In this document: positions 1 to 64,000 of the stretch, one piece after another
Layout of the letters: each line of letters starts with the position of its first letter
How positions within the stretch are numbered: position 1 is the first letter of the stretch
Assembly (NCBI GenBank): GCA_016125225.1
Contig: WGME01000003.1
Location: 372,001-436,000 of the forward strand
DNA from: a bacterium
GTDB taxonomy: Bacteria > Planctomycetota > Planctomycetia > Planctomycetales > Planctomycetaceae
Direction: 5' to 3'
Length of the DNA: 64,000 nt
The notes under the pieces: model-generated
Told to the model about the DNA's origin: nothing
Seen by the model: the letters and a program-made list of their open reading frames with translations, nothing else
The model's database searches: none
Translations under genes and position numbers: made by a program

Positions 1-225
1 ATCGTCTATGGCGGTGCCATTGCCGACGGCAACGCCCATGCTCATCACGATCTGCCGATTGTGCTCGCAGGCGGCGGCAGTGGCACCCTCACGCAGAACC
101 GGCACATTGTCTATCCGTCGGAAACGCCGCTCAACAACCTCTTCCTGTCGCTGCTCGACCGCATGGACGTGCAGACCGAAAAGCTCGGCGACAGCAGCGG
201 CCGGGTAACCAATTTGCAGATGTGA
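1..225 (+). CDS. DUF1552 family protein, C-terminal end (partial)
   Basis: The reading frame is open from base 1 to the TGA at 223-225, giving the last 74 residues of a protein that starts before the window. The tail contains YGGAIADGNAHAHHDLPI, a GGGSG turn and TPLNNLFLSLLDRM. This is how the planctomycete DUF1552 family usually ends. The biochemical role of DUF1552 proteins is not known. They are exported proteins often encoded near DUF1587/DUF1592-type cytochrome proteins. Here the neighbour is a convergent DUF1501 gene, and a heptamer-repeat hairpin lies between the two stops. The family call is by recognition of the tail only. Confidence 0.85.
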   Translation: MVYGGAIADGNAHAHHDLPIVLAGGGSGTLTQNRHIVYPSETPLNNLFLSLLDRMDVQTEKLGDSSGRVTNLQM

Positions 226-232
226 TGTAAGT

Positions 233-310
233 AGTGCCAAGTGCTAAGAGACCAGTGCCAAGTGGAGTGAAGTCGACTTCCACACTTGGCACTTAGCACT
301 CGACACTAGG
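233..310. repeat. degenerate heptamer repeat, inverted pair
   Basis: From base 233 the sequence reads in steps of seven as AGTGCCA, AGTGCTA, AGAGACC, AGTGCCA, AGTGGAG. After a GAAGTCGACTTC palindrome it continues as CACTTGG, CACTTAG, CACTCGA, CACTAGG. The two arms are nearly complementary and can fold into one long hairpin between the convergent stops at 225 and 319, so it may also end transcription from both sides. Four other intergenic sites in the window show the same seven-base period. Confidence 0.75.
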
Positions 311-318
311 CCCACTCA

Positions 319-1815
319 TTACGCCAGCATCTCGTGCACCACGCGGCTGCCTTCGGGGAGCAGCGGGATTGGGCGGCCGGTGCGGTCGGGCAGGAACATG
401 TGTGGTTCGATGCCCAGCAGGTGGTACATTGTGGCCAACACATCCTTCGGTGAGATGGGGTTCGAAATCACGTCGCCCGCGATCTTGTCGGTCGCACCAA
501 CGACGCGGCCACGGGCAATGCCACCCCCGGCGAAGAGGGCCGAGTAAGCTCGCGACCAATGATCGCGGCCTGCCCCCTTGGCTCCGTTGATCTTCGGCGT
601 CCGGCCGTGCTCGCTGAGACAGACGACGAGAGTATCGTCGAGCATGCCCCGCTGCTCGAGATCGAGAATCAAGCCGGAGAAGGCCTTGTCGAACGGCGGC
701 AAAAGCTGGTCGGTCATACGGGGGTAATGATTCCAGTGCGTATCCCAGGCATCACCAGCGAGGCCGTATTCATCCCAGAAAACACTCACCAGCCGCGTCC
801 CGGCTTCCACCATCCGGCGAGCCCCGAGGCAGGCTTGGCCAAACAGTGACATGCCGTACAATTCTCGCGTGTCTTCCTTTTCTCGGCGGACATCGAGAGC
901 TTCCGACACCTTGGGTGATTCCAGCAGCGAGTAAGCCAACTGCTGGAATTCATTCATTGTCTGAATGCGTTCGTTTTTCGCCAGTCCCCGCCGCGCGGTA
1001 TCGAACTGATCGAGCAGAGTGCGGCGCGTGTTCAAGCGATCGAGCGTCAGTCCCTCAGGCATGTTGGTTGATGAGAGACGGAACGAACTATCGGGGACGC
1101 AGCCGACATACGGGTCCCAGATGTCGAGATCCATGTCACGCAGCGTCTTCTTGACCGAGCGTGAAGCCTTGCCTTCGAACTCGGTCCAGATCGGGTTGTA
1201 CATCGTCCCAAGGTAAGACGCATACGGCCCCGCGCGGAAGACTTCCCCTTGCCGCTGCGAACTGAACGGGAAGGGCAAGGCCACGTTCTGCGGGAACTCG
1301 CTGAGTCCGCCGCGCCGCTGGCGATCGACATATTCCACGGCACAGCCGAAGTAAGGATGATGCTTCGGATCGCCGGGCGAGAGCTCCATATTGACGTCGA
1401 TGATCGGCGTCCCGGTCATCGCATACGCCACACCGTGAATCGGATAGTCGTGGTGCATCGATCGCACCACGGTAATCCGGTCGGTCATCTTAGCGATATT
1501 CGGCCAGTACTCGCAGACATCGAGTCCGGGCAAGGCCGATGGAATCGGCTGAATGGTGCCACGAATTTCGAGCGGCGCCTCGGGCTTCATATCGACGGTT
1601 TCGAGCTGGCTCGGTGAACCGTACAGAAAGAGGACGATGCATTGCTTTGCGCGGCCGAAGCCATCGCCTGCACCGCTGGAAGCCTGAGCCGTTTTTTCGG
1701 CTTGTAAGAGATGAGAAAGCGATAATCCCGCGAGACTGGCCCCACCGACTTCCAGGAAGTCACGCCGTTTGAGACCGGTACACAGCCGTTTTTCCGAGCC
1801 GAGAACACGCAGCAT
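319..1815 (-). CDS. DUF1501 domain-containing Tat-exported protein
   Basis: A DUF1501 protein of 498 residues from the ATG at 1815, which follows an AAGGAGG Shine-Dalgarno by 11 bases. An in-frame GTG at 1839 would add eight residues but lies upstream of that site. The N-terminus has a twin-arginine signal, RRDFLEVGG, then a hydrophobic stretch (ASLAGLSLSHLL). The body resembles the alkaline-phosphatase/sulfatase-like fold of DUF1501, with VLFLYGSPSQLETVD near the start, VSVFWDEYG in the middle and VVCLSEHGRTP plus GRDHW toward the C-terminus. No catalytic activity is established for the family. In planctomycetes it is usually paired with cytochrome-type DUF proteins, which may lie just outside the left edge. 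Family confident, function unknown. Confidence 0.9.
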   Translation of the reverse strand: MLRVLGSEKRLCTGLKRRDFLEVGGASLAGLSLSHLLQAEKTAQASSGAGDGFGRAKQCIVLFLYGSPSQLETVDMKPEAPLEIRGTIQPIPSALPGLDVCEYWPNIAKMTDRITVVRSMHHDYPIHGVAYAMTGTPIIDVNMELSPGDPKHHPYFGCAVEYVDRQRRGGLSEFPQNVALPFPFSSQRQGEVFRAGPYASYLGTMYNPIWTEFEGKASRSVKKTLRDMDLDIWDPYVGCVPDSSFRLSSTNMPEGLTLDRLNTRRTLLDQFDTARRGLAKNERIQTMNEFQQLAYSLLESPKVSEALDVRREKEDTRELYGMSLFGQACLGARRMVEAGTRLVSVFWDEYGLAGDAWDTHWNHYPRMTDQLLPPFDKAFSGLILDLEQRGMLDDTLVVCLSEHGRTPKINGAKGAGRDHWSRAYSALFAGGGIARGRVVGATDKIAGDVISNPISPKDVLATMYHLLGIEPHMFLPDRTGRPIPLLPEGSRVVHEMLA

Positions 1816-1987
1816 GTAACGAATCGCCTCCTTCTCCACCCATCAGGCGCAGTTTATGTCATCGGCGGTCGTAGGGCAAGATTCGCAATGAGAATCCTCC
1901 GGGAACTATGGAATGTGTATTCGACGCGACCGGTTCCAGCGGTTACAGTCAAATCGGCTCGAGTTTCACAGCCTGTGAGGTGAACTG

Positions 1988-4219
1988 ATGATCTCTTTGC
2001 GAGCGTTGCTCATCGGGACGGCCCTGTTTCTCTCTGCAATCATGGGAAATGGGCTGCAGGCAGCGGATGCCCCCCCGATGCCGATGGCCCCCTCCATCGT
2101 GGACCTTGTGAACCGCGTGAAGCCGTCGATTGCCGTCATCACGTTTGATGGTCGGGATGGCGATCGCCAAGGGTTGGGGACCGGATTCATCGTCGATCGC
2201 AACGGATTGGTCGCGACAAATCTGCATGTCATCGGCGAAGCTCGACCCATCCGTATTCAACTCCACGACGGGCGATCCTTCGAAGTGACCGCCGTGGAAG
2301 CCACCGACCGGCATCATGATCTGGCCCTGTTGCGGATCAATGCCCAAGACTTGCCCGCCTTGGAACTGGGCGATTCCGACACTCTGCAAGAGGGGGAAAG
2401 TGTGATTGCGGTCGGGAACCCGCTGGGACTGGAACGCAGCGTGGTCACCGGTGTCATTTCCGGGCGGCGCGATGTCGATGACCGGCCGATGCTGCAGATT
2501 GCCATGCCGATTGAACGGGGCAACAGTGGCGGACCGCTCATCGATATGCAAGGCCGCGTGCAGGGTGTGATCACCTTGAAGTCGCTGAAGAGCCAGAACC
2601 TGGGATTTGCCGGGCCGATCAATCAATTGAAGCCGCTGCTCTCAGATCCCAACCCGGTGCCGATGTCGCAATGGTTAACCATTGGCGTGTTGGATGCGGA
2701 TGAGTGGACGCCGTTGGCGGGTGGACGGTGGAAGCAACGTTCGGGGCATGTGCTGGTCGAGGGAGCCGGTCAAGGATTCGGTGGTCGTTGTTTGTGTCTT
2801 TCGACGGCCCCACTTCCGGGTGAGACCTATGAAGTGGCGGTCGAGGTGAAATTCACTCCGCAGGATGGAGCCGCCGGCCTCGTCTTCGCGGCCGATGGTG
2901 GCGACAAACACTATGGGTTTTATCCCAGCAATGGCGAACTGCGGCTGTCGCGATTCGATGGCCCCGATGTTTATGCCTGGCAGGTTCTCGCGCAGGTTTC
3001 ATCACCGGCTTACGATCCCGAGGGGTGGAATCATTTGAAGGTGCGTGTCGAGGCGGGCCGCATACGTTGTTATATCAACGACGAACTGCTGATCGAATCA
3101 AATGACATGACTTACCGGATGGGGCGTGTCGGGCTTTGCAAGTTCCGGCAGACATCAGCTGAGTTTCGGGGCTTCAAGATTGGTGAGACGTTGCCGTCCT
3201 CGCGGCCGACCAAGGAGCTCCTGGAGCAGATCGCGAGTGTCGCCGATGATCTGCCTCTCAAAGGGCCAGCCAAACCGGAAACCATAGCGGCTCTCGCACC
3301 GGCGGGACTTCCTGGCTTGCAGGCTTTGGAACGGCAAGCCCGCCAATTGGAAGCCCGAGCAGCACGAGTCCGGCAACTCGCCGCCGCTGTTCATGAAGCC
3401 CGCATCATGGAAGCCTTCACCAAGGCGATTGATCACAGCGATGCCGATATTGATCTATTGCGAGCGGCCTTGTGGATCGCCGCCATCGACAACCCCGAAC
3501 TCGATATCGAAAATTACGTCCAGGTGGTCGAACGGATGGCCAAGCGAATCCGTGAGTCACTGCCGCAAGACGCGGATGCCATGGCTCGTCTCGCGGCTCT
3601 GAAGCAGGAACTCTTTGAGAAGCAGGGCTATCACGGCAGTCGGCACGATTACGATCACCGCTCGAACAGCTATTTGAATGAAGTGATCGACGACCGCGAA
3701 GGGATTCCGATCACTCTTTCCGTGTTGTTCATGGAAGTTGGCCGACGGCTGGAACTACCGATCGTGGGGATTGGATTGCCGGGCCATTTCGTGGTCCGCT
3801 ATCAACCAGCCGATGGTCCGGGTCAATTGATCGATGTCTTTGATCGTGGACAGGATTTATCCGTCGAAAATGCCAAAGCCAAGGCACTCGATGCCACTAG
3901 TGGGGATTGGGAAGAGTCCTATCTCGATGCGATGCCCAAGCGTTTGATTCTGGTACGAATGCTGAGAAATCTGTTCAGCGAAGCCCGCAGCGCCGAAGAT
4001 ACAGAACGGATGTTGCGATACACCAACCTCGTCTTAGTGTTGGAACCCGATTCCGCCTCGGACCGTTTCTACCGGGCCGTGCTGTGTCTTCAGTCGGACC
4101 GACTGGACACGGCGCGCGAAGATGTCGACTGGCTCCTAAGTACTGACCAAGACGCGATACCGCGGCGCACTGTCGAGGATCTCTCCCGAGCCGTGGACCG
4201 GGCACGGAATCCGCAGTGA
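1988..4219 (+). CDS. secreted trypsin-like (HtrA-type) protease fused to SirB1/transglutaminase-like domain
   Basis: A 743-residue protein starting at the ATG at 1988, with a GTGAGG element just upstream. Residues 1-26 form a signal peptide ending LQAADA. Residues 36-215 are an S1C/DegP-type protease domain whose triad is visible: His80 in ATNLHVIGE, Asp111 in RHHDLALL and Ser180 in ERGNSGGPL. Residues about 235-400 look like a beta-sandwich (LamG or DUF1080-like) with EVAVEVKFTPQDG and GWNHLKVRVEAG. Residues about 545-610 carry DREGIPITLSVLF and LPGHFVVRY, the signature of the SirB1/transglutaminase-like family, followed by a TPR-like tail. There is no PDZ domain. Its substrate is unknown; export suggests a periplasmic or envelope protease. 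It is divergent from the DUF1501 gene. Confidence 0.85.
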   Translation: MISLRALLIGTALFLSAIMGNGLQAADAPPMPMAPSIVDLVNRVKPSIAVITFDGRDGDRQGLGTGFIVDRNGLVATNLHVIGEARPIRIQLHDGRSFEVTAVEATDRHHDLALLRINAQDLPALELGDSDTLQEGESVIAVGNPLGLERSVVTGVISGRRDVDDRPMLQIAMPIERGNSGGPLIDMQGRVQGVITLKSLKSQNLGFAGPINQLKPLLSDPNPVPMSQWLTIGVLDADEWTPLAGGRWKQRSGHVLVEGAGQGFGGRCLCLSTAPLPGETYEVAVEVKFTPQDGAAGLVFAADGGDKHYGFYPSNGELRLSRFDGPDVYAWQVLAQVSSPAYDPEGWNHLKVRVEAGRIRCYINDELLIESNDMTYRMGRVGLCKFRQTSAEFRGFKIGETLPSSRPTKELLEQIASVADDLPLKGPAKPETIAALAPAGLPGLQALERQARQLEARAARVRQLAAAVHEARIMEAFTKAIDHSDADIDLLRAALWIAAIDNPELDIENYVQVVERMAKRIRESLPQDADAMARLAALKQELFEKQGYHGSRHDYDHRSNSYLNEVIDDREGIPITLSVLFMEVGRRLELPIVGIGLPGHFVVRYQPADGPGQLIDVFDRGQDLSVENAKAKALDATSGDWEESYLDAMPKRLILVRMLRNLFSEARSAEDTERMLRYTNLVLVLEPDSASDRFYRAVLCLQSDRLDTAREDVDWLLSTDQDAIPRRTVEDLSRAVDRARNPQ

Positions 4220-4270
4220 TTTCGTGAGTGCGGGATGTCAGCCGCGTGATTGTTGAGCAGGAAGAAATCC

Positions 4271-4290
4271 CCGCGGCACGGCAGCCGCGG
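4271..4290. terminator. hairpin between convergent genes
   Basis: CCGCGGC and GCCGCGG form a seven-base GC-only stem with a six-base loop, followed on the plus strand by CTTT. It lies between the stop of the protease gene (4219) and the stop of the last exopolysaccharide gene (4308), so it could serve both strands. The T-run is short. Confidence 0.5.
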
Positions 4291-4307
4291 CTTTGCATCC
4301 CTATCGA

Positions 4308-6611
4308 TTACACTCCTGCGGGGATGCGTTCAACCTGCGGCTTACTGACGACAGTGTCGCGATAGTACGGATCTTTCGCTGAGTAGGCATGGCTGTCGTC
4401 GGGAGCGGTGTTGTTGGCAACCATGCCGAGCACACTGACGTTGTTCGTCGACAGCACTTCCTTGGCTCGGCTGGCGGTTGACAGACTGGTCTTGCCCAAG
4501 CGAATCACCAGCAGCACTCCGTCAGTATGGCGAGCGAGTGCACACGGGTCGCTGACGGCCAGCAACGGCGGCGAATCGACAATCACCAGGTCGTACTCAT
4601 CGCGTGCCTGCCGCAGCAACTTCGTCAGTTGCGGTCGTGAAATCAGCTCTGCGGGGTTCGCGGGCGGTTGTCCGGCAGGCAATACGGCGAGATTCTCCAC
4701 ATAGGTCTGGCGAGCCGCATTGATCCCTTCGAGGTCTCCATTCAGAACATCCACAAGTCCGATGTCATTTGAAATCTGGAAGAGTGTGTGCATGGTGGGG
4801 CGTCGTAAATCGGCATCGATCAACATCACGCGTTGCCCGGATTGTGCCAGTGCCACTGCGAGGTTTGCCGCCGTTGTTGACTTGCCATCGCCCGATTCGG
4901 GACTGGTGATTTGAATCACCTTAGCGCCCGAGGCTTCCCCGGTGATGTTCAAAGCTGTCCGCAAGGCACGGTAACTTTCCGCTTCGGATGAGCGGGGTGC
5001 CAGGAGATATCGCAATGCATCAGGCACTTGATCCCACTGTCCGGGAAGACGGACGAGAGTTGTGAATCGCGTAATCGTCCCCAGAAGTGGATAAGAAACG
5101 GCGCGTCGCAGTTCGTGCACAGAGTTAATCCGCAAATCACGCAGCTCACGCAGCAGTCCCAGTGCTGTGACCAGGAAGACACCGAATACAAAGCCACCCC
5201 CCACAAATTTGGCGACCCGTTTCATCGAGAGTTGTTCTTTAACGGCCGCGAGTTGCTTCAGCGTGTAGCCACTGCCTTCAATTTCAATCCCGACCTGATT
5301 GACCTGCGTGACTAGTTGCCCCCACAGATCGCGCAGGCGCGCAAGTTCTGCATGCATGGCTTCGTCCTTGGCCTGGAACTTGGCGACGGATTTGGCCAGC
5401 TTGGACTCGTCTTCGACCAGGTGCGCCAGTTCCTGATCGCGAATCGTCAATTCCTTCAGCTCCTGCTTCAGCGACTCCGCATACAAACCGACGAAGTCCA
5501 CCTCGCCAGGATCTTCTCCATCTTCGACCTGTTGCTTCCGTTCTTCCGGTAAGCGAATGCCCTGGCGGCGATAGAAATCGAGTGCGGTCTGAATCGACTG
5601 CCGTACCAGTTTGACTTCAGGATGGTCGGGGCCGTAGTCGAGCAGCAGTTCCTTTTCCCGCAGCATAAGAGGCAGAATGCGATTGTCGAACACCGCGATG
5701 TCCTGCTGTTGCTGCTGTTGAAAATCGCTGCCAGAGGAACCGTCCTGTGCAATGAAGCGACGGATCAGAACTTCCAATCCCTCTCGAGGCTCTCCACTGG
5801 CCCGAGCCATTTCGATCGCTTTAACGCGTGATTGCAGTTGAGCCTGTCGCAAAACATTCAGCCGCCGTTGTTCTTCGGCGGCGAGGACCCGCTCTTGATG
5901 CACATTCGTGGTTGTCTGCCCATCAGATGCCTGGGCACCAACCGGTGCTTTCCACTGCAAAGGAGCAGTCTCGCGGAAGGCGTGATATTCCTGCTCTTTA
6001 CTGGCCAGCTTCTTTTCGACATCGGCGAGGGCCTTTTCCGTGGCACTCAAAACTTCGACCGACTTTTCGTTCCGCGTCCGTTGCAGGTACTCGTCGTAAG
6101 CGGCGATGACCGCTTCGATGACGGCACGGGCATCCTCTTTGGTCTTGCTGGGGTATGTCAGCGTCAGCACGTTGGTGTAAGAACGATCTTGCCCGGAACT
6201 CCGTTTGACGCGTAAGTCGTCAATGATGTCCTCAGCAATGTCGGTGGATCCGGCAAAGATCGGGAGTTTATCGAGCTTGCCGAGCACCACGGCCCGATTG
6301 AGAATCAGCGGACTCATGATCAGGGCAATGTGTTCGCTGCGTTCGCCCCAACTGCTGAGTGTGCGTAACTCTTCAGGAACCGGGACCGATTCCTTTTTGG
6401 ACACCAGAATTTGCGCCGTGGCTTCGTATTCCGGCCCCGAGCGGACATACAACATCACGCCCAGCAGAATGCCCGCCAGCCCACCAGCGGCAATCCAGTA
6501 GCGATACTTCAAAAGCAACTGGGCATAGTTGATCTGCTTGAAAACGGCTTCGTCTTCGCCATCGTACAGATTCTGCAAAGCTGCCGGATCGAAAGCACGT
6601 TCGCGAGTCAC
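4308..6611 (-). CDS. Wzz-type chain-length determinant fused to BY-kinase (exopolysaccharide tyrosine autokinase)
   Basis: A polysaccharide co-polymerase with a cytoplasmic bacterial tyrosine kinase domain in one chain (767 residues). The GTG at 6611 is preferred because AGGAG lies six bases upstream; an in-frame ATG at 6677 would add 22 residues. The first membrane segment (RYWIAAGGLAGILLGVMLYV) follows the N-terminal tail. A long periplasmic coiled-coil region is next, then a second membrane segment (GGGFVFGVFLVTALGLL). The kinase has Walker A (SPESGDGKSTT, at about 570), Walker A' (LIDADLRRP) and Walker B (LVIVDSPPLL). The C-terminus has a tyrosine cluster in SHAYSAKDPYYRDT, the usual autophosphorylation tail. 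It ends the exopolysaccharide operon and should control chain length and export. Confidence 0.93.
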   Translation of the reverse strand: MTRERAFDPAALQNLYDGEDEAVFKQINYAQLLLKYRYWIAAGGLAGILLGVMLYVRSGPEYEATAQILVSKKESVPVPEELRTLSSWGERSEHIALIMSPLILNRAVVLGKLDKLPIFAGSTDIAEDIIDDLRVKRSSGQDRSYTNVLTLTYPSKTKEDARAVIEAVIAAYDEYLQRTRNEKSVEVLSATEKALADVEKKLASKEQEYHAFRETAPLQWKAPVGAQASDGQTTTNVHQERVLAAEEQRRLNVLRQAQLQSRVKAIEMARASGEPREGLEVLIRRFIAQDGSSGSDFQQQQQQDIAVFDNRILPLMLREKELLLDYGPDHPEVKLVRQSIQTALDFYRRQGIRLPEERKQQVEDGEDPGEVDFVGLYAESLKQELKELTIRDQELAHLVEDESKLAKSVAKFQAKDEAMHAELARLRDLWGQLVTQVNQVGIEIEGSGYTLKQLAAVKEQLSMKRVAKFVGGGFVFGVFLVTALGLLRELRDLRINSVHELRRAVSYPLLGTITRFTTLVRLPGQWDQVPDALRYLLAPRSSEAESYRALRTALNITGEASGAKVIQITSPESGDGKSTTAANLAVALAQSGQRVMLIDADLRRPTMHTLFQISNDIGLVDVLNGDLEGINAARQTYVENLAVLPAGQPPANPAELISRPQLTKLLRQARDEYDLVIVDSPPLLAVSDPCALARHTDGVLLVIRLGKTSLSTASRAKEVLSTNNVSVLGMVANNTAPDDSHAYSAKDPYYRDTVVSKPQVERIPAGV

Positions 6612-6795
6612 AGTCTTCTCCTGCCTGGCGCCAGAGACATGCCCGCCATCCCATGGGTGGGCGGTCAATGCTGCCATTCGGCAACTCTAGCATTCGGTTG
6701 CCAGTCCGCAGGGAAAATCCGCAACACGTGGCCGGAAAGAAACACGATTCGCAGGCGGCATAATCGCTACCACCGTGCCGATGTCACCAGCCGAA

Positions 6796-7893
6796 TCAGC
6801 GGGCCAGTTCGGCCGCGACGATATGATGGTCGCTGCCCCGTCCGGTGCCGACTTCGCAACGCCGCACCAACCAGTGGGAAGAACACAGGACATGGTCGAT
6901 GCGGGCCCAGGGCACGTACGAAATCCACAACCTCTGGGGCTTCACGGGCGACGTATACCCGTAACCTGTTCCCGCGACATCAAACGCACATGTCAGGTCG
7001 CCCCAGTCGCGTTGAAACATCGAACTCGACGCCGGGGTGTTAAAATCACCACCGATGATCAAGGGCTTATCGCCCGCGAGTTCCCGGATCTGCTCACGCA
7101 ATTCGGTCGATTCCGCCATGCGTAACATCTGAAATTCGTCGAGATCCTGCTGCGCTTCGCCTGTCGCCAGGTCAGACCCGGCGAGTTCTTTCAATCCCCG
7201 CCGAGCGGTCATCTGGTGGACATCCCCGACGATGATCGGCCCTTGAGGCGTTTCGACTTCGACGATCAAACCGGCCACGCGACCGAAGGCCGTGGTCTCG
7301 CAGGTATGGAGCAATTTCAGCGGAAAGCGTGAGCCAATCCAGTAGTAGTCGATCTGGATGTGTTGCCAGTCGTGAAAGAATTCCGCGAGGAGTTCGTGTT
7401 CGCCGCGGGCTTCCTGCAAGACCACGATGTCAGGCCGTTGCCGGGAGATCTCCGAGAGAACCTCCGCGAAATTGGGTTGGAATCCCTGCACATTCGCGGT
7501 CACAAATCGCAAACTGGGGGCCGTGATTGGCACTGCCGGGCCAGTGCGGGCGTCGGCCAACCAGGGAGCACGGAACTCCATCAGCGGACCAGCCACCATT
7601 CCCAAGGCCACGACATTAGCCCACAGCGACGGCCGATGCCAGATGATCCCAGCGACAGACAATAACACCGCCGGCAAAGCCCACGGCGCCCGTGGCAAAT
7701 AGGTGAGGGCGGCACTGAACCACCAGCGCTCCGAGACGACAAAGATCAGGACCATCACAGTGCAAACGGCGGCCAGATTGAGTCCCGACAAAGCCCAGAC
7801 GAGACGGGCCATCCAACTTGGCACGACAATCTTCTGGCTCGGCAAGGGTGCAGGGCCTGGGCTATCTGGAGCCATCGACATCGTGTCTCTCAC
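6796..7893 (-). CDS. membrane-anchored endonuclease/exonuclease/phosphatase-family protein
   Basis: 365 residues from a GTG at 7893 that shares its last base region with the upstream stop (GTGA overlap), which implies translational coupling; an ATG at 7881 is the alternative. About three hydrophobic segments occupy residues 25-105. The EEP fold follows, with VTANVQGF (about 130), VVLQEAR (about 156), IIGGDFNTP (about 279), RIDHVL and a terminal SDHHIVAAEL that holds the catalytic Asp-His. The metal ligands and catalytic residues of the family appear intact. EEP proteins cleave phosphodiesters in nucleic acids, phosphoinositides or lipid-linked substrates. Position inside an exopolysaccharide operon suggests, by inference only, action on a lipid-linked or phosphodiester-containing glycan. 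Confidence 0.85.
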   Translation of the reverse strand: MRDTMSMAPDSPGPAPLPSQKIVVPSWMARLVWALSGLNLAAVCTVMVLIFVVSERWWFSAALTYLPRAPWALPAVLLSVAGIIWHRPSLWANVVALGMVAGPLMEFRAPWLADARTGPAVPITAPSLRFVTANVQGFQPNFAEVLSEISRQRPDIVVLQEARGEHELLAEFFHDWQHIQIDYYWIGSRFPLKLLHTCETTAFGRVAGLIVEVETPQGPIIVGDVHQMTARRGLKELAGSDLATGEAQQDLDEFQMLRMAESTELREQIRELAGDKPLIIGGDFNTPASSSMFQRDWGDLTCAFDVAGTGYGYTSPVKPQRLWISYVPWARIDHVLCSSHWLVRRCEVGTGRGSDHHIVAAELAR

Positions 7894-9089
7894 ACTTCGG
7901 CCAAGACTGCCGGAGAGTTGGCCTTTGTCAATCGTTGCCAGGGAAACTCCGTCGCTCCCTCCTCAGCAAGATGCACCAACTGGGCCATTTCCCATGCGGT
8001 CACATAGTGATAGCGAAAGTTGGGATGTTGTCGATGCCAGTTTGCGAGATCGGCATGAAACTGCTGCACGCGGTGGCTCAACCACATCTCCAGATTGCCC
8101 GGCTTACAACCATGCGTGTGCAACTTCACAAAGCGCCAGTCGGGTCGATCTCCCACGGTGACATTGGATCGCAGCCAGTTCGCCATCCGGGCAAACTTCG
8201 GCGGATGATTGCCCAGCAGATCGCCATTTTCGATCTTGGGCAACACTCCGAATTTCCGCCGCGACCAGTCGAAGACCAGTGGACCCTGAATCATCAAGAG
8301 GCCGTTGTAAGGTGCCCTCCGACCGAGGTCAGACCGACGACCGTTATTGTGCGACTTGCGTTGGCCCGGCTGGTCAAAGGCATAGTAAATCGAATTGATC
8401 GTCTCCGGTTGTGTATCGCTCGGAGCCGAGGGGAATGTGAAATCTGCGTAGCAACCGGTTTCAAGCAGAATGGGAATTTCATGATCGACGCCGCACCATT
8501 GGCCATCGCGGCGGGAGTTGCATAGCGACCAGTTGCCATGAATGAAACCATACACGATCTCGCCGGTCTGCGGATCGCGCCGTAACAACCCATGTTGATG
8601 AAACAGCGTGTCGCGGAAACTGGCCATCTTTTCGCGGAAGCCGTCTTCCGTATCGTTGTGATGATGCAGATGGATCTCGACGTCGCCATAACCCTGATCC
8701 ACGAGACTCTTCAGCCGATCGAGATGTTCCGGTCGGTATTCATCCTGCGGATAGAAGAACGAGTGCTGCGGTGGACGGCCGCTGCAATCGCGAAATTGGT
8801 CGAATAGTTGCGGGTACTCGTTGACCCAGCGATCGACGCGGGCGATGCCGGTGGCTTTGTCCGCGCCGCTGTTATCAGGTTCATAGTGATCGCAGACTGC
8901 GATGAAGACATCGACCTCGTCACGATCAAGTTTCACGGCCCGGCGTTGCGAACCGGAATAGAGATAGGTGGGCACCCATTGATCGAGGCCTTGTTTGCGC
9001 GACGCCGGCGCGTACTTAAGCAACAGCCAGAACGCCGCCCAAACCGCCAGCAAAGCCCCCACAGGAATCGACGAGAGTTCCCAGTTCAT
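7890..9089 (-). CDS. membrane-anchored polysaccharide-deacetylase-like protein of exopolysaccharide cluster
   Basis: 399 residues with an N-terminal membrane anchor (SIPVGALLAVWAAFWLLLKYA) and a soluble domain. The domain has VFIAVCDHYEPD near residue 60, SFFYPQDEYRPEHL, VEIHLHHHNDTEDGF (about 140) and FIHGNWSLCNSR. The D-H-E and HLHHHND elements resemble metal-binding positions of the carbohydrate esterase 4/glycoside deacetylase barrel, but the canonical TFDDGP motif is absent. Exact reaction is therefore not assigned. The ATG at 9089 has only a weak GGTGAAA upstream. The palindrome at 9121-9144 lies between this gene and the GT2 gene before it. The next gene overlaps its stop. Confidence 0.7.
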   Translation of the reverse strand: MNWELSSIPVGALLAVWAAFWLLLKYAPASRKQGLDQWVPTYLYSGSQRRAVKLDRDEVDVFIAVCDHYEPDNSGADKATGIARVDRWVNEYPQLFDQFRDCSGRPPQHSFFYPQDEYRPEHLDRLKSLVDQGYGDVEIHLHHHNDTEDGFREKMASFRDTLFHQHGLLRRDPQTGEIVYGFIHGNWSLCNSRRDGQWCGVDHEIPILLETGCYADFTFPSAPSDTQPETINSIYYAFDQPGQRKSHNNGRRSDLGRRAPYNGLLMIQGPLVFDWSRRKFGVLPKIENGDLLGNHPPKFARMANWLRSNVTVGDRPDWRFVKLHTHGCKPGNLEMWLSHRVQQFHADLANWHRQHPNFRYHYVTAWEMAQLVHLAEEGATEFPWQRLTKANSPAVLAEV

Positions 9090-9120
9090 TTTTCACCAGT
9101 TCAATTCACACACGTCTGAA

Positions 9121-9144
9121 GCCCAGGGATCGCTATCCCTGGGC
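9121..9144. repeat. CAGGGATCGC palindrome, copy 1
   Basis: GCCCAGGGATCGCTATCCCTGGGC is preceded by GAA and followed by GTC. It is perfectly paired apart from the central GC/TA step. It sits in the 71-bp gap between the GT2 gene (stop 9161) and the deacetylase-like gene (start 9089), inside the exopolysaccharide operon. It could act as an attenuating stem-loop or processing site. Two more copies occur at 24675 and 27250. Confidence 0.8.
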
Positions 9145-9160
9145 GTCTTGAATCTGTCGC

Positions 9161-10309
9161 TTATGCCGCTTTCGTCCATGTCACGCGGTAACGCGACCGC
9201 CAGGCATCCCACAGGGCGACCGCCGTGGTGAGATTCAACGTCAAAAACATCAACGCCGGGCCAAACAACTTGGAGCGGCGACCGTGAGATTGTGCGAACC
9301 AGCCTGCGATGGCCATCACATAAAAGCTGAACTGTATCGCGAGCAGCACCGCATAGGGGGGGGTATTGACCAGCGCGATATTGGCCGTCGCAGCGATGAT
9401 GAGCAGCACCGGCGACACCAGCCGCAATAATTTGTGCGACACGAACTCAAACCAGAGCCGATTCCGCCACGGCCAGATCCAGGCGGGATAGAGCCGCACG
9501 AGTTGAGCCGCCCCGGCAATCGTCCGTCGTTTGCGGATCGCTTCCTGTTGTGGAGACGTCGACGGCACATCGTAGGCGATGGCTTGTGGTTCGAAGACGC
9601 AGCGGTAGCCCTGATTGATGATCGTCATGGGAATCGCGACATCATCGAGGATGGTCACTTCCGGAATCGGCTGAAACAGTTCGCGGCGGATGGCGTAACA
9701 AGCACCGGTTGCACCCGGCACGCCCCGAAACCGGCTTTCCGCCTTCCGCAAAAACTTTTCATACTTCCAGTACAGGCCGATGCCTTCTCCGGCAGTGGTC
9801 GTACTGGCGGAAGTCTTGAGGACCAGTTCGCCCGAGACCACGCCCACGGTTTCATCGGCGAAGTTGGCGAGACATTCCGTAAGAAACGCGGCGTGAAACT
9901 CCTGGCGGGCGTCGGTCAATAAAACGATCTCGCCACGGCATTGCGGAATCAGTTCATTCAGCACGGCGGGTTTGCCACGACGTTCGGCAAAGCGGATACC
10001 ACGCACGCGTGGATCACCAATGAGTGACAGCGCTTCGTACGTGTTGTCCGTTGAGCCATCGGAACCGATGAGAATTTCGACAATCTGATCGGCACCGTGC
10101 ATGGCGAGCAGGCTGCGGATTTTATCGGGCAGACGCCGGGCTTCATTGTGTGCAGCGATCACAATCGAAACAGATTTCCGCGTGGGTTGGCGCTGTCTCC
10201 GCAAAGGGATGCAATGCGCCAGGCCGGCCATCAACAACGGATAGCCCGCATAGATGTAACCGAGCCCGACAATCGAACACCAGAAGAGAATCTGCACCGT
10301 CGAATGCAT
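9161..10309 (-). CDS. glycosyltransferase family 2 (exopolysaccharide)
   Basis: 382 residues; the ATG at 10309 follows GGGAGG by six bases and lies one base after the TGA of the preceding gene. After a membrane segment and the SIVIAAHNEARRLPDKI start of the GT-A fold, it has ILIGSDGSTDNT (about 80) and VLLTDARQEF as the likely nucleotide-sugar and metal site. VTILDDVAIPM supplies the acidic residues of the acceptor site, and RKRRTIAG resembles the Q/RxxRW-type motif of processive GT2 enzymes. Two or three C-terminal membrane helices follow. It probably adds a sugar to the growing lipid-linked repeat unit at the inner membrane. Donor sugar cannot be read from sequence. Confidence 0.9.
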   Translation of the reverse strand: MHSTVQILFWCSIVGLGYIYAGYPLLMAGLAHCIPLRRQRQPTRKSVSIVIAAHNEARRLPDKIRSLLAMHGADQIVEILIGSDGSTDNTYEALSLIGDPRVRGIRFAERRGKPAVLNELIPQCRGEIVLLTDARQEFHAAFLTECLANFADETVGVVSGELVLKTSASTTTAGEGIGLYWKYEKFLRKAESRFRGVPGATGACYAIRRELFQPIPEVTILDDVAIPMTIINQGYRCVFEPQAIAYDVPSTSPQQEAIRKRRTIAGAAQLVRLYPAWIWPWRNRLWFEFVSHKLLRLVSPVLLIIAATANIALVNTPPYAVLLAIQFSFYVMAIAGWFAQSHGRRSKLFGPALMFLTLNLTTAVALWDAWRSRYRVTWTKAA

Positions 10310-10310
10310 C

Positions 10311-11702
10311 TCAGCCTCCCGATTTCACACGATTGGCTGTGAGTTCATCGAGCAGTTGAATCAACCGGCCGGTCTGTTGTTCCCGGGAGTATTCCTCGAT
10401 CTCGGGTTCATCGGGCAGATCGCATTCGGTATCGGTTCGCAGTCGATCATGCAGCCAGCGTGCAATCCCCGGCACATCGCGGGGCGAAAAACAACTGTCG
10501 GGATGAAAGCGTTGAGCAATCTCTCGCGCTTCACCCGGTGGGCAAACCGTGAGCATGGGCCGACGAGCCGCAAGATATTCGAAGAGCTTCGCCGGAACCA
10601 CGCGTTCGGCTCCGGGGACATCACTCAGCAGGAGACACAACGCATCCGACGACGACATCCACGCCAACACTTTATCGTGCGGACAATAATCGAGGGACGT
10701 TACCTTGCAGGCGGTCTGCTGCAGTCGATCCAGCACGGCCTGCTGCTCGGGAGTTTTTCGGCCCACGCAGACGAATTCCAGTCGACCGGCCGTCACTGGT
10801 TTCGTTGCGGCCAGTTGCTCGATCGCCTGCACCACGGGGGAAACGTCGGTCAGATTCCACAACGTGCCGGTGTAGATCAGTCGAAACTTGCCAGCGGTCG
10901 TGAAGTAATTCGTTGCGTTATCGAAGTCGACGAAGTCTTCAGCGTCGTATCCGTTGTAGATACAGACCCGCTTGGCTGACGATTGCAGGGCATCGAGTCG
11001 CGTGCCGATGCGGTCGACACTGGCCTGCGTGGTGGCTACAACAGCATCCGCAGCACGTAATACCGAGCGTTGTTGCCGTTCTTGAATCCACTGTGACCAC
11101 CGATCTCGCTGAGCATGTTCCAGATACTGGCTGCTCAGATCCCACTCATCGCGGTAGTCGAGGACCAGTGGCAAGCCGAATCGCCGTTTGAGTGTCCGGC
11201 CGACAAGGAAACTTGTATAGGACGGGGCGGTGCAGACAATTGCATCGTGCGGTGTCTCGCGCAGCACTTGTGTCCCGGCGGCGACTGCATTCGGATACCA
11301 CAGAATCTGCGGATCGGGTTGCAAGGCGAGTTTAGCCAGCGACTTGATCGCGGCTTTCCCCCAGCGCAACGGAGCCCGCCACTGAGGGCCGGGTTGGTTG
11401 CTGGCCGATCCCAGACTCCGTTTGACGCCATAACCCGGTTCCCAGGTTCTGGCACGCACAATCCGGGTAACCGCGGGAATCTCCGCGAGCAGGCTCTCAT
11501 CAAGAACGGGTACCGAGGGATTTGCGACGGTCAGGACCGTGACGTTCCAGCCCGCTCGCTCCAGATATTTCACCCACTTCACCGGCCGTTGAACACCCGC
11601 CCCGCCAACAGGGGGAAAGCTGTAACCAATGAGTAACACCCGACCACGGCATGGGCGTGCGGTTGTGGCTTCGGGTGGCGGTTCGAGCAGAGTCGTTTTC
11701 AT
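10311..11702 (-). CDS. glycosyltransferase family 4 (exopolysaccharide)
   Basis: A GT-B fold glycosyltransferase. The ATG at 11702 overlaps the upstream stop as ATGA, so I prefer it (463 residues) to the in-frame ATG at 11756. The N-terminal domain starts LLIGYSFPPVGGAGVQRPVKW, the glycine-rich acceptor-side loop. Later come LVLDYRDEWD and CIYNGYDAEDF. The C-terminal domain has LIYTGTLWN and VVPAKLFEYLAARRPML, the E-x7-E-like donor phosphate-binding region. It is soluble or peripheral. The substrate is unknown; the operon context makes it one of three glycosyltransferases building the repeat unit. Confidence 0.9.
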   Translation of the reverse strand: MKTTLLEPPPEATTARPCRGRVLLIGYSFPPVGGAGVQRPVKWVKYLERAGWNVTVLTVANPSVPVLDESLLAEIPAVTRIVRARTWEPGYGVKRSLGSASNQPGPQWRAPLRWGKAAIKSLAKLALQPDPQILWYPNAVAAGTQVLRETPHDAIVCTAPSYTSFLVGRTLKRRFGLPLVLDYRDEWDLSSQYLEHAQRDRWSQWIQERQQRSVLRAADAVVATTQASVDRIGTRLDALQSSAKRVCIYNGYDAEDFVDFDNATNYFTTAGKFRLIYTGTLWNLTDVSPVVQAIEQLAATKPVTAGRLEFVCVGRKTPEQQAVLDRLQQTACKVTSLDYCPHDKVLAWMSSSDALCLLLSDVPGAERVVPAKLFEYLAARRPMLTVCPPGEAREIAQRFHPDSCFSPRDVPGIARWLHDRLRTDTECDLPDEPEIEEYSREQQTGRLIQLLDELTANRVKSGG

Positions 11703-12394
11703 AGGGATTGTGATGTCGCCCATTGAGGAACGGCGCGATGGTATTCCATCAGCCATTCATCCAGAATCACGGCACGGTAGCGGGCAAAAACACCACGCAT
11801 GGCCAGGTTTTCAATGATTTCGTCAGCCCACGGCAATCGATCGTGCAGAAGGAACACATCGCCCGCTGCGGGTGGATAACGCTGACACCACGCGGAAACA
11901 TTGGCCGAAGATGTCATCCGAAAATCTTTCGGATCGACGTTCCACAAGGCGATGCGGTGATGCTGCTGCCAAAGTCCGGAAAACTTGCCGACTGACAGTT
12001 CGCCTTTGGGGGGGCGGACCCAGTGAATCGGTTGGCCCGTGCGGTCCTGCAGCCAGTCTTTGGTCCGTTCGATTTCGTCAAGGAACTGTGATGCCGTAGT
12101 CCGCCGTGGTTCGCTGTGTGTCCAGGTGTGGTTGCCCAATTGATGGCCTGCTGCTGCGATGGCATCGATGAGCTCCGGGTGCTTGTCCGCAGCTTCACCG
12201 ACCACGAAGAATGTCGCCTTCAGATGCCAACGCTCCAACGTTTCCAGCAATCGAGGCGTGTACTCCGGATGCGGCCCGTCGTCGAATGTCAAGGCGAGCT
12301 GCCGTGAATGTTTCGGTCCGCGCACGAGCCAACGCGATGGCGGCAAGCAAGCCGTCATCAGTTGTCTCAGTGCTTGGCGAACCGGATTCATCAT
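11699..12394 (-). CDS. polysaccharide deacetylase (NodB/CE4 family)
   Basis: 231 residues forming one NodB homology domain. Motif 1 is LALTFDDGPHP (residues about 29-39), with catalytic base and metal Asp. Motif 2 is LGNHTWTHSE (about 80-89), with both metal histidines. Motif 3 is RPPKGE, where most relatives have RPPxG. LFLLHD supplies the terminal motif with the catalytic His. Expected activity is removal of N- or O-acetyl groups from the exopolysaccharide or its lipid-linked precursor. There is no signal peptide, so it may act in the cytoplasm or be misannotated at the start; ATGs at 12394 and 12391 are adjacent. Its stop overlaps the start of the next GT4. Confidence 0.92.
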   Translation of the reverse strand: MMNPVRQALRQLMTACLPPSRWLVRGPKHSRQLALTFDDGPHPEYTPRLLETLERWHLKATFFVVGEAADKHPELIDAIAAAGHQLGNHTWTHSEPRRTTASQFLDEIERTKDWLQDRTGQPIHWVRPPKGELSVGKFSGLWQQHHRIALWNVDPKDFRMTSSANVSAWCQRYPPAAGDVFLLHDRLPWADEIIENLAMRGVFARYRAVILDEWLMEYHRAVPQWATSQSL

Positions 12395-12421
12395 GACGTC
12401 AATAAGTCCTGCTGCGATCGA

Positions 12422-13618
12422 TCATGTCAGGCATGGTTTCCACGATTTCTGGGTCGTCACTGGCTCGGCTTCATGCCTGACATGCTGAAAAATCTCGGTC
12501 AGTTTCCGGGCGGCTGTCAGTGATGAAGCCGGTTCAAATCGTCGGGTTAATCCTTCTGGTGGTACATGTTGCAGTCGATCAGCAATCGCCTCGGCTAACG
12601 CCCGAGGTTGTGCCGGGGGAACCAGCCGGTCGTATACCGGATCGGCGATTTCAGCGATGCCACCGACATTGGTCGCGACAAACGACCCACCCGATGCCAT
12701 TGTTTCCAGCAATACATTCGGAACTCCTTCGGAGCGACTGGACAGCACGGTGACATCCGCCGCTCGGTACCATTGAGCCAATTGAAGTTGCGACTGTGAC
12801 CCGCGGAATTCGACGATGTCCGTCAGTCCACTCTCCGCAATCTGCCGACGCAATGGGGTCTCCAGAGGTCCGCTCCCCAGAACATAGCACGCAGGATTCC
12901 CCCCGCGTTGACGAAGTTCACCGCAGGCCGCAATCCAGGTGGGCCAATCTTTCACGTCAACCAGTCGGCCCACCCCGACGACGACCGGCCGATCGAGTGG
13001 CAACCCAAGCTGCTGCCGGGCGGTTGCACGATCGCCGGGATGAAACACTGTGTGATCGATGCCTCGTGGCACCACATAGGTCTTTTCCGTGGAGATGCCG
13101 TCTTCACGAAGTGTGTCGGCGAGATCCTGGCTGACCGCGATCACCGCTGCGGCCCGGCTCAACGTTTTCAAAATCACGTCGCGACGGCGGCCCGTCCGTC
13201 CCAGCAGGAGCACATCGCTCCCTCCCACCATAATCACCGCTGGAATGTCGGCTTCCTCAGCCGCTCGCACCGCCACAGTCCCATCCGGATGGGCCCAGTA
13301 CGACAGAATGATCTCTGGCTGGAACTCAGCAATCGTGCGTCGAACGACAGACCGGATCGACCACCACAGGAAGTCGTCATACAGTTCACGACACAGTTTC
13401 GGCGGATAATAGAACGCGGGGTATTCGGCAGCCACGTTCGACAAGATGCGATCACCCGTCGGTTGCGGTGGATGACGCCATGCCTGCAGGAATGGGACGG
13501 GTGCTACCACGCGGACCTCGTGCACTGCGGACAATGCCGCCAGCATGGTGCGATTGAACGTGGCCAGTTGAGGCTGACCCGCATTCGGATACGCGTAAGA
13601 GAGGAAGAGAATCCGCAT
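12422..13618 (-). CDS. glycosyltransferase family 4 (exopolysaccharide)
   Basis: 398 residues from the ATG at 13618, which begins the classic GT4 strand MRILFLSYAYPNAGQPQ and lies 11 bases after the preceding stop. An upstream in-frame start at 13702 would sit inside that gene. The C-terminal Rossmann domain shows VVGVGRLVDVKDW, EFRGSQSQLQLAQWYRAADV and SRSEGVPNVLLETMASGG. The last contains the E-x7-E-type donor-binding motif. The fold call is firm; sugar specificity is not. It is the second retaining GT4 of the operon and is followed 27 bp later by the deacetylase gene. Confidence 0.92.
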   Translation of the reverse strand: MRILFLSYAYPNAGQPQLATFNRTMLAALSAVHEVRVVAPVPFLQAWRHPPQPTGDRILSNVAAEYPAFYYPPKLCRELYDDFLWWSIRSVVRRTIAEFQPEIILSYWAHPDGTVAVRAAEEADIPAVIMVGGSDVLLLGRTGRRRDVILKTLSRAAAVIAVSQDLADTLREDGISTEKTYVVPRGIDHTVFHPGDRATARQQLGLPLDRPVVVGVGRLVDVKDWPTWIAACGELRQRGGNPACYVLGSGPLETPLRRQIAESGLTDIVEFRGSQSQLQLAQWYRAADVTVLSSRSEGVPNVLLETMASGGSFVATNVGGIAEIADPVYDRLVPPAQPRALAEAIADRLQHVPPEGLTRRFEPASSLTAARKLTEIFQHVRHEAEPVTTQKSWKPCLT

Positions 13619-13629
13619 GGTTTTCGGTG

Positions 13630-14883
13630 CTATTGGTGAGTTGTCTCGGGTTGGGGATTGGCCTCCGATGCTGTCGTTGTGGTGCGACCATAGCGTACCC
13701 ACTGACGGAAGCGAGTGGTCAATCCGCCGTGCTCAATCGCTTTGCGGACGGTTTTGCGTCCCCATTGACACCATTGCAAATGTGCTGCGGTGGCTCGCCC
13801 TGATAAGGTGGGGGGCAGCAGCCAGACCGTGCCCGATTGACTGGTATGATTCGCAAAGAGTTCTTTGTAGTCCGCATCTCCCCCGCCGAAGTCAAACCAT
13901 TCGGCGGGATCATGCTGGATGAGATCATCAATCATCTGAATGAGCATCATCTGCCCGGGCGAATGCTTCGCGTACTCCGAGAGATAGCCAACTTCCTCGT
14001 AATGGAAGCAACCATGATCCTGGTTGCCGACGGTGAACGCGACGGCTTGATCTTCAACGAACCAGAGGTAGCAGCGCAGCAGACCCAACTCAGCGAGCTT
14101 GGTGTATTGGGCCAATTCAGCGGCATCATTGCGAATCCGCAGTCCGAACTGACGGGTTTGCCAAGTCTGCAAAGAGATGCGATGGGCCACCTCCAGAAAT
14201 CGCGGGACATCGCCCACATCTCTGAGACATTCGAGCCGCGTTGATCCGAATTTTTTCAGCTTGCGGCGGAATGTCTGCCGGGTTTTCGAGCTGAATTTGG
14301 ACCAATAATCGTCGGTCTTCGTCGGAAGATGAATCCGTCTACGGGGTTGAATGCCCGCGTGATGAAACCGTGTCCAGCCCTGCGGCAAGACTTCGTTCAA
14401 GGCCTGGGCCAAGGTGGACTCGACATCCAGGTCTTCCATCAACAGGAATGCCGCGCCTGTGGAGACAACTTGCTTCAACGTCTGCTGAACGACGGCGGTT
14501 AACGCCCCCGATGATGAATCGCTGAGCACGCCATTACCGGCCAATCGCCAGCCATGCAGTTGTTGACCGAACGGAAAAGCCCCCAGTCGGCGAGTTGAGA
14601 CCGACTTGGGGATCAATGCCGTGATCGCTTGCGTCGTGGTGGCCTCTTGTGCAGTGATCAGCAATGGCACGAGCGGCGTAGTTCTCAGATGGGCAAGGTC
14701 TGCCAGTACCACATCGGGATGTTGCAGCGGACAGGCTGTCACATCGGCGGCATAGAGCCGCATCCAATCCCAGTAGATCTGAGAAATGTGATTCTGTACG
14801 CCGGCATCGATCGGGTGGATGTGACATACCTGCCCCATCCCGTTCCGAGGATTCGCCATCGCCGTCGTTTGTGCCGAAGTCAT
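13630..14883 (-). CDS. GNAT/FemAB-like acyltransferase (BioF2-type) of exopolysaccharide cluster
   Basis: 417 residues from the ATG at 14883; a TTG at 14901 is in frame. The central SSKTRQTFRRKLKKFG and the following helix-rich part, then FTVGNQDHGCFHYEEVGY and WFDFGGGDADYKELF, match the double-GNAT fold of the Acetyltransf_6/CelD-like proteins found in polysaccharide clusters. Members are thought to move acyl or aminoacyl groups onto sugars or peptides, but few are tested. It is followed after 11 bases by a GT4 and is the second protein of this type in the operon. Together with the PaaK-like ligase it suggests that the glycan carries an acyl or amino-acid substituent (inference). Confidence 0.75.
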   Translation of the reverse strand: MTSAQTTAMANPRNGMGQVCHIHPIDAGVQNHISQIYWDWMRLYAADVTACPLQHPDVVLADLAHLRTTPLVPLLITAQEATTTQAITALIPKSVSTRRLGAFPFGQQLHGWRLAGNGVLSDSSSGALTAVVQQTLKQVVSTGAAFLLMEDLDVESTLAQALNEVLPQGWTRFHHAGIQPRRRIHLPTKTDDYWSKFSSKTRQTFRRKLKKFGSTRLECLRDVGDVPRFLEVAHRISLQTWQTRQFGLRIRNDAAELAQYTKLAELGLLRCYLWFVEDQAVAFTVGNQDHGCFHYEEVGYLSEYAKHSPGQMMLIQMIDDLIQHDPAEWFDFGGGDADYKELFANHTSQSGTVWLLPPTLSGRATAAHLQWCQWGRKTVRKAIEHGGLTTRFRQWVRYGRTTTTASEANPQPETTHQ

Positions 14884-14930
14884 AGAAGGCTCGAAAAGCA
14901 AATTTCAGAATTCCAATCAATACCGCTGCC

Positions 14931-16274
14931 CTAACCGGCCTGTACCACCACGCGGTGCTTGCCTGCCTTGGTCAAGGGAATGTCTTCCACGAATTGAAGT
15001 TCCAGCTCGACAGCCGATCCGGTGCACTTGCGAATTTCATTCAGCAGGAATTCGCGATCGGCGAGCATCAGGCCCCCATCGACCACCAGCTTCAAGGTGA
15101 TCTTCTGCGGCGACTGCTGCACCACCTGGAAGCGGCGGATGGTGGGGAACTCTTTGAGCAGATGCGGGAAGAATTCGCCGGGAATCTTCCGGCCGTCAGG
15201 TGTGTTGAGCGTATCAAGCTGCCGCCCCACGACTTTGGTCAGCAGTGGCAAGCCGCGTCCACACGAGCACTGCCCAAACCCAGCCACAGCCCGGTCACCA
15301 TTCACATAGCGAATGAAGGGCATGCCGTAGTTGAACAGATCGGTAATGACGACGTTGCCTTCTTCTCCATTGGGAGTTGGTTGGCCGTGGTCATCGATAA
15401 TCTCGACAAACAGATTCTCCTGGCTCAGGTGCAGGCCTTTATGGTGTTCGCATTCAGCACCAATGAGCATGAACTCGCGGGACCCATAGGTTTCAAACAC
15501 GGGAGCCCCGAGAATCTGTTCGAGTGTCACACGCTGGAAATCATGCAGCTTTTCCGCACCGACGATGATGGACTTCGGGGCAAACGGGCGTGCTCCGACC
15601 GATTCGCAATAGCGTGCGAATTCATACAAGGGATTCGTATAACCGACGACGACTTCGGGCCGGTATCGGTTCCACCGTCGCAGATGTTCCTGCATCTTCT
15701 CGGGTGTGAACTCAAAGCAACTCAAAATCAGATGCCGGTCGAGACGGTGATGCAGATCGGCTTTCCAGCGTTTCCACATCGGCACATTACCCACATGACT
15801 GCCCCAGACATAGAGCTGTTTTGTGCCGGGGGCACCACCTGCCCATCCGTAGCCGCGGTACATCATGGCCGTGCGGCGGTCATTGCTGCCGGTATCGAGA
15901 TCGAATTGCAATGGTTCGCCACTTGATCCACCGGTCGCTTTTGATAACCGCACCAAAGGAGCCGTGGTCCGCATGCGCAGACGCTGCTGCCGGATCGTTT
16001 CCCGAGTGATGAGCGGCCAGTTTTGCAAGTCACTCAATTCCTGGACCGAGTACGCATTCAAACCTTGTTTGGCCCAGCTTTCGGCATAGAACGGACAACT
16101 CTCGGCCGCGTGCCGTATTAGCTTGCGTAGTGCCAGCAGCTGCAGAGTTTCCAACTGCCTGGCCGACCACCACTGCGTTTCTTCGGCGCGCTGCCAATGC
16201 TGCATCGTCTGGCGGCGTTTGATGACGCCGTCAAAGAATGGGAGCAGGACATGTCGATAGAGTTGGCCGTACAT
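14931..16274 (-). CDS. PaaK/CapK-like adenylate-forming ligase
   Basis: 447 residues of the phenylacetate-CoA ligase/CapK superfamily. The P-loop-like KATGGSSGEPLQF is near residue 110, VVGYTNPLYEFARY and ETYGSREFMLIGAEC form the adenylate pocket, and GNVVITDLFNYGMPFIRY holds the hinge region. CSCGRGLPLLTKVVGR includes a Cys-x-Cys seen in PaaK relatives. Such enzymes activate a carboxylate with ATP. In capsule clusters they are proposed to supply activated acyl groups for sugar decoration, which fits the two flanking acyltransferases. Start chosen at the ATG at 16274; an in-frame GTG at 16283 is nearly equal. No carrier-protein gene is visible nearby. Confidence 0.85.
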   Translation of the reverse strand: MYGQLYRHVLLPFFDGVIKRRQTMQHWQRAEETQWWSARQLETLQLLALRKLIRHAAESCPFYAESWAKQGLNAYSVQELSDLQNWPLITRETIRQQRLRMRTTAPLVRLSKATGGSSGEPLQFDLDTGSNDRRTAMMYRGYGWAGGAPGTKQLYVWGSHVGNVPMWKRWKADLHHRLDRHLILSCFEFTPEKMQEHLRRWNRYRPEVVVGYTNPLYEFARYCESVGARPFAPKSIIVGAEKLHDFQRVTLEQILGAPVFETYGSREFMLIGAECEHHKGLHLSQENLFVEIIDDHGQPTPNGEEGNVVITDLFNYGMPFIRYVNGDRAVAGFGQCSCGRGLPLLTKVVGRQLDTLNTPDGRKIPGEFFPHLLKEFPTIRRFQVVQQSPQKITLKLVVDGGLMLADREFLLNEIRKCTGSAVELELQFVEDIPLTKAGKHRVVVQAG

Positions 16275-16308
16275 GGTCTTCACTTCAGCAAGGGCTTGTC
16301 ACAATGTC

Positions 16309-17547
16309 TCAATGAACCGCTGGAATGGTGGCTGGTTCTGCTTCGGTTTGGTCCAGCGTCTGTTGTCCTCGGCTGGCCAGTTGGCGTCGAAATTCCCGGA
16401 TGCCGGACATCACGCGGTACTTCCAGCGGGGGCGTCTCCATTGCGCCCAAGTCAAGGTGGTCACACGGTTGGTCAGCCGTTGTTTGTGGATGGAATCTCC
16501 GGCCATAAAGTCGAAGGCGTCGTATCCCCGCCTCAAACTTTCCTGCATCGAGAAGAAATCGGTGATCAGTCCCGGACTGGCGGCGGAATTCGCCACGCGT
16601 CCTCCCTGATAAACCATCACCCGCCCCTGATCGATCAGAAGTTGAGAGCAACCAAGAACTTCCTGTCCGCTGGACAACCGAGACAGCACCATTTCGCCGC
16701 GTGGCACCAAACGGTCAATCAATGCCCGATGAAATTGCGTGAAGCGTTCGCTCGAATAACAACCGGGCTGTCCCACGCTTTGCCAACGGGCCTGATGCAA
16801 GCGAACCAGATCAGTGAAAATGTCCTGGGCATGTTCTGCGGTTTCGGCCCATTCAAACTGCACATCACCGAGCTTGCGGATGTTTTGCCGAATGTTTTTC
16901 CGAGTCGAGTCCCCCAGGTTCAGCAGGACTTCGTGTTGAGCTTCTCGAGCTTTGTTCAGATCAAACCATCGAGCCGATTTCTGATGTAGCGTCCAATCCG
17001 TACCCTGCCGGATGACATCGGGCAACTGCTCTTCGGGAAAGCCATCGAACTTCAGGGCATCCCAGTCTGATTCCTGCATCAACTGGCTGAGCATTGTCTG
17101 CACAAAGGAGCCGAGAAACTCAGGCAAGCAGGCGAAGTTGTTGTATTCGATGAACACCGAATCTGCCGACGGCTCTCCAGCGGTACCACAATGCCAGGTT
17201 CGTTCGCGAAATAAACCATCGCGATCGTCAACCCCGCGCGTTAACAGCATCACACCCACGCAACGACCAGCGACTTCAAGGACGCCGTATCGATGGGGAA
17301 CCAGATCGCCATAGTGGTCGAGCCAGGTTTCTGTCCAGGCCCGCGACGCTAGTAACGGCAGGGCTCCATGTTGTTTTTCGACCTGTTCCCAGCGCGACAG
17401 TACCTGAGAGCGATCTTGTGAGCTGTACCATCTCCATGTCGCTGATGTTGGAGAATCAGCCCGGCTGGTCTCGGCCGGTCTTTCGTCAGTGGTGACGGAT
17501 TCCATCAAACTCACGGGAAGGCTTTCTGAGACAGCGGAACGAGGCAT
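16309..17547 (-). CDS. GNAT/FemAB-like acyltransferase (BioF2-type) of exopolysaccharide cluster
   Basis: 412 residues. A region with STRKNIRQNIRKLG, LHQARWQSVGQPGCYSS and VLGCSQLLIDQGRVMVYQGG, then GYDAFDFMAGDSIHKQRL, matches the GNAT/FemAB fold of exopolysaccharide-associated acyltransferases. It resembles the protein two genes downstream (same KxxR helix, same F-D-F-x-x-G-D end of domain), so the two are probably paralogues of different specificity. The N-terminal 30 residues are poorly ordered and an alternative ATG lies at 17505. The PaaK-like gene follows after 34 bases. Confidence 0.75.
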   Translation of the reverse strand: MPRSAVSESLPVSLMESVTTDERPAETSRADSPTSATWRWYSSQDRSQVLSRWEQVEKQHGALPLLASRAWTETWLDHYGDLVPHRYGVLEVAGRCVGVMLLTRGVDDRDGLFRERTWHCGTAGEPSADSVFIEYNNFACLPEFLGSFVQTMLSQLMQESDWDALKFDGFPEEQLPDVIRQGTDWTLHQKSARWFDLNKAREAQHEVLLNLGDSTRKNIRQNIRKLGDVQFEWAETAEHAQDIFTDLVRLHQARWQSVGQPGCYSSERFTQFHRALIDRLVPRGEMVLSRLSSGQEVLGCSQLLIDQGRVMVYQGGRVANSAASPGLITDFFSMQESLRRGYDAFDFMAGDSIHKQRLTNRVTTLTWAQWRRPRWKYRVMSGIREFRRQLASRGQQTLDQTEAEPATIPAVH

Positions 17548-17586
17548 CCTGACAGAATCGGCGAGCCGACTTCCGTGAACAATTTC

Positions 17587-18993
17587 CTACGAAAACAAAC
17601 GCGTAAAGACATACAAACCAATAAACATGCCCGCGCTGGCGGTCGTCAGTTTCATGATCTGAAAACGGTTCCAGACGATGAGCGGTTTCAGCGAGTCCGT
17701 ATGAATCCAGCACAGGTTCAAATAAGCCGACGCCATGCCCAGCACGAGAAACGTGGGTACGATGTAACAACGGGACAACGACATCATCGACATGCACCAC
17801 CCTACCAGCACTGCGGTGATATACGGCCTGAGCCGCAAGAGGTCGGGATGCCACAGCGGCACTTCCATTTGTCCCACGCGATACAACTGCAGGAACGCGA
17901 AGAAGAAACACCCGAAAAATAACGTGCCGCCGAACAGTCCTAATTCCACGTAGGCATGCACGAACGAATTGTGGGCCACAAGCCCGGCCATATCGGCGTA
18001 TTCCCCATGACCAATTCCGAAGAACAGGTCGGGGGATTTGAGGGCATCGAAGCCTTCCGCCCACAGTTCGACACGCTGATGCCCGGTGCTGCCGTCGCTC
18101 ATATCGATATTGGCAGAACGCCCTGCCACGAGGGGTAGGGCACACATTGCCAGAACGGCGCAGGCAATTCCGAACTTCGTGCCGAATCGGAAGACCATCA
18201 AAGTCATGGTGGCCGCACCCGCAGCCAGCATACCGCCACGTGATTTCGTCTCCAGAATTGCAGCGGTAAAGATCACCAGCGGCGCTGCCCAAAAGAAGCG
18301 GAACGCCCCAAGTGATCGATCGAAGAGAAAGGCAGCACAGAGCACCCCGCCTGCGACAATCACCATACAGAGATCGTTGGGGTCCTGGAAAATCCCCGTG
18401 CCACGCATCCGGAAGATGAAGATGGGGTTACCGTCGTCATCGAACCCATCGAGGTCACGCAGGTGTTCGATGAACTGGAAATCGAAGATTTCCCAGTAAT
18501 CGAACAAGCACAGTGTCACCATGATGCCGGTGCAGGCCGCCACATTCGCCAGAAAGGCCTTCAGCCGTCCGGGTGTGTTCACGCAGGTCACACACAAGCC
18601 GTAATAGACCAGTGTCCGCAGGAATTGATCGGCCGAGGCTTGCACGCCTCCGAGATAAATATGCTGCAGGTGCGAGATGACGATGGCGATCAACATGCCG
18701 ACCGCACAATAGGTGATCGGCTGCCGTATCATCGCGAACGGACGGAAGTGAGATTGCACCGATGTGGCCGTGAGGGCGAACGTGCTGAGGATCAGCCCTT
18801 CATACAGCGGCAGTCCTTCCAGCCAACTGAAGAGTTCGGCCGGGCGCAGGAAGAGCGTGGCTGTCAGTAACTGAAACAGCAGAAACGCCAGCGTCGCCAG
18901 TGAGGGATGCCGCATATCGCTCGGTGCAATCGTCAGACTGTGGTCGGCTCGCCACAATTGGCGCACACCCTCAACCACAGTTGCCGAAAACAT
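17587..18993 (-). CDS. O-antigen ligase / Wzy-like polysaccharide polymerase
   Basis: 468 residues and about eleven hydrophobic segments. The long periplasmic loop near residue 310 has RVELWAEGFDALKSPDLFFGIGHGEY, then VAHNSFVHAYVELGLFGG. This is the PF04932 (O-antigen ligase/Wzy_C) signature, with the conserved His followed by a V-E-L-G-L-x-G membrane entry. It would join or polymerise glycan repeat units on the periplasmic face. It is the first gene of the operon; the nearest upstream gene ends at 19180 and a terminator lies between, so a promoter should be near 19.0-19.1 kb. No Wzx flippase, initiating phosphoglycosyltransferase or Wza exporter is present in the window. Confidence 0.88.
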   Translation of the reverse strand: MFSATVVEGVRQLWRADHSLTIAPSDMRHPSLATLAFLLFQLLTATLFLRPAELFSWLEGLPLYEGLILSTFALTATSVQSHFRPFAMIRQPITYCAVGMLIAIVISHLQHIYLGGVQASADQFLRTLVYYGLCVTCVNTPGRLKAFLANVAACTGIMVTLCLFDYWEIFDFQFIEHLRDLDGFDDDGNPIFIFRMRGTGIFQDPNDLCMVIVAGGVLCAAFLFDRSLGAFRFFWAAPLVIFTAAILETKSRGGMLAAGAATMTLMVFRFGTKFGIACAVLAMCALPLVAGRSANIDMSDGSTGHQRVELWAEGFDALKSPDLFFGIGHGEYADMAGLVAHNSFVHAYVELGLFGGTLFFGCFFFAFLQLYRVGQMEVPLWHPDLLRLRPYITAVLVGWCMSMMSLSRCYIVPTFLVLGMASAYLNLCWIHTDSLKPLIVWNRFQIMKLTTASAGMFIGLYVFTRLFS

Positions 18994-19113
18994 ACGTCAC
19001 GCGGCGGACGCTGGTCGGAGAATTCCACGTCCGATGAACTGGCGGAGACTACGTTCTGAAACGATTGGCCGGAATCTGCGGCTGCTGCCGATCAGTCGGA
19101 CGGGCGCAATGAC

Positions 19114-19147
19114 AACAGCCGATGGCGCAGGGGCACCATCGGCTGTT
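19114..19147 (-). terminator. terminator after lipoprotein gene
   Basis: AACAGCCGATGG and CCATCGGCTGTT make a 12-base perfect stem around a 10-base loop. It lies 33 bases past the lipoprotein stop at 19180 on the minus strand and upstream of the exopolysaccharide operon. No strong T-run follows on the minus strand, so the efficiency is uncertain. Confidence 0.65.
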
Positions 19148-19179
19148 CAGTGAATCAAATGGGATACTTAACAGGACGA

Positions 19180-19758
19180 TTATCTGGCGGCAGCCCAAGT
19201 CACGGGACGACCAGCCACAGGGGGCACCTGCGGAGTCCGCTGCATCGGAGCGGCCCCGGTTCCCGAGACCACGACTCCCGGCAGACGTTGGAACTCTTCA
19301 TAAGAGACTTGTTGAGTCGGCACCGGTGTCGGAGCGGCCGAAGTGAACGGAGGAGCAGAAGGATCGACCGGTGCGGCAGGATTTGCTGGTGTCGGTGCAG
19401 CCGACGGAGGCACGGGCATGGGGGCCGCTGGCGGATAGGCGGGCGCCATCGGCTGAGCATGAGTCTGGCCGCAGCCGCAATCCGAGGCAGGCATGCCACC
19501 ATAGGACATGGGGGTCATGGCGTCGTAACCCATGGCGCCACAATTATTACAGTAGGGCATGCCGTGCTTGTGGCCACAGTGCGATTTGCACTTCAGGCAA
19601 CATGGTTTGTGATGTAGCCATTCCAGCAGTGAGCAGCCTGGCCGACAGAGTTCGCGGGCACAGGGATCGCCCGGACCAATGCAAGAAGATGTGCAACAAC
19701 AACCCAGAGAAGAACTTGCGACGAGCAATGCAGTGGCAACGAGGGCATACGCCTTCAT
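19180..19758 (-). CDS. Cys/Pro-rich secreted lipoprotein
   Basis: 192 residues starting at the ATG at 19758, which follows GAAAGG by seven bases; the frame is open further upstream but has no such site. Residues 1-19 are a lipoprotein signal peptide with the lipobox SSLGC, so Cys20 is the likely lipidated residue. A cysteine-rich segment follows (CCCTSSC, CCLKCKSHCGHKHG, CNNCGAMG, CGCGQTH), with about sixteen cysteines in the first 90 residues. The C-terminal half is a Pro/Ala-rich linker ending in a short VSYEEFQRLPGVVV segment. The family is not recognised by name. Cysteine richness fits the disulfide-linked planctomycete envelope proteins. Confidence 0.8.
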   Translation of the reverse strand: MKAYALVATALLVASSSLGCCCTSSCIGPGDPCARELCRPGCSLLEWLHHKPCCLKCKSHCGHKHGMPYCNNCGAMGYDAMTPMSYGGMPASDCGCGQTHAQPMAPAYPPAAPMPVPPSAAPTPANPAAPVDPSAPPFTSAAPTPVPTQQVSYEEFQRLPGVVVSGTGAAPMQRTPQVPPVAGRPVTWAAAR

Positions 19759-20249
19759 GATGGGCCTTTCGGCGAGCAAACGTAGATGGGAGAGGAGGAA
19801 ACCCTTTGCAGGGTCATCTTTCCTCTTCATCGACCACCAGCCCTGTTAAACTTTGACGATTATTCCGATTTTTCTGAAAATGTTGATTTTCGCGAAAATC
19901 GATGAACTTGCAGTCTGGTTTTTTGCCTTTCAAATATGACGTAACACGATGACACGGAATTGCTTGTGATTTTTATCCGCCAGCTGGTTTGAACTGATCA
20001 GAGAAATTCGCCTGTTGACCCTAGCCATTTTTCCGTGAAAATATCCGCGAACCGTCGGAATCTCGGTGAACCTATCGAGCCGAACGGTCGTCTGTTCTGG
20101 GGAAGCGAAAGTTTCGGACGGGGTTCGTGTTTCTGTTTCACGGCCGCCGAAACGGCTTCCTGAAGTCAATTGCCGCAATTCATAGAAGGTATCTGGGCAG
20201 TTGTCTCCCTTGCTCTAAGAGGACTGCGGAACTCCGCAGGAGGTGCGTC
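19759..20249. other. intergenic region with a perfect 16-bp palindrome
   Basis: An AT-rich stretch upstream of the lipoprotein gene, presumably holding its promoter. At 19885-19900 lies the perfect palindrome GATTTTCGCGAAAATC, about 127 bases upstream of the start codon, a plausible repressor site. A small GC hairpin (CTGCGGA/TCCGCAG) lies near 20222-20238 just before the AGGAGG of the doubtful small gene. I could not assign -35/-10 elements with confidence and see no RNA gene. Confidence 0.4.
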
Positions 20250-20585
20250 ATGCAGCGACAAATCAGCATTACCAACGCGACCATCAACGCTTTCGCCGCT
20301 ATTGAATTCGGCCAAGCAGTCGTCGTGGCGAATGCCGTCGCGGGCACCTCCCTGTCGTGTCATCACGCAGACTCGAAGTGTCCCGACCCAGGTAAATCGG
20401 ATTCGGGATCGCTAGGTCTGTGGCGTGAAGGTGAGATGTGGCGCGAAACGCGCACGTCCGACACAACGCCATCAGATGTAAGCGTATCCTATGTACCCGG
20501 CATGAGTTATCTCATGCCCTCCGATGTCGCGATGCCCGCCCGAGTTTGGGCGTCCTGGGTGTTGAGCCGGTCGCTTTGCGGCTAG
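20250..20585 (+). CDS. hypothetical small protein with consensus Shine-Dalgarno
   Basis: A 111-residue frame starting at the ATG at 20250, preceded by AGGAGG at the ideal distance of six bases. The product, starting MQRQISITNATINAFAAIEFG, has no recognised domain, no signal peptide and an ordinary composition except for several serines and a W-rich C-terminus. It lies alone between the lipoprotein gene and the ECF sigma factor gene, on the same strand as the latter. The ribosome-binding site is the only real argument for it; the frame could also be chance in GC-rich DNA. Confidence 0.3.
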   Translation: MQRQISITNATINAFAAIEFGQAVVVANAVAGTSLSCHHADSKCPDPGKSDSGSLGLWREGEMWRETRTSDTTPSDVSVSYVPGMSYLMPSDVAMPARVWASWVLSRSLCG

Positions 20586-20839
20586 GCACACGGTGTTCGG
20601 GATCATTTCCTCGAACATGCAGGGCGTAAGGTCATGGTGACTCGTCTGTTCCCCCGGGAACCGTCGTAGCGTCGACGGTTTGATTCCAAGGGACAGTCAG
20701 TTTCACCGACCCATTCCTGTCACCACGCGGCCAGTTTTCGTGCGCTGCGGTTGGCAGAACACCTTGCGTGCTTTGAGTCACTACGCACCCGCTGCCTTTC
20801 CGGCTTCGGCGGCTGTGCCTTGCAAGGGAGTTTGTCACC

Positions 20840-21394
20840 ATGGAGATGACGGAAGAAGTTACGTTGTTAGTCGAAAAGGCGCAAACGGGCGACCGGTGGG
20901 CCTTTGGCGAATTGGCGAACCGGTTCGAGTCCAGCGTTTTCGCGGTGGCCTTGCGGCGCTTGCGGAACCGGACGGAAGCCGCCGAATTGACCCAGGACGT
21001 TCTCGTTCAGGCGTATCGCAAGCTGTCGCAGCTCCGCGAACCGGAACGATTTGCCGGGTGGTTGAAGCGGATTACGGTGCGCATGGCCATCAACCGGGCG
21101 GTGCGACGCCCCCCGGAATCGGCACAAGACCCCTCAGTTCTGGGGGCTCAACATGCCGCAGCCGGGACTCCGCTCGATTCGCTCTTGACAGGTGAACGGG
21201 CCGAGCAATTGCGGGATGGACTGAACCGCTTGCGGGATCTTGATCGGAAGACTTTGCTGGCATTCTACTTTGAAGGCCAGTCTTTGATTGAGATGAGCGA
21301 CCGGTTCCGCAGCCCAGTGGGCACGATCAAGCGTCGTCTCCACACGGCACGGAATCGTTTGCGGGAAGAACTGGCTCAATCACAACCCGCCTGA
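20840..21394 (+). CDS. ECF-type RNA polymerase sigma factor
   Basis: 184 residues with the two-domain ECF layout. Region 2 (about 20-90) has RFESSVFAVALRRLRN and AAELTQDVLVQAYRKL, the helix that binds core polymerase and the -10 element. Region 4 (about 120-180) has LRDLDRKTLLAFYFEGQSL and SPVGTIKRRLHTARNRLREEL, a helix-turn-helix typical of SigE-like factors. It begins at the ATG at 20840 after AAGGGAG; the ATG at 20846 is possible. No anti-sigma factor gene follows; a strong terminator does. It is therefore a stand-alone factor whose control is not visible here. Confidence 0.92.
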   Translation: MEMTEEVTLLVEKAQTGDRWAFGELANRFESSVFAVALRRLRNRTEAAELTQDVLVQAYRKLSQLREPERFAGWLKRITVRMAINRAVRRPPESAQDPSVLGAQHAAAGTPLDSLLTGERAEQLRDGLNRLRDLDRKTLLAFYFEGQSLIEMSDRFRSPVGTIKRRLHTARNRLREELAQSQPA

Positions 21395-21399
21395 ATCCC

Positions 21400-21444
21400 C
21401 CACACCCTGTTCGCACCTTCGCGGGCAGGGTGTGGTCGTTTTAT
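21400..21444 (+). terminator. rho-independent terminator of ECF sigma gene
   Basis: CCACACCCTG and CAGGGTGTGG form a ten-base perfect stem five bases after the sigma factor stop, followed by TCGTTTTAT. Good stem and T-tract on the plus strand. Confidence 0.85.
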
Positions 21445-21835
21445 CTGCAGCGGTTCAGCTACAACATCCCGCCTGGTGTTCACTCAGAGTTTTTGCCCGT
21501 TACCCTCCCCCGCCCAGAGTCTAGAGGGGCGTCTCCACATACGGCAGCAGTATTTGAATTTTCGATACTACAGTGTGCCGAATTCTAACGCTGGCGTGTC
21601 TGGGCCAGTTTGCCCAAGTGTCAATACGCTGATGCCTGTGCTGCCCGCCATTCTCAACATCTTATTGGGGAAGATGTTAAAACAATCGATAGTTCAGCTA
21701 CCTTTTTTGCTCACACCGTCGATGTGTTCGACGTATATGATACAGAGGAACATTGACCGCCAGCCTTTGCCTGACACGCAACACGCCACGGCGGGCCATT
21801 ATCACAGAAGTTCGCACCTGCTGGGGGGATCTATC
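21445..21835. other. 390-bp leader before the DksA-type gene
   Basis: The frame of the downstream gene stays open back to 21476, but the translation has no domain and the ribosome-binding site points to 21836. I read this as the 5' untranslated and promoter region. It contains a T-run followed by GCTCAC (about 21703-21715) and TATGAT at 21736-21741, but the spacing is too long for a standard sigma-70 promoter. No RNA structure was recognised. Confidence 0.3.
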
Positions 21836-22282
21836 ATGGCTCGGCAAGATGCATTAGTTCGACTTCATCATCGCCTCGTCGCTCAACGCGACGATCTCCG
21901 GCGAAAACTCTCGGAAGATATGGACCTGACCTACGCTCACGATGACGGGATCAACGACATCGGCGAAACCGCGTCGCAAGTGGAGCAGTCCGAATTGCAC
22001 AGCCAGTTAGCCGCGTTGGAGAGTCGCGAACTGGCACAGATCGAGCAGGCCATTCACAAGATGCATACCGGCACGTACGGTTATTGCGATCGCTGTGAAA
22101 AAGCTATTCCGATTGCCCGCCTGCAGGCCTTGCCGTTCTCTTCACGGTGCATCACCTGCCAGCGCAAGAGCGAGCGGCGGTCCACCGAAGAAGAGTTTGA
22201 AGCCAACTGGGCGTCCGCGATGGAATACGAACGTCGCTCGAACGATCGTGAATTGAACCTGAGTGATATCGACGTCGGTTAA
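21836..22282 (+). CDS. DksA/TraR-type C4 zinc-finger protein
   Basis: 148 residues from the ATG at 21836, seven bases after GGGGGG; an upstream frame to 21476 is not part of the protein. A helical N-terminal half (RLHHRLVAQRDDLRRKL, then SQLAALESRELAQIEQAI) is followed by GTYGYCDRCEKAIPIARL and SSRCITCQ. This gives a C-x2-C-x17-C-x2-C zinc site at about residues 86-110. DksA-type proteins enter the RNA polymerase secondary channel and alter initiation with ppGpp. The acidic DxxDxA-type coiled-coil tip of true DksA is not clearly present, so a general TraR/DksA label is safer. The tail is acidic. Confidence 0.88.
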   Translation: MARQDALVRLHHRLVAQRDDLRRKLSEDMDLTYAHDDGINDIGETASQVEQSELHSQLAALESRELAQIEQAIHKMHTGTYGYCDRCEKAIPIARLQALPFSSRCITCQRKSERRSTEEEFEANWASAMEYERRSNDRELNLSDIDVG

Positions 22283-22310
22283 CACCTGACTATTCGATGA
22301 CATCCATTGA

Positions 22311-22340
22311 AACCCAGGGAGTGCGCCCCCTGGGTTTTCT
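22311..22340. terminator. bidirectional terminator between DksA-type and GT4 genes
   Basis: AACCCAGGG and CCCTGGGTT pair across an eight-base loop and are followed by TTCTGTTTT on the plus strand. It sits between the convergent stops at 22282 and 22345. The stem shares the CCCAGGG/CCCTGGG core of the palindrome family but not its ATCGC centre. Confidence 0.8.
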
Positions 22341-22344
22341 GTTT

Positions 22345-23421
22345 TCATGCGATCTGCTGATAGAGCGCGTCGTACTGCGACATCATTTCCCGCAAGGAGA
22401 ATTTGGTTTCAATCCGGGTGCGGGCCGTCTGGCTGAAGGTCCGCCGTTGACCCGGATCGTGGGCCACTGTGCAGAGGGCCTCGAACCAGCGGGCTTCATC
22501 ACCCGACGGGACCAGCAGTCCCGATGACTCGTGTTCGACCACTTCCGCGATCCCCCCGACATCGCTAGCCACCGGGGTACAACCAAGAGCCATGGCTTCG
22601 AGCAAAGCGACCGGCATCGCTTCCTGACTCGAAGGCAGGCAGAAGACGTCCATCTCGCGGACAAATGGCCGAATGTCTTTTTGCAGGCCATGAAAGATGA
22701 CGCGATCTTCAATGCCACACTCGGCGACCGTTTGTCGGCAACGAGACATCTCGACGCCATCACCGACGATAGATAGTCGAGCCTTGACACCCGTCTTCAA
22801 CATCTCGGCAAAGCATCGAATGAGCAACGGCACCTGCTTCTCAGGCCGCAGTACGCCGCAGAAGCCGAACGTCAATTCCTCGCTGTTTGTGCCAGCACGA
22901 GGGGTGAAGCGTTCGAGATCGACGCCGTTGTAAATGATGCGCACACCATCGACCGACTGGTGATACTTGGAAACCAAAACGTCGCGGGCAGCGGATGAAA
23001 CAGCGACCTTGGCCCGTGTGCAATCCAGCAGTGATCCCAGCAGGCGATGCCGCCACCACGGGTATTTCGATTCGCTGAAATGGCAGGTGTAAACGGTCGC
23101 CCAACGACCACTCAACAGGGCTGCGGGCACTCCGAACGTCACTCCCGGATTGCCGTGGATATGGACGACATCAAACTTTTCACGACGCAGAAACGCGGCT
23201 AACCGGGCATGTAACGTCCAGTCAAATCCCTGTGTCGAGCGGTTGAGCGCCGTGATGCGGTAGCCTTCGCCGATCAGATCCTGCGACACGGCATTGAGGG
23301 AACCCAGCACGCAGGCTTCGACATCGTGCCCCTGCGATTTTCCGACCCGCAGAAAATCGACCAGCAACCGTTCGATCCCGCCATTCCCCGGCGGCGACAA
23401 ATTGATATGCACGATCCGCAC
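22345..23421 (-). CDS. glycosyltransferase family 4
   Basis: 358 residues from a GTG at 23421 whose first base is the last base of the upstream TAG (TAGTG), so the two genes are coupled. It opens RIVHINLSPPGNGGIERLL, the acceptor-side loop, and later has IIYNGVDLERF, TFGFCGVLRPEKQVPLLI and SQEAMPVALLEAMALG, with the E-x7-E-type donor motif. It is a retaining GT-B enzyme. Pairing with the ATP-grasp gene suggests a shared pathway in making or decorating a cell-surface glycan or glycolipid (inference). It is separate from the 4-19 kb operon. Confidence 0.92.
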   Translation of the reverse strand: MRIVHINLSPPGNGGIERLLVDFLRVGKSQGHDVEACVLGSLNAVSQDLIGEGYRITALNRSTQGFDWTLHARLAAFLRREKFDVVHIHGNPGVTFGVPAALLSGRWATVYTCHFSESKYPWWRHRLLGSLLDCTRAKVAVSSAARDVLVSKYHQSVDGVRIIYNGVDLERFTPRAGTNSEELTFGFCGVLRPEKQVPLLIRCFAEMLKTGVKARLSIVGDGVEMSRCRQTVAECGIEDRVIFHGLQKDIRPFVREMDVFCLPSSQEAMPVALLEAMALGCTPVASDVGGIAEVVEHESSGLLVPSGDEARWFEALCTVAHDPGQRRTFSQTARTRIETKFSLREMMSQYDALYQQIA

Positions 23422-24512
23422 TAGAACATCCTCCGGATGACATGATGAAACCGGGGGTGCTTAAGGCAGTAGTCGATCACTTCCTGCGTGAACTCGCCAA
23501 AGAAGGGTTGCCCGGCGTATTGGGCAAAGCGGATCGTGTGCCCCGCCAGATTGACTTCAATGCATTTCCACTCGTTGTCCGCAGTCAGAATCATATCCCA
23601 ACCGAGCAGATGCATGTGCGGAATGTAGGTCGCCATCTTCGCACATAACGCCTGCATCTCGGCGAACTGCGGCACAACATGAGAGCCATCAAACCGCAGA
23701 TGCGTATTCGGATGCTCGGTAAACGGCACGCCATATTTGTCGACGGCATAGTCGTTCAAGCGACCATCGGGATGGATGTAGCAAACAATCCCCCCGGCCG
23801 TTTCGTTATCGAGGCTGCCATCTTTCCCCATGCGTAAGGCGGCATTCAGCACATGGACCTGATGCGTGACCACCGACCGGTACGTGTAAACACGCAACGT
23901 GTTCAAACCATGCGTGTTGAACGCGGCGAGAAACGGATGCTGTTCGATGAGCGGCTGAATCAGAAAATTCTGCTTATCGGAGGCATCGTGGCGGAGTTCC
24001 TCGGGGGACTTCGGAAACGAGATCCCTGCGCCGCCACTGGAATCGGTGTTCGGTTTCAGCACGACGGGATAGGTCAGACCATCGATGATGCGATGCACTT
24101 CCTCGAGACCAATCGGTTGCAGATCGCGATCAAAATAGTCGCCGCCCAAGCAGTGCAGATCGCACTGCGGGAAGGGCAGGTTGGGGAACAACCGGGCGTA
24201 GAGGCTTTTGTGCGAGAAGAAGTTCGCCCATTCATGCGGGTTGAGAATGCGGTCGATATCGGCCGCGAAGATTTCTTCCGGCACAATCCGTGGGTCCGCC
24301 GTACCCGAGGCTCCATTGCTGATCCGCAGCGTATCGAGTGAGAAACGGGTACCGAAGGGCGACCACATCTGTCGATGGGCCGCTTCGACATCCGCCGGAG
24401 CAGGCTTCTGATAGCCCATGTTCAAATCACGGACTTTGTGATGCCGCTGTTGCCAGTCGGTTTGAATGGCTCGGCGGCGCCGCCGGTAACCAAGGGAATC
24501 GAGGATTCGCAT
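23421..24512 (-). CDS. sugar-transfer-associated ATP-grasp protein
   Basis: 363 residues. The ATP-grasp core runs from about residue 90, with YPVVLKPNTDSSGGAGISF, NFLIQPLIEQHPFLAAF, LNTLRVYTYR, ETAGGIVCYIHPDGRL and WKCIEVNLAGHTIRF, which provide nucleotide and Mg contacts (E-x-N near 320). This matches the family PF14397 (ATP-grasp associated with sugar transfer), proposed to attach an amino acid or other carboxylate to a sugar or lipid. No member of this exact type is characterised to my knowledge. It is cotranscribed with the following GT4. A terminator and palindrome separate it from sat upstream. Confidence 0.85.
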   Translation of the reverse strand: MRILDSLGYRRRRRAIQTDWQQRHHKVRDLNMGYQKPAPADVEAAHRQMWSPFGTRFSLDTLRISNGASGTADPRIVPEEIFAADIDRILNPHEWANFFSHKSLYARLFPNLPFPQCDLHCLGGDYFDRDLQPIGLEEVHRIIDGLTYPVVLKPNTDSSGGAGISFPKSPEELRHDASDKQNFLIQPLIEQHPFLAAFNTHGLNTLRVYTYRSVVTHQVHVLNAALRMGKDGSLDNETAGGIVCYIHPDGRLNDYAVDKYGVPFTEHPNTHLRFDGSHVVPQFAEMQALCAKMATYIPHMHLLGWDMILTADNEWKCIEVNLAGHTIRFAQYAGQPFFGEFTQEVIDYCLKHPRFHHVIRRMF

Positions 24513-24620
24513 GGGATCGCTGGTTCGGATTGTGGCGATTCTCCGGGGGTGAGGAACCCGCGCACACCATCGCCGGGGATGTGCGTATGGAAAACCTAGC
24601 AGATGATTTCGGACCAGCGC

Positions 24621-24653
24621 GTAAAAAAAGCCACGGAGCGGGAACTCCGTGGC
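24621..24653 (-). terminator. rho-independent terminator of sat
   Basis: On the minus strand GCCACGGAG and CTCCGTGGC enclose a six-base loop and are followed by CTTTTTTTAC, a seven-T tract. It lies about 60 bases past the ATP sulfurylase stop (24713) and upstream of the ATP-grasp gene, separating the two transcription units. Confidence 0.9.
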
Positions 24654-24674
24654 CTTCTGCTAACGATGTCGAGA

Positions 24675-24696
24675 CCCAGGGATCGCGATCCCTGGG
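24675..24696. repeat. CAGGGATCGC palindrome, copy 2
   Basis: CCCAGGGATCGCGATCCCTGGG is a perfect 22-bp palindrome, 17 bases past the sat stop and just before the sat terminator. Read on the minus strand it is preceded by GAAG, as in the other two copies. Confidence 0.85.
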
Positions 24697-24712
24697 CTTC
24701 GGCGGTTCATAG

Positions 24713-25972
24713 TTATGCAGTCTTCATCGCCTTGCCGAGGATCTCGGAGGTGCTGGGACGCATCACGCGCGGGTCGACTTGTTCGGCCTTCTGCAGGGTG
24801 GCACGAATGTCTTTCCCGGAGATCGAAACCGGCTTCTCGCCCTTATGATTTTCGGTCAGATCGACACGGCCGACGGAATCATAGTAAGCGGCAAAACCGA
24901 CCTTCACCGGCTGAATCTTCAGATCACCAGCGAGGTTATCGAAGATCTCATGGGCATCGAAATCGCCCCAGATCGCTTCACCGTTGGCATAGGGAACGTC
25001 GGCGTGCTTGCGGCCGATGATGATGTTGGTGTAGCCCATGTTCTGGCGATAGATGGCGTGCATCACCGCTTCCTTCGGGCCGCCGTAGAACATCTTGATA
25101 TCGAGGCCGAGCAGGATCACGCGGTCGGGCACTTGCTCCTTACGCGGTCCCCACAAGGTTTGATCGCTGTCACCGTCACCTAACTGGCGCTTATCGATGA
25201 GAGCCTCATAGGTCTCCATACGGATCTCGGCGTTGACGTCGTCCCCCTTGGTTTCACCGATGAGAGGATTCAACACGGCACCCGCGTTTTTGCCTGCGCG
25301 GATCAACGTTTCGAGACCGTAGACCAATGCGTATTCGTGAGCCCGGTGCAGCGGGTTGCGGGTCTGGAAGGCAACGACGGCGTCCCAACCTTTTTCCGCC
25401 AGCAGCTTGCGGACTTCGCGCGGCGTGAGCACGTACTTGCCGAACTTGGCGTTCTTCGGCTGAGGCAACACCTTGATCTCGCCACCAATGAGGTGCGACT
25501 TATCGGCATCACCCTGCAGAACCATGTTTGCCCCGGCATGATCGACGCGGTCGGTGAGGTAGACCTTCTGAATGTACTTCAGCTTGGGCCAGGCATAGAC
25601 GTCGTTGATTTCGAGGGTCGCGGCAACGGCACCGTCCGGACCAACCAACGCGACTTTGTCCCCGGCCTTCAGAGTCTTGGCCATGTCGGCGGTGACGGGG
25701 AAGGCAATGGGAATGGTCCAGGCGTACTTCTTGCCATCGTTGATGACGACACATTCATCGAGCACGCGATGATACGCTTCGCTGTTCATCGGGCCGGTGA
25801 GCGGGCTGAGCGTGCCATCGCCAAAACGGTAGACCGAGGAAAGATCGGCAGCGGAAACCGGGACTTGTGGCAAGCCAGCGGCTTCGGCCTTGAACGCTTC
25901 AATTTCAGCAGCAGGAACGGTCCGGCAGACGGGTTCGGTCAATCCACCATGCGGGGGAATCAGATCGGCCAT
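24713..25972 (-). CDS. sat: sulfate adenylyltransferase (ATP sulfurylase)
   Basis: 419 residues, the size of single-chain bacterial Sat. It makes adenosine 5'-phosphosulfate and pyrophosphate from ATP and sulfate. The ATP-binding motif [12 protein letters not shown] is near residue 198, and the second histidine motif is [12 protein letters not shown] (about 317) where many relatives have [20 protein letters not shown] and the N-terminal PUA-like domain ([19 protein letters not shown]) complete the family picture. No APS kinase, APS reductase or cysDN genes are nearby, so the sulfate pathway must be encoded elsewhere. It is monocistronic, with its own terminator. Confidence 0.96.
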
Positions 25973-26102
25973 GGCGACAGCAAGTCTTTCTGCATACAGG
26001 AGTTAAGTTGATTTCGCCGGCCTCAAAGCCACCAGCGATGTTGACTTCTGAACATCGGCAACATAGGGAGAGTCTGCCGAAAGTGCAAGACGGAGTGGTT
26101 TT

Positions 26103-26142
26103 GAGTCGAGAGTTGAGGGTCCAGAGTCCAGAGCAAGAGACG
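26103..26142. repeat. degenerate heptamer repeat
   Basis: In seven-base steps: GAGTCGA, GAGTTGA, GGGTCCA, GAGTCCA, GAGCAAG. It lies in the gap between sat (start 25972) and trpD (stop 26198), directly before the palindromic element at 26145-26171. Confidence 0.75.
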
Positions 26143-26144
26143 CC

Positions 26145-26171
26145 AGCGAGCGGGGGGCGTCAGCCCCCTGG
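26145..26171. terminator. hairpin downstream of trpD
   Basis: GGGGGC and GCCCCC enclose a four-base loop (26153-26168), flanked by CCAGCGAGC on one side and TGG on the other. It is about 30 bases past the trpD stop on the minus strand. It lacks a T-run, so it may be a repeat element as much as a terminator. Confidence 0.5.
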
Positions 26172-26197
26172 TTGAGCGTTCGCTGCGACTTTATGCA

Positions 26198-27244
26198 CTA
26201 TCGACCCTCCGCCAACGATTGCGTTTGGGCCGCGAATTGATGCAGCAGATCGGCCGCAATCCCCGAGTCGATCACGCCCGCCGCCCGCAACACGCCCTCT
26301 CGGGGTTCGGTGACCAGATCCGCCGCGACCAAGGCCGCGGCCGCATTCGCCAGCACGATGTCCCGTGCCGGACCTTTGGTGCCCGCCAAGACCTGTCGGA
26401 TGATCTCCGCACTTTGAGCCGGGCTGTCGACCCGCAAGTCGGCAACATCGCATTCATCCAAGCCGAGCAACTCCGGCGTCCATGCTTTCCGTTCGACGAT
26501 GCCGTTCTGCACATCGAAGACGGTGGTTTCACCCCACAAACTGACTTCATCGAGTTCGTCGTTACCACAAACCACGAGGGCATGCCGACTGCCGAGTTGT
26601 GAGAGTGCTCCGGCCATCAGTTCCGCGAGTCGGATCTTGCCCACGCCGATCAGCTGATGCTGTGCTTTCGCCGGGTTGGTCAGTGGCCCCAACAGATTGA
26701 ACAGCGTGCGAAAACCGAGCTTCTGCCGGACCGGCGCGGCATGCTTCATCGCCCCGTGCAAGCGCTGGGCAAAGCAGAAGCCGATGCCGAGTTCATCGAC
26801 GCATTGACCGACCTGTTCAGGTGTCAGATCAAGCCGGACACCGAGGGCCTCCAGTACATCGGCGGACCCACTTTTGCTGGAGGCACTGCGGTTGCCATGT
26901 TTCGCCACCGGAACTCCACACGCCGCTGCCACGAAGGCGGTCGCCGTACTGATGTTGAACGTGTGCAGCGAATCCCCGCCGGTGCCACAGGTATCGAGCA
27001 AGCCGCTGCGGACCGACGGGATTTTGAGCGAACGCGCTCGCATCGCCCGCGCTGCGCCGACCAGTTGATCCACGGTCTCGCCCCGACACCGGAGCGCCGT
27101 CAGCAACGCCGCGATTTCGACGGGATCGGCCGCACCATCCATAATGGCCCCGATGGCCTGCTCCATCGCGGCAGCCGACACGGCCCGGCCTTCGAGAAGA
27201 TCAGTCATCACGGTTTGCAGGGCGTCAATCACAATCAGATCCAA
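26198..27244 (-). CDS. trpD: anthranilate phosphoribosyltransferase
   Basis: 348 residues. It transfers phosphoribose from PRPP to anthranilate, the second step of tryptophan synthesis. The PRPP loop DTCGTGGDSLHTFNIST is near residue 85, with KHGNRSASSKSGSADVLEALG right after, and FLFNLLGPLTNPA-type sequence (TLFNLLGPLTNPA) near 180. The acidic DELDEVSLWG metal motif follows. The first codon of the longest frame is TTG (27244); an ATG at 27208 would leave 336 residues and a shorter first helix. No other trp gene is adjacent. The gene lies 40 bases after rodA, with palindrome copy 3 in that gap. Confidence 0.95.
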   Translation of the reverse strand: MDLIVIDALQTVMTDLLEGRAVSAAAMEQAIGAIMDGAADPVEIAALLTALRCRGETVDQLVGAARAMRARSLKIPSVRSGLLDTCGTGGDSLHTFNISTATAFVAAACGVPVAKHGNRSASSKSGSADVLEALGVRLDLTPEQVGQCVDELGIGFCFAQRLHGAMKHAAPVRQKLGFRTLFNLLGPLTNPAKAQHQLIGVGKIRLAELMAGALSQLGSRHALVVCGNDELDEVSLWGETTVFDVQNGIVERKAWTPELLGLDECDVADLRVDSPAQSAEIIRQVLAGTKGPARDIVLANAAAALVAADLVTEPREGVLRAAGVIDSGIAADLLHQFAAQTQSLAEGR

Positions 27245-27249
27245 CAGAA

Positions 27250-27273
27250 GCCCAGGGATCGCTATCCCTGAGC
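27250..27273. repeat. CAGGGATCGC palindrome, copy 3
   Basis: GCCCAGGGATCGCTATCCCTGAGC differs from copy 1 by one base (TGAGC for TGGGC), and it is again preceded by GAA and followed by GTC. It lies between the rodA stop (27285) and the trpD start region, so an RNA hairpin would form directly before trpD translation. Confidence 0.8.
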
Positions 27274-27284
27274 GTCAGGGGCAT

Positions 27285-28415
27285 TTAGTCATGAAACTTG
27301 AACGGTTCCGGGGCGATCTGGTCGACCGGCCGCATTCCAATGTTGACCAGAAGACCGACCGCGATGCAAGTCGAGAGCAGGCTCGACCCGCCATAACTCA
27401 TCAATGGCAGCGTGATTCCCGCGATGGGCATCAGGCCGACGGTCATGCCGGTGTTGATGATCGCCTGCGTCGCCAGCAGGGCCACGATGCCGACGGCCAG
27501 CAGCCGCCCGAACGGGTCGCGGGTTGCCACCGCCACCTGTAACCCCCGGGCAAACAGCCACGCATACAGCAGCAGAGTACAAGAGACACCGAGAAAGCCC
27601 CAGCGTTCGCCGACCCAGCAGAAGACGAAGTCCGTCTGCCCCGCTGGTAAGTGGTACGCATCGGGATCATCGAGCGGCTGGTCGCCGAGTTCGCTCCCCC
27701 AGCCGCCGCCGAGCGACATCACCAGTTTCGCCTGATGCTGATGATACCCATCCCCCTGCGGAGCCGGTCCGCCATCGATCTGGCTGAACAGCGACGTAAT
27801 CCGCGACCGCTGTTCCGGGTTCATGCCCGCCCACATCACGGGCAGCGAAACGATCCCCAGGCAGACAATCAGCACCAGATGCCGCAGCCGTGCGCCCGCC
27901 GCGAACAGCATGGCAAAAAGCACCGGCAGAAAGAGCATCGCCGTCCCCAGGTCGGGCTCTTTCAGAATCAAGGCGACGGGGATCAACGTGACCACAAACG
28001 GAATGACGAGCCCCGACAACCGGCGATAGTTTTCACGGACCGAAAGATAGTCGGCGAGCGCCAGAATGAACGCCAGCTTCGCGAGTTCCGAGGGTTGCAG
28101 ATCGAAGAAACCAAGCGGAATCCAACTGCGGGCCCCGTTCCGCATCGGCATCCAGAAGACCACGATCAACAACGGCAGCACCGCGGCGAAGGCGGCGTAA
28201 CTGTAAGGGCGTAACCGACGGTAGGGGATCAGGGTCGACGCGACAAACAACGGCCCGCCGATAAGCACCCACGTCATCTGCCGGGGAAACAGGTCCATCC
28301 CATCCGCGAGCTGGTCGGCCCGCTCAATACCCGACAGCCCGACCAGCAGCAACCCCAACGTGGCTGCCACGATCGACCATGGAATCGGTGCTGTAAGACG
28401 CATCGCCGCCGACAT
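27285..28415 (-). CDS. rodA: rod shape-determining peptidoglycan polymerase RodA (FtsW/RodA/SpoVE family)
   Basis: 376 residues and about ten membrane helices. SEDS family hallmarks are visible: FPRQMTWVLIG near the start, LGFFDLQPSELAKLAFILALA, LILKEPDLGTAML with the functional Asp of the SEDS active site, and INTGMTVGLMPIAGITLPLMSYGGSS near the C-terminus. SEDS proteins polymerise lipid II glycan strands with a partner class B PBP. The presence of RodA fits the current view that planctomycetes retain peptidoglycan, although many lack FtsZ. No mreBCD or PBP2 gene adjoins it. It starts at the ATG at 28415. Confidence 0.93.
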   Translation of the reverse strand: MSAAMRLTAPIPWSIVAATLGLLLVGLSGIERADQLADGMDLFPRQMTWVLIGGPLFVASTLIPYRRLRPYSYAAFAAVLPLLIVVFWMPMRNGARSWIPLGFFDLQPSELAKLAFILALADYLSVRENYRRLSGLVIPFVVTLIPVALILKEPDLGTAMLFLPVLFAMLFAAGARLRHLVLIVCLGIVSLPVMWAGMNPEQRSRITSLFSQIDGGPAPQGDGYHQHQAKLVMSLGGGWGSELGDQPLDDPDAYHLPAGQTDFVFCWVGERWGFLGVSCTLLLYAWLFARGLQVAVATRDPFGRLLAVGIVALLATQAIINTGMTVGLMPIAGITLPLMSYGGSSLLSTCIAVGLLVNIGMRPVDQIAPEPFKFHD

Positions 28416-28494
28416 ATTCCCCCCGCCTGACGGTGGGAGTTGTACGTTCCCGGCCGCGACCGGGGGAAGACCGACTTGGACGACGAAGTGGGCG

Positions 28495-28618
28495 CGGGTT
28501 GGCTGGGGTCAGATATCCTGACGCGGATCTTCAGCCGTGCTCGGTTCGCGGACAGGCCATCTGCTCTCAGACTCGTTATAGCAAGCCTGCTGGGGGCTCC
28601 CTTTAGTCGAACCCAGGC
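28495..28618. repeat. palindromic repeat element, copy A (degenerate)
   Basis: Closely matches 29204-29330 over about 120 bases. Shared blocks include ATCTTCAGCCGTGCT, GACAGGCCATCTGC, CAGACTCGT and CCTGCTGGGGGCT. Its left end (GGGTTGGCTGGGG) and right end (CGAACCCAGG) are degraded versions of the terminal inverted repeat of copy B. It fills the gap between the rodA start and the stop of the small gene at 28621. Confidence 0.8.
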
Positions 28619-28620
28619 AC

Positions 28621-29007
28621 TTATTGCTGACCTTTCAATAATGCTCCAAACTCCCGGCAAAAGCGATCGGCAAACTCGCCCTCTACAACAACCTCTCCCT
28701 CCATCGCGGCTGATGCCTTCCAGCCTCCTATGCGATAACGCACCTTGATGTATCCATGCGAGTCTCGCTGAAACCGAAGCCATCCAGATTCGGTGAAAAG
28801 AATCTCAAGCTGCTCCGTCACCAGGGACTCGAAATCGGCTAATCGCTGCATCGTCGCATCAGACGAATCAAGCATGAGCCCCCCATGCGATGCTGTGAAT
28901 ATTTGATGATGCGCTGATGCGACAGCTTCAACCCGACAAGCAGCATAACCATCCTCAAGCGGACTGGATTCGATACAGAGGAAATTGTCGTCTTGGCCGA
29001 TGCGCAT
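28621..29007 (-). CDS. hypothetical protein (128 aa)
   Basis: The ATG at 29007 begins MRIGQDDNFLCIESSP; a TTG at 29064 would add 19 residues. The chain reads as a small mixed alpha/beta protein with a beta-rich C-terminal half (FTESGWLRFQRDSHGYIKVR, then GEVVVEGEFADRF). It has no signal peptide, no membrane segment and no motif I can name. The alternating polar/hydrophobic pattern and codon use look like a real protein. It is bracketed by the two copies of the 127-bp repeat and resembles in style the orphan immunity-type genes further right, but I cannot assign a family. Confidence 0.6.
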   Translation of the reverse strand: MRIGQDDNFLCIESSPLEDGYAACRVEAVASAHHQIFTASHGGLMLDSSDATMQRLADFESLVTEQLEILFTESGWLRFQRDSHGYIKVRYRIGGWKASAAMEGEVVVEGEFADRFCREFGALLKGQQ

Positions 29008-29203
29008 AGAATTTGGGCGAACTAAGGGATTGAGAACTGCGTTTCTGCTTATCTCGGGAGGCAATAGAATATCTTTGCGTTCCAGAATTCTGCCGAGTCA
29101 GAGGTTCGGCAGTCAATCTTAAAGTGGCAATACCAATCGATGTTTCCATGTCTGAAATCACCACGCCTTCCCCAAAATTCCTTGAGCGTCGTAGAGATCA
29201 GCG

Positions 29204-29330
29204 GGGTGGCTGGGATCAGATTGGCTGACGAGCGATCTTCAGCCGTGCTAAGTTCGCCGACAGGCCATCTGCCCCCAGACTCGTGATGATATTCCTGCTG
29301 GGGGCTACCGTTGGTCGCCCCCAGCCACCC
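29204..29330. repeat. palindromic repeat element, copy B, with 11-bp terminal inverted repeats
   Basis: The element begins GGGTGGCTGGG and ends CCCAGCCACCC, an exact 11-bp inverted repeat. Inside are further stems: GCCCCCAG pairs with CTGGGGGC. It carries no coding sequence. It lies 8 bases past the stop of the small gene at 29339, just as copy A lies past the stop at 28621. It looks like a miniature inverted-repeat element or REP-like unit. Confidence 0.85.
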
Positions 29331-29338
29331 GTCATAGG

Positions 29339-29749
29339 TCAGCCACCTCCGCCTTGGTTGCGAACAAGGTCTGAGAATTCATATTCGATAGTTCTTATCT
29401 GGTCCAAGTTCAGCGCCTCCGCTTGAGAAAGCGCAGACTCAAAATTGCCCAGCAGACTGGAATTCACATGTCCCTCGCAGGCGCAGACCAGAGTGCATGC
29501 CACCGCCGCTTCAATTGTCATGCGATTGTCTCTCTGACTGATTTCCAAATATGCAGAATTGGCTGCATTGAAGGCGTCTCGCAGCAAACGCTCGTTCATT
29601 GGAGGCCCGAGTGAGGCTTCAAGTGTTTTTAGTGCCTTTGCCAAACGGCGGTCTCTCGTTAAATAAGAGACACGCCGGTAACATAGAATTCCGAATTGCC
29701 GAAACTGCAGAAGCAAAAAGGGACCGACTCGTTGTGGCACTCGTCTCAT
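29339..29749 (-). CDS. hypothetical protein (136 aa)
   Basis: Starts at the ATG at 29749 (MRRVPQRVGPFLLLQF) with a weak GAGA upstream. The sequence is largely helical: LAKALKTLEASLGPP, LLRDAFNAANSAYLEIS, MTIEAAVACTLVCACEGHVNSS and FESALSQAEALNLDQIRTIEY. It ends in a glycine run next to repeat copy B. No family is recognised. It might be a soluble partner or immunity-like protein given the neighbourhood, but nothing in the sequence proves that. Confidence 0.55.
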   Translation of the reverse strand: MRRVPQRVGPFLLLQFRQFGILCYRRVSYLTRDRRLAKALKTLEASLGPPMNERLLRDAFNAANSAYLEISQRDNRMTIEAAVACTLVCACEGHVNSSLLGNFESALSQAEALNLDQIRTIEYEFSDLVRNQGGGG

Positions 29750-29828
29750 TGCCGTATCTCAAACGGGTTCCAACTGGGTCGCATCCGTAGGATCGAAGCG
29801 TCCACTGTGCGATCAGCGGCGGTAGTTG

Positions 29829-30290
29829 CTACGCCTCATTAAAAGCCCGCTCGAGCGCGGCGATGTCGAGTTTGACCATCGTCATCATCGCCTTCATCAC
29901 GGCTTCGACCTTCTTGGAGTCCTCGTCACCGATGAGCTGCATGAAGCGTCGCGGAACGATCTGCCAGGTGAGGCCGAACGGATCTCTGATCCAGCCGCAC
30001 TGCATCGGTTGTGCCCCGGCCGTGATGAGCTTGTCCCAATACCGGTCGACTTCGGCCTGGTCTTCGCAGTCCACAAAGAGCGAGAAGCCTTCGGAGAACG
30101 TGAAGTACGGACCGCCGTTGTAGCCCATAAAGACTTGACCGCCGACGACGAACTCGGCCGAGGTGATCGGCCCGTCGCTGCCCGTGCGCGCGACGTTCCT
30201 GATCTCGGAGTCCGGAAAGGTGGCGGCGTAAAACTCCATGGCCACCTCGAGTTGATCATTGAACATCAGGAAGGGCGTGACCTTGCTCAT
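29829..30290 (-). CDS. VOC family protein (PhnB-like glyoxalase fold)
   Basis: 153 residues from the ATG at 30290 (MSKVTPFLMFNDQLEVAMEF); the frame stays open upstream without a sensible start. The two beta-alpha-beta-beta-beta modules of the vicinal oxygen chelate fold are visible: FYAATFPDSEIRNVAR and FVVGGQVFMGYNGGP in the first, SLFVDCEDQAEVDRYWDKL and GWIRDPFGLTWQIVP in the second. The last motif is characteristic of the PF06983 (3-demethylubiquinone methyltransferase-like/PhnB) group. Substrate unknown; such proteins are often standalone. It is followed by no partner gene on the same strand within 80 bases. Confidence 0.88.
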   Translation of the reverse strand: MSKVTPFLMFNDQLEVAMEFYAATFPDSEIRNVARTGSDGPITSAEFVVGGQVFMGYNGGPYFTFSEGFSLFVDCEDQAEVDRYWDKLITAGAQPMQCGWIRDPFGLTWQIVPRRFMQLIGDEDSKKVEAVMKAMMTMVKLDIAALERAFNEA

Positions 30291-30370
30291 CAGCGGTTCT
30301 CCATCTGCGGGTGCCACGGTTGCCACCGCGAAATTGACTCCGGTTCGCTGCAGCGCATGGTCAGACGCAT

Positions 30371-30772
30371 TTATTGTGCGACAGTCGGCTTCATCACGAC
30401 CACCAGATGCTGGCCCATGTTGGGGGCACACCGCATTCCCGGACGCAGCAGAAACTGTGAACGCTCGGAGTAAACATCGGCAGGCTGGCCTTGAACCATC
30501 ACATCCTTGGCTTCGTAAACCAGGTTCATCTGGAGCAGGTCTTTCGCCAGCACCGTGGCTGTAATGGTCAAATCTTTATCCTTGCCAAGGCTCACAAGTT
30601 TCGGCGTGCCTGCCCGCAACTCAACGACTCCGAGATCCTGAACCGGTATGTCACTGGCGATGGAAAAATCCTGCCGCAACTTCGCTTCAGCCGGCGACGT
30701 TTGAGAGCAACCAACCGTAAGAGTCACGAACTGAGTAGCAAGGGCGACGATGGCAATGTGTTGTATGTGCAT
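30371..30772 (-). CDS. small lipoprotein of unknown function
   Basis: 133 residues. Residues 1-21 are a signal peptide with the lipobox LTVGC, so Cys22 should be lipidated. The mature part has repeated short beta segments (LGVVELRAGTPKLVSLG, DLTITATVLAKD) and ends RPGMRCAPNMGQHLVVVMKP. No known family is recognised. The ATG at 30772 directly starts the signal peptide. It lies just upstream (on the minus strand) of the VOC gene, with 80 bases between them. Confidence 0.7.
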   Translation of the reverse strand: MHIQHIAIVALATQFVTLTVGCSQTSPAEAKLRQDFSIASDIPVQDLGVVELRAGTPKLVSLGKDKDLTITATVLAKDLLQMNLVYEAKDVMVQGQPADVYSERSQFLLRPGMRCAPNMGQHLVVVMKPTVAQ

Positions 30773-31040
30773 AAAATCTTGTGGGTTTCTAGGTAGTAAG
30801 GATCGGCAGAATCGTGTTGCTATCTACTTCGGACCGCGATGCTATCGTTCGCGGCTCTGAAGTCTGCCTCTCCAGGGTTTCGGTAGTCAAGTGCCTGCCT
30901 CACAATTTTCCGTCAGAAGCAGCTCGTTGAGCGGGACGGCAACCCGCCCGATTTTGAGATTTTTGCCGCAGGTACTAGGAAATCCGGAAAAACCTCGGTA
31001 CTCTCAGTGTGGGGAATCGTAGCACAAAGGAGGGAACTGA
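30773..31040. other. divergent intergenic region between lipoprotein gene and nrdR leader
   Basis: No convincing gene. A small hairpin (GCGGG/CCCGC, about 30937-30953) is followed by an ATTTTGAGATTTTT tract on the plus strand, which could be an attenuator or terminator. A consensus Shine-Dalgarno (AAAGGAGGG, 31026-31034) at the right end belongs to the short leader frame. Confidence 0.3.
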
Positions 31041-31121
31041 GTGCGTTGCGAGCGGTCAAGGAGGCAGCCGCTTGCCAGCCCGCCCGTCGGTCTGACGCCC
31101 CAAGGGAGCGCACGGTCATGA
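31041..31121 (+). CDS. candidate 26-codon leader peptide overlapping nrdR
   Basis: A GTG at 31041 lies six bases after AAAGGAGGG and opens 26 codons that end in TGA at 31119-31121, overlapping the nrdR ATG at 31118 (ATGA). The stretch also folds: GCGAGCGG and CCGCTTGC (about 31047-31074) pair around a loop that holds an AAGGAGG. Either a coupled leader peptide or a structured leader is possible; the peptide itself, rich in Arg, Ser and Pro, has no known relative. Confidence 0.4.
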
Positions 31122-31576
31122 TGTGTCCATTTTGTCGACACGACGAAACGAAAGTCATCGATTCACGGACGAGCCAGGATTTTGTCATCCGACGGCGGCG
31201 CGAGTGTCTGCGCTGCGAACGCCGTTATACCACCTACGAAAAGATCGAAGAATCGCCGCTGAAAGTCATCAAGAAAGATGGCTCGCGGATTCCGTTCGAT
31301 CGCGAAAAGATCAAAGCCGGGCTGGAAAAAGCCTGCTTCAAACGCCCCATCTCCGCGGAAACTCTCGAACAGGTCGTCGCTGATATCGAAGCTGACCTGT
31401 ACGAAAGTTTTGATCGCGAAGTCCCCAGCCGTTACATCGGCGAGAAGGTGATGGAGCACCTGAGAAACCTCGATCATGTCGCGTTCGTGCGGTTCGCTTC
31501 GGTCTACCGCGAATTCAAGGACGTGAACGACTTCGTGGAAGAACTCGAACCGATCCTGCGGGGCATGCCGCGCTGA
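31118..31576 (+). CDS. nrdR: transcriptional repressor NrdR
   Basis: 152 residues from the ATG at 31118, the normal NrdR length; a second ATG follows directly at 31121. The zinc ribbon is [15 protein letters not shown] with the second pair in [15 protein letters not shown]. The ATP-cone follows ([24 protein letters not shown]) and the C-terminal [19 protein letters not shown] is diagnostic. NrdR binds (d)ATP and represses ribonucleotide reductase genes through NrdR boxes. No nrd gene is adjacent. A weaker AAGGGAG lies nine bases upstream, inside the leader frame. Confidence 0.96.
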
Positions 31577-31685
31577 AAAGCCGTCGCCGTTCGCAGCGTT
31601 GATCGTGTTATCAGTTTCCCTCGATGTGATCATCAGGTACGCTCGCTGCATCTGCTGAGATGTCCTGCCGCGTGGAACCTGCCCG

Positions 31686-33209
31686 ATGACCGATGCTCCG
31701 AACTCTGCGTCCACTGATCCGCAAATCGTTGTCACCAAACCGAAGGGCTGGAACACCGAAGACTGGTGGTCGGTGGCGATTGGCTTCCTGTTGTTGCTGA
31801 TCGGACTGATTGTGGTCGCATCGAACAAGCCCGACGATGTGCCCGAGCGGCTCGAAACCTGGAAAGCCGCGAAAGCCGCTGCCAAGGCGGTGCCACGAAC
31901 AGAGGAAGCCAAAGACGAGAAGAAGGCCGCCGATGATGCCGTGAAGTCGGCACTTAAAAAGGTGGCTCCGAATCCGCTTGCCAGTTACATCGGCAAACTG
32001 AGCGAATGGAAAGACTCCCCGAAGGCGGCGTTCCTCGATAAATCCGGCAAGTGCGTCTGCATCCCGTTGCTGGCCAACTTCGGATTGCTCGGCCTGTTGT
32101 TTGGCGTCGGTTCGGTCTCACTCGGCCGTTCGGCGGCGTTGTTCGTGCCGGGTTTCATCGGTGTTTCACTGCTGGCGATTCTCTCTCAACTCCTGGCCGA
32201 TCAAGCCGTCATCAAACATTATGGCCTTGAATATGCCCTGTGGGCCTTGGTGGTGGGGCTGATCATCAGTAATACGATCGGCACTCCGAAATTCCTGATG
32301 GCCGCTGCGAACACCGAATTCTACATCAAAACAGGGCTGGTGCTGCTCGGGGCGGAGGTCCTCTTTGATCGCCTGCTGGCCCTCGGTTTGCCGGGTGTCT
32401 TTGTGGCGTGGGTTGTCACACCGATCGTGCTGATTACCACCTTCATCTTCGGACAACGCGTCCTGAAGATGGAATCGCCATCGCTCAACATGGTCATCTC
32501 GGCCGATATGTCGGTCTGTGGCGTTTCGGCGGCCATTGCCACCGCGGCGGCCTGCAAGGCGAAGAAGGAAGAACTCTCGCTCGCTATCGGTCTGTCGCTA
32601 TCGTTCACCGTCATCATGATGGTGGTCATGCCCGCGATCATCAAAGCCGTCGGCATGAGTTCCGTGTTGGGTGGTGCCTGGATCGGTGGCACGATCGATT
32701 CGACGGGAGCCGTTGCAGCCGCCGGGGGCATGCTTGATAGTACCGCTCTGGAAGTCGCGGCAACGGTGAAGATGATTCAGAACATTCTCATCGGCGTGGT
32801 GGCGTTCGGCGTCGCGGTCTACTGGGTCACCTGTGTCGAACGGAAAGCCGATGGGCCACAGCCAAAGATCTCCGAAATCTGGCAACGTTTCCCGCGGTTC
32901 ATTCTCGGCTTCCTGCTGGCGTCAGCGGTCTTTTCGTTCCTCAGTTCCCAGGGTGACTGGGAGCTTGCCATGGGGAACGCCGTGACCGATGGCATGACTA
33001 AAACGATTCGCGGCTGGTGCTTCTGCCTGGCGTTTGTGAGTATCGGCCTCGAAACGAACTTCCGCGAACTGGCCAAGTACTTCGCTGGGGGCAAACCGCT
33101 GATTTTGTACGTCTGCGGGCAAGCGTTGAACCTCGCGTTGACGTTGTTCATGGCCTGGCTGATGTTCGAGAAGATCTTCCCACAAGCCACCGCGACGATC
33201 ACGCAATGA
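31686..33209 (+). CDS. YeiH/UPF0324-family putative sulfate exporter
   Basis: 507 residues, clearly longer than the roughly 330-350 of typical YeiH proteins. The extra part is N-terminal: one membrane helix ([19 protein letters not shown]), then a charged Ala/Lys-rich linker (residues about 45-100). The transporter core has about ten helices with [58 protein letters not shown] and [17 protein letters not shown]. All of these are hallmarks of PF03601. The family is annotated as putative sulfate exporters, largely by context; transport has hardly been tested. The next gene overlaps its stop. Confidence 0.9.
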
Positions 33210-33454
33210 TGTGGGCCTCTACTTTCCACCGCTGGCTGACTTTGTCCGGGATCATTGCCACGATGTCGGTGATCTGGCTGATCGTCTTGCCCGCAATCGC
33301 TCATTGGCCGACGGTGGAAGCGACCATCGCCCGCCATCATCAACTCGGCATCGACCCCAGCGCCAAGTTCTACAGCGAACTCGACGCCACCGAACCGGCG
33401 TACGAATCGATGCAATCGCACACATCAGAACCCGAGTGGTGGCGACCGTTTTGA
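33206..33454 (+). CDS. short membrane protein coupled to YeiH-type gene
   Basis: 82 residues. The ATG at 33206 overlaps the transporter stop as ATGA; a second ATG is at 33209. One membrane helix ([22 protein letters not shown]) follows a short cytoplasmic start, then a soluble tail with [20 protein letters not shown]. The overlap implies translation linked to the transporter, so it may be a small accessory subunit. No family is recognised. Confidence 0.7.
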
Positions 33455-33515
33455 TGAAAGGTACAGATGAGCATAGCAAAGCCGCACCCGCCGTTGTGCG
33501 GGCATTTCTTGCCGC

Positions 33516-33833
33516 TCAACGGGTGCTATCCCTCATCATGATTCTTATTGATGCTTGTGTTGGACCATCGATCTCTACCGAAGAACACCAATGTCGTGAT
33601 TCGATTTCTTGTTCCGGGGTGTAAGTGCCCGGGTCTTCATCCATGGGGACATAGGGTTTCAAACCCCGCCATTCATGATAACGGATATTGGCTTCCGTCC
33701 ATGACGCCGCTTCAACGGACCACACCAGTTTTGAGGTGCCCGGAAGTTGCGCGAAAGCGGAGCGGTTAACGACGGGCAAAAAAGTCCAACATTCGCAACT
33801 ATCTTCCAGGTGAACCCAAGCTTGGTGCAACAT
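33516..33833 (-). CDS. hypothetical protein (105 aa)
   Basis: Starts at the ATG at 33833. The central SKLVWSVEAASWTEANIRYHE and WRGLKPYVPMDEDP look like a recurring small-protein pattern (strand, then A-x-x-W-x-E-A helix, then W-x-G-x-x-P-Y-x-P), which I have seen in uncharacterised proteins but cannot name. The C-terminus YTPEQEIESRHW is acidic. It lies alone between the transporter pair and the membrane-protein gene, in the repeat-rich accessory stretch. Confidence 0.55.
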   Translation of the reverse strand: MLHQAWVHLEDSCECWTFLPVVNRSAFAQLPGTSKLVWSVEAASWTEANIRYHEWRGLKPYVPMDEDPGTYTPEQEIESRHWCSSVEIDGPTQASIRIMMRDSTR

Positions 33834-33932
33834 ATCGTTTAACCTTCTGCCAACCGATGAGTGGCAGCCCTATAGGCTGAGTTAACCGGTAGGCATTACC
33901 CAGCATTGGTTCTGAGCATAAAAACATTCGCC

Positions 33933-33950
33933 GGGTTACGCTGCGCAAGC
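33933..33950. repeat. TTACGCTGCGC motif, copy 1
   Basis: GGGTTACGCTGCGCAAGC, in the gap before the stop of the membrane-protein gene at 34012. The shared core GATTACGCTGCGC/GGTTACGCTGCGC recurs at 34654 on the other side of the same gene, in the same orientation. Confidence 0.55.
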
Positions 33951-34011
33951 ACGGTCTACTACTGTGTGAAACCGGTGGGCTTTAGATGCCAACTTGCAGT
34001 CGGTGTCGATC

Positions 34012-34554
34012 TCAAGAAACGCACCCATTCATGGCATTTCCGGGGAATGATCGCTTTGTGAGCCACCATCCCAGCAGGAGGGGAGCTGTCCCTTGGAGAG
34101 TGTGCCAGCCAATCAGCGAGGGAGCAGCTCCGAGGCAGATGCGACTCTCTCCCGGAAGATCAGAGAGATGGACATTGCAAAATATGGCGGCACTGGCAAT
34201 CGCCAGCATGACGAAAGATGTTCTTGCCCAGAACCCTGAAACTTGAAAGCGATTTGCCAGTCGTTGGTATGCGAACGCCAAAACGGCAGCGGGTAAGAGG
34301 ATCGTTATGCACAAAATCACGACCCGCATCCAACTCTCTGCGGCAGGCCGCAACCAAAATGGTTTTTCGTTGCCAGGATTTGGGAAGATTGAAAAGAAGA
34401 ACAGATTGAAGATCAACATTTGCGTGATGCGAAAGAGAAACATCGGTGTCAACATGAACACAAGCATTTTGACGATGCTGAGAGGCAGTGCTTGCCAACG
34501 AGCCGGCATCGTACAATTCTCATCTGCTTGTGAATCCGCAGGAGACTTGTGCAT
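34012..34554 (-). CDS. hypothetical four-helix membrane protein
   Basis: 180 residues from the ATG at 34554. Four hydrophobic segments are visible: VKMLVFMLTPMFLFRITQML with LIFNLFFFSIF, RVVILCITILLPAAVLAFAY, TSFVMLAIASAAIFC, and GWHTLQGTAPLLLGWWL. No family is recognised and no charged residues inside the helices suggest a transport path. It is AT-richer than its neighbours by eye and is flanked by the TTACGCTGCGC motifs, which suggests insertion as a unit (inference). Confidence 0.65.
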   Translation of the reverse strand: MHKSPADSQADENCTMPARWQALPLSIVKMLVFMLTPMFLFRITQMLIFNLFFFSIFPNPGNEKPFWLRPAAESWMRVVILCITILLPAAVLAFAYQRLANRFQVSGFWARTSFVMLAIASAAIFCNVHLSDLPGESRICLGAAPSLIGWHTLQGTAPLLLGWWLTKRSFPGNAMNGCVS

Positions 34555-34653
34555 TCCAGTTCCTCCGTGATTGCTTTTTCCTATGTGAATCCGGTCGGCT
34601 TGGTCAACTAACAGGCGTAACCCTGCCTGATAGTAGGCAAAAGTATATTTACA

Positions 34654-34674
34654 GGATTACGCTGCGCTAACCCC
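34654..34674. repeat. TTACGCTGCGC motif, copy 2
   Basis: GGATTACGCTGCGCTAACC with two further C residues, 100 bases upstream of the membrane-protein start and 29 bases before the DUF2200 stop. It contains the longer quasi-palindrome TTACGCTGCGCTAA. An inverted partner, GGCGTAACCCTGCC, lies at about 34612-34625. Confidence 0.55.
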
Positions 34675-34702
34675 AAACTGAGGCAGGGACTTTGTCAGTG
34701 CT

Positions 34703-35068
34703 TCATGTAGTCCGCAGGATCTTTTCCATTTTGCGACCTTTGGCCAGTTCGTCGACCAGTTTGTCCAAGTAGCGGACCTGCTTGGTCAATGGCGTCTCGA
34801 TCTCTTCGATGCGGTAGCCGCAGATGGTGCCGGTGATCAGGCTCGCATTCGGATTTAAGGTGGCCTCTGCGAAGAATTGTTCGAATGTCACAGCCGATTT
34901 GATCATCCGCTGGAGGTCTTTGGGCTGGAAGCCCGTCAGCCAGGTGATGACCTGGTGCAACTCCTCGACGGTCCGGCCCTTCTTTTCGACCTTCGTCACA
35001 TAGTGCGGATAGACCGAAGCAAACGTCATTGTTGCGATCCGCTCGTCGTGTTCCTTGGTGGTTGACAT
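34703..35068 (-). CDS. DUF2200 domain-containing protein
   Basis: 121 residues from the ATG at 35068 ([14 protein letters not shown]). It has the family pattern: [60 protein letters not shown] and a C-terminal [23 protein letters not shown]2200 proteins are small, soluble and uncharacterised, found scattered across bacteria. The frame extends upstream to 35182 without a good start. It follows the NTF2-like gene on the same strand by 41 bases, so the two may be cotranscribed. Confidence 0.88.
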
Positions 35069-35109
35069 GATGGTTGTGTGCTCTTTCAAGTTTCGATGCC
35101 ATTTGAAAT

Positions 35110-35517
35110 CTAGGAACCGATCAAGGTGTTTTCCCACTCGCCGCTCACGGGGAACTTTCGCTTCAAGCTGTCGATCCGCCATTCATTTTGTTTCTTCAAG
35201 ACGACGAAGCGGTAGGCACACGACTCAAACTGAATCGTGTCGACATGAGTGCGAGTTGCGGTTGCCGGTTCGACATGGTCGATGTTTTCCTGGGTAACTC
35301 GCAGGTAAACGGGGGGCCGCCGATAGCCGGCAATCCCATCGACATACGAACGCTTCTTCTGTGTGCAATAGTGGTTGAGGATTTGCCGCCGACGCTCTTG
35401 AAGTTCCGGGTTTTGCAAGTCCTTCGCCGCATGCATGTCCCTTTCCCACTGTGTATACGCAGCGGCAAAGTTCAGGACTACTTGCAGCGGATCGTTCCGT
35501 GGCAACTCGGAAGTCAC
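35110..35517 (-). CDS. NTF2-fold immunity-like protein
   Basis: 135 residues from a GTG at 35517 with AGGAG seven bases upstream. The layout of an N-terminal helix ([20 protein letters not shown]), a second helix ([11 protein letters not shown]) and a C-terminal beta sheet ([22 protein letters not shown]) matches the NTF2-like cone, and the W-R-I-D-S end is common in NTF2-fold immunity proteins of contact-dependent toxin systems. No toxin gene is adjacent, so if it is an immunity gene it is an orphan. A plain NTF2-like protein with another role is also possible. Confidence 0.65.
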
Positions 35518-35637
35518 GGCATTTCTCCTGGTGCTGGGTTGAATGGGAAAACGCTACCAAACGACAGCAACCGATGGCGATTTCACAAGTATAAGTGTGC
35601 CGAGAGGATCATCTTTCGTCGAGAAACCAAATTTGCT

Positions 35638-36207
35638 TCACGAGGAAGTGTCGATCAGAAAAGGCTCGCCGGATTCGACCCCGAAGCGAATTCGACCGCC
35701 ACCAACATCGGAGTGGAGCATGCCGCATTCGTAATCTTCCAGGTCGAATGGGTCGGACAAGACGAGTGACCAGAAATCGGCAGAGACTCTCTCTTGAACG
35801 GGTGCATCAGGTGGATCGTCATCGCTGAACATCAACGCCGATTCGCAGTAGCGATCACTACAGATAAAAGGGATTGCAAGCTGCTCTTGGTCGTGCAATA
35901 CCGCCATGAATCCTTGCATGAAACAAGATTTGTCAGAGCGAAACTCGTCAAAGTCCGCCAGTAAATGCCGTCCAAACAGGTAGAGGATTCGCCCGAGTGT
36001 CCACGGCGCATCCTGGAGTGATGGCTGCATGGCATTTGTTGTGACGTGGTATTGCTGTATGTGCATACGCAGGTGATGTGAGAAATTCCATGTGCTTCCC
36101 GTCAGTGAAACATTGGCAGGAACGAACGTTGTCTCCCCGATTCTCTGTGGACGCCCCACGACATCATGCAACTGGCCGTGCCTGATTCTGAAAGAAGGGA
36201 CGCTCAT
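35638..36207 (-). CDS. hypothetical acidic protein (189 aa)
   Basis: Starts at the ATG at 36207 (MSVPSFRIRHGQLHDVV); a TTG two codons upstream is also in frame. No signal or membrane segment. The chain has YLFGRHLLADFDEF and FICSDRYCESALMFSDDDPPDAP, and a strongly acidic C-terminal part SDPFDLEDYECGMLHSD. No family is recognised. Size, acidity and place beside an NTF2-like gene recall immunity proteins, but this is only an impression. Confidence 0.6.
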   Translation of the reverse strand: MSVPSFRIRHGQLHDVVGRPQRIGETTFVPANVSLTGSTWNFSHHLRMHIQQYHVTTNAMQPSLQDAPWTLGRILYLFGRHLLADFDEFRSDKSCFMQGFMAVLHDQEQLAIPFICSDRYCESALMFSDDDPPDAPVQERVSADFWSLVLSDPFDLEDYECGMLHSDVGGGRIRFGVESGEPFLIDTSS

Positions 36208-36387
36208 GCTCAACCCGCGTGAGTATGTGAAAGGCGGACTCAGAAGCCGTTTTGCCAGTCAGCCTTACTCAACATCAACTCTGGCAGAAGTGATGATGTT
36301 TCGCAAATCCCATCCATCGTCACAAAACCCGAACTCTCGAATTCCAAGTCTGAGGGATACAAACCACCCGGCGCGAGTTGCAGGACA

Positions 36388-37587
36388 TCAATTGGTTGAA
36401 ATCACTGGCAACTCGCCGCAGAGGTCCAAGGCTTTCAGGGCTTCGACCGTGGCGATGTAGGTGATGTAGTGGTAGTTGCCGCGATAGAGGGAGTGCATCC
36501 ACCAGCGGCCGCTGACCCGCTGTTCGCGTTTGAGCCAGGCGAGGCCGCGTTGAATGCGTTCGTCGGTCACTGGCACATCGTTCTGACGCATCAGCACGAT
36601 GGCCAGGGCAGTCATGTAGGGGTCGCTTTCCGGGTTCGCGGCATCAGGCAGATTGTTGATGAGGTTCACCACCGTCTCGCTCATTTCGTAGTGCCAGTCG
36701 TTGATCGGCGACATATCGCGAGTGCTCCAGCCACCATCGGCGTGTTGTTTCTCTGATAACAGTTCCAGAGCGGCGGTTCGCGATTCTGGCGAAACGAGGT
36801 CCGGCTGATAGTAGGCCAATTGCAGTTTCAACACGTGGTCAAAGTCGTTCTTGGGTTCCGCCTGTTTAAGCCATTCCTGCAGGTTCGCGATGCGGGCGAT
36901 CAGTTCGTCATCGGTTTTCAAACCGCTCATCCAACCCGGTGCGGCGGTGATGGCCCGCATGGCCTGCAGCGACAATTCAAAATCGGTGGTGATGTGCGGA
37001 ATCTCGACTTCGCCATGCGTGACAAAGGCCCCGTTGTCCGATTGATGCTCGAACATATCCCGCAAGGCCCGATCGGTCGGTTCCGCGGTTGTGCCTGTGA
37101 TGTGGCGATCCCACTCCGCCAGACCGACGGCTCGCCAAACTGCCGTGAATGTGCCGGGATAAAAGGTGTGCCCGTGCTTCTCAGTGGGTTGGACCGCTCG
37201 AACGCGTTTGGGGACCGAGTTGATGAAATCCGCGTGCACTTCTTCACTCGCCGGGCCGAACTGCTTCGTCCAGGCCGTGCGTTCCGTCATATAGGGGCCG
37301 GTTGTGTGGCAGTTCACGCAGGTGCGTTCGCGAACCCAACTCACGGCACCGTCTTCGAGATACTTCACTGCTGCTTTGATGGACTCCGGCCCGAACTCTT
37401 TGACGCGGGGTTCATCCGCAGTGGGCAAGCTGACTTCAATACTGCCCGACTGATACTGAAACGCAGGGCCTGATTTGTCTTGCGAGAAAACCGCCGATGG
37501 TGACGGCAGCCCAAGACCAAAGAGAATCAGAGAGCAAACGCGGGTGGCAGCCGTCACGGCAGGGAAGCCACTCATTCGTGCGGGCAT
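36388..37587 (-). CDS. secreted CxxCH / alpha-toroid (squalene-cyclase-like) protein
   Basis: 399 residues from the ATG at 37587 (a TTG at 37602 is also in frame). A signal peptide ends near VFSQD. A single haem-type motif, CVNCH, lies near residue 92. The C-terminal two thirds show repeats of the prenyltransferase/squalene-oxidase toroid: SDNGAFVTHGE, LEWLKQAEPKN-type helices, ADGGWSTRDMSPI and IQRGLAWLKREQRVSGRWW. The D-G-G-W pattern marks the repeat. Planctomycetes encode many such proteins; no reaction is established. It could be a periplasmic cytochrome-like protein. Confidence 0.75.
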   Translation of the reverse strand: MPARMSGFPAVTAATRVCSLILFGLGLPSPSAVFSQDKSGPAFQYQSGSIEVSLPTADEPRVKEFGPESIKAAVKYLEDGAVSWVRERTCVNCHTTGPYMTERTAWTKQFGPASEEVHADFINSVPKRVRAVQPTEKHGHTFYPGTFTAVWRAVGLAEWDRHITGTTAEPTDRALRDMFEHQSDNGAFVTHGEVEIPHITTDFELSLQAMRAITAAPGWMSGLKTDDELIARIANLQEWLKQAEPKNDFDHVLKLQLAYYQPDLVSPESRTAALELLSEKQHADGGWSTRDMSPINDWHYEMSETVVNLINNLPDAANPESDPYMTALAIVLMRQNDVPVTDERIQRGLAWLKREQRVSGRWWMHSLYRGNYHYITYIATVEALKALDLCGELPVISTN

Positions 37588-37760
37588 GATTGCCTTTTCC
37601 AAGTTGAGGTCATAGCCATCTATACCGTTCCGAGCACACCAGCGTCGTACCGCAGACGTGCGACGCGGTCAACTCAGTCGTCTTTTCTGTCCGCTGGGAC
37701 GGACAGTCGCAGCAGACTGAGGCGAACAATCAAACGCTTGACGGTCCCGCTCACTGGCCA

Positions 37761-39530
37761 TCATTCGGCATCGCGTCGCACTTGGCCAGTCTTGGGGTCG
37801 ATCGGCAGGTTCAACTCTTCTGCGTCATCCGTATAGAAAAAGAAGCCGAACATCATTTCGTGGGTGGTTTGCGGGCCGTGCTTGACCGTCACTGTGGGGT
37901 CGGGGTTGAACGGGTTGAAGGCCGAATTGTCGTAGTGGGCCAGCACTTCAATCCGCGTCCCCGCCGGGAATTTTTTCTCACCCTCATTGAAGCGGTAGTT
38001 CTGCTGCCAGTCATAATGATAATTGGGAATGGTCAGCAGGGTTTCGGGTTCCGCATCGGGCCGATGGGCCACAAAGGTCATGTCTTTCCCGCGCAGATGC
38101 ATATGCGAAAACATGCCGAGGCCGGTGGTATCACACGGCAATGTTCTGCTGGCCGTGACAGGGTGAGCCGACGCACCGGGGGGAATGGCAAACCGTGACG
38201 TCGTCACCTGCAGATGATGCAGTTCCTTTCGCACGGGACTTCGCGGAAATCGGAAACCAACTGACATACGATTCTTCTCAGGTTTGCCGGTGGTTGTGTA
38301 ATGAATCTGCAGACCGATGATGGAGTTGGCAGGAATCCGGAACGCCAACCCCTCATCGAGAACCATCGCGGTGCCGCCAGGAACGCGGCCGGTGATAAAA
38401 TTGCTGTCATCAAACTCCTTGCCGACGGCGAAGTATCCCAGATTGCAGTGATGCACCGTATCAGGGTTGGACGGCAGAATTTCCGCTGCGGAAATCCATG
38501 TCTCCTGCAGGAAGACATAGGGCAGGACGACGTATTTGTAATCGATAAAACCGTCGGCAGGGAGTTGATGGGTCTCCAGGGCCTTGATGATCAGATCGGG
38601 TTCGCCAATCTCCCATTTCCCAATGGGAAATGTTCGTGGCGGTGGTGACTTTGTCGGGTCCCCCTGCGGTTTTCCCGCCGCAATCCAGGCCAGCACCTGT
38701 TCCCGTTCGGAATAACTCAGCCCGCGCTCGTTCGAGAAGTGCTGCTTGCGGTTGGCATACCACGGCGGCATGCGGCGGTCGCGAACCACCTCGGCAATCA
38801 TCGCCGACTGGCTGGCGACATCGTCATAGCTGAGCAGCTCGAACGGTGAACCCCCACCCGGCCGATGACACTCCTGACAACGCTGCTGCATCAGCGGCTC
38901 AATATGCTCGTGAAAGGTGATCGGTTTATCGGCGGCAACCTTCGTGGGGGATGTGATCAGGCAGCCATCGACTGGAGTTTCGGCCACCGCCACTGGCCGG
39001 TCATGGAGCATGTCTTCCAATGCCATTTGCAGATCATCACGCGTCGCACCGGGACGTTCGCCGCTCAGTCGCAGTTGATCATCAATACGACCGCGGTACC
39101 GCAGCTTGTATTCTCGGTCCAACACAGCCACCTCCGGCGTACGGGTCACACCGAGGGCTGCTGTGCAATAACCGTCGATGTCTTTAACAAAGAGAAACTC
39201 GATGCCAAAATCGATCCCCTGCTGAGCGATCTCCGCGATCTCATCTTCCGGGCCCACATTCACCGCCACAAACTGCACGTCCTGTTCGCGATAGGCGGCA
39301 TCCAACCGCTTCAACTTCGGCCAGGACCGTTTGACAATCGGGCAAGAGGTATTGGTGAAGACAAACACATAGGCCCGGTGTTCGCCCAGATCTCGCAGCG
39401 AGCGGGGAATGTAACGGATATCCTTAAACCGCAGGTCATCCACACGGTGCCCCAGCGACGGTTCCGCACCATTCGCTACGGTGATGCAGCCCACAAGCAG
39501 AATCAGTAATGCCAACGCCTGCTGAATCAT
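37761..39530 (-). CDS. redoxin - CxxCH - copper type II monooxygenase-like fusion
   Basis: 589 residues from the ATG at 39530, ten bases after GGGAGG; an in-frame GTG at 39539 lies too near that site. After a signal peptide (residues 1-21) comes a redoxin/AhpC-TSA domain (about 25-165) with FTNTSCPIVKRSW. A CQECHRPGGGSPFELLSYDD segment (about 218) follows, with MPPWYAN as in planctomycete cytochrome-like proteins. The last 250 residues carry HHCNLGYFAVG, GLQIHYTTTG and MFSHMHLRGKDM, the histidine and methionine ligands of PHM/DBH-type ascorbate-dependent monooxygenases. Only one Cys is present in the redoxin motif. Substrate unknown. Confidence 0.82.
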   Translation of the reverse strand: MIQQALALLILLVGCITVANGAEPSLGHRVDDLRFKDIRYIPRSLRDLGEHRAYVFVFTNTSCPIVKRSWPKLKRLDAAYREQDVQFVAVNVGPEDEIAEIAQQGIDFGIEFLFVKDIDGYCTAALGVTRTPEVAVLDREYKLRYRGRIDDQLRLSGERPGATRDDLQMALEDMLHDRPVAVAETPVDGCLITSPTKVAADKPITFHEHIEPLMQQRCQECHRPGGGSPFELLSYDDVASQSAMIAEVVRDRRMPPWYANRKQHFSNERGLSYSEREQVLAWIAAGKPQGDPTKSPPPRTFPIGKWEIGEPDLIIKALETHQLPADGFIDYKYVVLPYVFLQETWISAAEILPSNPDTVHHCNLGYFAVGKEFDDSNFITGRVPGGTAMVLDEGLAFRIPANSIIGLQIHYTTTGKPEKNRMSVGFRFPRSPVRKELHHLQVTTSRFAIPPGASAHPVTASRTLPCDTTGLGMFSHMHLRGKDMTFVAHRPDAEPETLLTIPNYHYDWQQNYRFNEGEKKFPAGTRIEVLAHYDNSAFNPFNPDPTVTVKHGPQTTHEMMFGFFFYTDDAEELNLPIDPKTGQVRRDAE

Positions 39531-39750
39531 GGATATCACGCCTCCCGTTATGGGATGATATCGTGGAAAGCAGCGATCCGTGAAGGGGATGGATTGCTGA
39601 ATTGTCGCTGGTTAGCATTAGAGAGACATCGTTGAATCCCGCACGGTTTTCCAGTGCCGATGGGTAGCATCCGACGGGATGGCTCTGTAAAAAACTATCA
39701 CAAATCCTGCATAGCTACTTCTGAAATATGACATGAGAGGATCCCACTCG

Positions 39751-41280
39751 ATGCGGATTTCTGTTTTGCTTTTCGTCTTTATCTTGTCTGCTGCCAAGAC
39801 TTACTCGCAAGAACCGGCGATCCCACCGCAGGCAAGCGAAGCCCAGCAAAACTATGCAACCGAAATCGCTGACCTTGAACAAACACTTGATCAAACAACC
39901 TCGGACGCATCAGCCAGCTATCTGAAGTTTCTGGATGGTCACATCGACACTCGGCAGGCTGCTGGAGATCTGGATGAGGTCGTCGCCTTGCGGGCCGAGC
40001 GACAAAAAGCGGGGAAAGGAGACCTCTCCAAATCAGAAAAACTCCCCGCCGCGGCCGCACGTCAGAAACAACAGTTAGAAGCTGCCATCCGACGGGCACA
40101 GCTCTTATTTGCAAATAAGGCAAAATCGACCCATGGCGATTTTGTACGCCAACTGCAGGAACTTGAAAAGACTGAGACACAGGCCGGCCACATTGATACG
40201 GCCTTGTCAATTAAGAAATATCGGCAATCTATCGAAAAGTCCGGCCCACCAGCTAAGACAATGGGGGACGTGATTACGAATCGCTCGTTCTCATGGCGGT
40301 TCGGCAAGGAAAAGGAACGATTGCTGGAAACAGAAGGTGGTACGAAAGAATCGGAACTCGCCGTGGATCTGGGGCTAGCCTGGTTGGCCCGGCAACAACG
40401 CCCCGATGGTGGGTGGGGCGTGAGAGCATCCAACCCCTCAACGACTTCAAGTGTTCTGGAAGCTTATTTGGGAGCGGGCAATACACATCGCACAGGTAAG
40501 TACCGAAGTGTCGTCGAACGTGGTCTAGGTTACCTGTTTGCCAATCCCGAACAGAATATCGCAGATGGGAAAAAACGAATTGTCGGGCACCTCGTATATT
40601 GCGAAGCCTACGGAATGACGGGGGATCCGGAGTTGCGTCGGCGCGCCGAATTGGTGTTGGCATCATTTACAAAAGCCCCTGTGCGCGACAGCGGGTTCGA
40701 TGAGAACAGCCCTTTGACATTGATCGCTGTTTATGTGAATGTCTTACGTGCGGCAAAACTGGCAGGATTGGAGTATCCATCCGATGTTGTCACGAGGGCT
40801 GGGAACTATCTCGATGTCCTCTCACGTGATGAGAAGTCGAGCTTTGTCTGGAATAAGGCGGAATCCAATCCAGTTAAAGCGTGGTATACACCCCATGGAA
40901 TGGTGACGCGGATGCTCGTTAATCAATGGGATGCACAACATCCGGCCATTCAACGAGCGATTCCCATGGTTCTTGAGTCTCTGTCTGGTCCGACCGCGTC
41001 CAGGCGATCAGATCTTTTGTTTCTGTACAGCGATGGTAGCGAATTTTTTTATGCCATTGGCGGACCGGTCTGGAAGGAGAAGTGGAATCCGCAAGTCCAG
41101 GAACGCATACTCCAGCTTCAACTTCCCAAGGGACATCCCGATGCCGGAGCTTTTGTCATTCCTCCCGACGATCCGAACGCTCCACTGGGAAATGCGAGCC
41201 TCGATATGACATGCCTGTTAGTTAAAACACTCGAGGTTTATTACCGTTATCCTCGTGAAACGTATTACGGAGTGCGATAA
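39751..41280 (+). CDS. secreted coiled-coil plus alpha-toroid protein
   Basis: 509 residues from the ATG at 39751; GAGAGGA lies ten bases upstream and inside the longer frame that starts at 39733. A signal peptide ends near TYSQE. Residues about 25-165 are highly helical (ADLEQTLDQTTSDASAS, AAAARQKQQLEAAIRRAQL), likely a coiled coil. Residues about 205-509 are a toroid of squalene-cyclase type with LGLAWLARQQRPDGGWGV and VERGLGYLFANPEQN. It is not an enzyme with visible catalytic DxDD. Its role is unknown; it resembles the other toroid protein at 36.4 kb only in fold. Confidence 0.75.
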   Translation: MRISVLLFVFILSAAKTYSQEPAIPPQASEAQQNYATEIADLEQTLDQTTSDASASYLKFLDGHIDTRQAAGDLDEVVALRAERQKAGKGDLSKSEKLPAAAARQKQQLEAAIRRAQLLFANKAKSTHGDFVRQLQELEKTETQAGHIDTALSIKKYRQSIEKSGPPAKTMGDVITNRSFSWRFGKEKERLLETEGGTKESELAVDLGLAWLARQQRPDGGWGVRASNPSTTSSVLEAYLGAGNTHRTGKYRSVVERGLGYLFANPEQNIADGKKRIVGHLVYCEAYGMTGDPELRRRAELVLASFTKAPVRDSGFDENSPLTLIAVYVNVLRAAKLAGLEYPSDVVTRAGNYLDVLSRDEKSSFVWNKAESNPVKAWYTPHGMVTRMLVNQWDAQHPAIQRAIPMVLESLSGPTASRRSDLLFLYSDGSEFFYAIGGPVWKEKWNPQVQERILQLQLPKGHPDAGAFVIPPDDPNAPLGNASLDMTCLLVKTLEVYYRYPRETYYGVR

Positions 41281-41452
41281 GGATCGTTCAGAGGCATGTC
41301 ACTCATTCCGGCTATTCAGATGCTGCGGGCCTCCGATAGAAATTTTCTGCCCATAGACTAGACGTAGTCGCCAATGCGGCCCAGCATCGCGTGAGTCTTC
41401 CATGATCGATAGTCTATGAAGTCTCTCAGTCCCTGATTCTAAGGAGTGTCGC

Positions 41453-42466
41453 ATGGCAAATCTGAGTCGGGTCGCGGTATTGGTTTTTGGATGCCTATCA
41501 AGTACCACTTGGGGCGGTGAACCGGTCAACGTGCTGAACTATGTGCGCGCTGAGACGGACATGCAGTTCAAAGGTTATGCGGCCAAGGCTGGCGGCGTGG
41601 GGCGGCTAATGAATGCCCGCGAGGTCTACTCGGTTGAGAATCAGACGACGATCCGAGGTAACCGGGACACGCTCTATTCGTTTGGAGTTTACGATCTGTC
41701 TGCGGGGCCGGTGACCATTCTCAAGCCGGAATCTCTGGACCGGTTTCAGTCACTCCTGGTGATCGACCAGGATGAATACAACCCCGTCCTCAAAAATGGG
41801 GCCGGGGAAGTGACCCTCACTCTGGACAACGTCGGCACGCGGTACGTGATGGTGCTCTTCCGCACGTTTTGCAATCCCAACAGCCCGGACGATATGCGGA
41901 AGGCTCACGCACTTCAGGATGCGATTCAGATCCAGCAGCCCGCCCCTGGCACACTCGATCTTCCCGACTGGGATGAAGTCTCGCTTGTATCGACTCGCAA
42001 GCTACTGAATGCACTGGCGGTGGAACTCGACGGAGTCCCCAAGGCGTTTGGAGCCCGTGGCGAAGTTGATCCCACCCAGCATCTGATTGGTGCGGCGTAT
42101 GGTTGGGGTGGCAACCCCGAGCGCGGGGCCATGTACTTCAACGTCAAACCCGAGCAGAACGATGGCAAGACCGCCTATCTTCTGACGATGCCCAAAGAGG
42201 TCCCGGTGCAGGCCTTCTGGTCGGTCACCGTCTACAACAAAGACGGCTTCTTCACCCCCAATGACCTGCAAGCCTACTCCTTCAACAGTATCACCTCTCA
42301 ACGCAGCCCCGACGGCAGCGTGACGATTCATTTCGGCGGAAATCCCCAAGCCACCAATTACCTGCCGATTACCGAGGGGTGGAACTATGTAGTCCGCTGT
42401 TACCTGCCCGGTTGGCAGATCATCGAGGGCAACTGGACACCGCCCCAGCCGCAACGGCTTCCCTAG
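41453..42466 (+). CDS. secreted DUF1254/DUF1214 domain protein
   Basis: 337 residues from the ATG at 41453 with AAGGAG seven bases upstream. A signal peptide ends near TTWGGEP. The DUF1254 half has [35 protein letters not shown] and [10 protein letters not shown]. The DUF1214 half has [34 protein letters not shown] and a C-terminal [12 protein letters not shown]. The pair is common in secreted bacterial proteins of unknown reaction. Single-gene unit. Confidence 0.88.
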
Positions 42467-42602
42467 TTATGTTCCAACTCGTCCCCATGCCCTGTGTGGG
42501 AAGGTAGAGCGGCCTTAAAAGGCTGCGGAGTACCAAGACTTTCGTTCCCACGCGGAACATGGGGGCAACCTGGGGAATAGGCGTTCGTCAGAAAATTCCC
42601 TT

Positions 42603-42626
42603 GGTTCGCAGGTTCGCAGGTTCGCA
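42603..42626. repeat. GGTTCGCA tandem triplicate
   Basis: Three perfect head-to-tail copies of the octamer GGTTCGCA in the 250-bp gap between the DUF1254 gene and the following secreted-protein gene. The rest of the gap shows no gene. Confidence 0.7.
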
Positions 42627-42716
42627 GCCGAGCAAGTTCCTCTGTTCATGACGCGGCCTTTCGCCTAAAACTCCCGCTACGCCAAAGGCCGTCCGGAGCG
42701 GAAGCACCTTCCTATC

Positions 42717-43493
42717 ATGCCGTCTGCCCGTGATCTGCTGCTGTTGCTGAGTGGAGCACTCACGCCCGTGGCGACATTGCTGGCCGGGCCATTCCCGTTC
42801 GAGAGCGATCTGCAAGAGTTCATGCCGACAGCAGATCTCTCCTTGCAGATCGATGCCGACAGCGTTTTTCACGAAGCCAGTTCCTCATGGCTGCACGCTC
42901 CGGATAGAGAGTCACCAGAACCTCGTGACTGGTGGCACTCGGACGATCTCATCGTGCAGTTGAGTGCGATCGATGACGTTTTTATGGATCTTGCCGAAGC
43001 ACCCTGCATCGTGACCACAGAAACACAATTCTCCCCGACGATGGAAACCGAGGAACTGCCAGAGTCAGCGGATGACTTCGAGATATCTGTTGGTGGCATC
43101 GACTTCGACAACACGGCTTTTGTCTGGGAGAAATCGCCGCAACGCCGGCGGCGTGTCTCCGCCGCGTATGTCCAATGGGGACGTGTGATGCGGGTCGAAG
43201 TCCGGGAACCGGGCCAGGGGCGTGGTGTGTTCGGTCCCGGCTATCGATCTCGCTCTATTCAACCTCGACCGCGCGGAGCCGAATGGGAACTCGCCAGTGG
43301 CATTGCCTGGCGTGAGTTTCTGTACGGCGAAAGTTACGCCCGGCGGTTCCGCGACACCACCTTGGGTCTGCGGTGGGATTTGACGAAATCGACCCAACTG
43401 CACCTCATCTACACTCGGTCTTTGTTTGAGGTCACGGAAGAGGGAGACCCCGTCAATCGCGGCCTCGGTCTGCGGACCGAATGGAAGTTTTAG
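42717..43493 (+). CDS. hypothetical exported protein, possible C-terminal beta-barrel strand signal
   Basis: 258 residues with a hydrophobic N-terminus (LLLLLSGALTPVATLLAG), then an acidic region of mostly low complexity (residues 30-140). The C-terminal 110 residues consist of alternating strands (VSAAYVQWGRVMRVEVRE, LGLRWDLTKSTQLHLIYTR) and end in GLGLRTEWKF. A terminal Phe after alternating hydrophobics is typical of outer-membrane barrel proteins. No family recognised. The ATG at 42717 lacks a strong ribosome-binding site. Confidence 0.6.
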   Translation: MPSARDLLLLLSGALTPVATLLAGPFPFESDLQEFMPTADLSLQIDADSVFHEASSSWLHAPDRESPEPRDWWHSDDLIVQLSAIDDVFMDLAEAPCIVTTETQFSPTMETEELPESADDFEISVGGIDFDNTAFVWEKSPQRRRRVSAAYVQWGRVMRVEVREPGQGRGVFGPGYRSRSIQPRPRGAEWELASGIAWREFLYGESYARRFRDTTLGLRWDLTKSTQLHLIYTRSLFEVTEEGDPVNRGLGLRTEWKF

Positions 43494-43633
43494 TCCGGGT
43501 TGTACCGATCAAGGGAGGCTACTCGATAACCTCGCTTGATCGCACGTCATTCATTCTCATGGTCGAGCGTCTCGCGATGTTGATCGCCCGCAGCTTTCGG
43601 CGTTGCTGATCAAAGCCAACTCTCGACGAGTTT

Positions 43634-44686
43634 ATGATCATGAATGCCGATCGGATTACGGGATGTCTGCTGGGCACGGCCATCGGCGATGCGCTCGGCC
43701 TGCCCTATGAAGGTCTGTCCGCACAGCGCGCCGGCCGTATGTGGGGAGTCCCGGATCGATACCGTTTCCTCTGCGGTCGAGGCATGGTCTCCGATGATAC
43801 CGAGCATTCGATCATGGTGGCTCGTGCATGGATTGCCACCGGCGGTAAAGAGCCCGAGTTTCAATGGCATCTCGCAAGGCAACTCCGCTGGTGGCTCTTA
43901 AGACTACCGGCCGGTGTCGGACTGGCCACAGCACGCGCGGTCATCAATTTGTGGCTGGGTTGGCCCCCGAGTCGGAGCGGCGTCTTTTCGGCGGGCAACG
44001 GCCCTGCCATGCGTTCCGCGATCTTGGGAGTGGTGTGTGAAGACGTCGCACATCTGCAAAATCTTGTGCACAGTTCGTCGATCATCACACATACCGATCC
44101 CCGGGCGGACCAGGGAGCGTACCTTGTGGCTTTGGCGGCTCACCATGCCGCACGGTCCGAGATGATGATCTCCCGGTTCCTGAAAGATGTCGAGCAACAC
44201 TTCGCCACCGCACCCGAATGGCTGAGAGTCATTGATGACGCTGCTACCTCAGCGGCCCGCGGGGAATCTCCAACGGAGTTTGCTGCGACCATTGGTTGCC
44301 AGTCTGGTGTCAGTGGTTATGTGCTGCACACGGTACCGGTGGCGTTACAGGCCTGGATGTGTCATTCCCACGACTATGCCGCCGCCGTGCAGGAAGTGAT
44401 TGCCTGCGGCGGCGACACCGATTCCACAGCGGCCATCGCCGGTGGGCTCGTCGGCACCACCGTCGGTCGCGCGGGCTTGCCGCACGCCTGGTTGAACCAG
44501 TTGTGTGAATGGCCGGGCACCGTGCGTTGGATGGAAGCCCTTGGCCAGCAACTCAGTGATACAATCGGCAATAGTGAACCGCAACGTCCCTTATCGCTCT
44601 CCATGCTCGGCATCCTCAGCCGGAATGCGTTGTTCCTGGCTGTTGTGCTGGCACACGGATTCCGCCGACTCCTGCCGCCGTATTGA
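43634..44686 (+). CDS. ADP-ribosylglycohydrolase family protein
   Basis: 350 residues; ATGs at 43634 and 43640 are both possible. The fold's Mg-binding motifs are visible: GCLLGTAIGDALGLPYEG near the start, GMVSDDTEHSIM near 55, and ACGGDTDSTAAIAGGLVG near 258, with the paired Asp residues that hold two metals. Members remove ADP-ribose from arginine or other groups (DraG, ARH) or act in nucleotide metabolism. The target is unknown here. No ADP-ribosyltransferase gene is adjacent. A possible membrane-like tail LFLAVVLAHGFRRLL ends the protein. Confidence 0.9.
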   Translation: MIMNADRITGCLLGTAIGDALGLPYEGLSAQRAGRMWGVPDRYRFLCGRGMVSDDTEHSIMVARAWIATGGKEPEFQWHLARQLRWWLLRLPAGVGLATARAVINLWLGWPPSRSGVFSAGNGPAMRSAILGVVCEDVAHLQNLVHSSSIITHTDPRADQGAYLVALAAHHAARSEMMISRFLKDVEQHFATAPEWLRVIDDAATSAARGESPTEFAATIGCQSGVSGYVLHTVPVALQAWMCHSHDYAAAVQEVIACGGDTDSTAAIAGGLVGTTVGRAGLPHAWLNQLCEWPGTVRWMEALGQQLSDTIGNSEPQRPLSLSMLGILSRNALFLAVVLAHGFRRLLPPY

Positions 44687-44695
44687 CCGAAAGTC

Positions 44696-45295
44696 TTATT
44701 CAACGTCTGGCCAGGGTGACATCGAGACTTCGATGATCCGAAAGGGGCCGGGTTCAGATTTGTCAAAGGCCCCCGACTCGAGCGCGGACTTGGCGGCCTC
44801 ATAAGTATCCAGCAGACCAAAGCGATTAGTCGGAATACGACCAGCCAGCCCGTTGCATGTGAGGGGTGAGCACTCTGGGCTGTTGCCCACGGAATAGGTC
44901 ACGATGTCGTATCCGAGACGAGCGGCCACTGTGGGGGCCTGCACGTTCGTAGCGAAATCAGCGAATGGCTCAAACGGTTTCCATTGGTGGGACGGCTCAT
45001 GAAACTCCCTCGGAGAGATTCTGTAGTAGCACAGCTTCAGTTCGCTCAAATCCAGCGATTCGGCTTGCGCGATTTCTACGATCTCCTTGGGTGAGTTGAA
45101 CAGCCAGTGACTATTGTGCTTCCAGTACGGAATGTAATTCGCAAAGTTCTTGGCGATGCACTCGCTGACCGACCAGATTTCCGTGACAAGGGGGGCATCC
45201 ACCCAGATCGGCCCTTCCGCGATCCGCTTGGCCATGTAGCCCGCAGGGATGAGTTCGTTGGGGGGATTCTCCGTAATTGCTGGCGGTTTCGGCAT
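44696..45295 (-). CDS. hypothetical protein translationally coupled to EF-G-like gene
   Basis: 199 residues. The ATG at 45295 shares its first base with the stop of the EF-G-like gene (TGATG), so ribosomes ending that gene can re-initiate here. The chain is soluble, with EIWSVSECIAKNFANYIPYW, HWLFNSPKEIVEIAQAESLD and CYYRISPREFHEPS; it ends FRIIEVSMSPWPDVE. No family is recognised. Overlap with a translation factor paralogue is the only functional hint. Confidence 0.65.
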   Translation of the reverse strand: MPKPPAITENPPNELIPAGYMAKRIAEGPIWVDAPLVTEIWSVSECIAKNFANYIPYWKHNSHWLFNSPKEIVEIAQAESLDLSELKLCYYRISPREFHEPSHQWKPFEPFADFATNVQAPTVAARLGYDIVTYSVGNSPECSPLTCNGLAGRIPTNRFGLLDTYEAAKSALESGAFDKSEPGPFRIIEVSMSPWPDVE

Positions 45296-47406
45296 CAGGC
45301 TCCGTTCATCACAGTGGACCCGTTGCCATTGACGATCTTTGCCTGCTCATACGGCGGGACCATTTCGTAATGGCTGAAGACGAGATCATAACTGCCCTGG
45401 CCGCCGGTGAGGCTGGAGAGCGTGCGGGCATAGGTCGTTAATTCTGCCAGGGGGGCACGCGCAGAAATTCGTTGCTGACCGCCGGGGCCGTTGTCCATTC
45501 CTTCCAGCCGACCTCGTCGTGATGAGAGATCGCTGCTCAGGTCGCCGACTTTGTCGCTCGGAGCCTGCACTTCCAGATGCATGATCGGTTCCAGGAGCGC
45601 CGGTCGTGCTTGCAGAAAGAGTTCCTTGAAGCAGCAACTGCCCGCCGTGCGGAAGGCGTTTTCGTTGCTGTCGACCGGATGATCTTTCCCGAAGAAGAGT
45701 TCGACCACGACATCCTGTACCTGAAAACCCGCCAGCACGCCATGTTCCATCTGCTCGCGAACCCCCTTTTCCACGGCGGGGATGAACTGGTTGGGGACCG
45801 AGCCCCCGGAGATGCAATCGAGGAAGGCGAAGTTAATCGCCGGGTCGTAGTGGTACTCTCGCAAGCCGGGAAAGCGATCCTTCGCGAAGTAGCTGCCGGG
45901 CTCAATCTCCTGCGGACAGGGATGCAAACGCAGATGAACCTCAGCGAACTGGCCGGCCCCGCCACTTTGCTTTTTGTGCCGGTAACTCCCCTCCGCCGAA
46001 GAGAGTATCGTTTCGCGATAGGGAACTTTGGGAGTATGCGTGATCACATCGACTTTTTCCCGCGCATGCAGGCGGTTCTGCACAATCTGCAGGTGGAGTT
46101 CGCTCATACCCTGCATAACGAGTTCATGCGTCTGCGGATCGCGAATGACATGAAAGGTGGGATCTTCCTCTTCGATCTTATGGAGCGCTCCCGAAATCTT
46201 CTGTTGATCGGCCCGGCTCTTGGGTTCCACCGCGAGGCCAATCATCGGCGTGGGAAAGACCATGTTCGGCATCGAAATTCCATCGCCATTCATGACAAGT
46301 GTATCGCCCACCTGAAAATCATCGATCTTAGTGACGACGACGACATCACCCGCATGGGCTTCTTCGACCGGTTCCACCTGCCCGCCCTGCACATCTAGCA
46401 ACTGGTGGATTTTAATGCCCTTACCGGTTCGCAGATCGCGGACGGTGGTATCTTTGGTGATCTTTCCCGAGAAGACCCGGATGAAGCTCATTTTCGAGAC
46501 AAACGGATCAATCCGTGTCTTGAAGACTTGTGCCACAAGTGGGGCTTCATCAGCCGCGGGGATTTCCACGTCCTCGCCGGTTTCACGAGTCCCATGCCGG
46601 AACAGTTCGCCCGGTGTCAAACCAAAGTCGGCGATGGCATCCATCAATTCCGCGACGCCGATATCCTGTTTCGCCGAGAGGCAGAAAATCGGGATCAATG
46701 TACCAGTGGCAATCGCTCGGGTGACACCAGCCAGAACTTCATCGGCCGAAAGTTGTTCTCCTTCGAGATAGCGTTCCATCAGTTCGTCATTGGCTTCGAT
46801 AATGGCGTCCATCACTTGTGAACCGATGGCGACAGGATCGAGGACGGCGGTAGCCGGGACATTGGCCGGTTGCAGCGTACTCATGACTCCCTGCAGATTC
46901 TGCCCTGATCCCACGGGCAGATTCAGCGGGATACAGTTCCGTCCGAAGTGTTCCTGAATGCTGTTGAGCAGGGCATCGAAATCGATGTTTTCCTGATCGA
47001 GTTTATTGATCACGATCATTCGCGCGAGATGGGCCTGGCCCGCGAGTTCAAAGGTGCGGCGAGTATTGGCTTCAATTCCTGCCGTCGCATTGATCACGAT
47101 CAGCGCGGTTTCCGCTGCACACAAGGCACTGATGGCCTGTCCGACGAAATCGGGATAGCCGGGGGTATCGATGACATTCACCCGCATGCCGTGATGTTCG
47201 AAATGGACCATATGCGAGGAGATGCTGAAGTGCCGTTGTCGCTCTTCCTCGTCGATATCGAGTTGACTGGTGCCATCGTCAACGGAACCGGCACGGTTCC
47301 CCACCCCGGCTTTGAAGAGCATGCGGTCGGCGAGGGTGGTCTTGCCGACCGCTCCATGACCCACGAGCACAATGTTACGGAGCTGCTGCACGGAGAACTT
47401 GGACAT
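45295..47406 (-). CDS. elongation factor G paralogue (EF-G2-like translational GTPase)
   Basis: 703 residues from the ATG at 47406, five bases after GGAGG; an in-frame GTG at 47418 includes that site. The G domain has GHGAVGKTT (G1, 16-24), IDTPGYPDFVG (G3) and VINKLDQENIDF (G4). The switch I segment is EEERQRHFSISSH instead of the strict RGITI of canonical EF-G. Domains II-V follow, with KTRIDPFVSKMSFIRVFSG and a GQFAEVHLRLHP-type domain IV start. Such paralogues usually coexist with the str-operon fusA and lack some of its activity. It is not next to ribosomal protein genes, supporting a paralogue. Its stop overlaps the next start. Confidence 0.9.
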   Translation of the reverse strand: MSKFSVQQLRNIVLVGHGAVGKTTLADRMLFKAGVGNRAGSVDDGTSQLDIDEEERQRHFSISSHMVHFEHHGMRVNVIDTPGYPDFVGQAISALCAAETALIVINATAGIEANTRRTFELAGQAHLARMIVINKLDQENIDFDALLNSIQEHFGRNCIPLNLPVGSGQNLQGVMSTLQPANVPATAVLDPVAIGSQVMDAIIEANDELMERYLEGEQLSADEVLAGVTRAIATGTLIPIFCLSAKQDIGVAELMDAIADFGLTPGELFRHGTRETGEDVEIPAADEAPLVAQVFKTRIDPFVSKMSFIRVFSGKITKDTTVRDLRTGKGIKIHQLLDVQGGQVEPVEEAHAGDVVVVTKIDDFQVGDTLVMNGDGISMPNMVFPTPMIGLAVEPKSRADQQKISGALHKIEEEDPTFHVIRDPQTHELVMQGMSELHLQIVQNRLHAREKVDVITHTPKVPYRETILSSAEGSYRHKKQSGGAGQFAEVHLRLHPCPQEIEPGSYFAKDRFPGLREYHYDPAINFAFLDCISGGSVPNQFIPAVEKGVREQMEHGVLAGFQVQDVVVELFFGKDHPVDSNENAFRTAGSCCFKELFLQARPALLEPIMHLEVQAPSDKVGDLSSDLSSRRGRLEGMDNGPGGQQRISARAPLAELTTYARTLSSLTGGQGSYDLVFSHYEMVPPYEQAKIVNGNGSTVMNGA

Positions 47407-47561
47407 CACGGCCTCCACTCAAAGATGGGATTCAGGGTGAGACCCTGGGTCCGTGATGCTCGCCGCAGAAATCGCAGCGAAAACCGCCGGACTCTTCGGA
47501 AGGACAGAAATGGTTCAGCGCGCGAGTATACGCCGCGGAGAGCGGGAAATGAAGAAAAAAT

Positions 47562-47637
47562 GAGTCGATGGTCGAAAGTTGAAGGTTGATGGTCAATGCT
47601 CGATGCAGATCTATCGACCCTCAACCTTCGACCATTC
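47562..47637. repeat. degenerate heptamer repeat, inverted pair
   Basis: In seven-base steps: GAGTCGA, TGGTCGA, AAGTTGA, AGGTTGA, TGGTCAA, TGCTCGA, then on the other side CTATCGA, CCCTCAA, CCTTCGA, CCATTCT. The two halves are partly complementary around AGATCT. It fills most of the gap between the M24 peptidase stop (47638) and the EF-G-like start. Confidence 0.78.
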
Positions 47638-48816
47638 TTACCAAAGCGTAATTTCGTGCTGGGTGAGGCGTTCGTAGCCGGTGTCTGTGATGAGGTAATT
47701 GTGTTCGTTGCGGATGCCGCCGATGCCGGGGACATACAGACCGGGTTCAAGGGTGATGACATCGCCCGCCATCAGGAAGTCGTCACTTTCGGGGACCAGA
47801 ATGGGAGATTCTGGATGACCCAAGCCAATGCCATGTCCCGCATGATGCCCAAACCGTTCGGCTAACCCAGCTTCTCGAATGGGATGTTCCACGGCCTCGA
47901 AGACATCGCGGGCTTTCGTGCCCGCCTTCAGGACGGCTTCGCCGCTTTTCATGGCCGCCATCACGACGTCATAAAGATGCCGCTGCTGAGCGGTGGGTTC
48001 CCCGACCGCCAGTGTGTTGGTGAAGTCGCCGCGATAACCATCGAGGACCACGGAATAATCCAGAATGAACATATCGCCCGGTTGCAGGCGATAGTTCGTA
48101 GGGGGGCCACCGGCTGCGGGAAGATCGGCATTGGTCGCTCGGAAGTCGCCGTAGATCATGCCGGGACGACCCGCAGCGGCCAGGGCGGCCTGTTGCACTT
48201 CGAGATAGATCTCAAGTTCCGAAATGCCGGGTTTGACGATTTCCCTCGCCCGTCGATGTCCTGCTTCTCCCGCTCGGATGCAGGTCTTCATCAGTTCGAC
48301 TTCGTCGGCTTCTTTCTGCCGTCGCAAGCTGCGGATCACTGTGCCCAGATCGACCGGATCACGGCGGGCTTCGATCCGTTTTTCCTTGCGAACCGAATGA
48401 GTTTCCTGATCAAGGCCCAGGCACTCATATGCACCGACCGGCAGCCATTCGGCTTCCACCACTCCGACACGGCCGTACAAGCGATCGGCAACGCGCTTCA
48501 CCGCTTCAAACAGGGCGTGATCGCGGTTCTTGACTGAATGCTTATGGTCATACCAGCCGACCTGCACATGCTCATCGATGAAGGGTTCCGACGACTTCGC
48601 GATCCAGGCGAAGTTATCGCCCAGCCAAGTCGCTTTGCCCGCACGCTCCAGAAGCAACCAGCCACGTTCTCCCCCCGAGAAGCTCAGCGGGTTGACCAGG
48701 AAGTTGCTGAAGTAGTGGACGTGCCTGGGGTCGGCGATCAGGACCCACTCCACATCTTCCGGAATGGTTTTCCATAGACGATCACGACGGGCAAGACAAC
48801 CGGTTTGGGTGAGCAT
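47638..48816 (-). CDS. M24 family metallopeptidase (Xaa-Pro aminopeptidase-like)
   Basis: 392 residues. The N-terminal creatinase-like domain covers about 1-165. The pita-bread metallopeptidase follows with [19 protein letters not shown] (two Asp metal ligands), [15 protein letters not shown] (His ligand), [22 protein letters not shown] (two Glu ligands). All five dinuclear metal ligands appear present, so it should be active. Xaa-Pro aminopeptidase or prolidase specificity cannot be separated by sequence alone. It lies between two heptamer-repeat gaps. Confidence 0.92.
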
Positions 48817-48821
48817 GGGAT

Positions 48822-48920
48822 GGGCTTAGGGCTAAGGGTTCAGGGCTAAGTGAAGCCAAAAGGCCGCGATAACTGAGCATGATCACACATCACTCAGCCC
48901 TTGGCCCTCGACACTTTGCC
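48822..48920. repeat. degenerate heptamer repeats flanking a short spacer
   Basis: Left block in steps of seven: GGGCTTA, GGGCTAA, GGGTTCA, GGGCTAA (48822-48849). Right block on the complementary strand: GGCAAAG, TGTCGAG, GGCCAAG, GGCTGAG (48893-48920). Together they form an imperfect hairpin in the 108-bp gap between the thioredoxin reductase stop and the M24 peptidase start. Confidence 0.75.
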
Positions 48921-48924
48921 TTGC

Positions 48925-49974
48925 TCAATGCACTCCATTCGCGGCGAGCCAGCGTTCCGCGTCCAAGGCGGCCATGCAGCCGGTGCCCGCCGAGGTGATG
49001 GCTTGCCGATAGTAGTCGTCCGCGACATCGCCCGCGGCGAAAACTCCGTCGACACTGGTCGCCGTACGGAACTTCTCTTTGAAGACGATGTAGCCTTTGT
49101 CGTTGGTTTCGACTTGGCCCTTCAGGAAGTCGGTGTTGGGCGTATGGCCGATCGCACAGAACATGCCGCCCGCTTCGAGAGTTTCGGTCTCACCCGATTC
49201 GGTGTTCTTGATGCGGACGCCGGTCACACCCTCATCATCGTTGCCGAGAACTTCCTCAACCACGGAAAACCATTTGACGTCGATCTTCGGGTTCTCGATC
49301 GCCCTTTGAGCCATGATCTTGCTGGCCCGGAATTCCCCTCGACGGTGGATGATATAGACCGTGGATGCGAACTTGGTGAGGTACGAAGCCTCTTCCATGG
49401 CCGTGTCACCGCCACCCACTACCACCAGCGGCTTGTTGCGGAAACGGGGTAAGGCTCCATCACACACAGCACACGCCGAGACGCCACGGTTCTTGTAGGC
49501 GTCTTCGGAGGGCAGTCCGAGGTAGTTCGCGCGAGCCCCGGTGGCGATGATTAACGTGTGGGTCTCGTGCGTCTGGCCTTCCAAGGTCGTGAGTTTGAAC
49601 GGGCGGGTAGAAAGATCGACGGAAACCACGTCGTCGGTGACCACGCGGGTTCCGAAATTCTTGGCCTGCTGCCGCATCAATTCCATCAGTTCCGGGCCGG
49701 TCACCCCATGCGGCGAGTTCTTGCCACGGTAGGGCACCAGATGTTCCGGCAGGGCCGACTTGATGAACGGAGCGACGTCACCCGCGGGGAAACCGGGATA
49801 GTTTTCGACTTCGGTGGTCAGAGAGAGTTGACCGAGCGGCAATGTTCCCTTGATGCGGTTGTCTTCGGTTTGTGCGCCCTCGAAGACCAGCGGTTCCAGA
49901 TTCGCGCGCGCCGCATAAATCGCAGCGGCCCAGCCTCCGGGACCGGAACCAATAATTACCACCCGTTCAGTCAC
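48925..49974 (-). CDS. trxB: thioredoxin-disulfide reductase
   Basis: 349 residues from a GTG at 49974, with AAGGAG six bases upstream. The FAD site is [20 protein letters not shown], the redox pair is Cys168-Ala-Val-Cys171 ([11 protein letters not shown]), the NADPH site is [13 protein letters not shown], and the second FAD motif is [11 protein letters not shown]. It reduces thioredoxin with NADPH. Compared with the usual ENYPGFP-x-TGPELM spacing there is an insertion of roughly 26 residues ([20 protein letters not shown] and a few more) after ENYPGFPA. This explains a length about 30 residues above the E. coli enzyme. The catalytic motifs are unaffected. Confidence 0.95.
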
Positions 49975-50131
49975 CTTGCACTCCTTGTCAGTTCAATCGG
50001 CGTTGTTGTTGAACGATAGCGGTGTCCCGTGTCAGCGACAACTGTGCAGACGGGAATGGGACCGGTTTGGAGGGCTTCTCCATGGCTCGTTCGTACCACC
50101 AGCAGAGCGTTATCGTCTGCTTATGTGACGC

Positions 50132-50641
50132 TTACTTATCAGCATCCACTTTGGGGGTTTCGGCGGTCTTGGTCTTCTCGATGACGCCCCACAGATGCCC
50201 CCCCACGGCATCGTGCTGCCAGGTGCCGGCATAGCGATCTCCGTAAAACATCACGCGGCTGGTGAACGTCCCCAGACCCGGGATGGTGATATTGGTGAGT
50301 GAAATGATCGGCGTATCATCGGCCCAGTAAACTTTGACGGCGATCGGCACTTTCACATCGTTCTGACCATACTTGATGCGGGCCGTGATCAGCCAGTTGT
50401 CCTCTTCCAGCTTTTCCGCGGAATCGATCTCGTAGCGTTCCGGACGGTTGTTCTCTTTGCCAACGACGCTGAAGTTGCCGACAAGGGTCGCCTTGGTCAG
50501 TTTCTCGGCAAAGGCTTTTTCGAGAGCGGCGCGTTCGGTGCTGACCACCATGGGTTTCGCTGCGGGTTCATCCGCGGCCCTTGCCAAGCCAGCCACAATA
50601 CCGATGAATGCCAGCGTGAGGATGCTGTGATGGTAACGCAT
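50132..50641 (-). CDS. secreted protein of unknown function
   Basis: 169 residues from the ATG at 50641; the longer frame continues upstream into the mazG region and is not credible. The signal peptide is MRYHHSILTLAFIGIVAGLA with cleavage near ARAADEP. The mature protein has AALEKAFAEKLTKATLVGNFSV, ERYEIDSAEKLEEDNWLITAR and NITIPGLGTFTSRVMFYGDR, then a GTWQHDAVGGHLWGVI end, a mainly beta pattern. I have seen similar proteins in planctomycetes without an assigned function. It starts divergent from mazG, 61 bases away, so both promoters share that gap. Confidence 0.75.
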   Translation of the reverse strand: MRYHHSILTLAFIGIVAGLARAADEPAAKPMVVSTERAALEKAFAEKLTKATLVGNFSVVGKENNRPERYEIDSAEKLEEDNWLITARIKYGQNDVKVPIAVKVYWADDTPIISLTNITIPGLGTFTSRVMFYGDRYAGTWQHDAVGGHLWGVIEKTKTAETPKVDADK

Positions 50642-50702
50642 GTGGTATTCTCCCTCGGAAGACACAGTGGATTCCTGTTCGTTATCACAAAGAGATTTCC
50701 GC

Positions 50703-51596
50703 ATGCCGTCAACCGACTCCGCTCGACCCATGGGCCAGCCGCCGAATTCGACCGACTGTACCGCCGAATTCTGGCGTCTGGTCGAGGTCACGGCACGGCT
50801 GCGGGCTCCCGACGGTTGCCCGTGGGATCGCGAACAGACTTTGGCGACCATCAAGCCACACACGCTCGAAGAAACGTATGAACTGCTGGAAGCCATCGAC
50901 ACCGACGATAACACAGCCATCTGCGAAGAACTGGGCGATGTGCTGTTACAGGTGGTGCTCGACAGCCAGATTGCAGCCGATGAAGGTCGGTTTGATCTCG
51001 TGGATGTCATCCGTGGATTGACGGAGAAACTGATTGTCCGGCATCCGCATGTCTTCGGCGAAACCGCCGTCAAGAATTCGCAGGACGTGCTCAGCAACTG
51101 GGATCGCATCAAGCAGCAGCAAAAAAAGCGGGACTCCATCTTCGATGGTTTGCCGGCTGCGTTGCCCACATTGGCCCGAGCCGCCCGCATTACCGAGAAG
51201 GCCGCCCGGCACGGATACGATTTCCCCGATCGCAACATGCTGTTCGATAAGCTACGGGAAGAAGTCAACGAGTTGCAGCAGGAACTTTATCCCGACGGCA
51301 TCTTTCCACAGGTCGCCGCGGGCGTGGATGCCGCTGTGGTGCCGGATGAACCGATCGATGATCCGGCACGGAAGGATCGCATCGAGGCGGAATTGGGCGA
51401 TGTACTGTTCGTGATCGCGAACATCGCCCGCCGCTGGCAGATCAACCCGGAAGAAGCCCTCCGCCACAGTAACGCCAAGTTTGAACGCCGGGTGCGTTAC
51501 ATCGAACAACAATTAAAAGCCCAGGGCCGCGAACTCCGTAATGCGACCTTGCTCGAACAAGAAGCTCTCTATCAGGAAGGCAAGGGGAAAGAATAA
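50703..51596 (+). CDS. mazG: nucleoside triphosphate pyrophosphohydrolase MazG
   Basis: 297 residues from the ATG at 50703; an ATG at 50640 is in frame but lies inside the divergent start region. MazG has two helical NTPase domains. The first has DGCPWDREQTL, LEETYELLEAID and CEELGDVLLQVVLDSQIA with the E-E-x-x-E metal motif. The second has KLREEVNELQQEL and RIEAELGDVLFVIANIARR. The KP-H-T motif TIKPHTLEETYE is diagnostic. It hydrolyses NTPs to NMP and PPi, clearing aberrant nucleotides and modulating ppGpp. The domain II linker with GIFPQVAAGVDAAVV is longer than in E. coli. Confidence 0.95.
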   Translation: MPSTDSARPMGQPPNSTDCTAEFWRLVEVTARLRAPDGCPWDREQTLATIKPHTLEETYELLEAIDTDDNTAICEELGDVLLQVVLDSQIAADEGRFDLVDVIRGLTEKLIVRHPHVFGETAVKNSQDVLSNWDRIKQQQKKRDSIFDGLPAALPTLARAARITEKAARHGYDFPDRNMLFDKLREEVNELQQELYPDGIFPQVAAGVDAAVVPDEPIDDPARKDRIEAELGDVLFVIANIARRWQINPEEALRHSNAKFERRVRYIEQQLKAQGRELRNATLLEQEALYQEGKGKE

Positions 51597-51625
51597 GTAT
51601 CAGCGAAGCGAATGCACGGTCTTTT

Positions 51626-51661
51626 ACCCTCAACCCTCCTCTCTAGACCCTCAACCCTCCC
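51626..51661. repeat. degenerate heptamer repeat
   Basis: In seven-base steps: ACCCTCA, ACCCTCC, TCTCTAG, ACCCTCA, ACCCTCC. It occupies half of the 68-bp gap between mazG and the ABC exporter, ending four bases before the exporter ATG at 51665, so it replaces the normal ribosome-binding region. Confidence 0.75.
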
Positions 51662-51664
51662 CCT

Positions 51665-53602
51665 ATGCAACGTTCCACCACATCGAGCCGCCAGCAAGCC
51701 GAACGCATTTCCGCCGAGTTGCGTGGTCGGGCCGTGGCTCGTAAAACGGATGAAGCCCCTGCCCCTAAGCGGCAACGCTCGGTCTGGATGCTGCTCGCGG
51801 AGTTCTGGCGTTTGCTGCGAGGGCAGCGTCACAACGTCATCGTTGCGCTGGTGCTGGGAACCATCGGCACTATTCTTGGACTCGTCCCCCCCGCCGCGAC
51901 CAAGTTCATCATCGACAATGTTCTGGGCGATCAACCGTTGCCCACCGCGTTGTCATCATGGTTAGGATCGTTTGGAGAATCGGCCTGGTTCACCGAGAAA
52001 TCGCAGCGGGGGAAGTTGCTGGCCGGCATTTTGATCGTGGTGCTATCGGTCGCGATGGGGAAAGCGATCCTATCGCTGTGGGGCCGCTGGATTGCCACGC
52101 GGGCCACCAAACGGCTGCAGCTTTCGGTGCGACGGCAGGCGTTTGAACATGCCGTGCGATTGCCGCTGCATCGCGTGCACGCCCTGAAATCGGGAGGAGC
52201 TGCCAGCCTGTTGCGGGAAGATGCGGGAAGTGTCGGCGAACTGATTTTCGGCCTGATTTTCAACCCCTGGCGTGCCATAGTGCAGCTGCTGGGGAGCTTG
52301 TGCGTGTTGGCCTGGGTTGATTGGACCTTGCTCGTTGGCGGCGTGGTATTACTGCCGATTGTTTATGTCACGCATCGCACCTGGATTGGTCGCATCCGAC
52401 CGTTGTATCGGGCCTCACGCAAAAGTCGGCAGCAACTCGACGGGCAAACCACCGAAACTTTCGGCGGCATGCGCGTGGTTCGGGCGTTTGGTCGGCAGCA
52501 GTCGGAAGCTGTTCGCTTTATTCGTTCTAACAATCTGGTGATTCGCCAGGAACTACAGGTCTGGTGGTCGTCGCGGCTGATTGAACTGCTCTGGGCGATG
52601 CTCATCCCGCTCGCCTCCATGGGCCTGCTGTGGTACGGCGGCACGCAGGTGATGGCGGGCCAACTCTCGCTCGGCGAATTGATGATGTTTCTCGTCTATC
52701 TGCTGATGTTGCTCGAACCCCTGGCGATTCTCGCCGAGAGTGCGGCCGCATTGCAGAACAGTCTCGCGGCACTGGATCGTGTCCTCGACCTGCTCGCCGA
52801 ACCGCGCGAACTCTCCACCGCTACATCGGCGGCTCAGTTTCTTGATCGGCAACTGATCCGCGGGGAGATCGATCTCGATCACGTGTCGTTTATCTATCCC
52901 GGGACGCAATCGAAGGTCATCGACGACGTCACGGTCTCGGTGGCGGCCGGTCAGACCGTCGCCCTGGTGGGCTCAAGCGGTGCTGGCAAAACCACGCTGT
53001 GCAATCTGATCGCCCGCTTCTATGACCCGACCTCGGGTTCGATTCGGCTCGATGGTGTTGATCTGCGGGAATATGACGTCGAAAGTTTCCGACGATTGCT
53101 CGGCATCGTAGAACAGGATGTCTTTCTGTTCGATGGCACGATCGCCGAGAACATCGCCTTTGGTCGACCCTCGGCGACGGATTCCGAACTGGTCGAAGCG
53201 GCTGCTTTGGCTCATGCGGCAGAATTCATTGACCGCCTGCCGTTAGGTTATGACACGTTGATCGGCGAACGGGGCGTGAAACTCAGCGGCGGACAACGTC
53301 AGCGGCTCGCCATTGCACGGGCGATTCTCGCCGACCCGAAAATTCTCATTCTCGATGAAGCCACGAGCAATCTCGATACCGAGAGTGAGCAGTACATCCA
53401 GCAGGGATTAGCCCACCTGATGACGAACCGAACGAGTTTCATCATCGCCCATCGGCTCAGCACCATTCGCCATGCCGATCTGATTCTGGTCATGGACGCG
53501 GGGCGTGTGATCGAAGCGGGCAGCCATGCGGAACTGCTCGGTCAACCTTCGCGGTATCGCGATATGGTAGAACGGCAATCCCACAGTGTCGAAACGTGGT
53601 GA
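51665..53602 (+). CDS. ABC exporter, fused membrane and ATPase domains (MsbA-like)
   Basis: 645 residues. The first about 45 residues are basic and cytoplasmic. Six membrane helices follow (about 50-345). The nucleotide-binding domain has Walker A GSSGAGKTT (about 438), the Q-loop IVEQDVFLFDGTI, signature LSGGQRQR (about 540), Walker B ILILDEATSN and H-loop IIAHRL. This half-transporter dimerises and exports lipids, glycolipids or drugs; MsbA-like lipid flipping is the most common role. No adjacent lipid A gene confirms it. The T-T instead of S-T in Walker A is tolerated. The start has no visible Shine-Dalgarno because of the heptamer repeat. Confidence 0.93.
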   Translation: MQRSTTSSRQQAERISAELRGRAVARKTDEAPAPKRQRSVWMLLAEFWRLLRGQRHNVIVALVLGTIGTILGLVPPAATKFIIDNVLGDQPLPTALSSWLGSFGESAWFTEKSQRGKLLAGILIVVLSVAMGKAILSLWGRWIATRATKRLQLSVRRQAFEHAVRLPLHRVHALKSGGAASLLREDAGSVGELIFGLIFNPWRAIVQLLGSLCVLAWVDWTLLVGGVVLLPIVYVTHRTWIGRIRPLYRASRKSRQQLDGQTTETFGGMRVVRAFGRQQSEAVRFIRSNNLVIRQELQVWWSSRLIELLWAMLIPLASMGLLWYGGTQVMAGQLSLGELMMFLVYLLMLLEPLAILAESAAALQNSLAALDRVLDLLAEPRELSTATSAAQFLDRQLIRGEIDLDHVSFIYPGTQSKVIDDVTVSVAAGQTVALVGSSGAGKTTLCNLIARFYDPTSGSIRLDGVDLREYDVESFRRLLGIVEQDVFLFDGTIAENIAFGRPSATDSELVEAAALAHAAEFIDRLPLGYDTLIGERGVKLSGGQRQRLAIARAILADPKILILDEATSNLDTESEQYIQQGLAHLMTNRTSFIIAHRLSTIRHADLILVMDAGRVIEAGSHAELLGQPSRYRDMVERQSHSVETW

Positions 53603-53630
53603 TCTCGAAAGCCGTGTGATCCAGGCGTGA

Positions 53631-54581
53631 TCAGGGTTTAACCGGGCTGACGAAATCCTTCGGCTTGACCGCCAGCACCGAGCAATGGGCATGCGGCAGC
53701 ACTCGCTCGGCAGTGTTCCCCAGCAAAAGTCCCGAGAAGCCGCTGCGGCCATGCGTCCCAATCACGAGGACATCGATTTCCTTGTCATCGATGAATTGCG
53801 GAATGACCGCATCGGGCGTGCCTTCCACAATCTCGACTTTCACCCCTTGTTCGACCGTGCGATAGTCGGTCTGGGCGAGTTGCTCCTGCAGGTTCGCCAT
53901 GGCCTCTTCGTGCAGCTTCTTGCGGTAGGCTTTGACTTCGGTTTCCGAAACCCCCGCCGTCTGCAAGTAAGATTCGAAGGCAAATTCCAGGGCGTGCACC
54001 AGATAGAGTTTCGCCTTCAAAGCCTTGGCAACAGCCACACCCGCATGGAGGGCGGAGGATGCCACGTCGCTGAAATCGCTGGCCACCAGCACTTCGCGGA
54101 CTTCCCGAAGTTCTTCAGGCTTCACCACCCACACAGGGACCGGACAGATGCGGAGCAGCTTGTGGCAGGTGCTGCCAAACAATGCCCGAGCCGCGGAATT
54201 TCGCTTCCGATTGCCGACGATCACCAGATCGTGTTCTCCACGAATGGCTTGTCGGGCCAGTTGTTCCGAGGGCTTACCAAAGTAAATTTTCTTGTCGACA
54301 TACAGACCACGGGCCTGCAAAGTTCCCGCCAGCTTCTCCAGCTCAGCGGCCGCATAGTCTTCCACCGTCTGATTCAGGTTCTGGGTATCGACTTCAATCA
54401 GATGATGAGCCTGCTCCGAGATATCGAGACAGGCACACAACGTGAGCTTGGCCCCCTGCAGTTCGGCGATTTCCACGGCCTGACGCAAAGCCGCATCGGA
54501 AGCGGCTTCCAGCGAATCCGACGTCAGCCGGTCGCCATGGTGCAAATCGAGACCCACCAGAATGTTCTGAAAACGCGCCAT
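53631..54581 (-). CDS. universal stress protein with two UspA domains
   Basis: 316 residues made of two tandem Usp folds. The first (about 1-155) starts ILVGLDLHHGDR and ends VIVGNRKRNSAARALFGST with LRICPVPVWVVKPE. The second (about 158-316) has VLVASDFSDVASSAL and VIGTHGRSGFSGLLLGNTAERVL, followed by CSVLAVKP. The G-x2-G-x9-G-S/T nucleotide-binding pattern is clear in the second domain, which predicts ATP binding there. It is likely a stress or low-oxygen response protein; regulation is not visible. The ABC exporter gene ends 29 bases away, convergent. Confidence 0.93.
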   Translation of the reverse strand: MARFQNILVGLDLHHGDRLTSDSLEAASDAALRQAVEIAELQGAKLTLCACLDISEQAHHLIEVDTQNLNQTVEDYAAAELEKLAGTLQARGLYVDKKIYFGKPSEQLARQAIRGEHDLVIVGNRKRNSAARALFGSTCHKLLRICPVPVWVVKPEELREVREVLVASDFSDVASSALHAGVAVAKALKAKLYLVHALEFAFESYLQTAGVSETEVKAYRKKLHEEAMANLQEQLAQTDYRTVEQGVKVEIVEGTPDAVIPQFIDDKEIDVLVIGTHGRSGFSGLLLGNTAERVLPHAHCSVLAVKPKDFVSPVKP

Positions 54582-54684
54582 GCTGTCACCTGCGGAGTTC
54601 TAACCGTTAACCATGCGTCCTAAGACTGCCGATCACAAGATCTGACTTTAGTTTAGCCCATACGGCAGGAAGACGTCTATCTTC

Positions 54685-55878
54685 TTACGGCGGATCACAG
54701 CATCTCACGGAGAATTCCTCGGCAATCGCATCGGCCAGGTGCAACAGGTCCTCTGCCGAGTGTGCCAACGATAACGATATCCGCAATCGTGACGTTCCGG
54801 TTGGCACGGTGGGAGGGCGGATCGCTCCCACCAGATAGCCTCGCTTCTCCAGTCTCGCCGCGAGGTCGACCGCCCGGTCCGGAGTTCCGACCACAATCGG
54901 TACAATCGGTCCGCAGGAATTTTCCAGAGGGACAATGCCCCGCTCTGCGAGGGCTGAGCGGAACAGAGTGCACAATCGGTGCAACTGGGGGAGACGCTCG
55001 GGCTCGGTTTGCAGAATCGTCACGGACTGTGCCGCAGCCGCACACACTCCAGGGGGCAACGCGGTCGAGAACATTTGGGTTCGCGCGGAATTCCAAAGCA
55101 CCTCGATTAGCTCCACAGATCCAGCGACAAACCCGCCCAAAGAGCCAAGGGCTTTGCTCAAGGTGCCAACTTTCACCGCGACGCGATCCTCGACTCCCAG
55201 GTGCTCACATCCGCCGCGCCCCGTCGCTCCCCAAACTCCCGTGGCATGAGCCTCATCCACCATTAGATGCGCGTCGTACTGTTCGGCCAGATCACACAGT
55301 TTCGTTAACGGAGCCAGATCGCCATCCATGCTGAAAACGGTGTCGGTCACAATCCAGCGGCGACGGTAGTTCGCACTCTTACTGAGTTGATCCCTGAGTC
55401 GATCGAGTTCCTGATGCCGGTAAACCCGAAACGCCGCCCCGCTGAGTCGGCAGCCATCGACTAAGCTGGCATGATTGAAACGATCACAGAAAATCACATC
55501 GTCTGGCCCAATCAAGGCAGCCAGGGTTCCAATGTTGGCAGCCATGCCTGTCGGAAAGAGAATCGCGGCCTCGCCGGCTTCGAAGTGGGCTAGTGTCTCT
55601 TCCAGTCGTTGATGCCAAGGGGTTCGCCCACAGACCAGTGCCGACCCTTGCGCTCCGGTGCCACTCTCGGTGGTGGCAGCTTGTGCGGCGGCCATCACCT
55701 GAGGATGATGCGCCAGGGCCAGATAATCGTTCCCTGCAAAGTTGCGAACCCGTTGTCCGTCAACCAGACACCAGCCATCCGGCAGTGGAGAGAAAACGCG
55801 TCGTCGGCGGCGTAACTGCCCCTGTTCCCACTCGGCGAGTTGATCGGCCAGCCACGGCAAGTGTGCCTGATTGCTCAT
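54685..55878 (-). CDS. bioF: 8-amino-7-oxononanoate synthase (biotin synthesis)
   Basis: 397 residues from the ATG at 55878; a TTG at 55896 overlaps the previous stop. A PLP enzyme of the alpha-oxoamine synthase family: NFAGNDYLALAHHP at the start, FCDRFNHASLVDG, LMVDEAHATGVWGATG (Asp/His contacts to PLP) and GTLSKALGSLGGF with the Schiff-base Lys. It condenses pimeloyl-ACP/CoA with alanine. KBL and other family members share this layout, but length and motifs fit BioF best. No bioA/bioD/bioB lie next to it; a class IV aminotransferase is 1.4 kb away on the other strand. Confidence 0.85.
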   Translation of the reverse strand: MSNQAHLPWLADQLAEWEQGQLRRRRRVFSPLPDGWCLVDGQRVRNFAGNDYLALAHHPQVMAAAQAATTESGTGAQGSALVCGRTPWHQRLEETLAHFEAGEAAILFPTGMAANIGTLAALIGPDDVIFCDRFNHASLVDGCRLSGAAFRVYRHQELDRLRDQLSKSANYRRRWIVTDTVFSMDGDLAPLTKLCDLAEQYDAHLMVDEAHATGVWGATGRGGCEHLGVEDRVAVKVGTLSKALGSLGGFVAGSVELIEVLWNSARTQMFSTALPPGVCAAAAQSVTILQTEPERLPQLHRLCTLFRSALAERGIVPLENSCGPIVPIVVGTPDRAVDLAARLEKRGYLVGAIRPPTVPTGTSRLRISLSLAHSAEDLLHLADAIAEEFSVRCCDPP

Positions 55879-55892
55879 GATCGTTGGGGCGA

Positions 55893-57083
55893 TCAATGAT
55901 CGCTGCCATTTTCACCTTCAAAGATGGCAATGCTCGCGGTAAAGCCGTGAATGTAATTCTGCCCGCTCACGGGACCGAATTCGCCATTTGCGAACATCCC
56001 GGCCAGGGGTGTGGGGCCCAGCAATTGTTGAATGGTCGCCGCGTCGTGATGGTTGACCGGAAACATCCGGGTCCCTCTTCCGTTACAGCTGAACAGCAGA
56101 CTTCCCACTAAACTCGCCGAAACATTGTCACGTAGTCCCTGCAGCAACTGACGCAAATCGGCGTCGGCGGAGTCGGCGTCGCGGACATGGAATTGTACGG
56201 TTTGTCCGGTCCGCAGTTGATGGCCCACAGCGATGGCTCCTGAGCTGCGATCGGCCCCTAAGACATTCGCAACCAGGAAATCTCCCTGGCCGTATTTGTC
56301 GCGGTATTCGGACATCGCCACGCCGAGATGCAGTCCCTGCTCCAGGAGTTGCCGGTCAGCCGCTGAGGCCGCCTCGTAAACTTCCTGCGCTCGTTGCAGG
56401 GCGGGCTTACCCCCCAGTTCCAAGGCGACATTGCGTTCTGCCTTGGTAATCACATACGGATTTCCGAGCGGACGGCAGCCTTGAGAAACCACTGTGCGAA
56501 TCGGGGGACCGTCGAGAATCGCGACGCCAATGGCCCCTTCCTGGTACATCGATCGCCCGAAAAAGAGACGATTTTCCCCTGCGACCGAAGCGCCACTGGC
56601 CATGCCCCCAATGATCGGCACTCCCGGGCAATCGTCGCCAAATCGTTCCAGCAAAGCGGGAGGAGCCGAAGAATAGGGTTCCGCGATGAGCAGAATGGCC
56701 CGCATGCGGTCAACGAGGTCGACCAGTTCTTCCGGGATCCCCGTGCTGATCACGCCATCCGGAGTTCGTTCAAATTCAATCGTAAAGGGGACGAATTCGC
56801 TCTGCGGGCGGACGGCCGACCAGATCGAGACCACGGGGCCTTGTTCGATTTCGCGTTCCCCGCCGACGACAGCTTCGGCTGTGGCCCCCAAGAGCACCTT
56901 GCTGGGCAGTTCCGCTTGAATCCAGGCCGCGATCTCCGGAAATGCCCGCCGATGATCGTGACTGATGAAGACCAAGGTCAGGTCGGCTTCCGCCGCACCG
57001 AGTTGTTCTTTAACCTGCCGCATTGTCGCAGCCACGGCATCAGCGGCATCGACCTCCTGAGACATGGCAGCCGCACACTTCAT
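55893..57083 (-). CDS. FIST domain sensory protein
   Basis: 396 residues from the ATG at 57083 (TTG at 57089 also in frame), with AAAGG upstream. FIST_N spans about 25-210: ADLTLVFISHDHRR, ELPSKVLLGATAEAVVGG, VPIIGGMASGASVAG. FIST_C spans about 215-390: CRPLGNPYVITKAERNVALELGG, GAIAVGHQLRTGQTVQFHVRD, SLLFSCNGRGTRMF and GMFANGEFGPVSG. FIST domains are proposed to bind small ligands such as amino acids. Here the gene has no attached output domain and ends 14 bases before bioF, an uncommon pairing that suggests a link to amino-acid or biotin metabolism (inference). Confidence 0.9.
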   Translation of the reverse strand: MKCAAAMSQEVDAADAVAATMRQVKEQLGAAEADLTLVFISHDHRRAFPEIAAWIQAELPSKVLLGATAEAVVGGEREIEQGPVVSIWSAVRPQSEFVPFTIEFERTPDGVISTGIPEELVDLVDRMRAILLIAEPYSSAPPALLERFGDDCPGVPIIGGMASGASVAGENRLFFGRSMYQEGAIGVAILDGPPIRTVVSQGCRPLGNPYVITKAERNVALELGGKPALQRAQEVYEAASAADRQLLEQGLHLGVAMSEYRDKYGQGDFLVANVLGADRSSGAIAVGHQLRTGQTVQFHVRDADSADADLRQLLQGLRDNVSASLVGSLLFSCNGRGTRMFPVNHHDAATIQQLLGPTPLAGMFANGEFGPVSGQNYIHGFTASIAIFEGENGSDH

Positions 57084-57241
57084 ATCCAAACCTTTCCCTG
57101 GTCAAGTCCCGGCATCGAGATGTCCTGAATTCCAGCGTGTCGCCTGTCAGTCCTTCAGTAGCCTCGAATTTTCCCAGCGCGTATCAGACAATCGTGAGCA
57201 GAAGAAATGAGGCTAATGCAATTTGCAGCGAAGGACAACCG

Positions 57242-58177
57242 GTGGGCGGTGTGGCGTATCTTTCAGGTGCCTGGGTTCCCGCGGAAACCGCAGCCTTGCC
57301 GGTCACCGATTTGGGCGTGGTCGGCGGGATCGCGGTCGCGGAAATGCTCCGCACGTTTCGTCACCAGGCATTCCGGGTCACGGAACATCTGCAGCGATTG
57401 GAAACATCAATGGCTCTGACAGGACTGCCCCCACGCGAATCCCTGTCGGAAATTCAGTCAATTTTGCTGCGTGTTGTGGAGACCAACACCGCCACGATTG
57501 CCGCCGATGATGACTTGGGGGTGATTGTGTTCGTGACAGGGGGGGCCAATCCGACCTATGTCGGGCGAGCATCTGCCCAGAAACAGGGCTGCACCGTCGG
57601 AGTACACACCTTTCCATTACACTTCGAGAACTGGGCGGCGGCTTATGAAACCGGGGTGCGGCTGGCGTTGTCACCGATTCCCACTGTGCCGTCGATGATT
57701 GTCGATCGGCGCATTAAAGCACGCAGCCGGCTACCCTGGCATCTTGCCGATCGGGCCACAAGAGCCATCGATCCACAGGCGATTGCCTTGCTTGCCGATG
57801 AGGCTGGAATGGTCACCGAAACTGCTGCCGCCAATCTGTGCATGGTTCGCGGAAGCGTTGTGAGTTCCCCACCGATCGGCACCGCACTAGAAGGCGTGAG
57901 TCTGCAAGTGGTCCTCGAATTCGCGAGAGAACTGGGCTATACCATCCAGCGGCGTCCCATCCCTGCAGACGAACTGAGTGAAGCCGACGAGTTGTGGCTG
58001 ACCACAACTCCATCCTGTCTGTTGCCGGTCTGCTGGTGGCAAGGAAACCCCATTGGGACAGGACGTCCCGGACCCATCTTTCGTCAAATCATCGATTTAT
58101 GGAGCCAACGCGTGCAGCTCGACATTATGGGGCAGGCACGGTCAATCGCTGCCTTCCCGCGAGGTGAAAGACCGTGA
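57242..58177 (+). CDS. class IV aminotransferase / 4-amino-4-deoxychorismate lyase-like
   Basis: 311 residues from a GTG at 57242, six bases after AAGGA; this gives the usual start of the fold, YLSGAWVPAETAALPVTDLG. An upstream frame to 57023 overlaps the divergent FIST gene. Family signatures include GIAVAEMLRTFRHQAFRV, SRLPWHLADR (PLP Lys region differs from the usual IKS/TxxY), EAGMVTETAAANLCMV and a C-terminal LWLTTTPSCLLPV. Candidates are PabC, branched-chain or D-amino-acid aminotransferase. In the segment RRIKARSRLPW a Lys is present where the PLP Lys is expected. Its stop overlaps the cls start. Confidence 0.8.
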   Translation: MGGVAYLSGAWVPAETAALPVTDLGVVGGIAVAEMLRTFRHQAFRVTEHLQRLETSMALTGLPPRESLSEIQSILLRVVETNTATIAADDDLGVIVFVTGGANPTYVGRASAQKQGCTVGVHTFPLHFENWAAAYETGVRLALSPIPTVPSMIVDRRIKARSRLPWHLADRATRAIDPQAIALLADEAGMVTETAAANLCMVRGSVVSSPPIGTALEGVSLQVVLEFARELGYTIQRRPIPADELSEADELWLTTTPSCLLPVCWWQGNPIGTGRPGPIFRQIIDLWSQRVQLDIMGQARSIAAFPRGERP

Positions 58178-59634
58178 GCTGGCCCATCTTCGAACACATG
58201 GGGGCGGAAGTCGTCGTGGGACTTTCGACCTTTCTTGGCTACCTTTTCACCCTGCTGCTCGTCCCGTGGGTGCTGCTCACTAAGAAGCGGTGGCCCGCTT
58301 CGACTGTGGCCTGGCTCATGGCGATTGTCACGCTGCCGGTGATCGGTGGCGTGCTGTACCTGCTGTTCGGCATCGATCGCTTAAAGAAGCGTGTCAGCCA
58401 GCATCGGTCTCGACGTGAGACGATGCATCGTTTACGCCCTGTCCAAGGCTGGTCGGGCTGGCATACTCACGAAGGGTTTCACGATTCGTTGCTGCGGTTA
58501 GTCCGCGTGGCCAAGGTTGTCTGCGAAACCACGCCGACTTTTGGCAACGCGTTTCAACTGTATCACGAAACGTCGGTGGCTTTTGCAGAAATCCGCACAG
58601 CCCTGGAAGCGGCAGAGCAGTCCATTCATCTAGAGTATTACATCTGGCAACCCGATCGTCTCGGCACTGAACTGCGAGACCTGCTCATTAAGAAAGCCCA
58701 GCAGGGCATCGCCGTTCGCTTTCTGTACGATTCCGTAGGATCACTGCGACTCACACGAGCTTTTCTGGCGCCTATGCGTGAAGCCGGGATCGAAGTCTCC
58801 GCGTTTTCCCCGGGAAGAACCTGGCGGGATCGCTGGTCATTCAATTTTCGAAATCATCGCAAGATCATTGTGATCGATGGCAAAATCGGCTTCACCGGCG
58901 GCATGAATGTCGGCGACGAGTATCTCGGTCTCAGCGAACACTTCGGTTACTGGCGCGATACTCATCTGCGGATGGAAGGCCCCGCCGTGCTGCAGTTGCA
59001 GCATGTGTTTGTGACCGACTGGTACTCCGCCACCGGAGAAGAACTGACCGACGATATTCTCTTTCCCGCGCCGGTCGATGCGGGAACGATCGTGGCACAG
59101 GTCGTCAGTGGCGGCCCCGATTGCGAACCCAGCGTGTTTCATTCGCTGATGTTTTCCGCGATCGGGGAAGCGAAGCACACCGTCACGCTGGAAACATCCT
59201 ACTTCGTCCCCACGCCGAGTTTGTGTGCAGCTTTGATTTCCGCCGCACAAAGCGGGGTCCGCACCCGCGTGATGGTGTCGGGCCCCGTCACCTATTGGAC
59301 CACCTACCACGCCTGCCGTTCTTTTTACGATGAACTGTTGCAGGCAGGTGTCGAGATTTATGAGTATCGGCGTGGTCAGTTGCACTCCAAGACGCTCACC
59401 ATCGACGGACATTGGTCTCTCGTCGGAACTCCCAACTTCGATCCACGCAGTGTGTATCTGAACTTCGAAGTGGCCGTGGCGATTTACGATCAGGGGGTCG
59501 CCGTGCAACTGGAAGAGCAATTCGATACCGACATTAACGATACGGTGCGCATCGATCCTGCGGAATGGGTTCAGCGATCGATGTGGGAGCAACTGAAAGA
59601 GAATTCCTGCCGGATGTTTGTGCCCGTCCTGTAA
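58174..59634 (+). CDS. cls: cardiolipin synthase (phospholipase D superfamily)
   Basis: 486 residues from a GTG at 58174 that overlaps the previous stop (GTGA), with GAGGTGAAAG just upstream. Two N-terminal membrane helices (VGLSTFLGYLFTLLLVPWVLL, VAWLMAIVTLPVIGGVLYLLF) are followed by two PLD domains. The HKD motifs are NHRKIIVIDGKIGFTGG (about 228) and LHSKTLTIDGHWSLVG (about 406). It joins two phosphatidylglycerols (or PG and another lipid) into cardiolipin at the membrane. Length and layout match bacterial ClsA. Coupling to a class IV aminotransferase has no obvious metabolic sense. Confidence 0.95.
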   Translation: MSWPIFEHMGAEVVVGLSTFLGYLFTLLLVPWVLLTKKRWPASTVAWLMAIVTLPVIGGVLYLLFGIDRLKKRVSQHRSRRETMHRLRPVQGWSGWHTHEGFHDSLLRLVRVAKVVCETTPTFGNAFQLYHETSVAFAEIRTALEAAEQSIHLEYYIWQPDRLGTELRDLLIKKAQQGIAVRFLYDSVGSLRLTRAFLAPMREAGIEVSAFSPGRTWRDRWSFNFRNHRKIIVIDGKIGFTGGMNVGDEYLGLSEHFGYWRDTHLRMEGPAVLQLQHVFVTDWYSATGEELTDDILFPAPVDAGTIVAQVVSGGPDCEPSVFHSLMFSAIGEAKHTVTLETSYFVPTPSLCAALISAAQSGVRTRVMVSGPVTYWTTYHACRSFYDELLQAGVEIYEYRRGQLHSKTLTIDGHWSLVGTPNFDPRSVYLNFEVAVAIYDQGVAVQLEEQFDTDINDTVRIDPAEWVQRSMWEQLKENSCRMFVPVL

Positions 59635-59659
59635 AAGGAAACAGTCCGACAAACGAAAA

Positions 59660-59691
59660 CAGCCCGAGGACAGAAATCCTCGGGCTGCAGG
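59660..59691. terminator. bidirectional terminator after cls and repeat-protein genes
   Basis: CAGCCCGAGGA and TCCTCGGGCTG form an 11-base perfect stem with a six-base loop. On the plus strand CAGGTTTTG follows; on the minus strand TTTTCGTTTG follows. It separates the convergent stops at 59634 and 59716. Confidence 0.9.
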
Positions 59692-59715
59692 TTTTGTCAT
59701 GTGCTGACGAGGCGA

Positions 59716-61092
59716 TTACTGATTACAGGTCGCACACGGAGCAGCGGCTGTCGCCGGGGCGGCACAGGTCGGGTCAGCGGCAGGGCAGCAGACTTCGACC
59801 GGCACTTGGCGGCAGACGGTGCGGGGCACGCAGCGAACCTTGGTTTCGCACACTTGACGGGGCACGCACTTGGTGCGGCACACCATCCGGGTCTCACACA
59901 CTTGACGGCAGGTGGTGTAAGGCACCTTGCGGGTGCGAACTTCGGTGGTCATCGTGCAGGTGGTGTAGGGCACCTTCTTGGTGATGGTTTCGCAAGTCCA
60001 CGAGCAGGTGGTGTAAGGCACCTTCTTCGTGATGCATTCTTCGATCCAGGTGCAAGTGGTATACGGCACCTTCTTGGTGATGGTTTCGCAAGTCCAGGTG
60101 CAGGTGGTGTAGGGCACCTTCTTGGTGCAGGTCTGTTGTTCGTAACGGCAAGTGGTGTAGGGCACGTTCTTGGTGACCGAGTACGGCACCTTGCGGCAAA
60201 CCGTGTAAGGCACCTGACATTGACGCACTTCCTGCTCCATGCGGGTGCAGCAAACCGTCCGCATTTCAACTCGCGGGCACCATCGCTTGCAGCACACGGT
60301 CCGCATGGTTTGTTCGCACACTTGACGGCAGCAGCCCGGCTTGTAGACGCAGCAGCAGGTGCAGGGGTCCCATTCCCATGTGCCCGGGTCCTGGACGCAA
60401 CGGGTCACGATCGGGCCAGGAACTTGCTTGCTTTCGGTCACCCAGTCGCCGGTGCAGACTTCCACTTGCTTCGATTCGGTGACCGGCTTGCAGACCGTGT
60501 AGCACACGTTCTTGTAGCAGGTTTCAGTTTCCGTGCGGTACTGCGTGCAGCAGACCTGGCGGTAGCAGGTTTCATAGATCGGCTTGCAGACGGTGTAGCA
60601 CACATCTTTATAGCAGGTGTTGTAGCAGGGCTTACGAACCGTGCAGCAGACGTCGCGATAGCAGGTCTGGTAGCAGGGTTTGCGGACCTTGCAGACCACA
60701 TCGCGGTAGCAGGTCTGGAAGCAGGGCTTACGGACCGTGCAGCAGACGTCGCGATAGCAGGTCTGGTAGCAGGGCTTGCAAGCAGTGTAGCACTCATCGC
60801 GCCAGCAGGTTTCGGTGATGTTGCGAGTGCAGGTCACGGGGACCTGTTCCACGCATTGATCATAAACCGTCCGTGTGCAGGTATAGGTTTGGGGCTCCCA
60901 AACGGTTTCCTGTACGGTTTTATAACAGGTGGTGTTGCAGGCCTTGGCAGCGCAATAGTCGCCGCATGGGGCACAGGCCTTTTTCGAAAGGCTAAACCAT
61001 TTGCCAGCCCCACAGTAAGAGGCTTCGGCGGTGCTGCCGCTGAGGAGCGTCATCAAACTCCCCAGGACGACCATCCAGGATGCGTATCTCAT
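59716..61092 (-). CDS. secreted cysteine-rich protein with two sets of 16-residue repeats
   Basis: 458 residues from the ATG at 61092. The signal peptide is MRYASWMVVLGSLMTLLSG with cleavage near AEASYC. An N-terminal block (about 95-210) has seven copies of a 16-residue unit of the type TCYRDVCCTVRKPCYQ. After a linker with CTCCCVYKPGCCRQVC comes a C-terminal block (about 310-430) with six copies of ITKKVPYTTCTWTCET. Cysteine is present at about every fourth residue. Planctomycete cell-wall proteins with YTV-type motifs have similar VPYT segments and cysteine richness. It is likely an exported, disulfide-linked envelope protein (inference). Confidence 0.85.
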   Translation of the reverse strand: MRYASWMVVLGSLMTLLSGSTAEASYCGAGKWFSLSKKACAPCGDYCAAKACNTTCYKTVQETVWEPQTYTCTRTVYDQCVEQVPVTCTRNITETCWRDECYTACKPCYQTCYRDVCCTVRKPCFQTCYRDVVCKVRKPCYQTCYRDVCCTVRKPCYNTCYKDVCYTVCKPIYETCYRQVCCTQYRTETETCYKNVCYTVCKPVTESKQVEVCTGDWVTESKQVPGPIVTRCVQDPGTWEWDPCTCCCVYKPGCCRQVCEQTMRTVCCKRWCPRVEMRTVCCTRMEQEVRQCQVPYTVCRKVPYSVTKNVPYTTCRYEQQTCTKKVPYTTCTWTCETITKKVPYTTCTWIEECITKKVPYTTCSWTCETITKKVPYTTCTMTTEVRTRKVPYTTCRQVCETRMVCRTKCVPRQVCETKVRCVPRTVCRQVPVEVCCPAADPTCAAPATAAAPCATCNQ

Positions 61093-61688
61093 CGATCTGT
61101 CCTTGTTCGATCCCACGCGGTGATACAGTCCGGTTGTCACGCAATGTGTCCGGGTAGACTTCGGTTCACACCTCAAGAGATCGGCCAGTTCTGCCGCTCC
61201 GCTTGAGCCATTCCACCCAGATTCACTATTCGCTACGTTTTGACTGGTTCACCACTTCCTGGGTTCATGATGTCATCCGCCGAATGACGCCCCACGGGGT
61301 TCTTTCAATCGTCAGGACAGGCAATCCCGCTACGAAGGAAAGAATCCGCACCTCACTCATCGGTTCAACATCGGAGGCAACTCGCCCCTGTCACGGTAGA
61401 TCATTACCACACCTGTAATCCCCCCAGTTTGACAACGCTGGCCAAGATCACGACAGACCGTGATCCTTCACCGGGACCGCCTTGCCGGCGCGTCCCGATG
61501 TGCCAGATAAAATCTCTTGGGAGAAATGGTGTGGTGGATGTTCTAAGAGGTCGGCACGTTCTTGGGTGCCTCAACTTGACCATTTCGGGGGGCGGGAGAG
61601 CACAGAAATCGGCCATTCGACAGCCGATCGGCAAGCCCTGCCGATCACATCGTCTTCCCTGCTGATTGAATCATTCAGAAACACAAAA
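61093..61688. other. intergenic region between repeat-protein gene and amt terminator
   Basis: About 600 bases with short frames on both strands but no plausible ribosome-binding site or domain in any. It should hold the promoter of the cysteine-rich protein gene near its right start. I see no RNA gene, and no inverted repeat longer than a few bases except the terminator that follows. Confidence 0.4.
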
Positions 61689-61725
61689 CGGCTCGACCAG
61701 AGCCCTGAGGGACACGGTCGAGCCG
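61689..61725 (-). terminator. terminator of amt
   Basis: CGGCTCGACC and GGTCGAGCCG form a ten-base stem; on the minus strand it is followed by TTTTGTGTTT. It is 80 bases past the ammonium transporter stop at 61805. Confidence 0.85.
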
Positions 61726-61804
61726 CTTGAGTCAGCCGCCGCTAAACATCATCCAGAAAGGATGTTGCGTGTTGGAAGCTGCTGCAGATTATGCCGTTAC
61801 GGCA

Positions 61805-63292
61805 TTACTGCAGGTGATAGGCCACCTCTCCATGTTCGCGGAGATCGAGACCCTCTTCTTCAGTCTTTTCATCGACCGTAAAGCCGATGGTTCGATGAAT
61901 CACCCAGCCAATAATTAGCGTGCACACAAACGCATACAGGCCGGAGACGAACATGCCTTGAAACTGGATCGCGACTTGCCCCAGACTGCCGGAGATTGGC
62001 CGGATGGCGAACCAGCCCACCAGCAAAGCCCCCAAGGCTCCTCCGACTCCATGCACTCCGACCACATCAAGCGAGTCATCATATTTCAGGAAATTCTTAG
62101 CTTGGACCCCCAGATAACAGATGACTCCCGCAAGCAGTCCGATGATTAAGGCTCCGCCGGGACTAACATGCCCCGCGCAGGGAGTAATGGTCACCAAGCC
62201 GGCCACAATCCCGGAAGCCACACCAAGCGCGGTCGCTTTGCCCACGTAATAGTACTCTGCGACCAGCCACGATCCGGCGGCAGCGGCCCCCGCAATCGCT
62301 GTAGTGGCAAAGGCAAGCACCGCTACACTGCCAGATACGGGAAGATAATCTTTACTGACCGCGATCGCGGAACCGGCATTGAACCCGAACCACCCCACCA
62401 TCAGCAGTCCCGAGCCAACCAGCGTCCAACCAATGCTATGAGGGATGAAAGCCGTATGCCCGAATCCGCGGCGTTTGGGCAAAATCAGAATCAACGCCAA
62501 CGCCGATACCCCCGCCAGCACATGCACGACCGTTCCACCGGCGAAGTCCATGACACCTTTCTGGAACAACCAGCCATTCACATTCCAGACCCAGTGACAC
62601 ACCGGGTCATAGACAACAGTGGCCCAGATCGCCACGAACAGGCACCAGGCTTTGAATTTCACACGCTCGGCGACGGCCCCCACAATTAACGCGGGAGTGA
62701 TGATGGCAAACATCATTTGGAACATGGCAAACAACAGTTCGGGCACTCCGGTTGGTTCCGCGCCAGTGGTGTCCCCGGTTGTTACGACCTTTCCATAGTA
62801 TTCAGGGCTAGCCGTATCGGCGTTTGCAAAGGAGTTCAGCAGGATCAGCTCTGAATCCCAGCCGAGATAGCTGATCGCGGGATTCGGAGTACCGTCTGCG
62901 TTTATTCCGCCCGAGGTACTGATGAGTGGAGGGACCGCGAACGCGAGACTGTAACCGTAGGCCACCCATTCGATGGTGACAATCGGGATACAAACCATGA
63001 CGCACATGAACATGTTGAGCAGGTTCTTGGCCCGTACCATACCGCCATAAAACAAGGCAAGTCCGGGAATCATAAAGCAGACAAAAGCGGTACTGGTCAT
63101 CAGCCAGGCTGTGGAACCGGTGTCATAAGTTCCAGCCAGATGAGCCGCGGGGGCCATGGTTTCCGTTGGAGATGCCACTGTTGGCAGAACTTCCACGCTG
63201 GGTTCGTTTTGTCCCCATGCAGAAGCCGTATCGATCGATCCCCATACCAGCATCCCAACGACCAAAGACGTGAGCGCATACGCCTTGGACAT
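61805..63292 (-). CDS. amt: ammonium transporter (Amt family)
   Basis: 495 residues from the ATG at 63292 (MSKAYALTSLVVGMLVWG), the start of a signal peptide; the frame is open upstream to 63364 without a better site. After a short periplasmic lead, about eleven membrane helices follow. Amt hallmarks are visible: MIPGLALFYGGMVRAKNLLN near residue 75, AGGTVVHVLAGVSAL with the first pore His and DFAGG at its front, GWFGFNAGSAIAV, and DDSLDVVGVHGVGGALGALLVGWFA with the second pore His. It conducts ammonium across the inner membrane and usually pairs with GlnK, whose gene is not in the window. Confidence 0.95.
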   Translation of the reverse strand: MSKAYALTSLVVGMLVWGSIDTASAWGQNEPSVEVLPTVASPTETMAPAAHLAGTYDTGSTAWLMTSTAFVCFMIPGLALFYGGMVRAKNLLNMFMCVMVCIPIVTIEWVAYGYSLAFAVPPLISTSGGINADGTPNPAISYLGWDSELILLNSFANADTASPEYYGKVVTTGDTTGAEPTGVPELLFAMFQMMFAIITPALIVGAVAERVKFKAWCLFVAIWATVVYDPVCHWVWNVNGWLFQKGVMDFAGGTVVHVLAGVSALALILILPKRRGFGHTAFIPHSIGWTLVGSGLLMVGWFGFNAGSAIAVSKDYLPVSGSVAVLAFATTAIAGAAAAGSWLVAEYYYVGKATALGVASGIVAGLVTITPCAGHVSPGGALIIGLLAGVICYLGVQAKNFLKYDDSLDVVGVHGVGGALGALLVGWFAIRPISGSLGQVAIQFQGMFVSGLYAFVCTLIIGWVIHRTIGFTVDEKTEEEGLDLREHGEVAYHLQ

Positions 63293-63383
63293 TCCGTTTC
63301 GATCCTTTCCGTGAACCTCTGAGGTTCGATGAGAAGATGAGACTCCTGAATCGCCGCCGGCCACCCACCGGCATGAAAGCAGA

Positions 63384-63417
63384 AAGCTCCTGATCGCCTA
63401 TTGACGATCAGGAGCTT
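63384..63417. terminator. bidirectional terminator between the two amt genes
   Basis: AAGCTCCTGATCG and CGATCAGGAGCTT form a 13-base perfect stem with an eight-base loop, then TCTTTAAG on the plus strand and TCTGCTTTC on the minus strand. It lies 60 bases past the upstream amt stop, so the two transporters are probably transcribed separately. Confidence 0.88.
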
Positions 63418-63477
63418 CTTTAAGTCTGACAGTTTCAGACGGGTAATATGACCAATTGCCCGCCGATTGTCATGTCA

Positions 63478-64000
63478 CTAGGCCACGTCGGCTCCGTAGC
63501 AGGGCATGCCGTGCTCGTGAATGTCGAGACCTTCGATTTCTTCCTGCTTCGACACGCGGAGCAGTCCGATCGCCTTGAGGATACCAAAGACCACCAGCAT
63601 TACCACGAAGCTGAAGATGGGGATGATCAGCGAACCCTTGATCTGCACGCCCAGCAACTTGTCGGCACCGAAGATACCAGTGGCGATCCCGCCCCAGACA
63701 CCGCAGACACCATGGACTGGGAAAGCACCGACCGGATCATCGATCTTGAGCTTGTCGAGAGCGACGATGGCCAGCACCACTAGCACACCGGCGATGAGAC
63801 CAATAATCAATGATTCCTGGTTAGTGACGCAATCGCAGTTGGCGGTAATACCCACGAGGCCACCGAGGATGCCGTTCAAGCACATGGTGAGATCGGGCTT
63901 ACCGAACATGACCCAGCTCAGAATCATGCCGGTCACCCCACCAGCACAGGCGGCCAGAGTGGTGTTCATGGCGATCTTGCAGAATGCGGCGGTGTTGCTG
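63478..64000 (-). CDS. second ammonium transporter, C-terminal part (partial)
   Basis: The frame runs past the right window edge; 173 residues are visible. They read SNTAAFCKIAMNTTLAACAG at the edge, then GLVGITANCDCVTNQ, VGAFPVHGVCGVWGGIATGIFG with the second pore His of Amt, and a last helix IPIFSFVVMLVVFGILKAIG. The tail EEIEGLDIHEHGMPCYG is the cytoplasmic end that contacts PII proteins; the neighbour ends similarly (EEGLDLREHGEVAYH). It is a paralogue of the amt gene next to it. The start lies outside the window. Confidence 0.93.
   Translation of the reverse strand, partial: SNTAAFCKIAMNTTLAACAGGVTGMILSWVMFGKPDLTMCLNGILGGLVGITANCDCVTNQESLIIGLIAGVLVVLAIVALDKLKIDDPVGAFPVHGVCGVWGGIATGIFGADKLLGVQIKGSLIIPIFSFVVMLVVFGILKAIGLLRVSKQEEIEGLDIHEHGMPCYGADVA

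Follow-up and report, generated by a model that had tools for sequence, protein, structure and literature searches.

Two small orphan genes stand in succession in a planctomycete genome, each ending beside a copy of the same short palindromic element, and the question that this locus raises is what these elements are and whether repeats and genes belong together. The window, by which we mean the whole 64,000-nucleotide stretch that was analysed (positions 372,001 to 436,000 of contig WGME01000003.1, assembly GCA_016125225.1, family Planctomycetaceae), had been read in a preliminary description as holding two copies of a mobile element or of a repeat that travels with small genes. From the evidence below it is very probable that both elements, A and B, are REPINs, namely inverted pairs of REPs with a GTGG head and a short spacer between them, and most likely stranded relics of copying by a RAYT of the clade that is linked to the same palindrome in related genomes. 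The features concerned are as follows.

27285..28415, minus strand: gene of the FtsW/RodA/SpoVE family (Pfam PF01098, 289 bits), downstream of A and outside the element
28497..28622, no strand assigned: copy A, very probably a diverged REPIN, 81% identical to B
28588..28622, minus strand: standard right REP of A, its head decayed to GTGC (REP model 42.9 bits, training row)
28621..29064, minus strand: ORF1, 147 aa, outside the element, its stop codon abutting A
29204..29330, no strand assigned: copy B, very probably a complete REPIN of two inverted REPs with perfect 11-bp ends
29204..29278, plus strand: enlarged left REP of B, with a GGGTGG head, a CTGGG/CCCAG basal stem and a nested inner stem CAGAT/ATCTG in the fold of the arm alone
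29279..29295, no strand assigned: spacer between the two REPs of B
29296..29330, minus strand: standard right REP of B, a GGGTGG head followed by the hairpin CTGGGGGCGACC-AAC-GGTAGCCCCCAG (REP model 53.5 bits, training row)
29339..29749, minus strand: ORF2, 136 aa, outside the element, its stop codon 8 bp from B

Two related elements with defined ends

Copy B begins with GGGTGGCTGGG and ends with CCCAGCCACCC, an exact match that bears out the 127-bp element with 11-bp terminal inverted repeats originally described; of the 63,873 frames of 127 bases on the plus strand of the window, no other has such exact ends. Copy A is indeed a diverged relative (81% identity over 125 bases, E 3.9e-26), but its aligned limits are 28497 to 28620/28622 and not 28495 to 28618 as first given, and its ends are degenerate (GGTTGGCTGGG / CCCAGGCACTT). 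The likeness stops where the elements stop, the adjoining 40-base flanks matching at 12/40 and 9/40 positions; since these flanks differ, A and B are not parts of a duplicated segment, and segmental duplication of the region is ruled out. Folded as RNA, B does better than 200/200 shuffles (z -4.7), as it does when folded as DNA (200/200, z -5.6); the DNA fold of A is weaker (z -2.1), with 6/200 shuffles equally good. A search of positions 28000-30000 against Rfam gave 0 matches up to E 1. Read along the minus strand, ORF2 is followed in turn by B, ORF1, A and ftsW/rodA, and the placement of each copy within ten bases of a small-gene stop codon is as previously claimed, A abutting the stop and B lying 8 bp away.

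The REP palindrome in the genome and the family

Each end of these elements has the build of a REP. The GTGG head stands at both ends of B and is decayed in A (GTTGG and GTGC), and in our covariance model of the compact REP, for which 26 copies from several genomes were aligned (the window's own genome supplied the right REPs of A, B and C and the single REP F), the GTGG columns are conserved in at least 24 of the 26 aligned sequences. Next to the head lies an imperfect palindrome that forms a hairpin, as seen both in the folds of B and A and in covariation among genomes, where the compact hairpin scores 0.160 against 0.038 in shuffled alignments, with 0/500 shuffles reaching the observed value. 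This signal comes mainly from one pair, which is CG, GC or AU across genomes; two pairs have changed on both sides, a number that 44/500 shuffles reach. The left end of B has the same head and basal stem as its right end with an enlarged body, and the REP model recovers it at 29204-29280 (20.2 bits, E 0.014) with a 53-nt insert.

The window's own genome (6.35 Mb in 42 contigs, completeness 100, contamination 0.23) holds seven REPs at E 1 or better by the compact-REP model, four of them training rows and three independent (31.7 bits in L315, 30.1 in L316 and 26.0 in L317). They fall into four clear pairs (A, B, C and D), one probable decayed pair (E) and two singles, and those outside the window are as follows.

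L003, 1085-1213: copy C, a REP pair with a long arm
L316, 1501-1617: copy D, a REP pair with a long arm
L317, 1501-1626: copy E, a probable decayed pair (40.8 bits with the model R2, built without E)
L314 and L315: single REPs

A search of the genome for the consensus, as suggested in the preliminary description, thus yields further dispersed copies and seven recognisable REPs in all: the two copies first noticed are both real, but they are not the only ones. Nor are they, as a local regulatory structure had been expected to be, unique and conserved in place. The inverted REP doublet is seen as a unit in A, B, C and D, and one REP of each of these pairs is enlarged to about 75 nt; in E the single-sequence fold has no left arm. 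The model R2 was built from A to D, which score 110-138 bits by construction, and across 229 sources its best match outside the own genome reaches 53 bits. Most of the complete matches are 70-110 nt long, the longer ones being mostly two compact REPs with a long spacer.

In these 229 sources the sequence of the enlarged arm was met only in the window's genome, a match to the left end in L038 (genome G015) being probably due to chance. Enlargement as such is not a unique trait, its sequence alone being peculiar: L297 (G015, 1501-1662) and L153 (1772-1880) have enlarged arms of about 82 and about 60 nt that are unrelated to it, which argues that arm enlargement happened more than once. A conserved fold of the enlarged arm has no covariation support. 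The four-copy consensus fold differs from the nested fold and earns no covariation bonus (covariation term +0.31), and compensatory change, which we considered as a mark of such a fold, amounts to 1/14 pairs changed on both sides with 85.7% of cells able to pair, a result that 217/500 shuffles equal.

Beyond this genome, the exact REP pattern occurs in 23/150 family genomes, the own one included, against 0 for the reversed-pattern control in every genome listed. The covariance model, which is looser, has matches in 22/59 relatives at E 0.1 or better, of which the weaker may represent related REP types; within the same genus, no match was obtained in G001 and just two weak matches in G002. A named collection contains at least 120 stretches with the REP. 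The 120 stretches listed all come from records titled as Planctomycetota or one of their sub-groups, with Schlesneria, Aeoliella, Pirellulaceae and Phycisphaeraceae among them, and contain 184 REPs by regular expression. These form 56 neighbour pairs within 250 bp, several of which share a genome and are not independent: 39 have their heads outward, with a typical gap of 8-23 bp, 12 + 4 are in tandem and one has its heads inward. REPs are typically abundant in genomes, and the seven of the own genome compare with up to 67 exact copies in another genome of the family (G062).

A RAYT clade and the probable REPIN identity of A and B

In an uncultured Schlesneria, one contig (L161, identical with G146:C43 and L218) carries a transposase gene that lies between two REPs, the second being inverted relative to the first. 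Its product scores 93.6 bits against the NCBIfam cut-off of 80 for the REP-associated tyrosine transposase, lies below the Pfam cut-off for Y1_Tnp (19.8 against 23) and weakly matches the solved TnpAREP 4er8 (E 0.0011). Upstream of this intact gene, in the region 903-1950 of L218/L161, is a truncated second RAYT copy whose break coincides exactly with a REP, a layout that recombination or an insertion there could have left.

With the Schlesneria protein as the query, matches were found in 22 of 25 genomes, which were mostly REP-positive; an initial Y1 protein profile (14/23 proteins, some of them antisense frames of minus-strand genes) served for finding candidates only. Flanks were compared at 30 loci with the exception of L251, a truncated gene beside that of the query. 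Nine RAYT loci are 53-100% identical to the query, and each of them has GTGGCTGGGG-type sites on both sides (one mismatch allowed); in 8/9 these are an inverted pair around the gene. At L231 the REP closest to the gene on the upstream side has the opposite orientation, with a + REP beyond it, and at L235 and L236 the flanking REPs are variants. At loci of 49% identity or less such a pair is present in 0/20, three of which (L240, L253 and L254) are cut by contig ends, so that one flank is largely or wholly missing. Each of the nine proteins passes the cut-off of NCBIfam NF047646, and FWQ, the tyrosine motif and the histidines of HuH are present in all of them. One RAYT clade and the palindrome sequence therefore appear, from these comparisons of sequence, to go together. 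In G062, the best transposase match is only 26% identical in spite of the 67 exact REPs, which indicates that RAYT and REP abundance are not always coupled. Within the window's genus, L236 (G002:C1) has a RAYT of the same clade (53%) with a variant REP, GTGGCCGGGGCTGGACGACC, on both sides.

This arrangement agrees with known systems, as far as these are covered in the parts of the published accounts used here. In the published cases, inverted REPs headed by GT(A/G)G stand on either side of the RAYT gene (PMC2817692; PMC3116915; PMC8266576; PMC6006769), and the clade shares with the RAYT/TnpAREP proteins the position of the gene between two inverted REPs and the HuH, WQ and Y..NP motifs (PMC2817692; PMC6006769); its tyrosine motif, YLHANP or YIHANP, is the consensus of no subclass row in the table of PMC6006769. 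The REPINs or BIMEs of Pseudomonas and enterobacteria are in turn described in passages of two of these papers (PMC3116915; PMC8266576) as palindromic REPs with a head of the same GT(A/G)G type, joined by a short spacer into an inverted doublet and tied to a RAYT; the extragenic dispersal of those elements may be a further point of agreement. Unlike them, the window's genome has few copies, a REP of about 75 nt, another REP sequence and no cognate RAYT that we could find.

It is from the REP architecture, the inverted pairing, the dispersal in genome and family and the flanking of a RAYT clade, taken together, that the REPIN identity of A and B follows at the strength given above. The earlier reading as a non-autonomous mobile element is upheld to this extent, given the repetition in the genome and the family, the defined ends and the palindromes that flank one RAYT clade in relatives; its other half, travel with small genes, does not stand (see below). 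REPINs are non-autonomous: a RAYT, which is an HuH tyrosine transposase, is believed to act on them in trans and to copy them in the form of folded single strands. RAYTs of the GTGGCTGGGG clade would cut at the GTGG hairpin and, by analogy, one of this clade would have moved the ancestors of A and B, which would themselves be past copies; the anatomy of A and B is what suggests their mobility.

Against the REPIN reading stand the low copy number in the own genome (seven), the failure to find a cognate RAYT there and the near lack of the REP in G001 and G002. The own genome has four Y1 transposase matches, none of them with a flanking GTGGCTGGGG pair. Two of these are RAYT-like, with 40-41% identity to the query and scores above the RAYT cut-off, and both (L245, i.e., G000:C36, and L257, i.e., G000:C37) lie between inverted copies of a different REP, GTGCCACTGGC-NNN-GCCAGTG, a pattern that recurs around a 40% relative in L258 (G060:C13). 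The window has no copy of this other REP; in L315 one copy lies some 45 bp away from the single REP. In the 42-contig assembly we found no RAYT of the GTGGCTGGGG clade, and with only RAYTs of the other REP present, the REPINs of this genome look orphaned. We infer that the cognate RAYT was lost, although it could also never have been present or could be hidden by a gap in the assembly.

Rival readings and other carriers

The perfect 11-bp ends of B and a length typical of MITEs could suggest that A and B are a classical MITE, i.e., the deleted remnant of an insertion sequence with a DDE transposase and 11-bp terminal inverted repeats. We consider this very improbable. Target-site duplications, which the preliminary description had proposed to look for, are lacking: none of the five paired copies (A, B, C, D and E) has a direct repeat at its ends, as is expected for REPINs and not for a classical MITE. 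Moreover, each end is a REP hairpin of a kind that is also found singly and beside RAYT genes. A further point in favour comes from two other genera, where genuine MITE-like elements, bounded by outer inverted repeats and a 2-bp duplication, enclose the same REPIN; around A and B those outer repeats are absent.

These MITE-like elements are found in G017 (isolate OFTM22; L041, L042, L043 and L109) and G067 (isolate SI072_bin183; L202, L224 and L127). They are 130-133 bp long and have a REPIN as their core; their outer inverted repeats resemble GAGGCTGTTTCAAAAC, and all of the 7/7 inspected copies are bordered by a 2-bp direct repeat. In G062 (isolate SJ810; L098, L158 and L183), REPINs are found in a different, palindromic element of about 181 bp with ends like TTAGTGGTCCATTTCA; a 7-bp direct repeat is present in one of the three copies (L183), and none is obvious in the other two. 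One might speculate, though we hold it to be rather doubtful, that planctomycete REPINs outlive their RAYT and change carrier, persisting as relics with an arm of about 75 nt in the present genome and as cores of DDE-like miniature elements in at least two other genera. If true, two transposition chemistries of unrelated kind would have served to spread a single palindrome.

A reading with similarly poor prospects is that the host now keeps A and B as RNA hairpins, either terminators or stabilisers of mRNA ends. Both copies touch stop codons, and B folds strongly. By crude ORF calls, which include other, overlapping ORFs, the distance to the stop of an adjacent ORF is at most 30 bp for C, for E and for both single REPs; D is not near a stop by the same calls. 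In other genomes, intergenic REP clusters lean mildly toward stops (45/66, vs 508/958 random intergenic positions), but without an excess within 30 bp of them (14/45 vs 185/508), and 39/105 clusters lie inside called ORFs, which may reflect the crude calling. The want of covariation support for the enlarged arm and of an Rfam match for positions 28000-30000 also speaks against such a role. An RNA-hairpin role and a REPIN origin are nonetheless compatible and not mutually exclusive, and stranded REPINs may act passively as intergenic hairpins.

Least credible is that a small gene and a repeat travel together as a unit, which was claimed to occur here twice in a row on the grounds that two neighbouring small orphan ORFs each end beside a copy: ORF1 and ORF2 have no mutual similarity, the relative of ORF2 has no REP within its 3.4-kb locus, and the other copies in the own genome adjoin other ORFs. 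On the first two of these observations a gene-plus-repeat cassette is rejected. Neither ORF has a convincing family match; among 170 family genomes ORF1 is present in one, the window's own, and ORF2 in two, the other copy being 58% identical and located in G117. At its locus (L320, G117:C21, 16-207) about 1.3 kb separates this relative from a short ORF that may be a fragment of an IS3-type integrase. The FtsW/RodA neighbour is found in 17 relatives, and in the longer stretches available from eight of them (two measuring 1.4 and 1.6 kb) eight other genes of the window are unmatched at E 1e-3; this neighbourhood is thus not common to the relatives, and no informative empty site is to be had there.

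REPs of Planctomycetes are already in print, and the REPIN family is little described in the phylum, as far as the portions of the literature used here extend. GTAG-tagged REPs have been reported from Planctomycetes and R. baltica, with which the present ones share tagged palindromes, an association with tyrosine transposases and the phylum, and in the Verrucomicrobium O. terrae the tag is mutated to GTGG in most GTAG-20 elements (PMC3733652, in part). The GTGGCTGGGG-type REP sequence does not occur in the main-text passages of that paper that were covered, nor among the matches listed for the open-licence full-text literature.

For the window itself, a puzzling gene-plus-repeat unit gives way to an ordinary explanation, and the interest shifts to the enlarged arm, to the REPINs embedded in MITE-like elements of other genera and to the cognate RAYT that was not found. 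The locus adds a REP/RAYT lineage of the Planctomycetota in which a transposase clade and a palindrome sequence appear to be matched, and with it a genome that naturally retains the palindromes though its only RAYTs belong to another REP type. The specificity of RAYTs for their REPs, and the fate of REPINs after the loss of a RAYT, thereby become testable outside the Proteobacteria.
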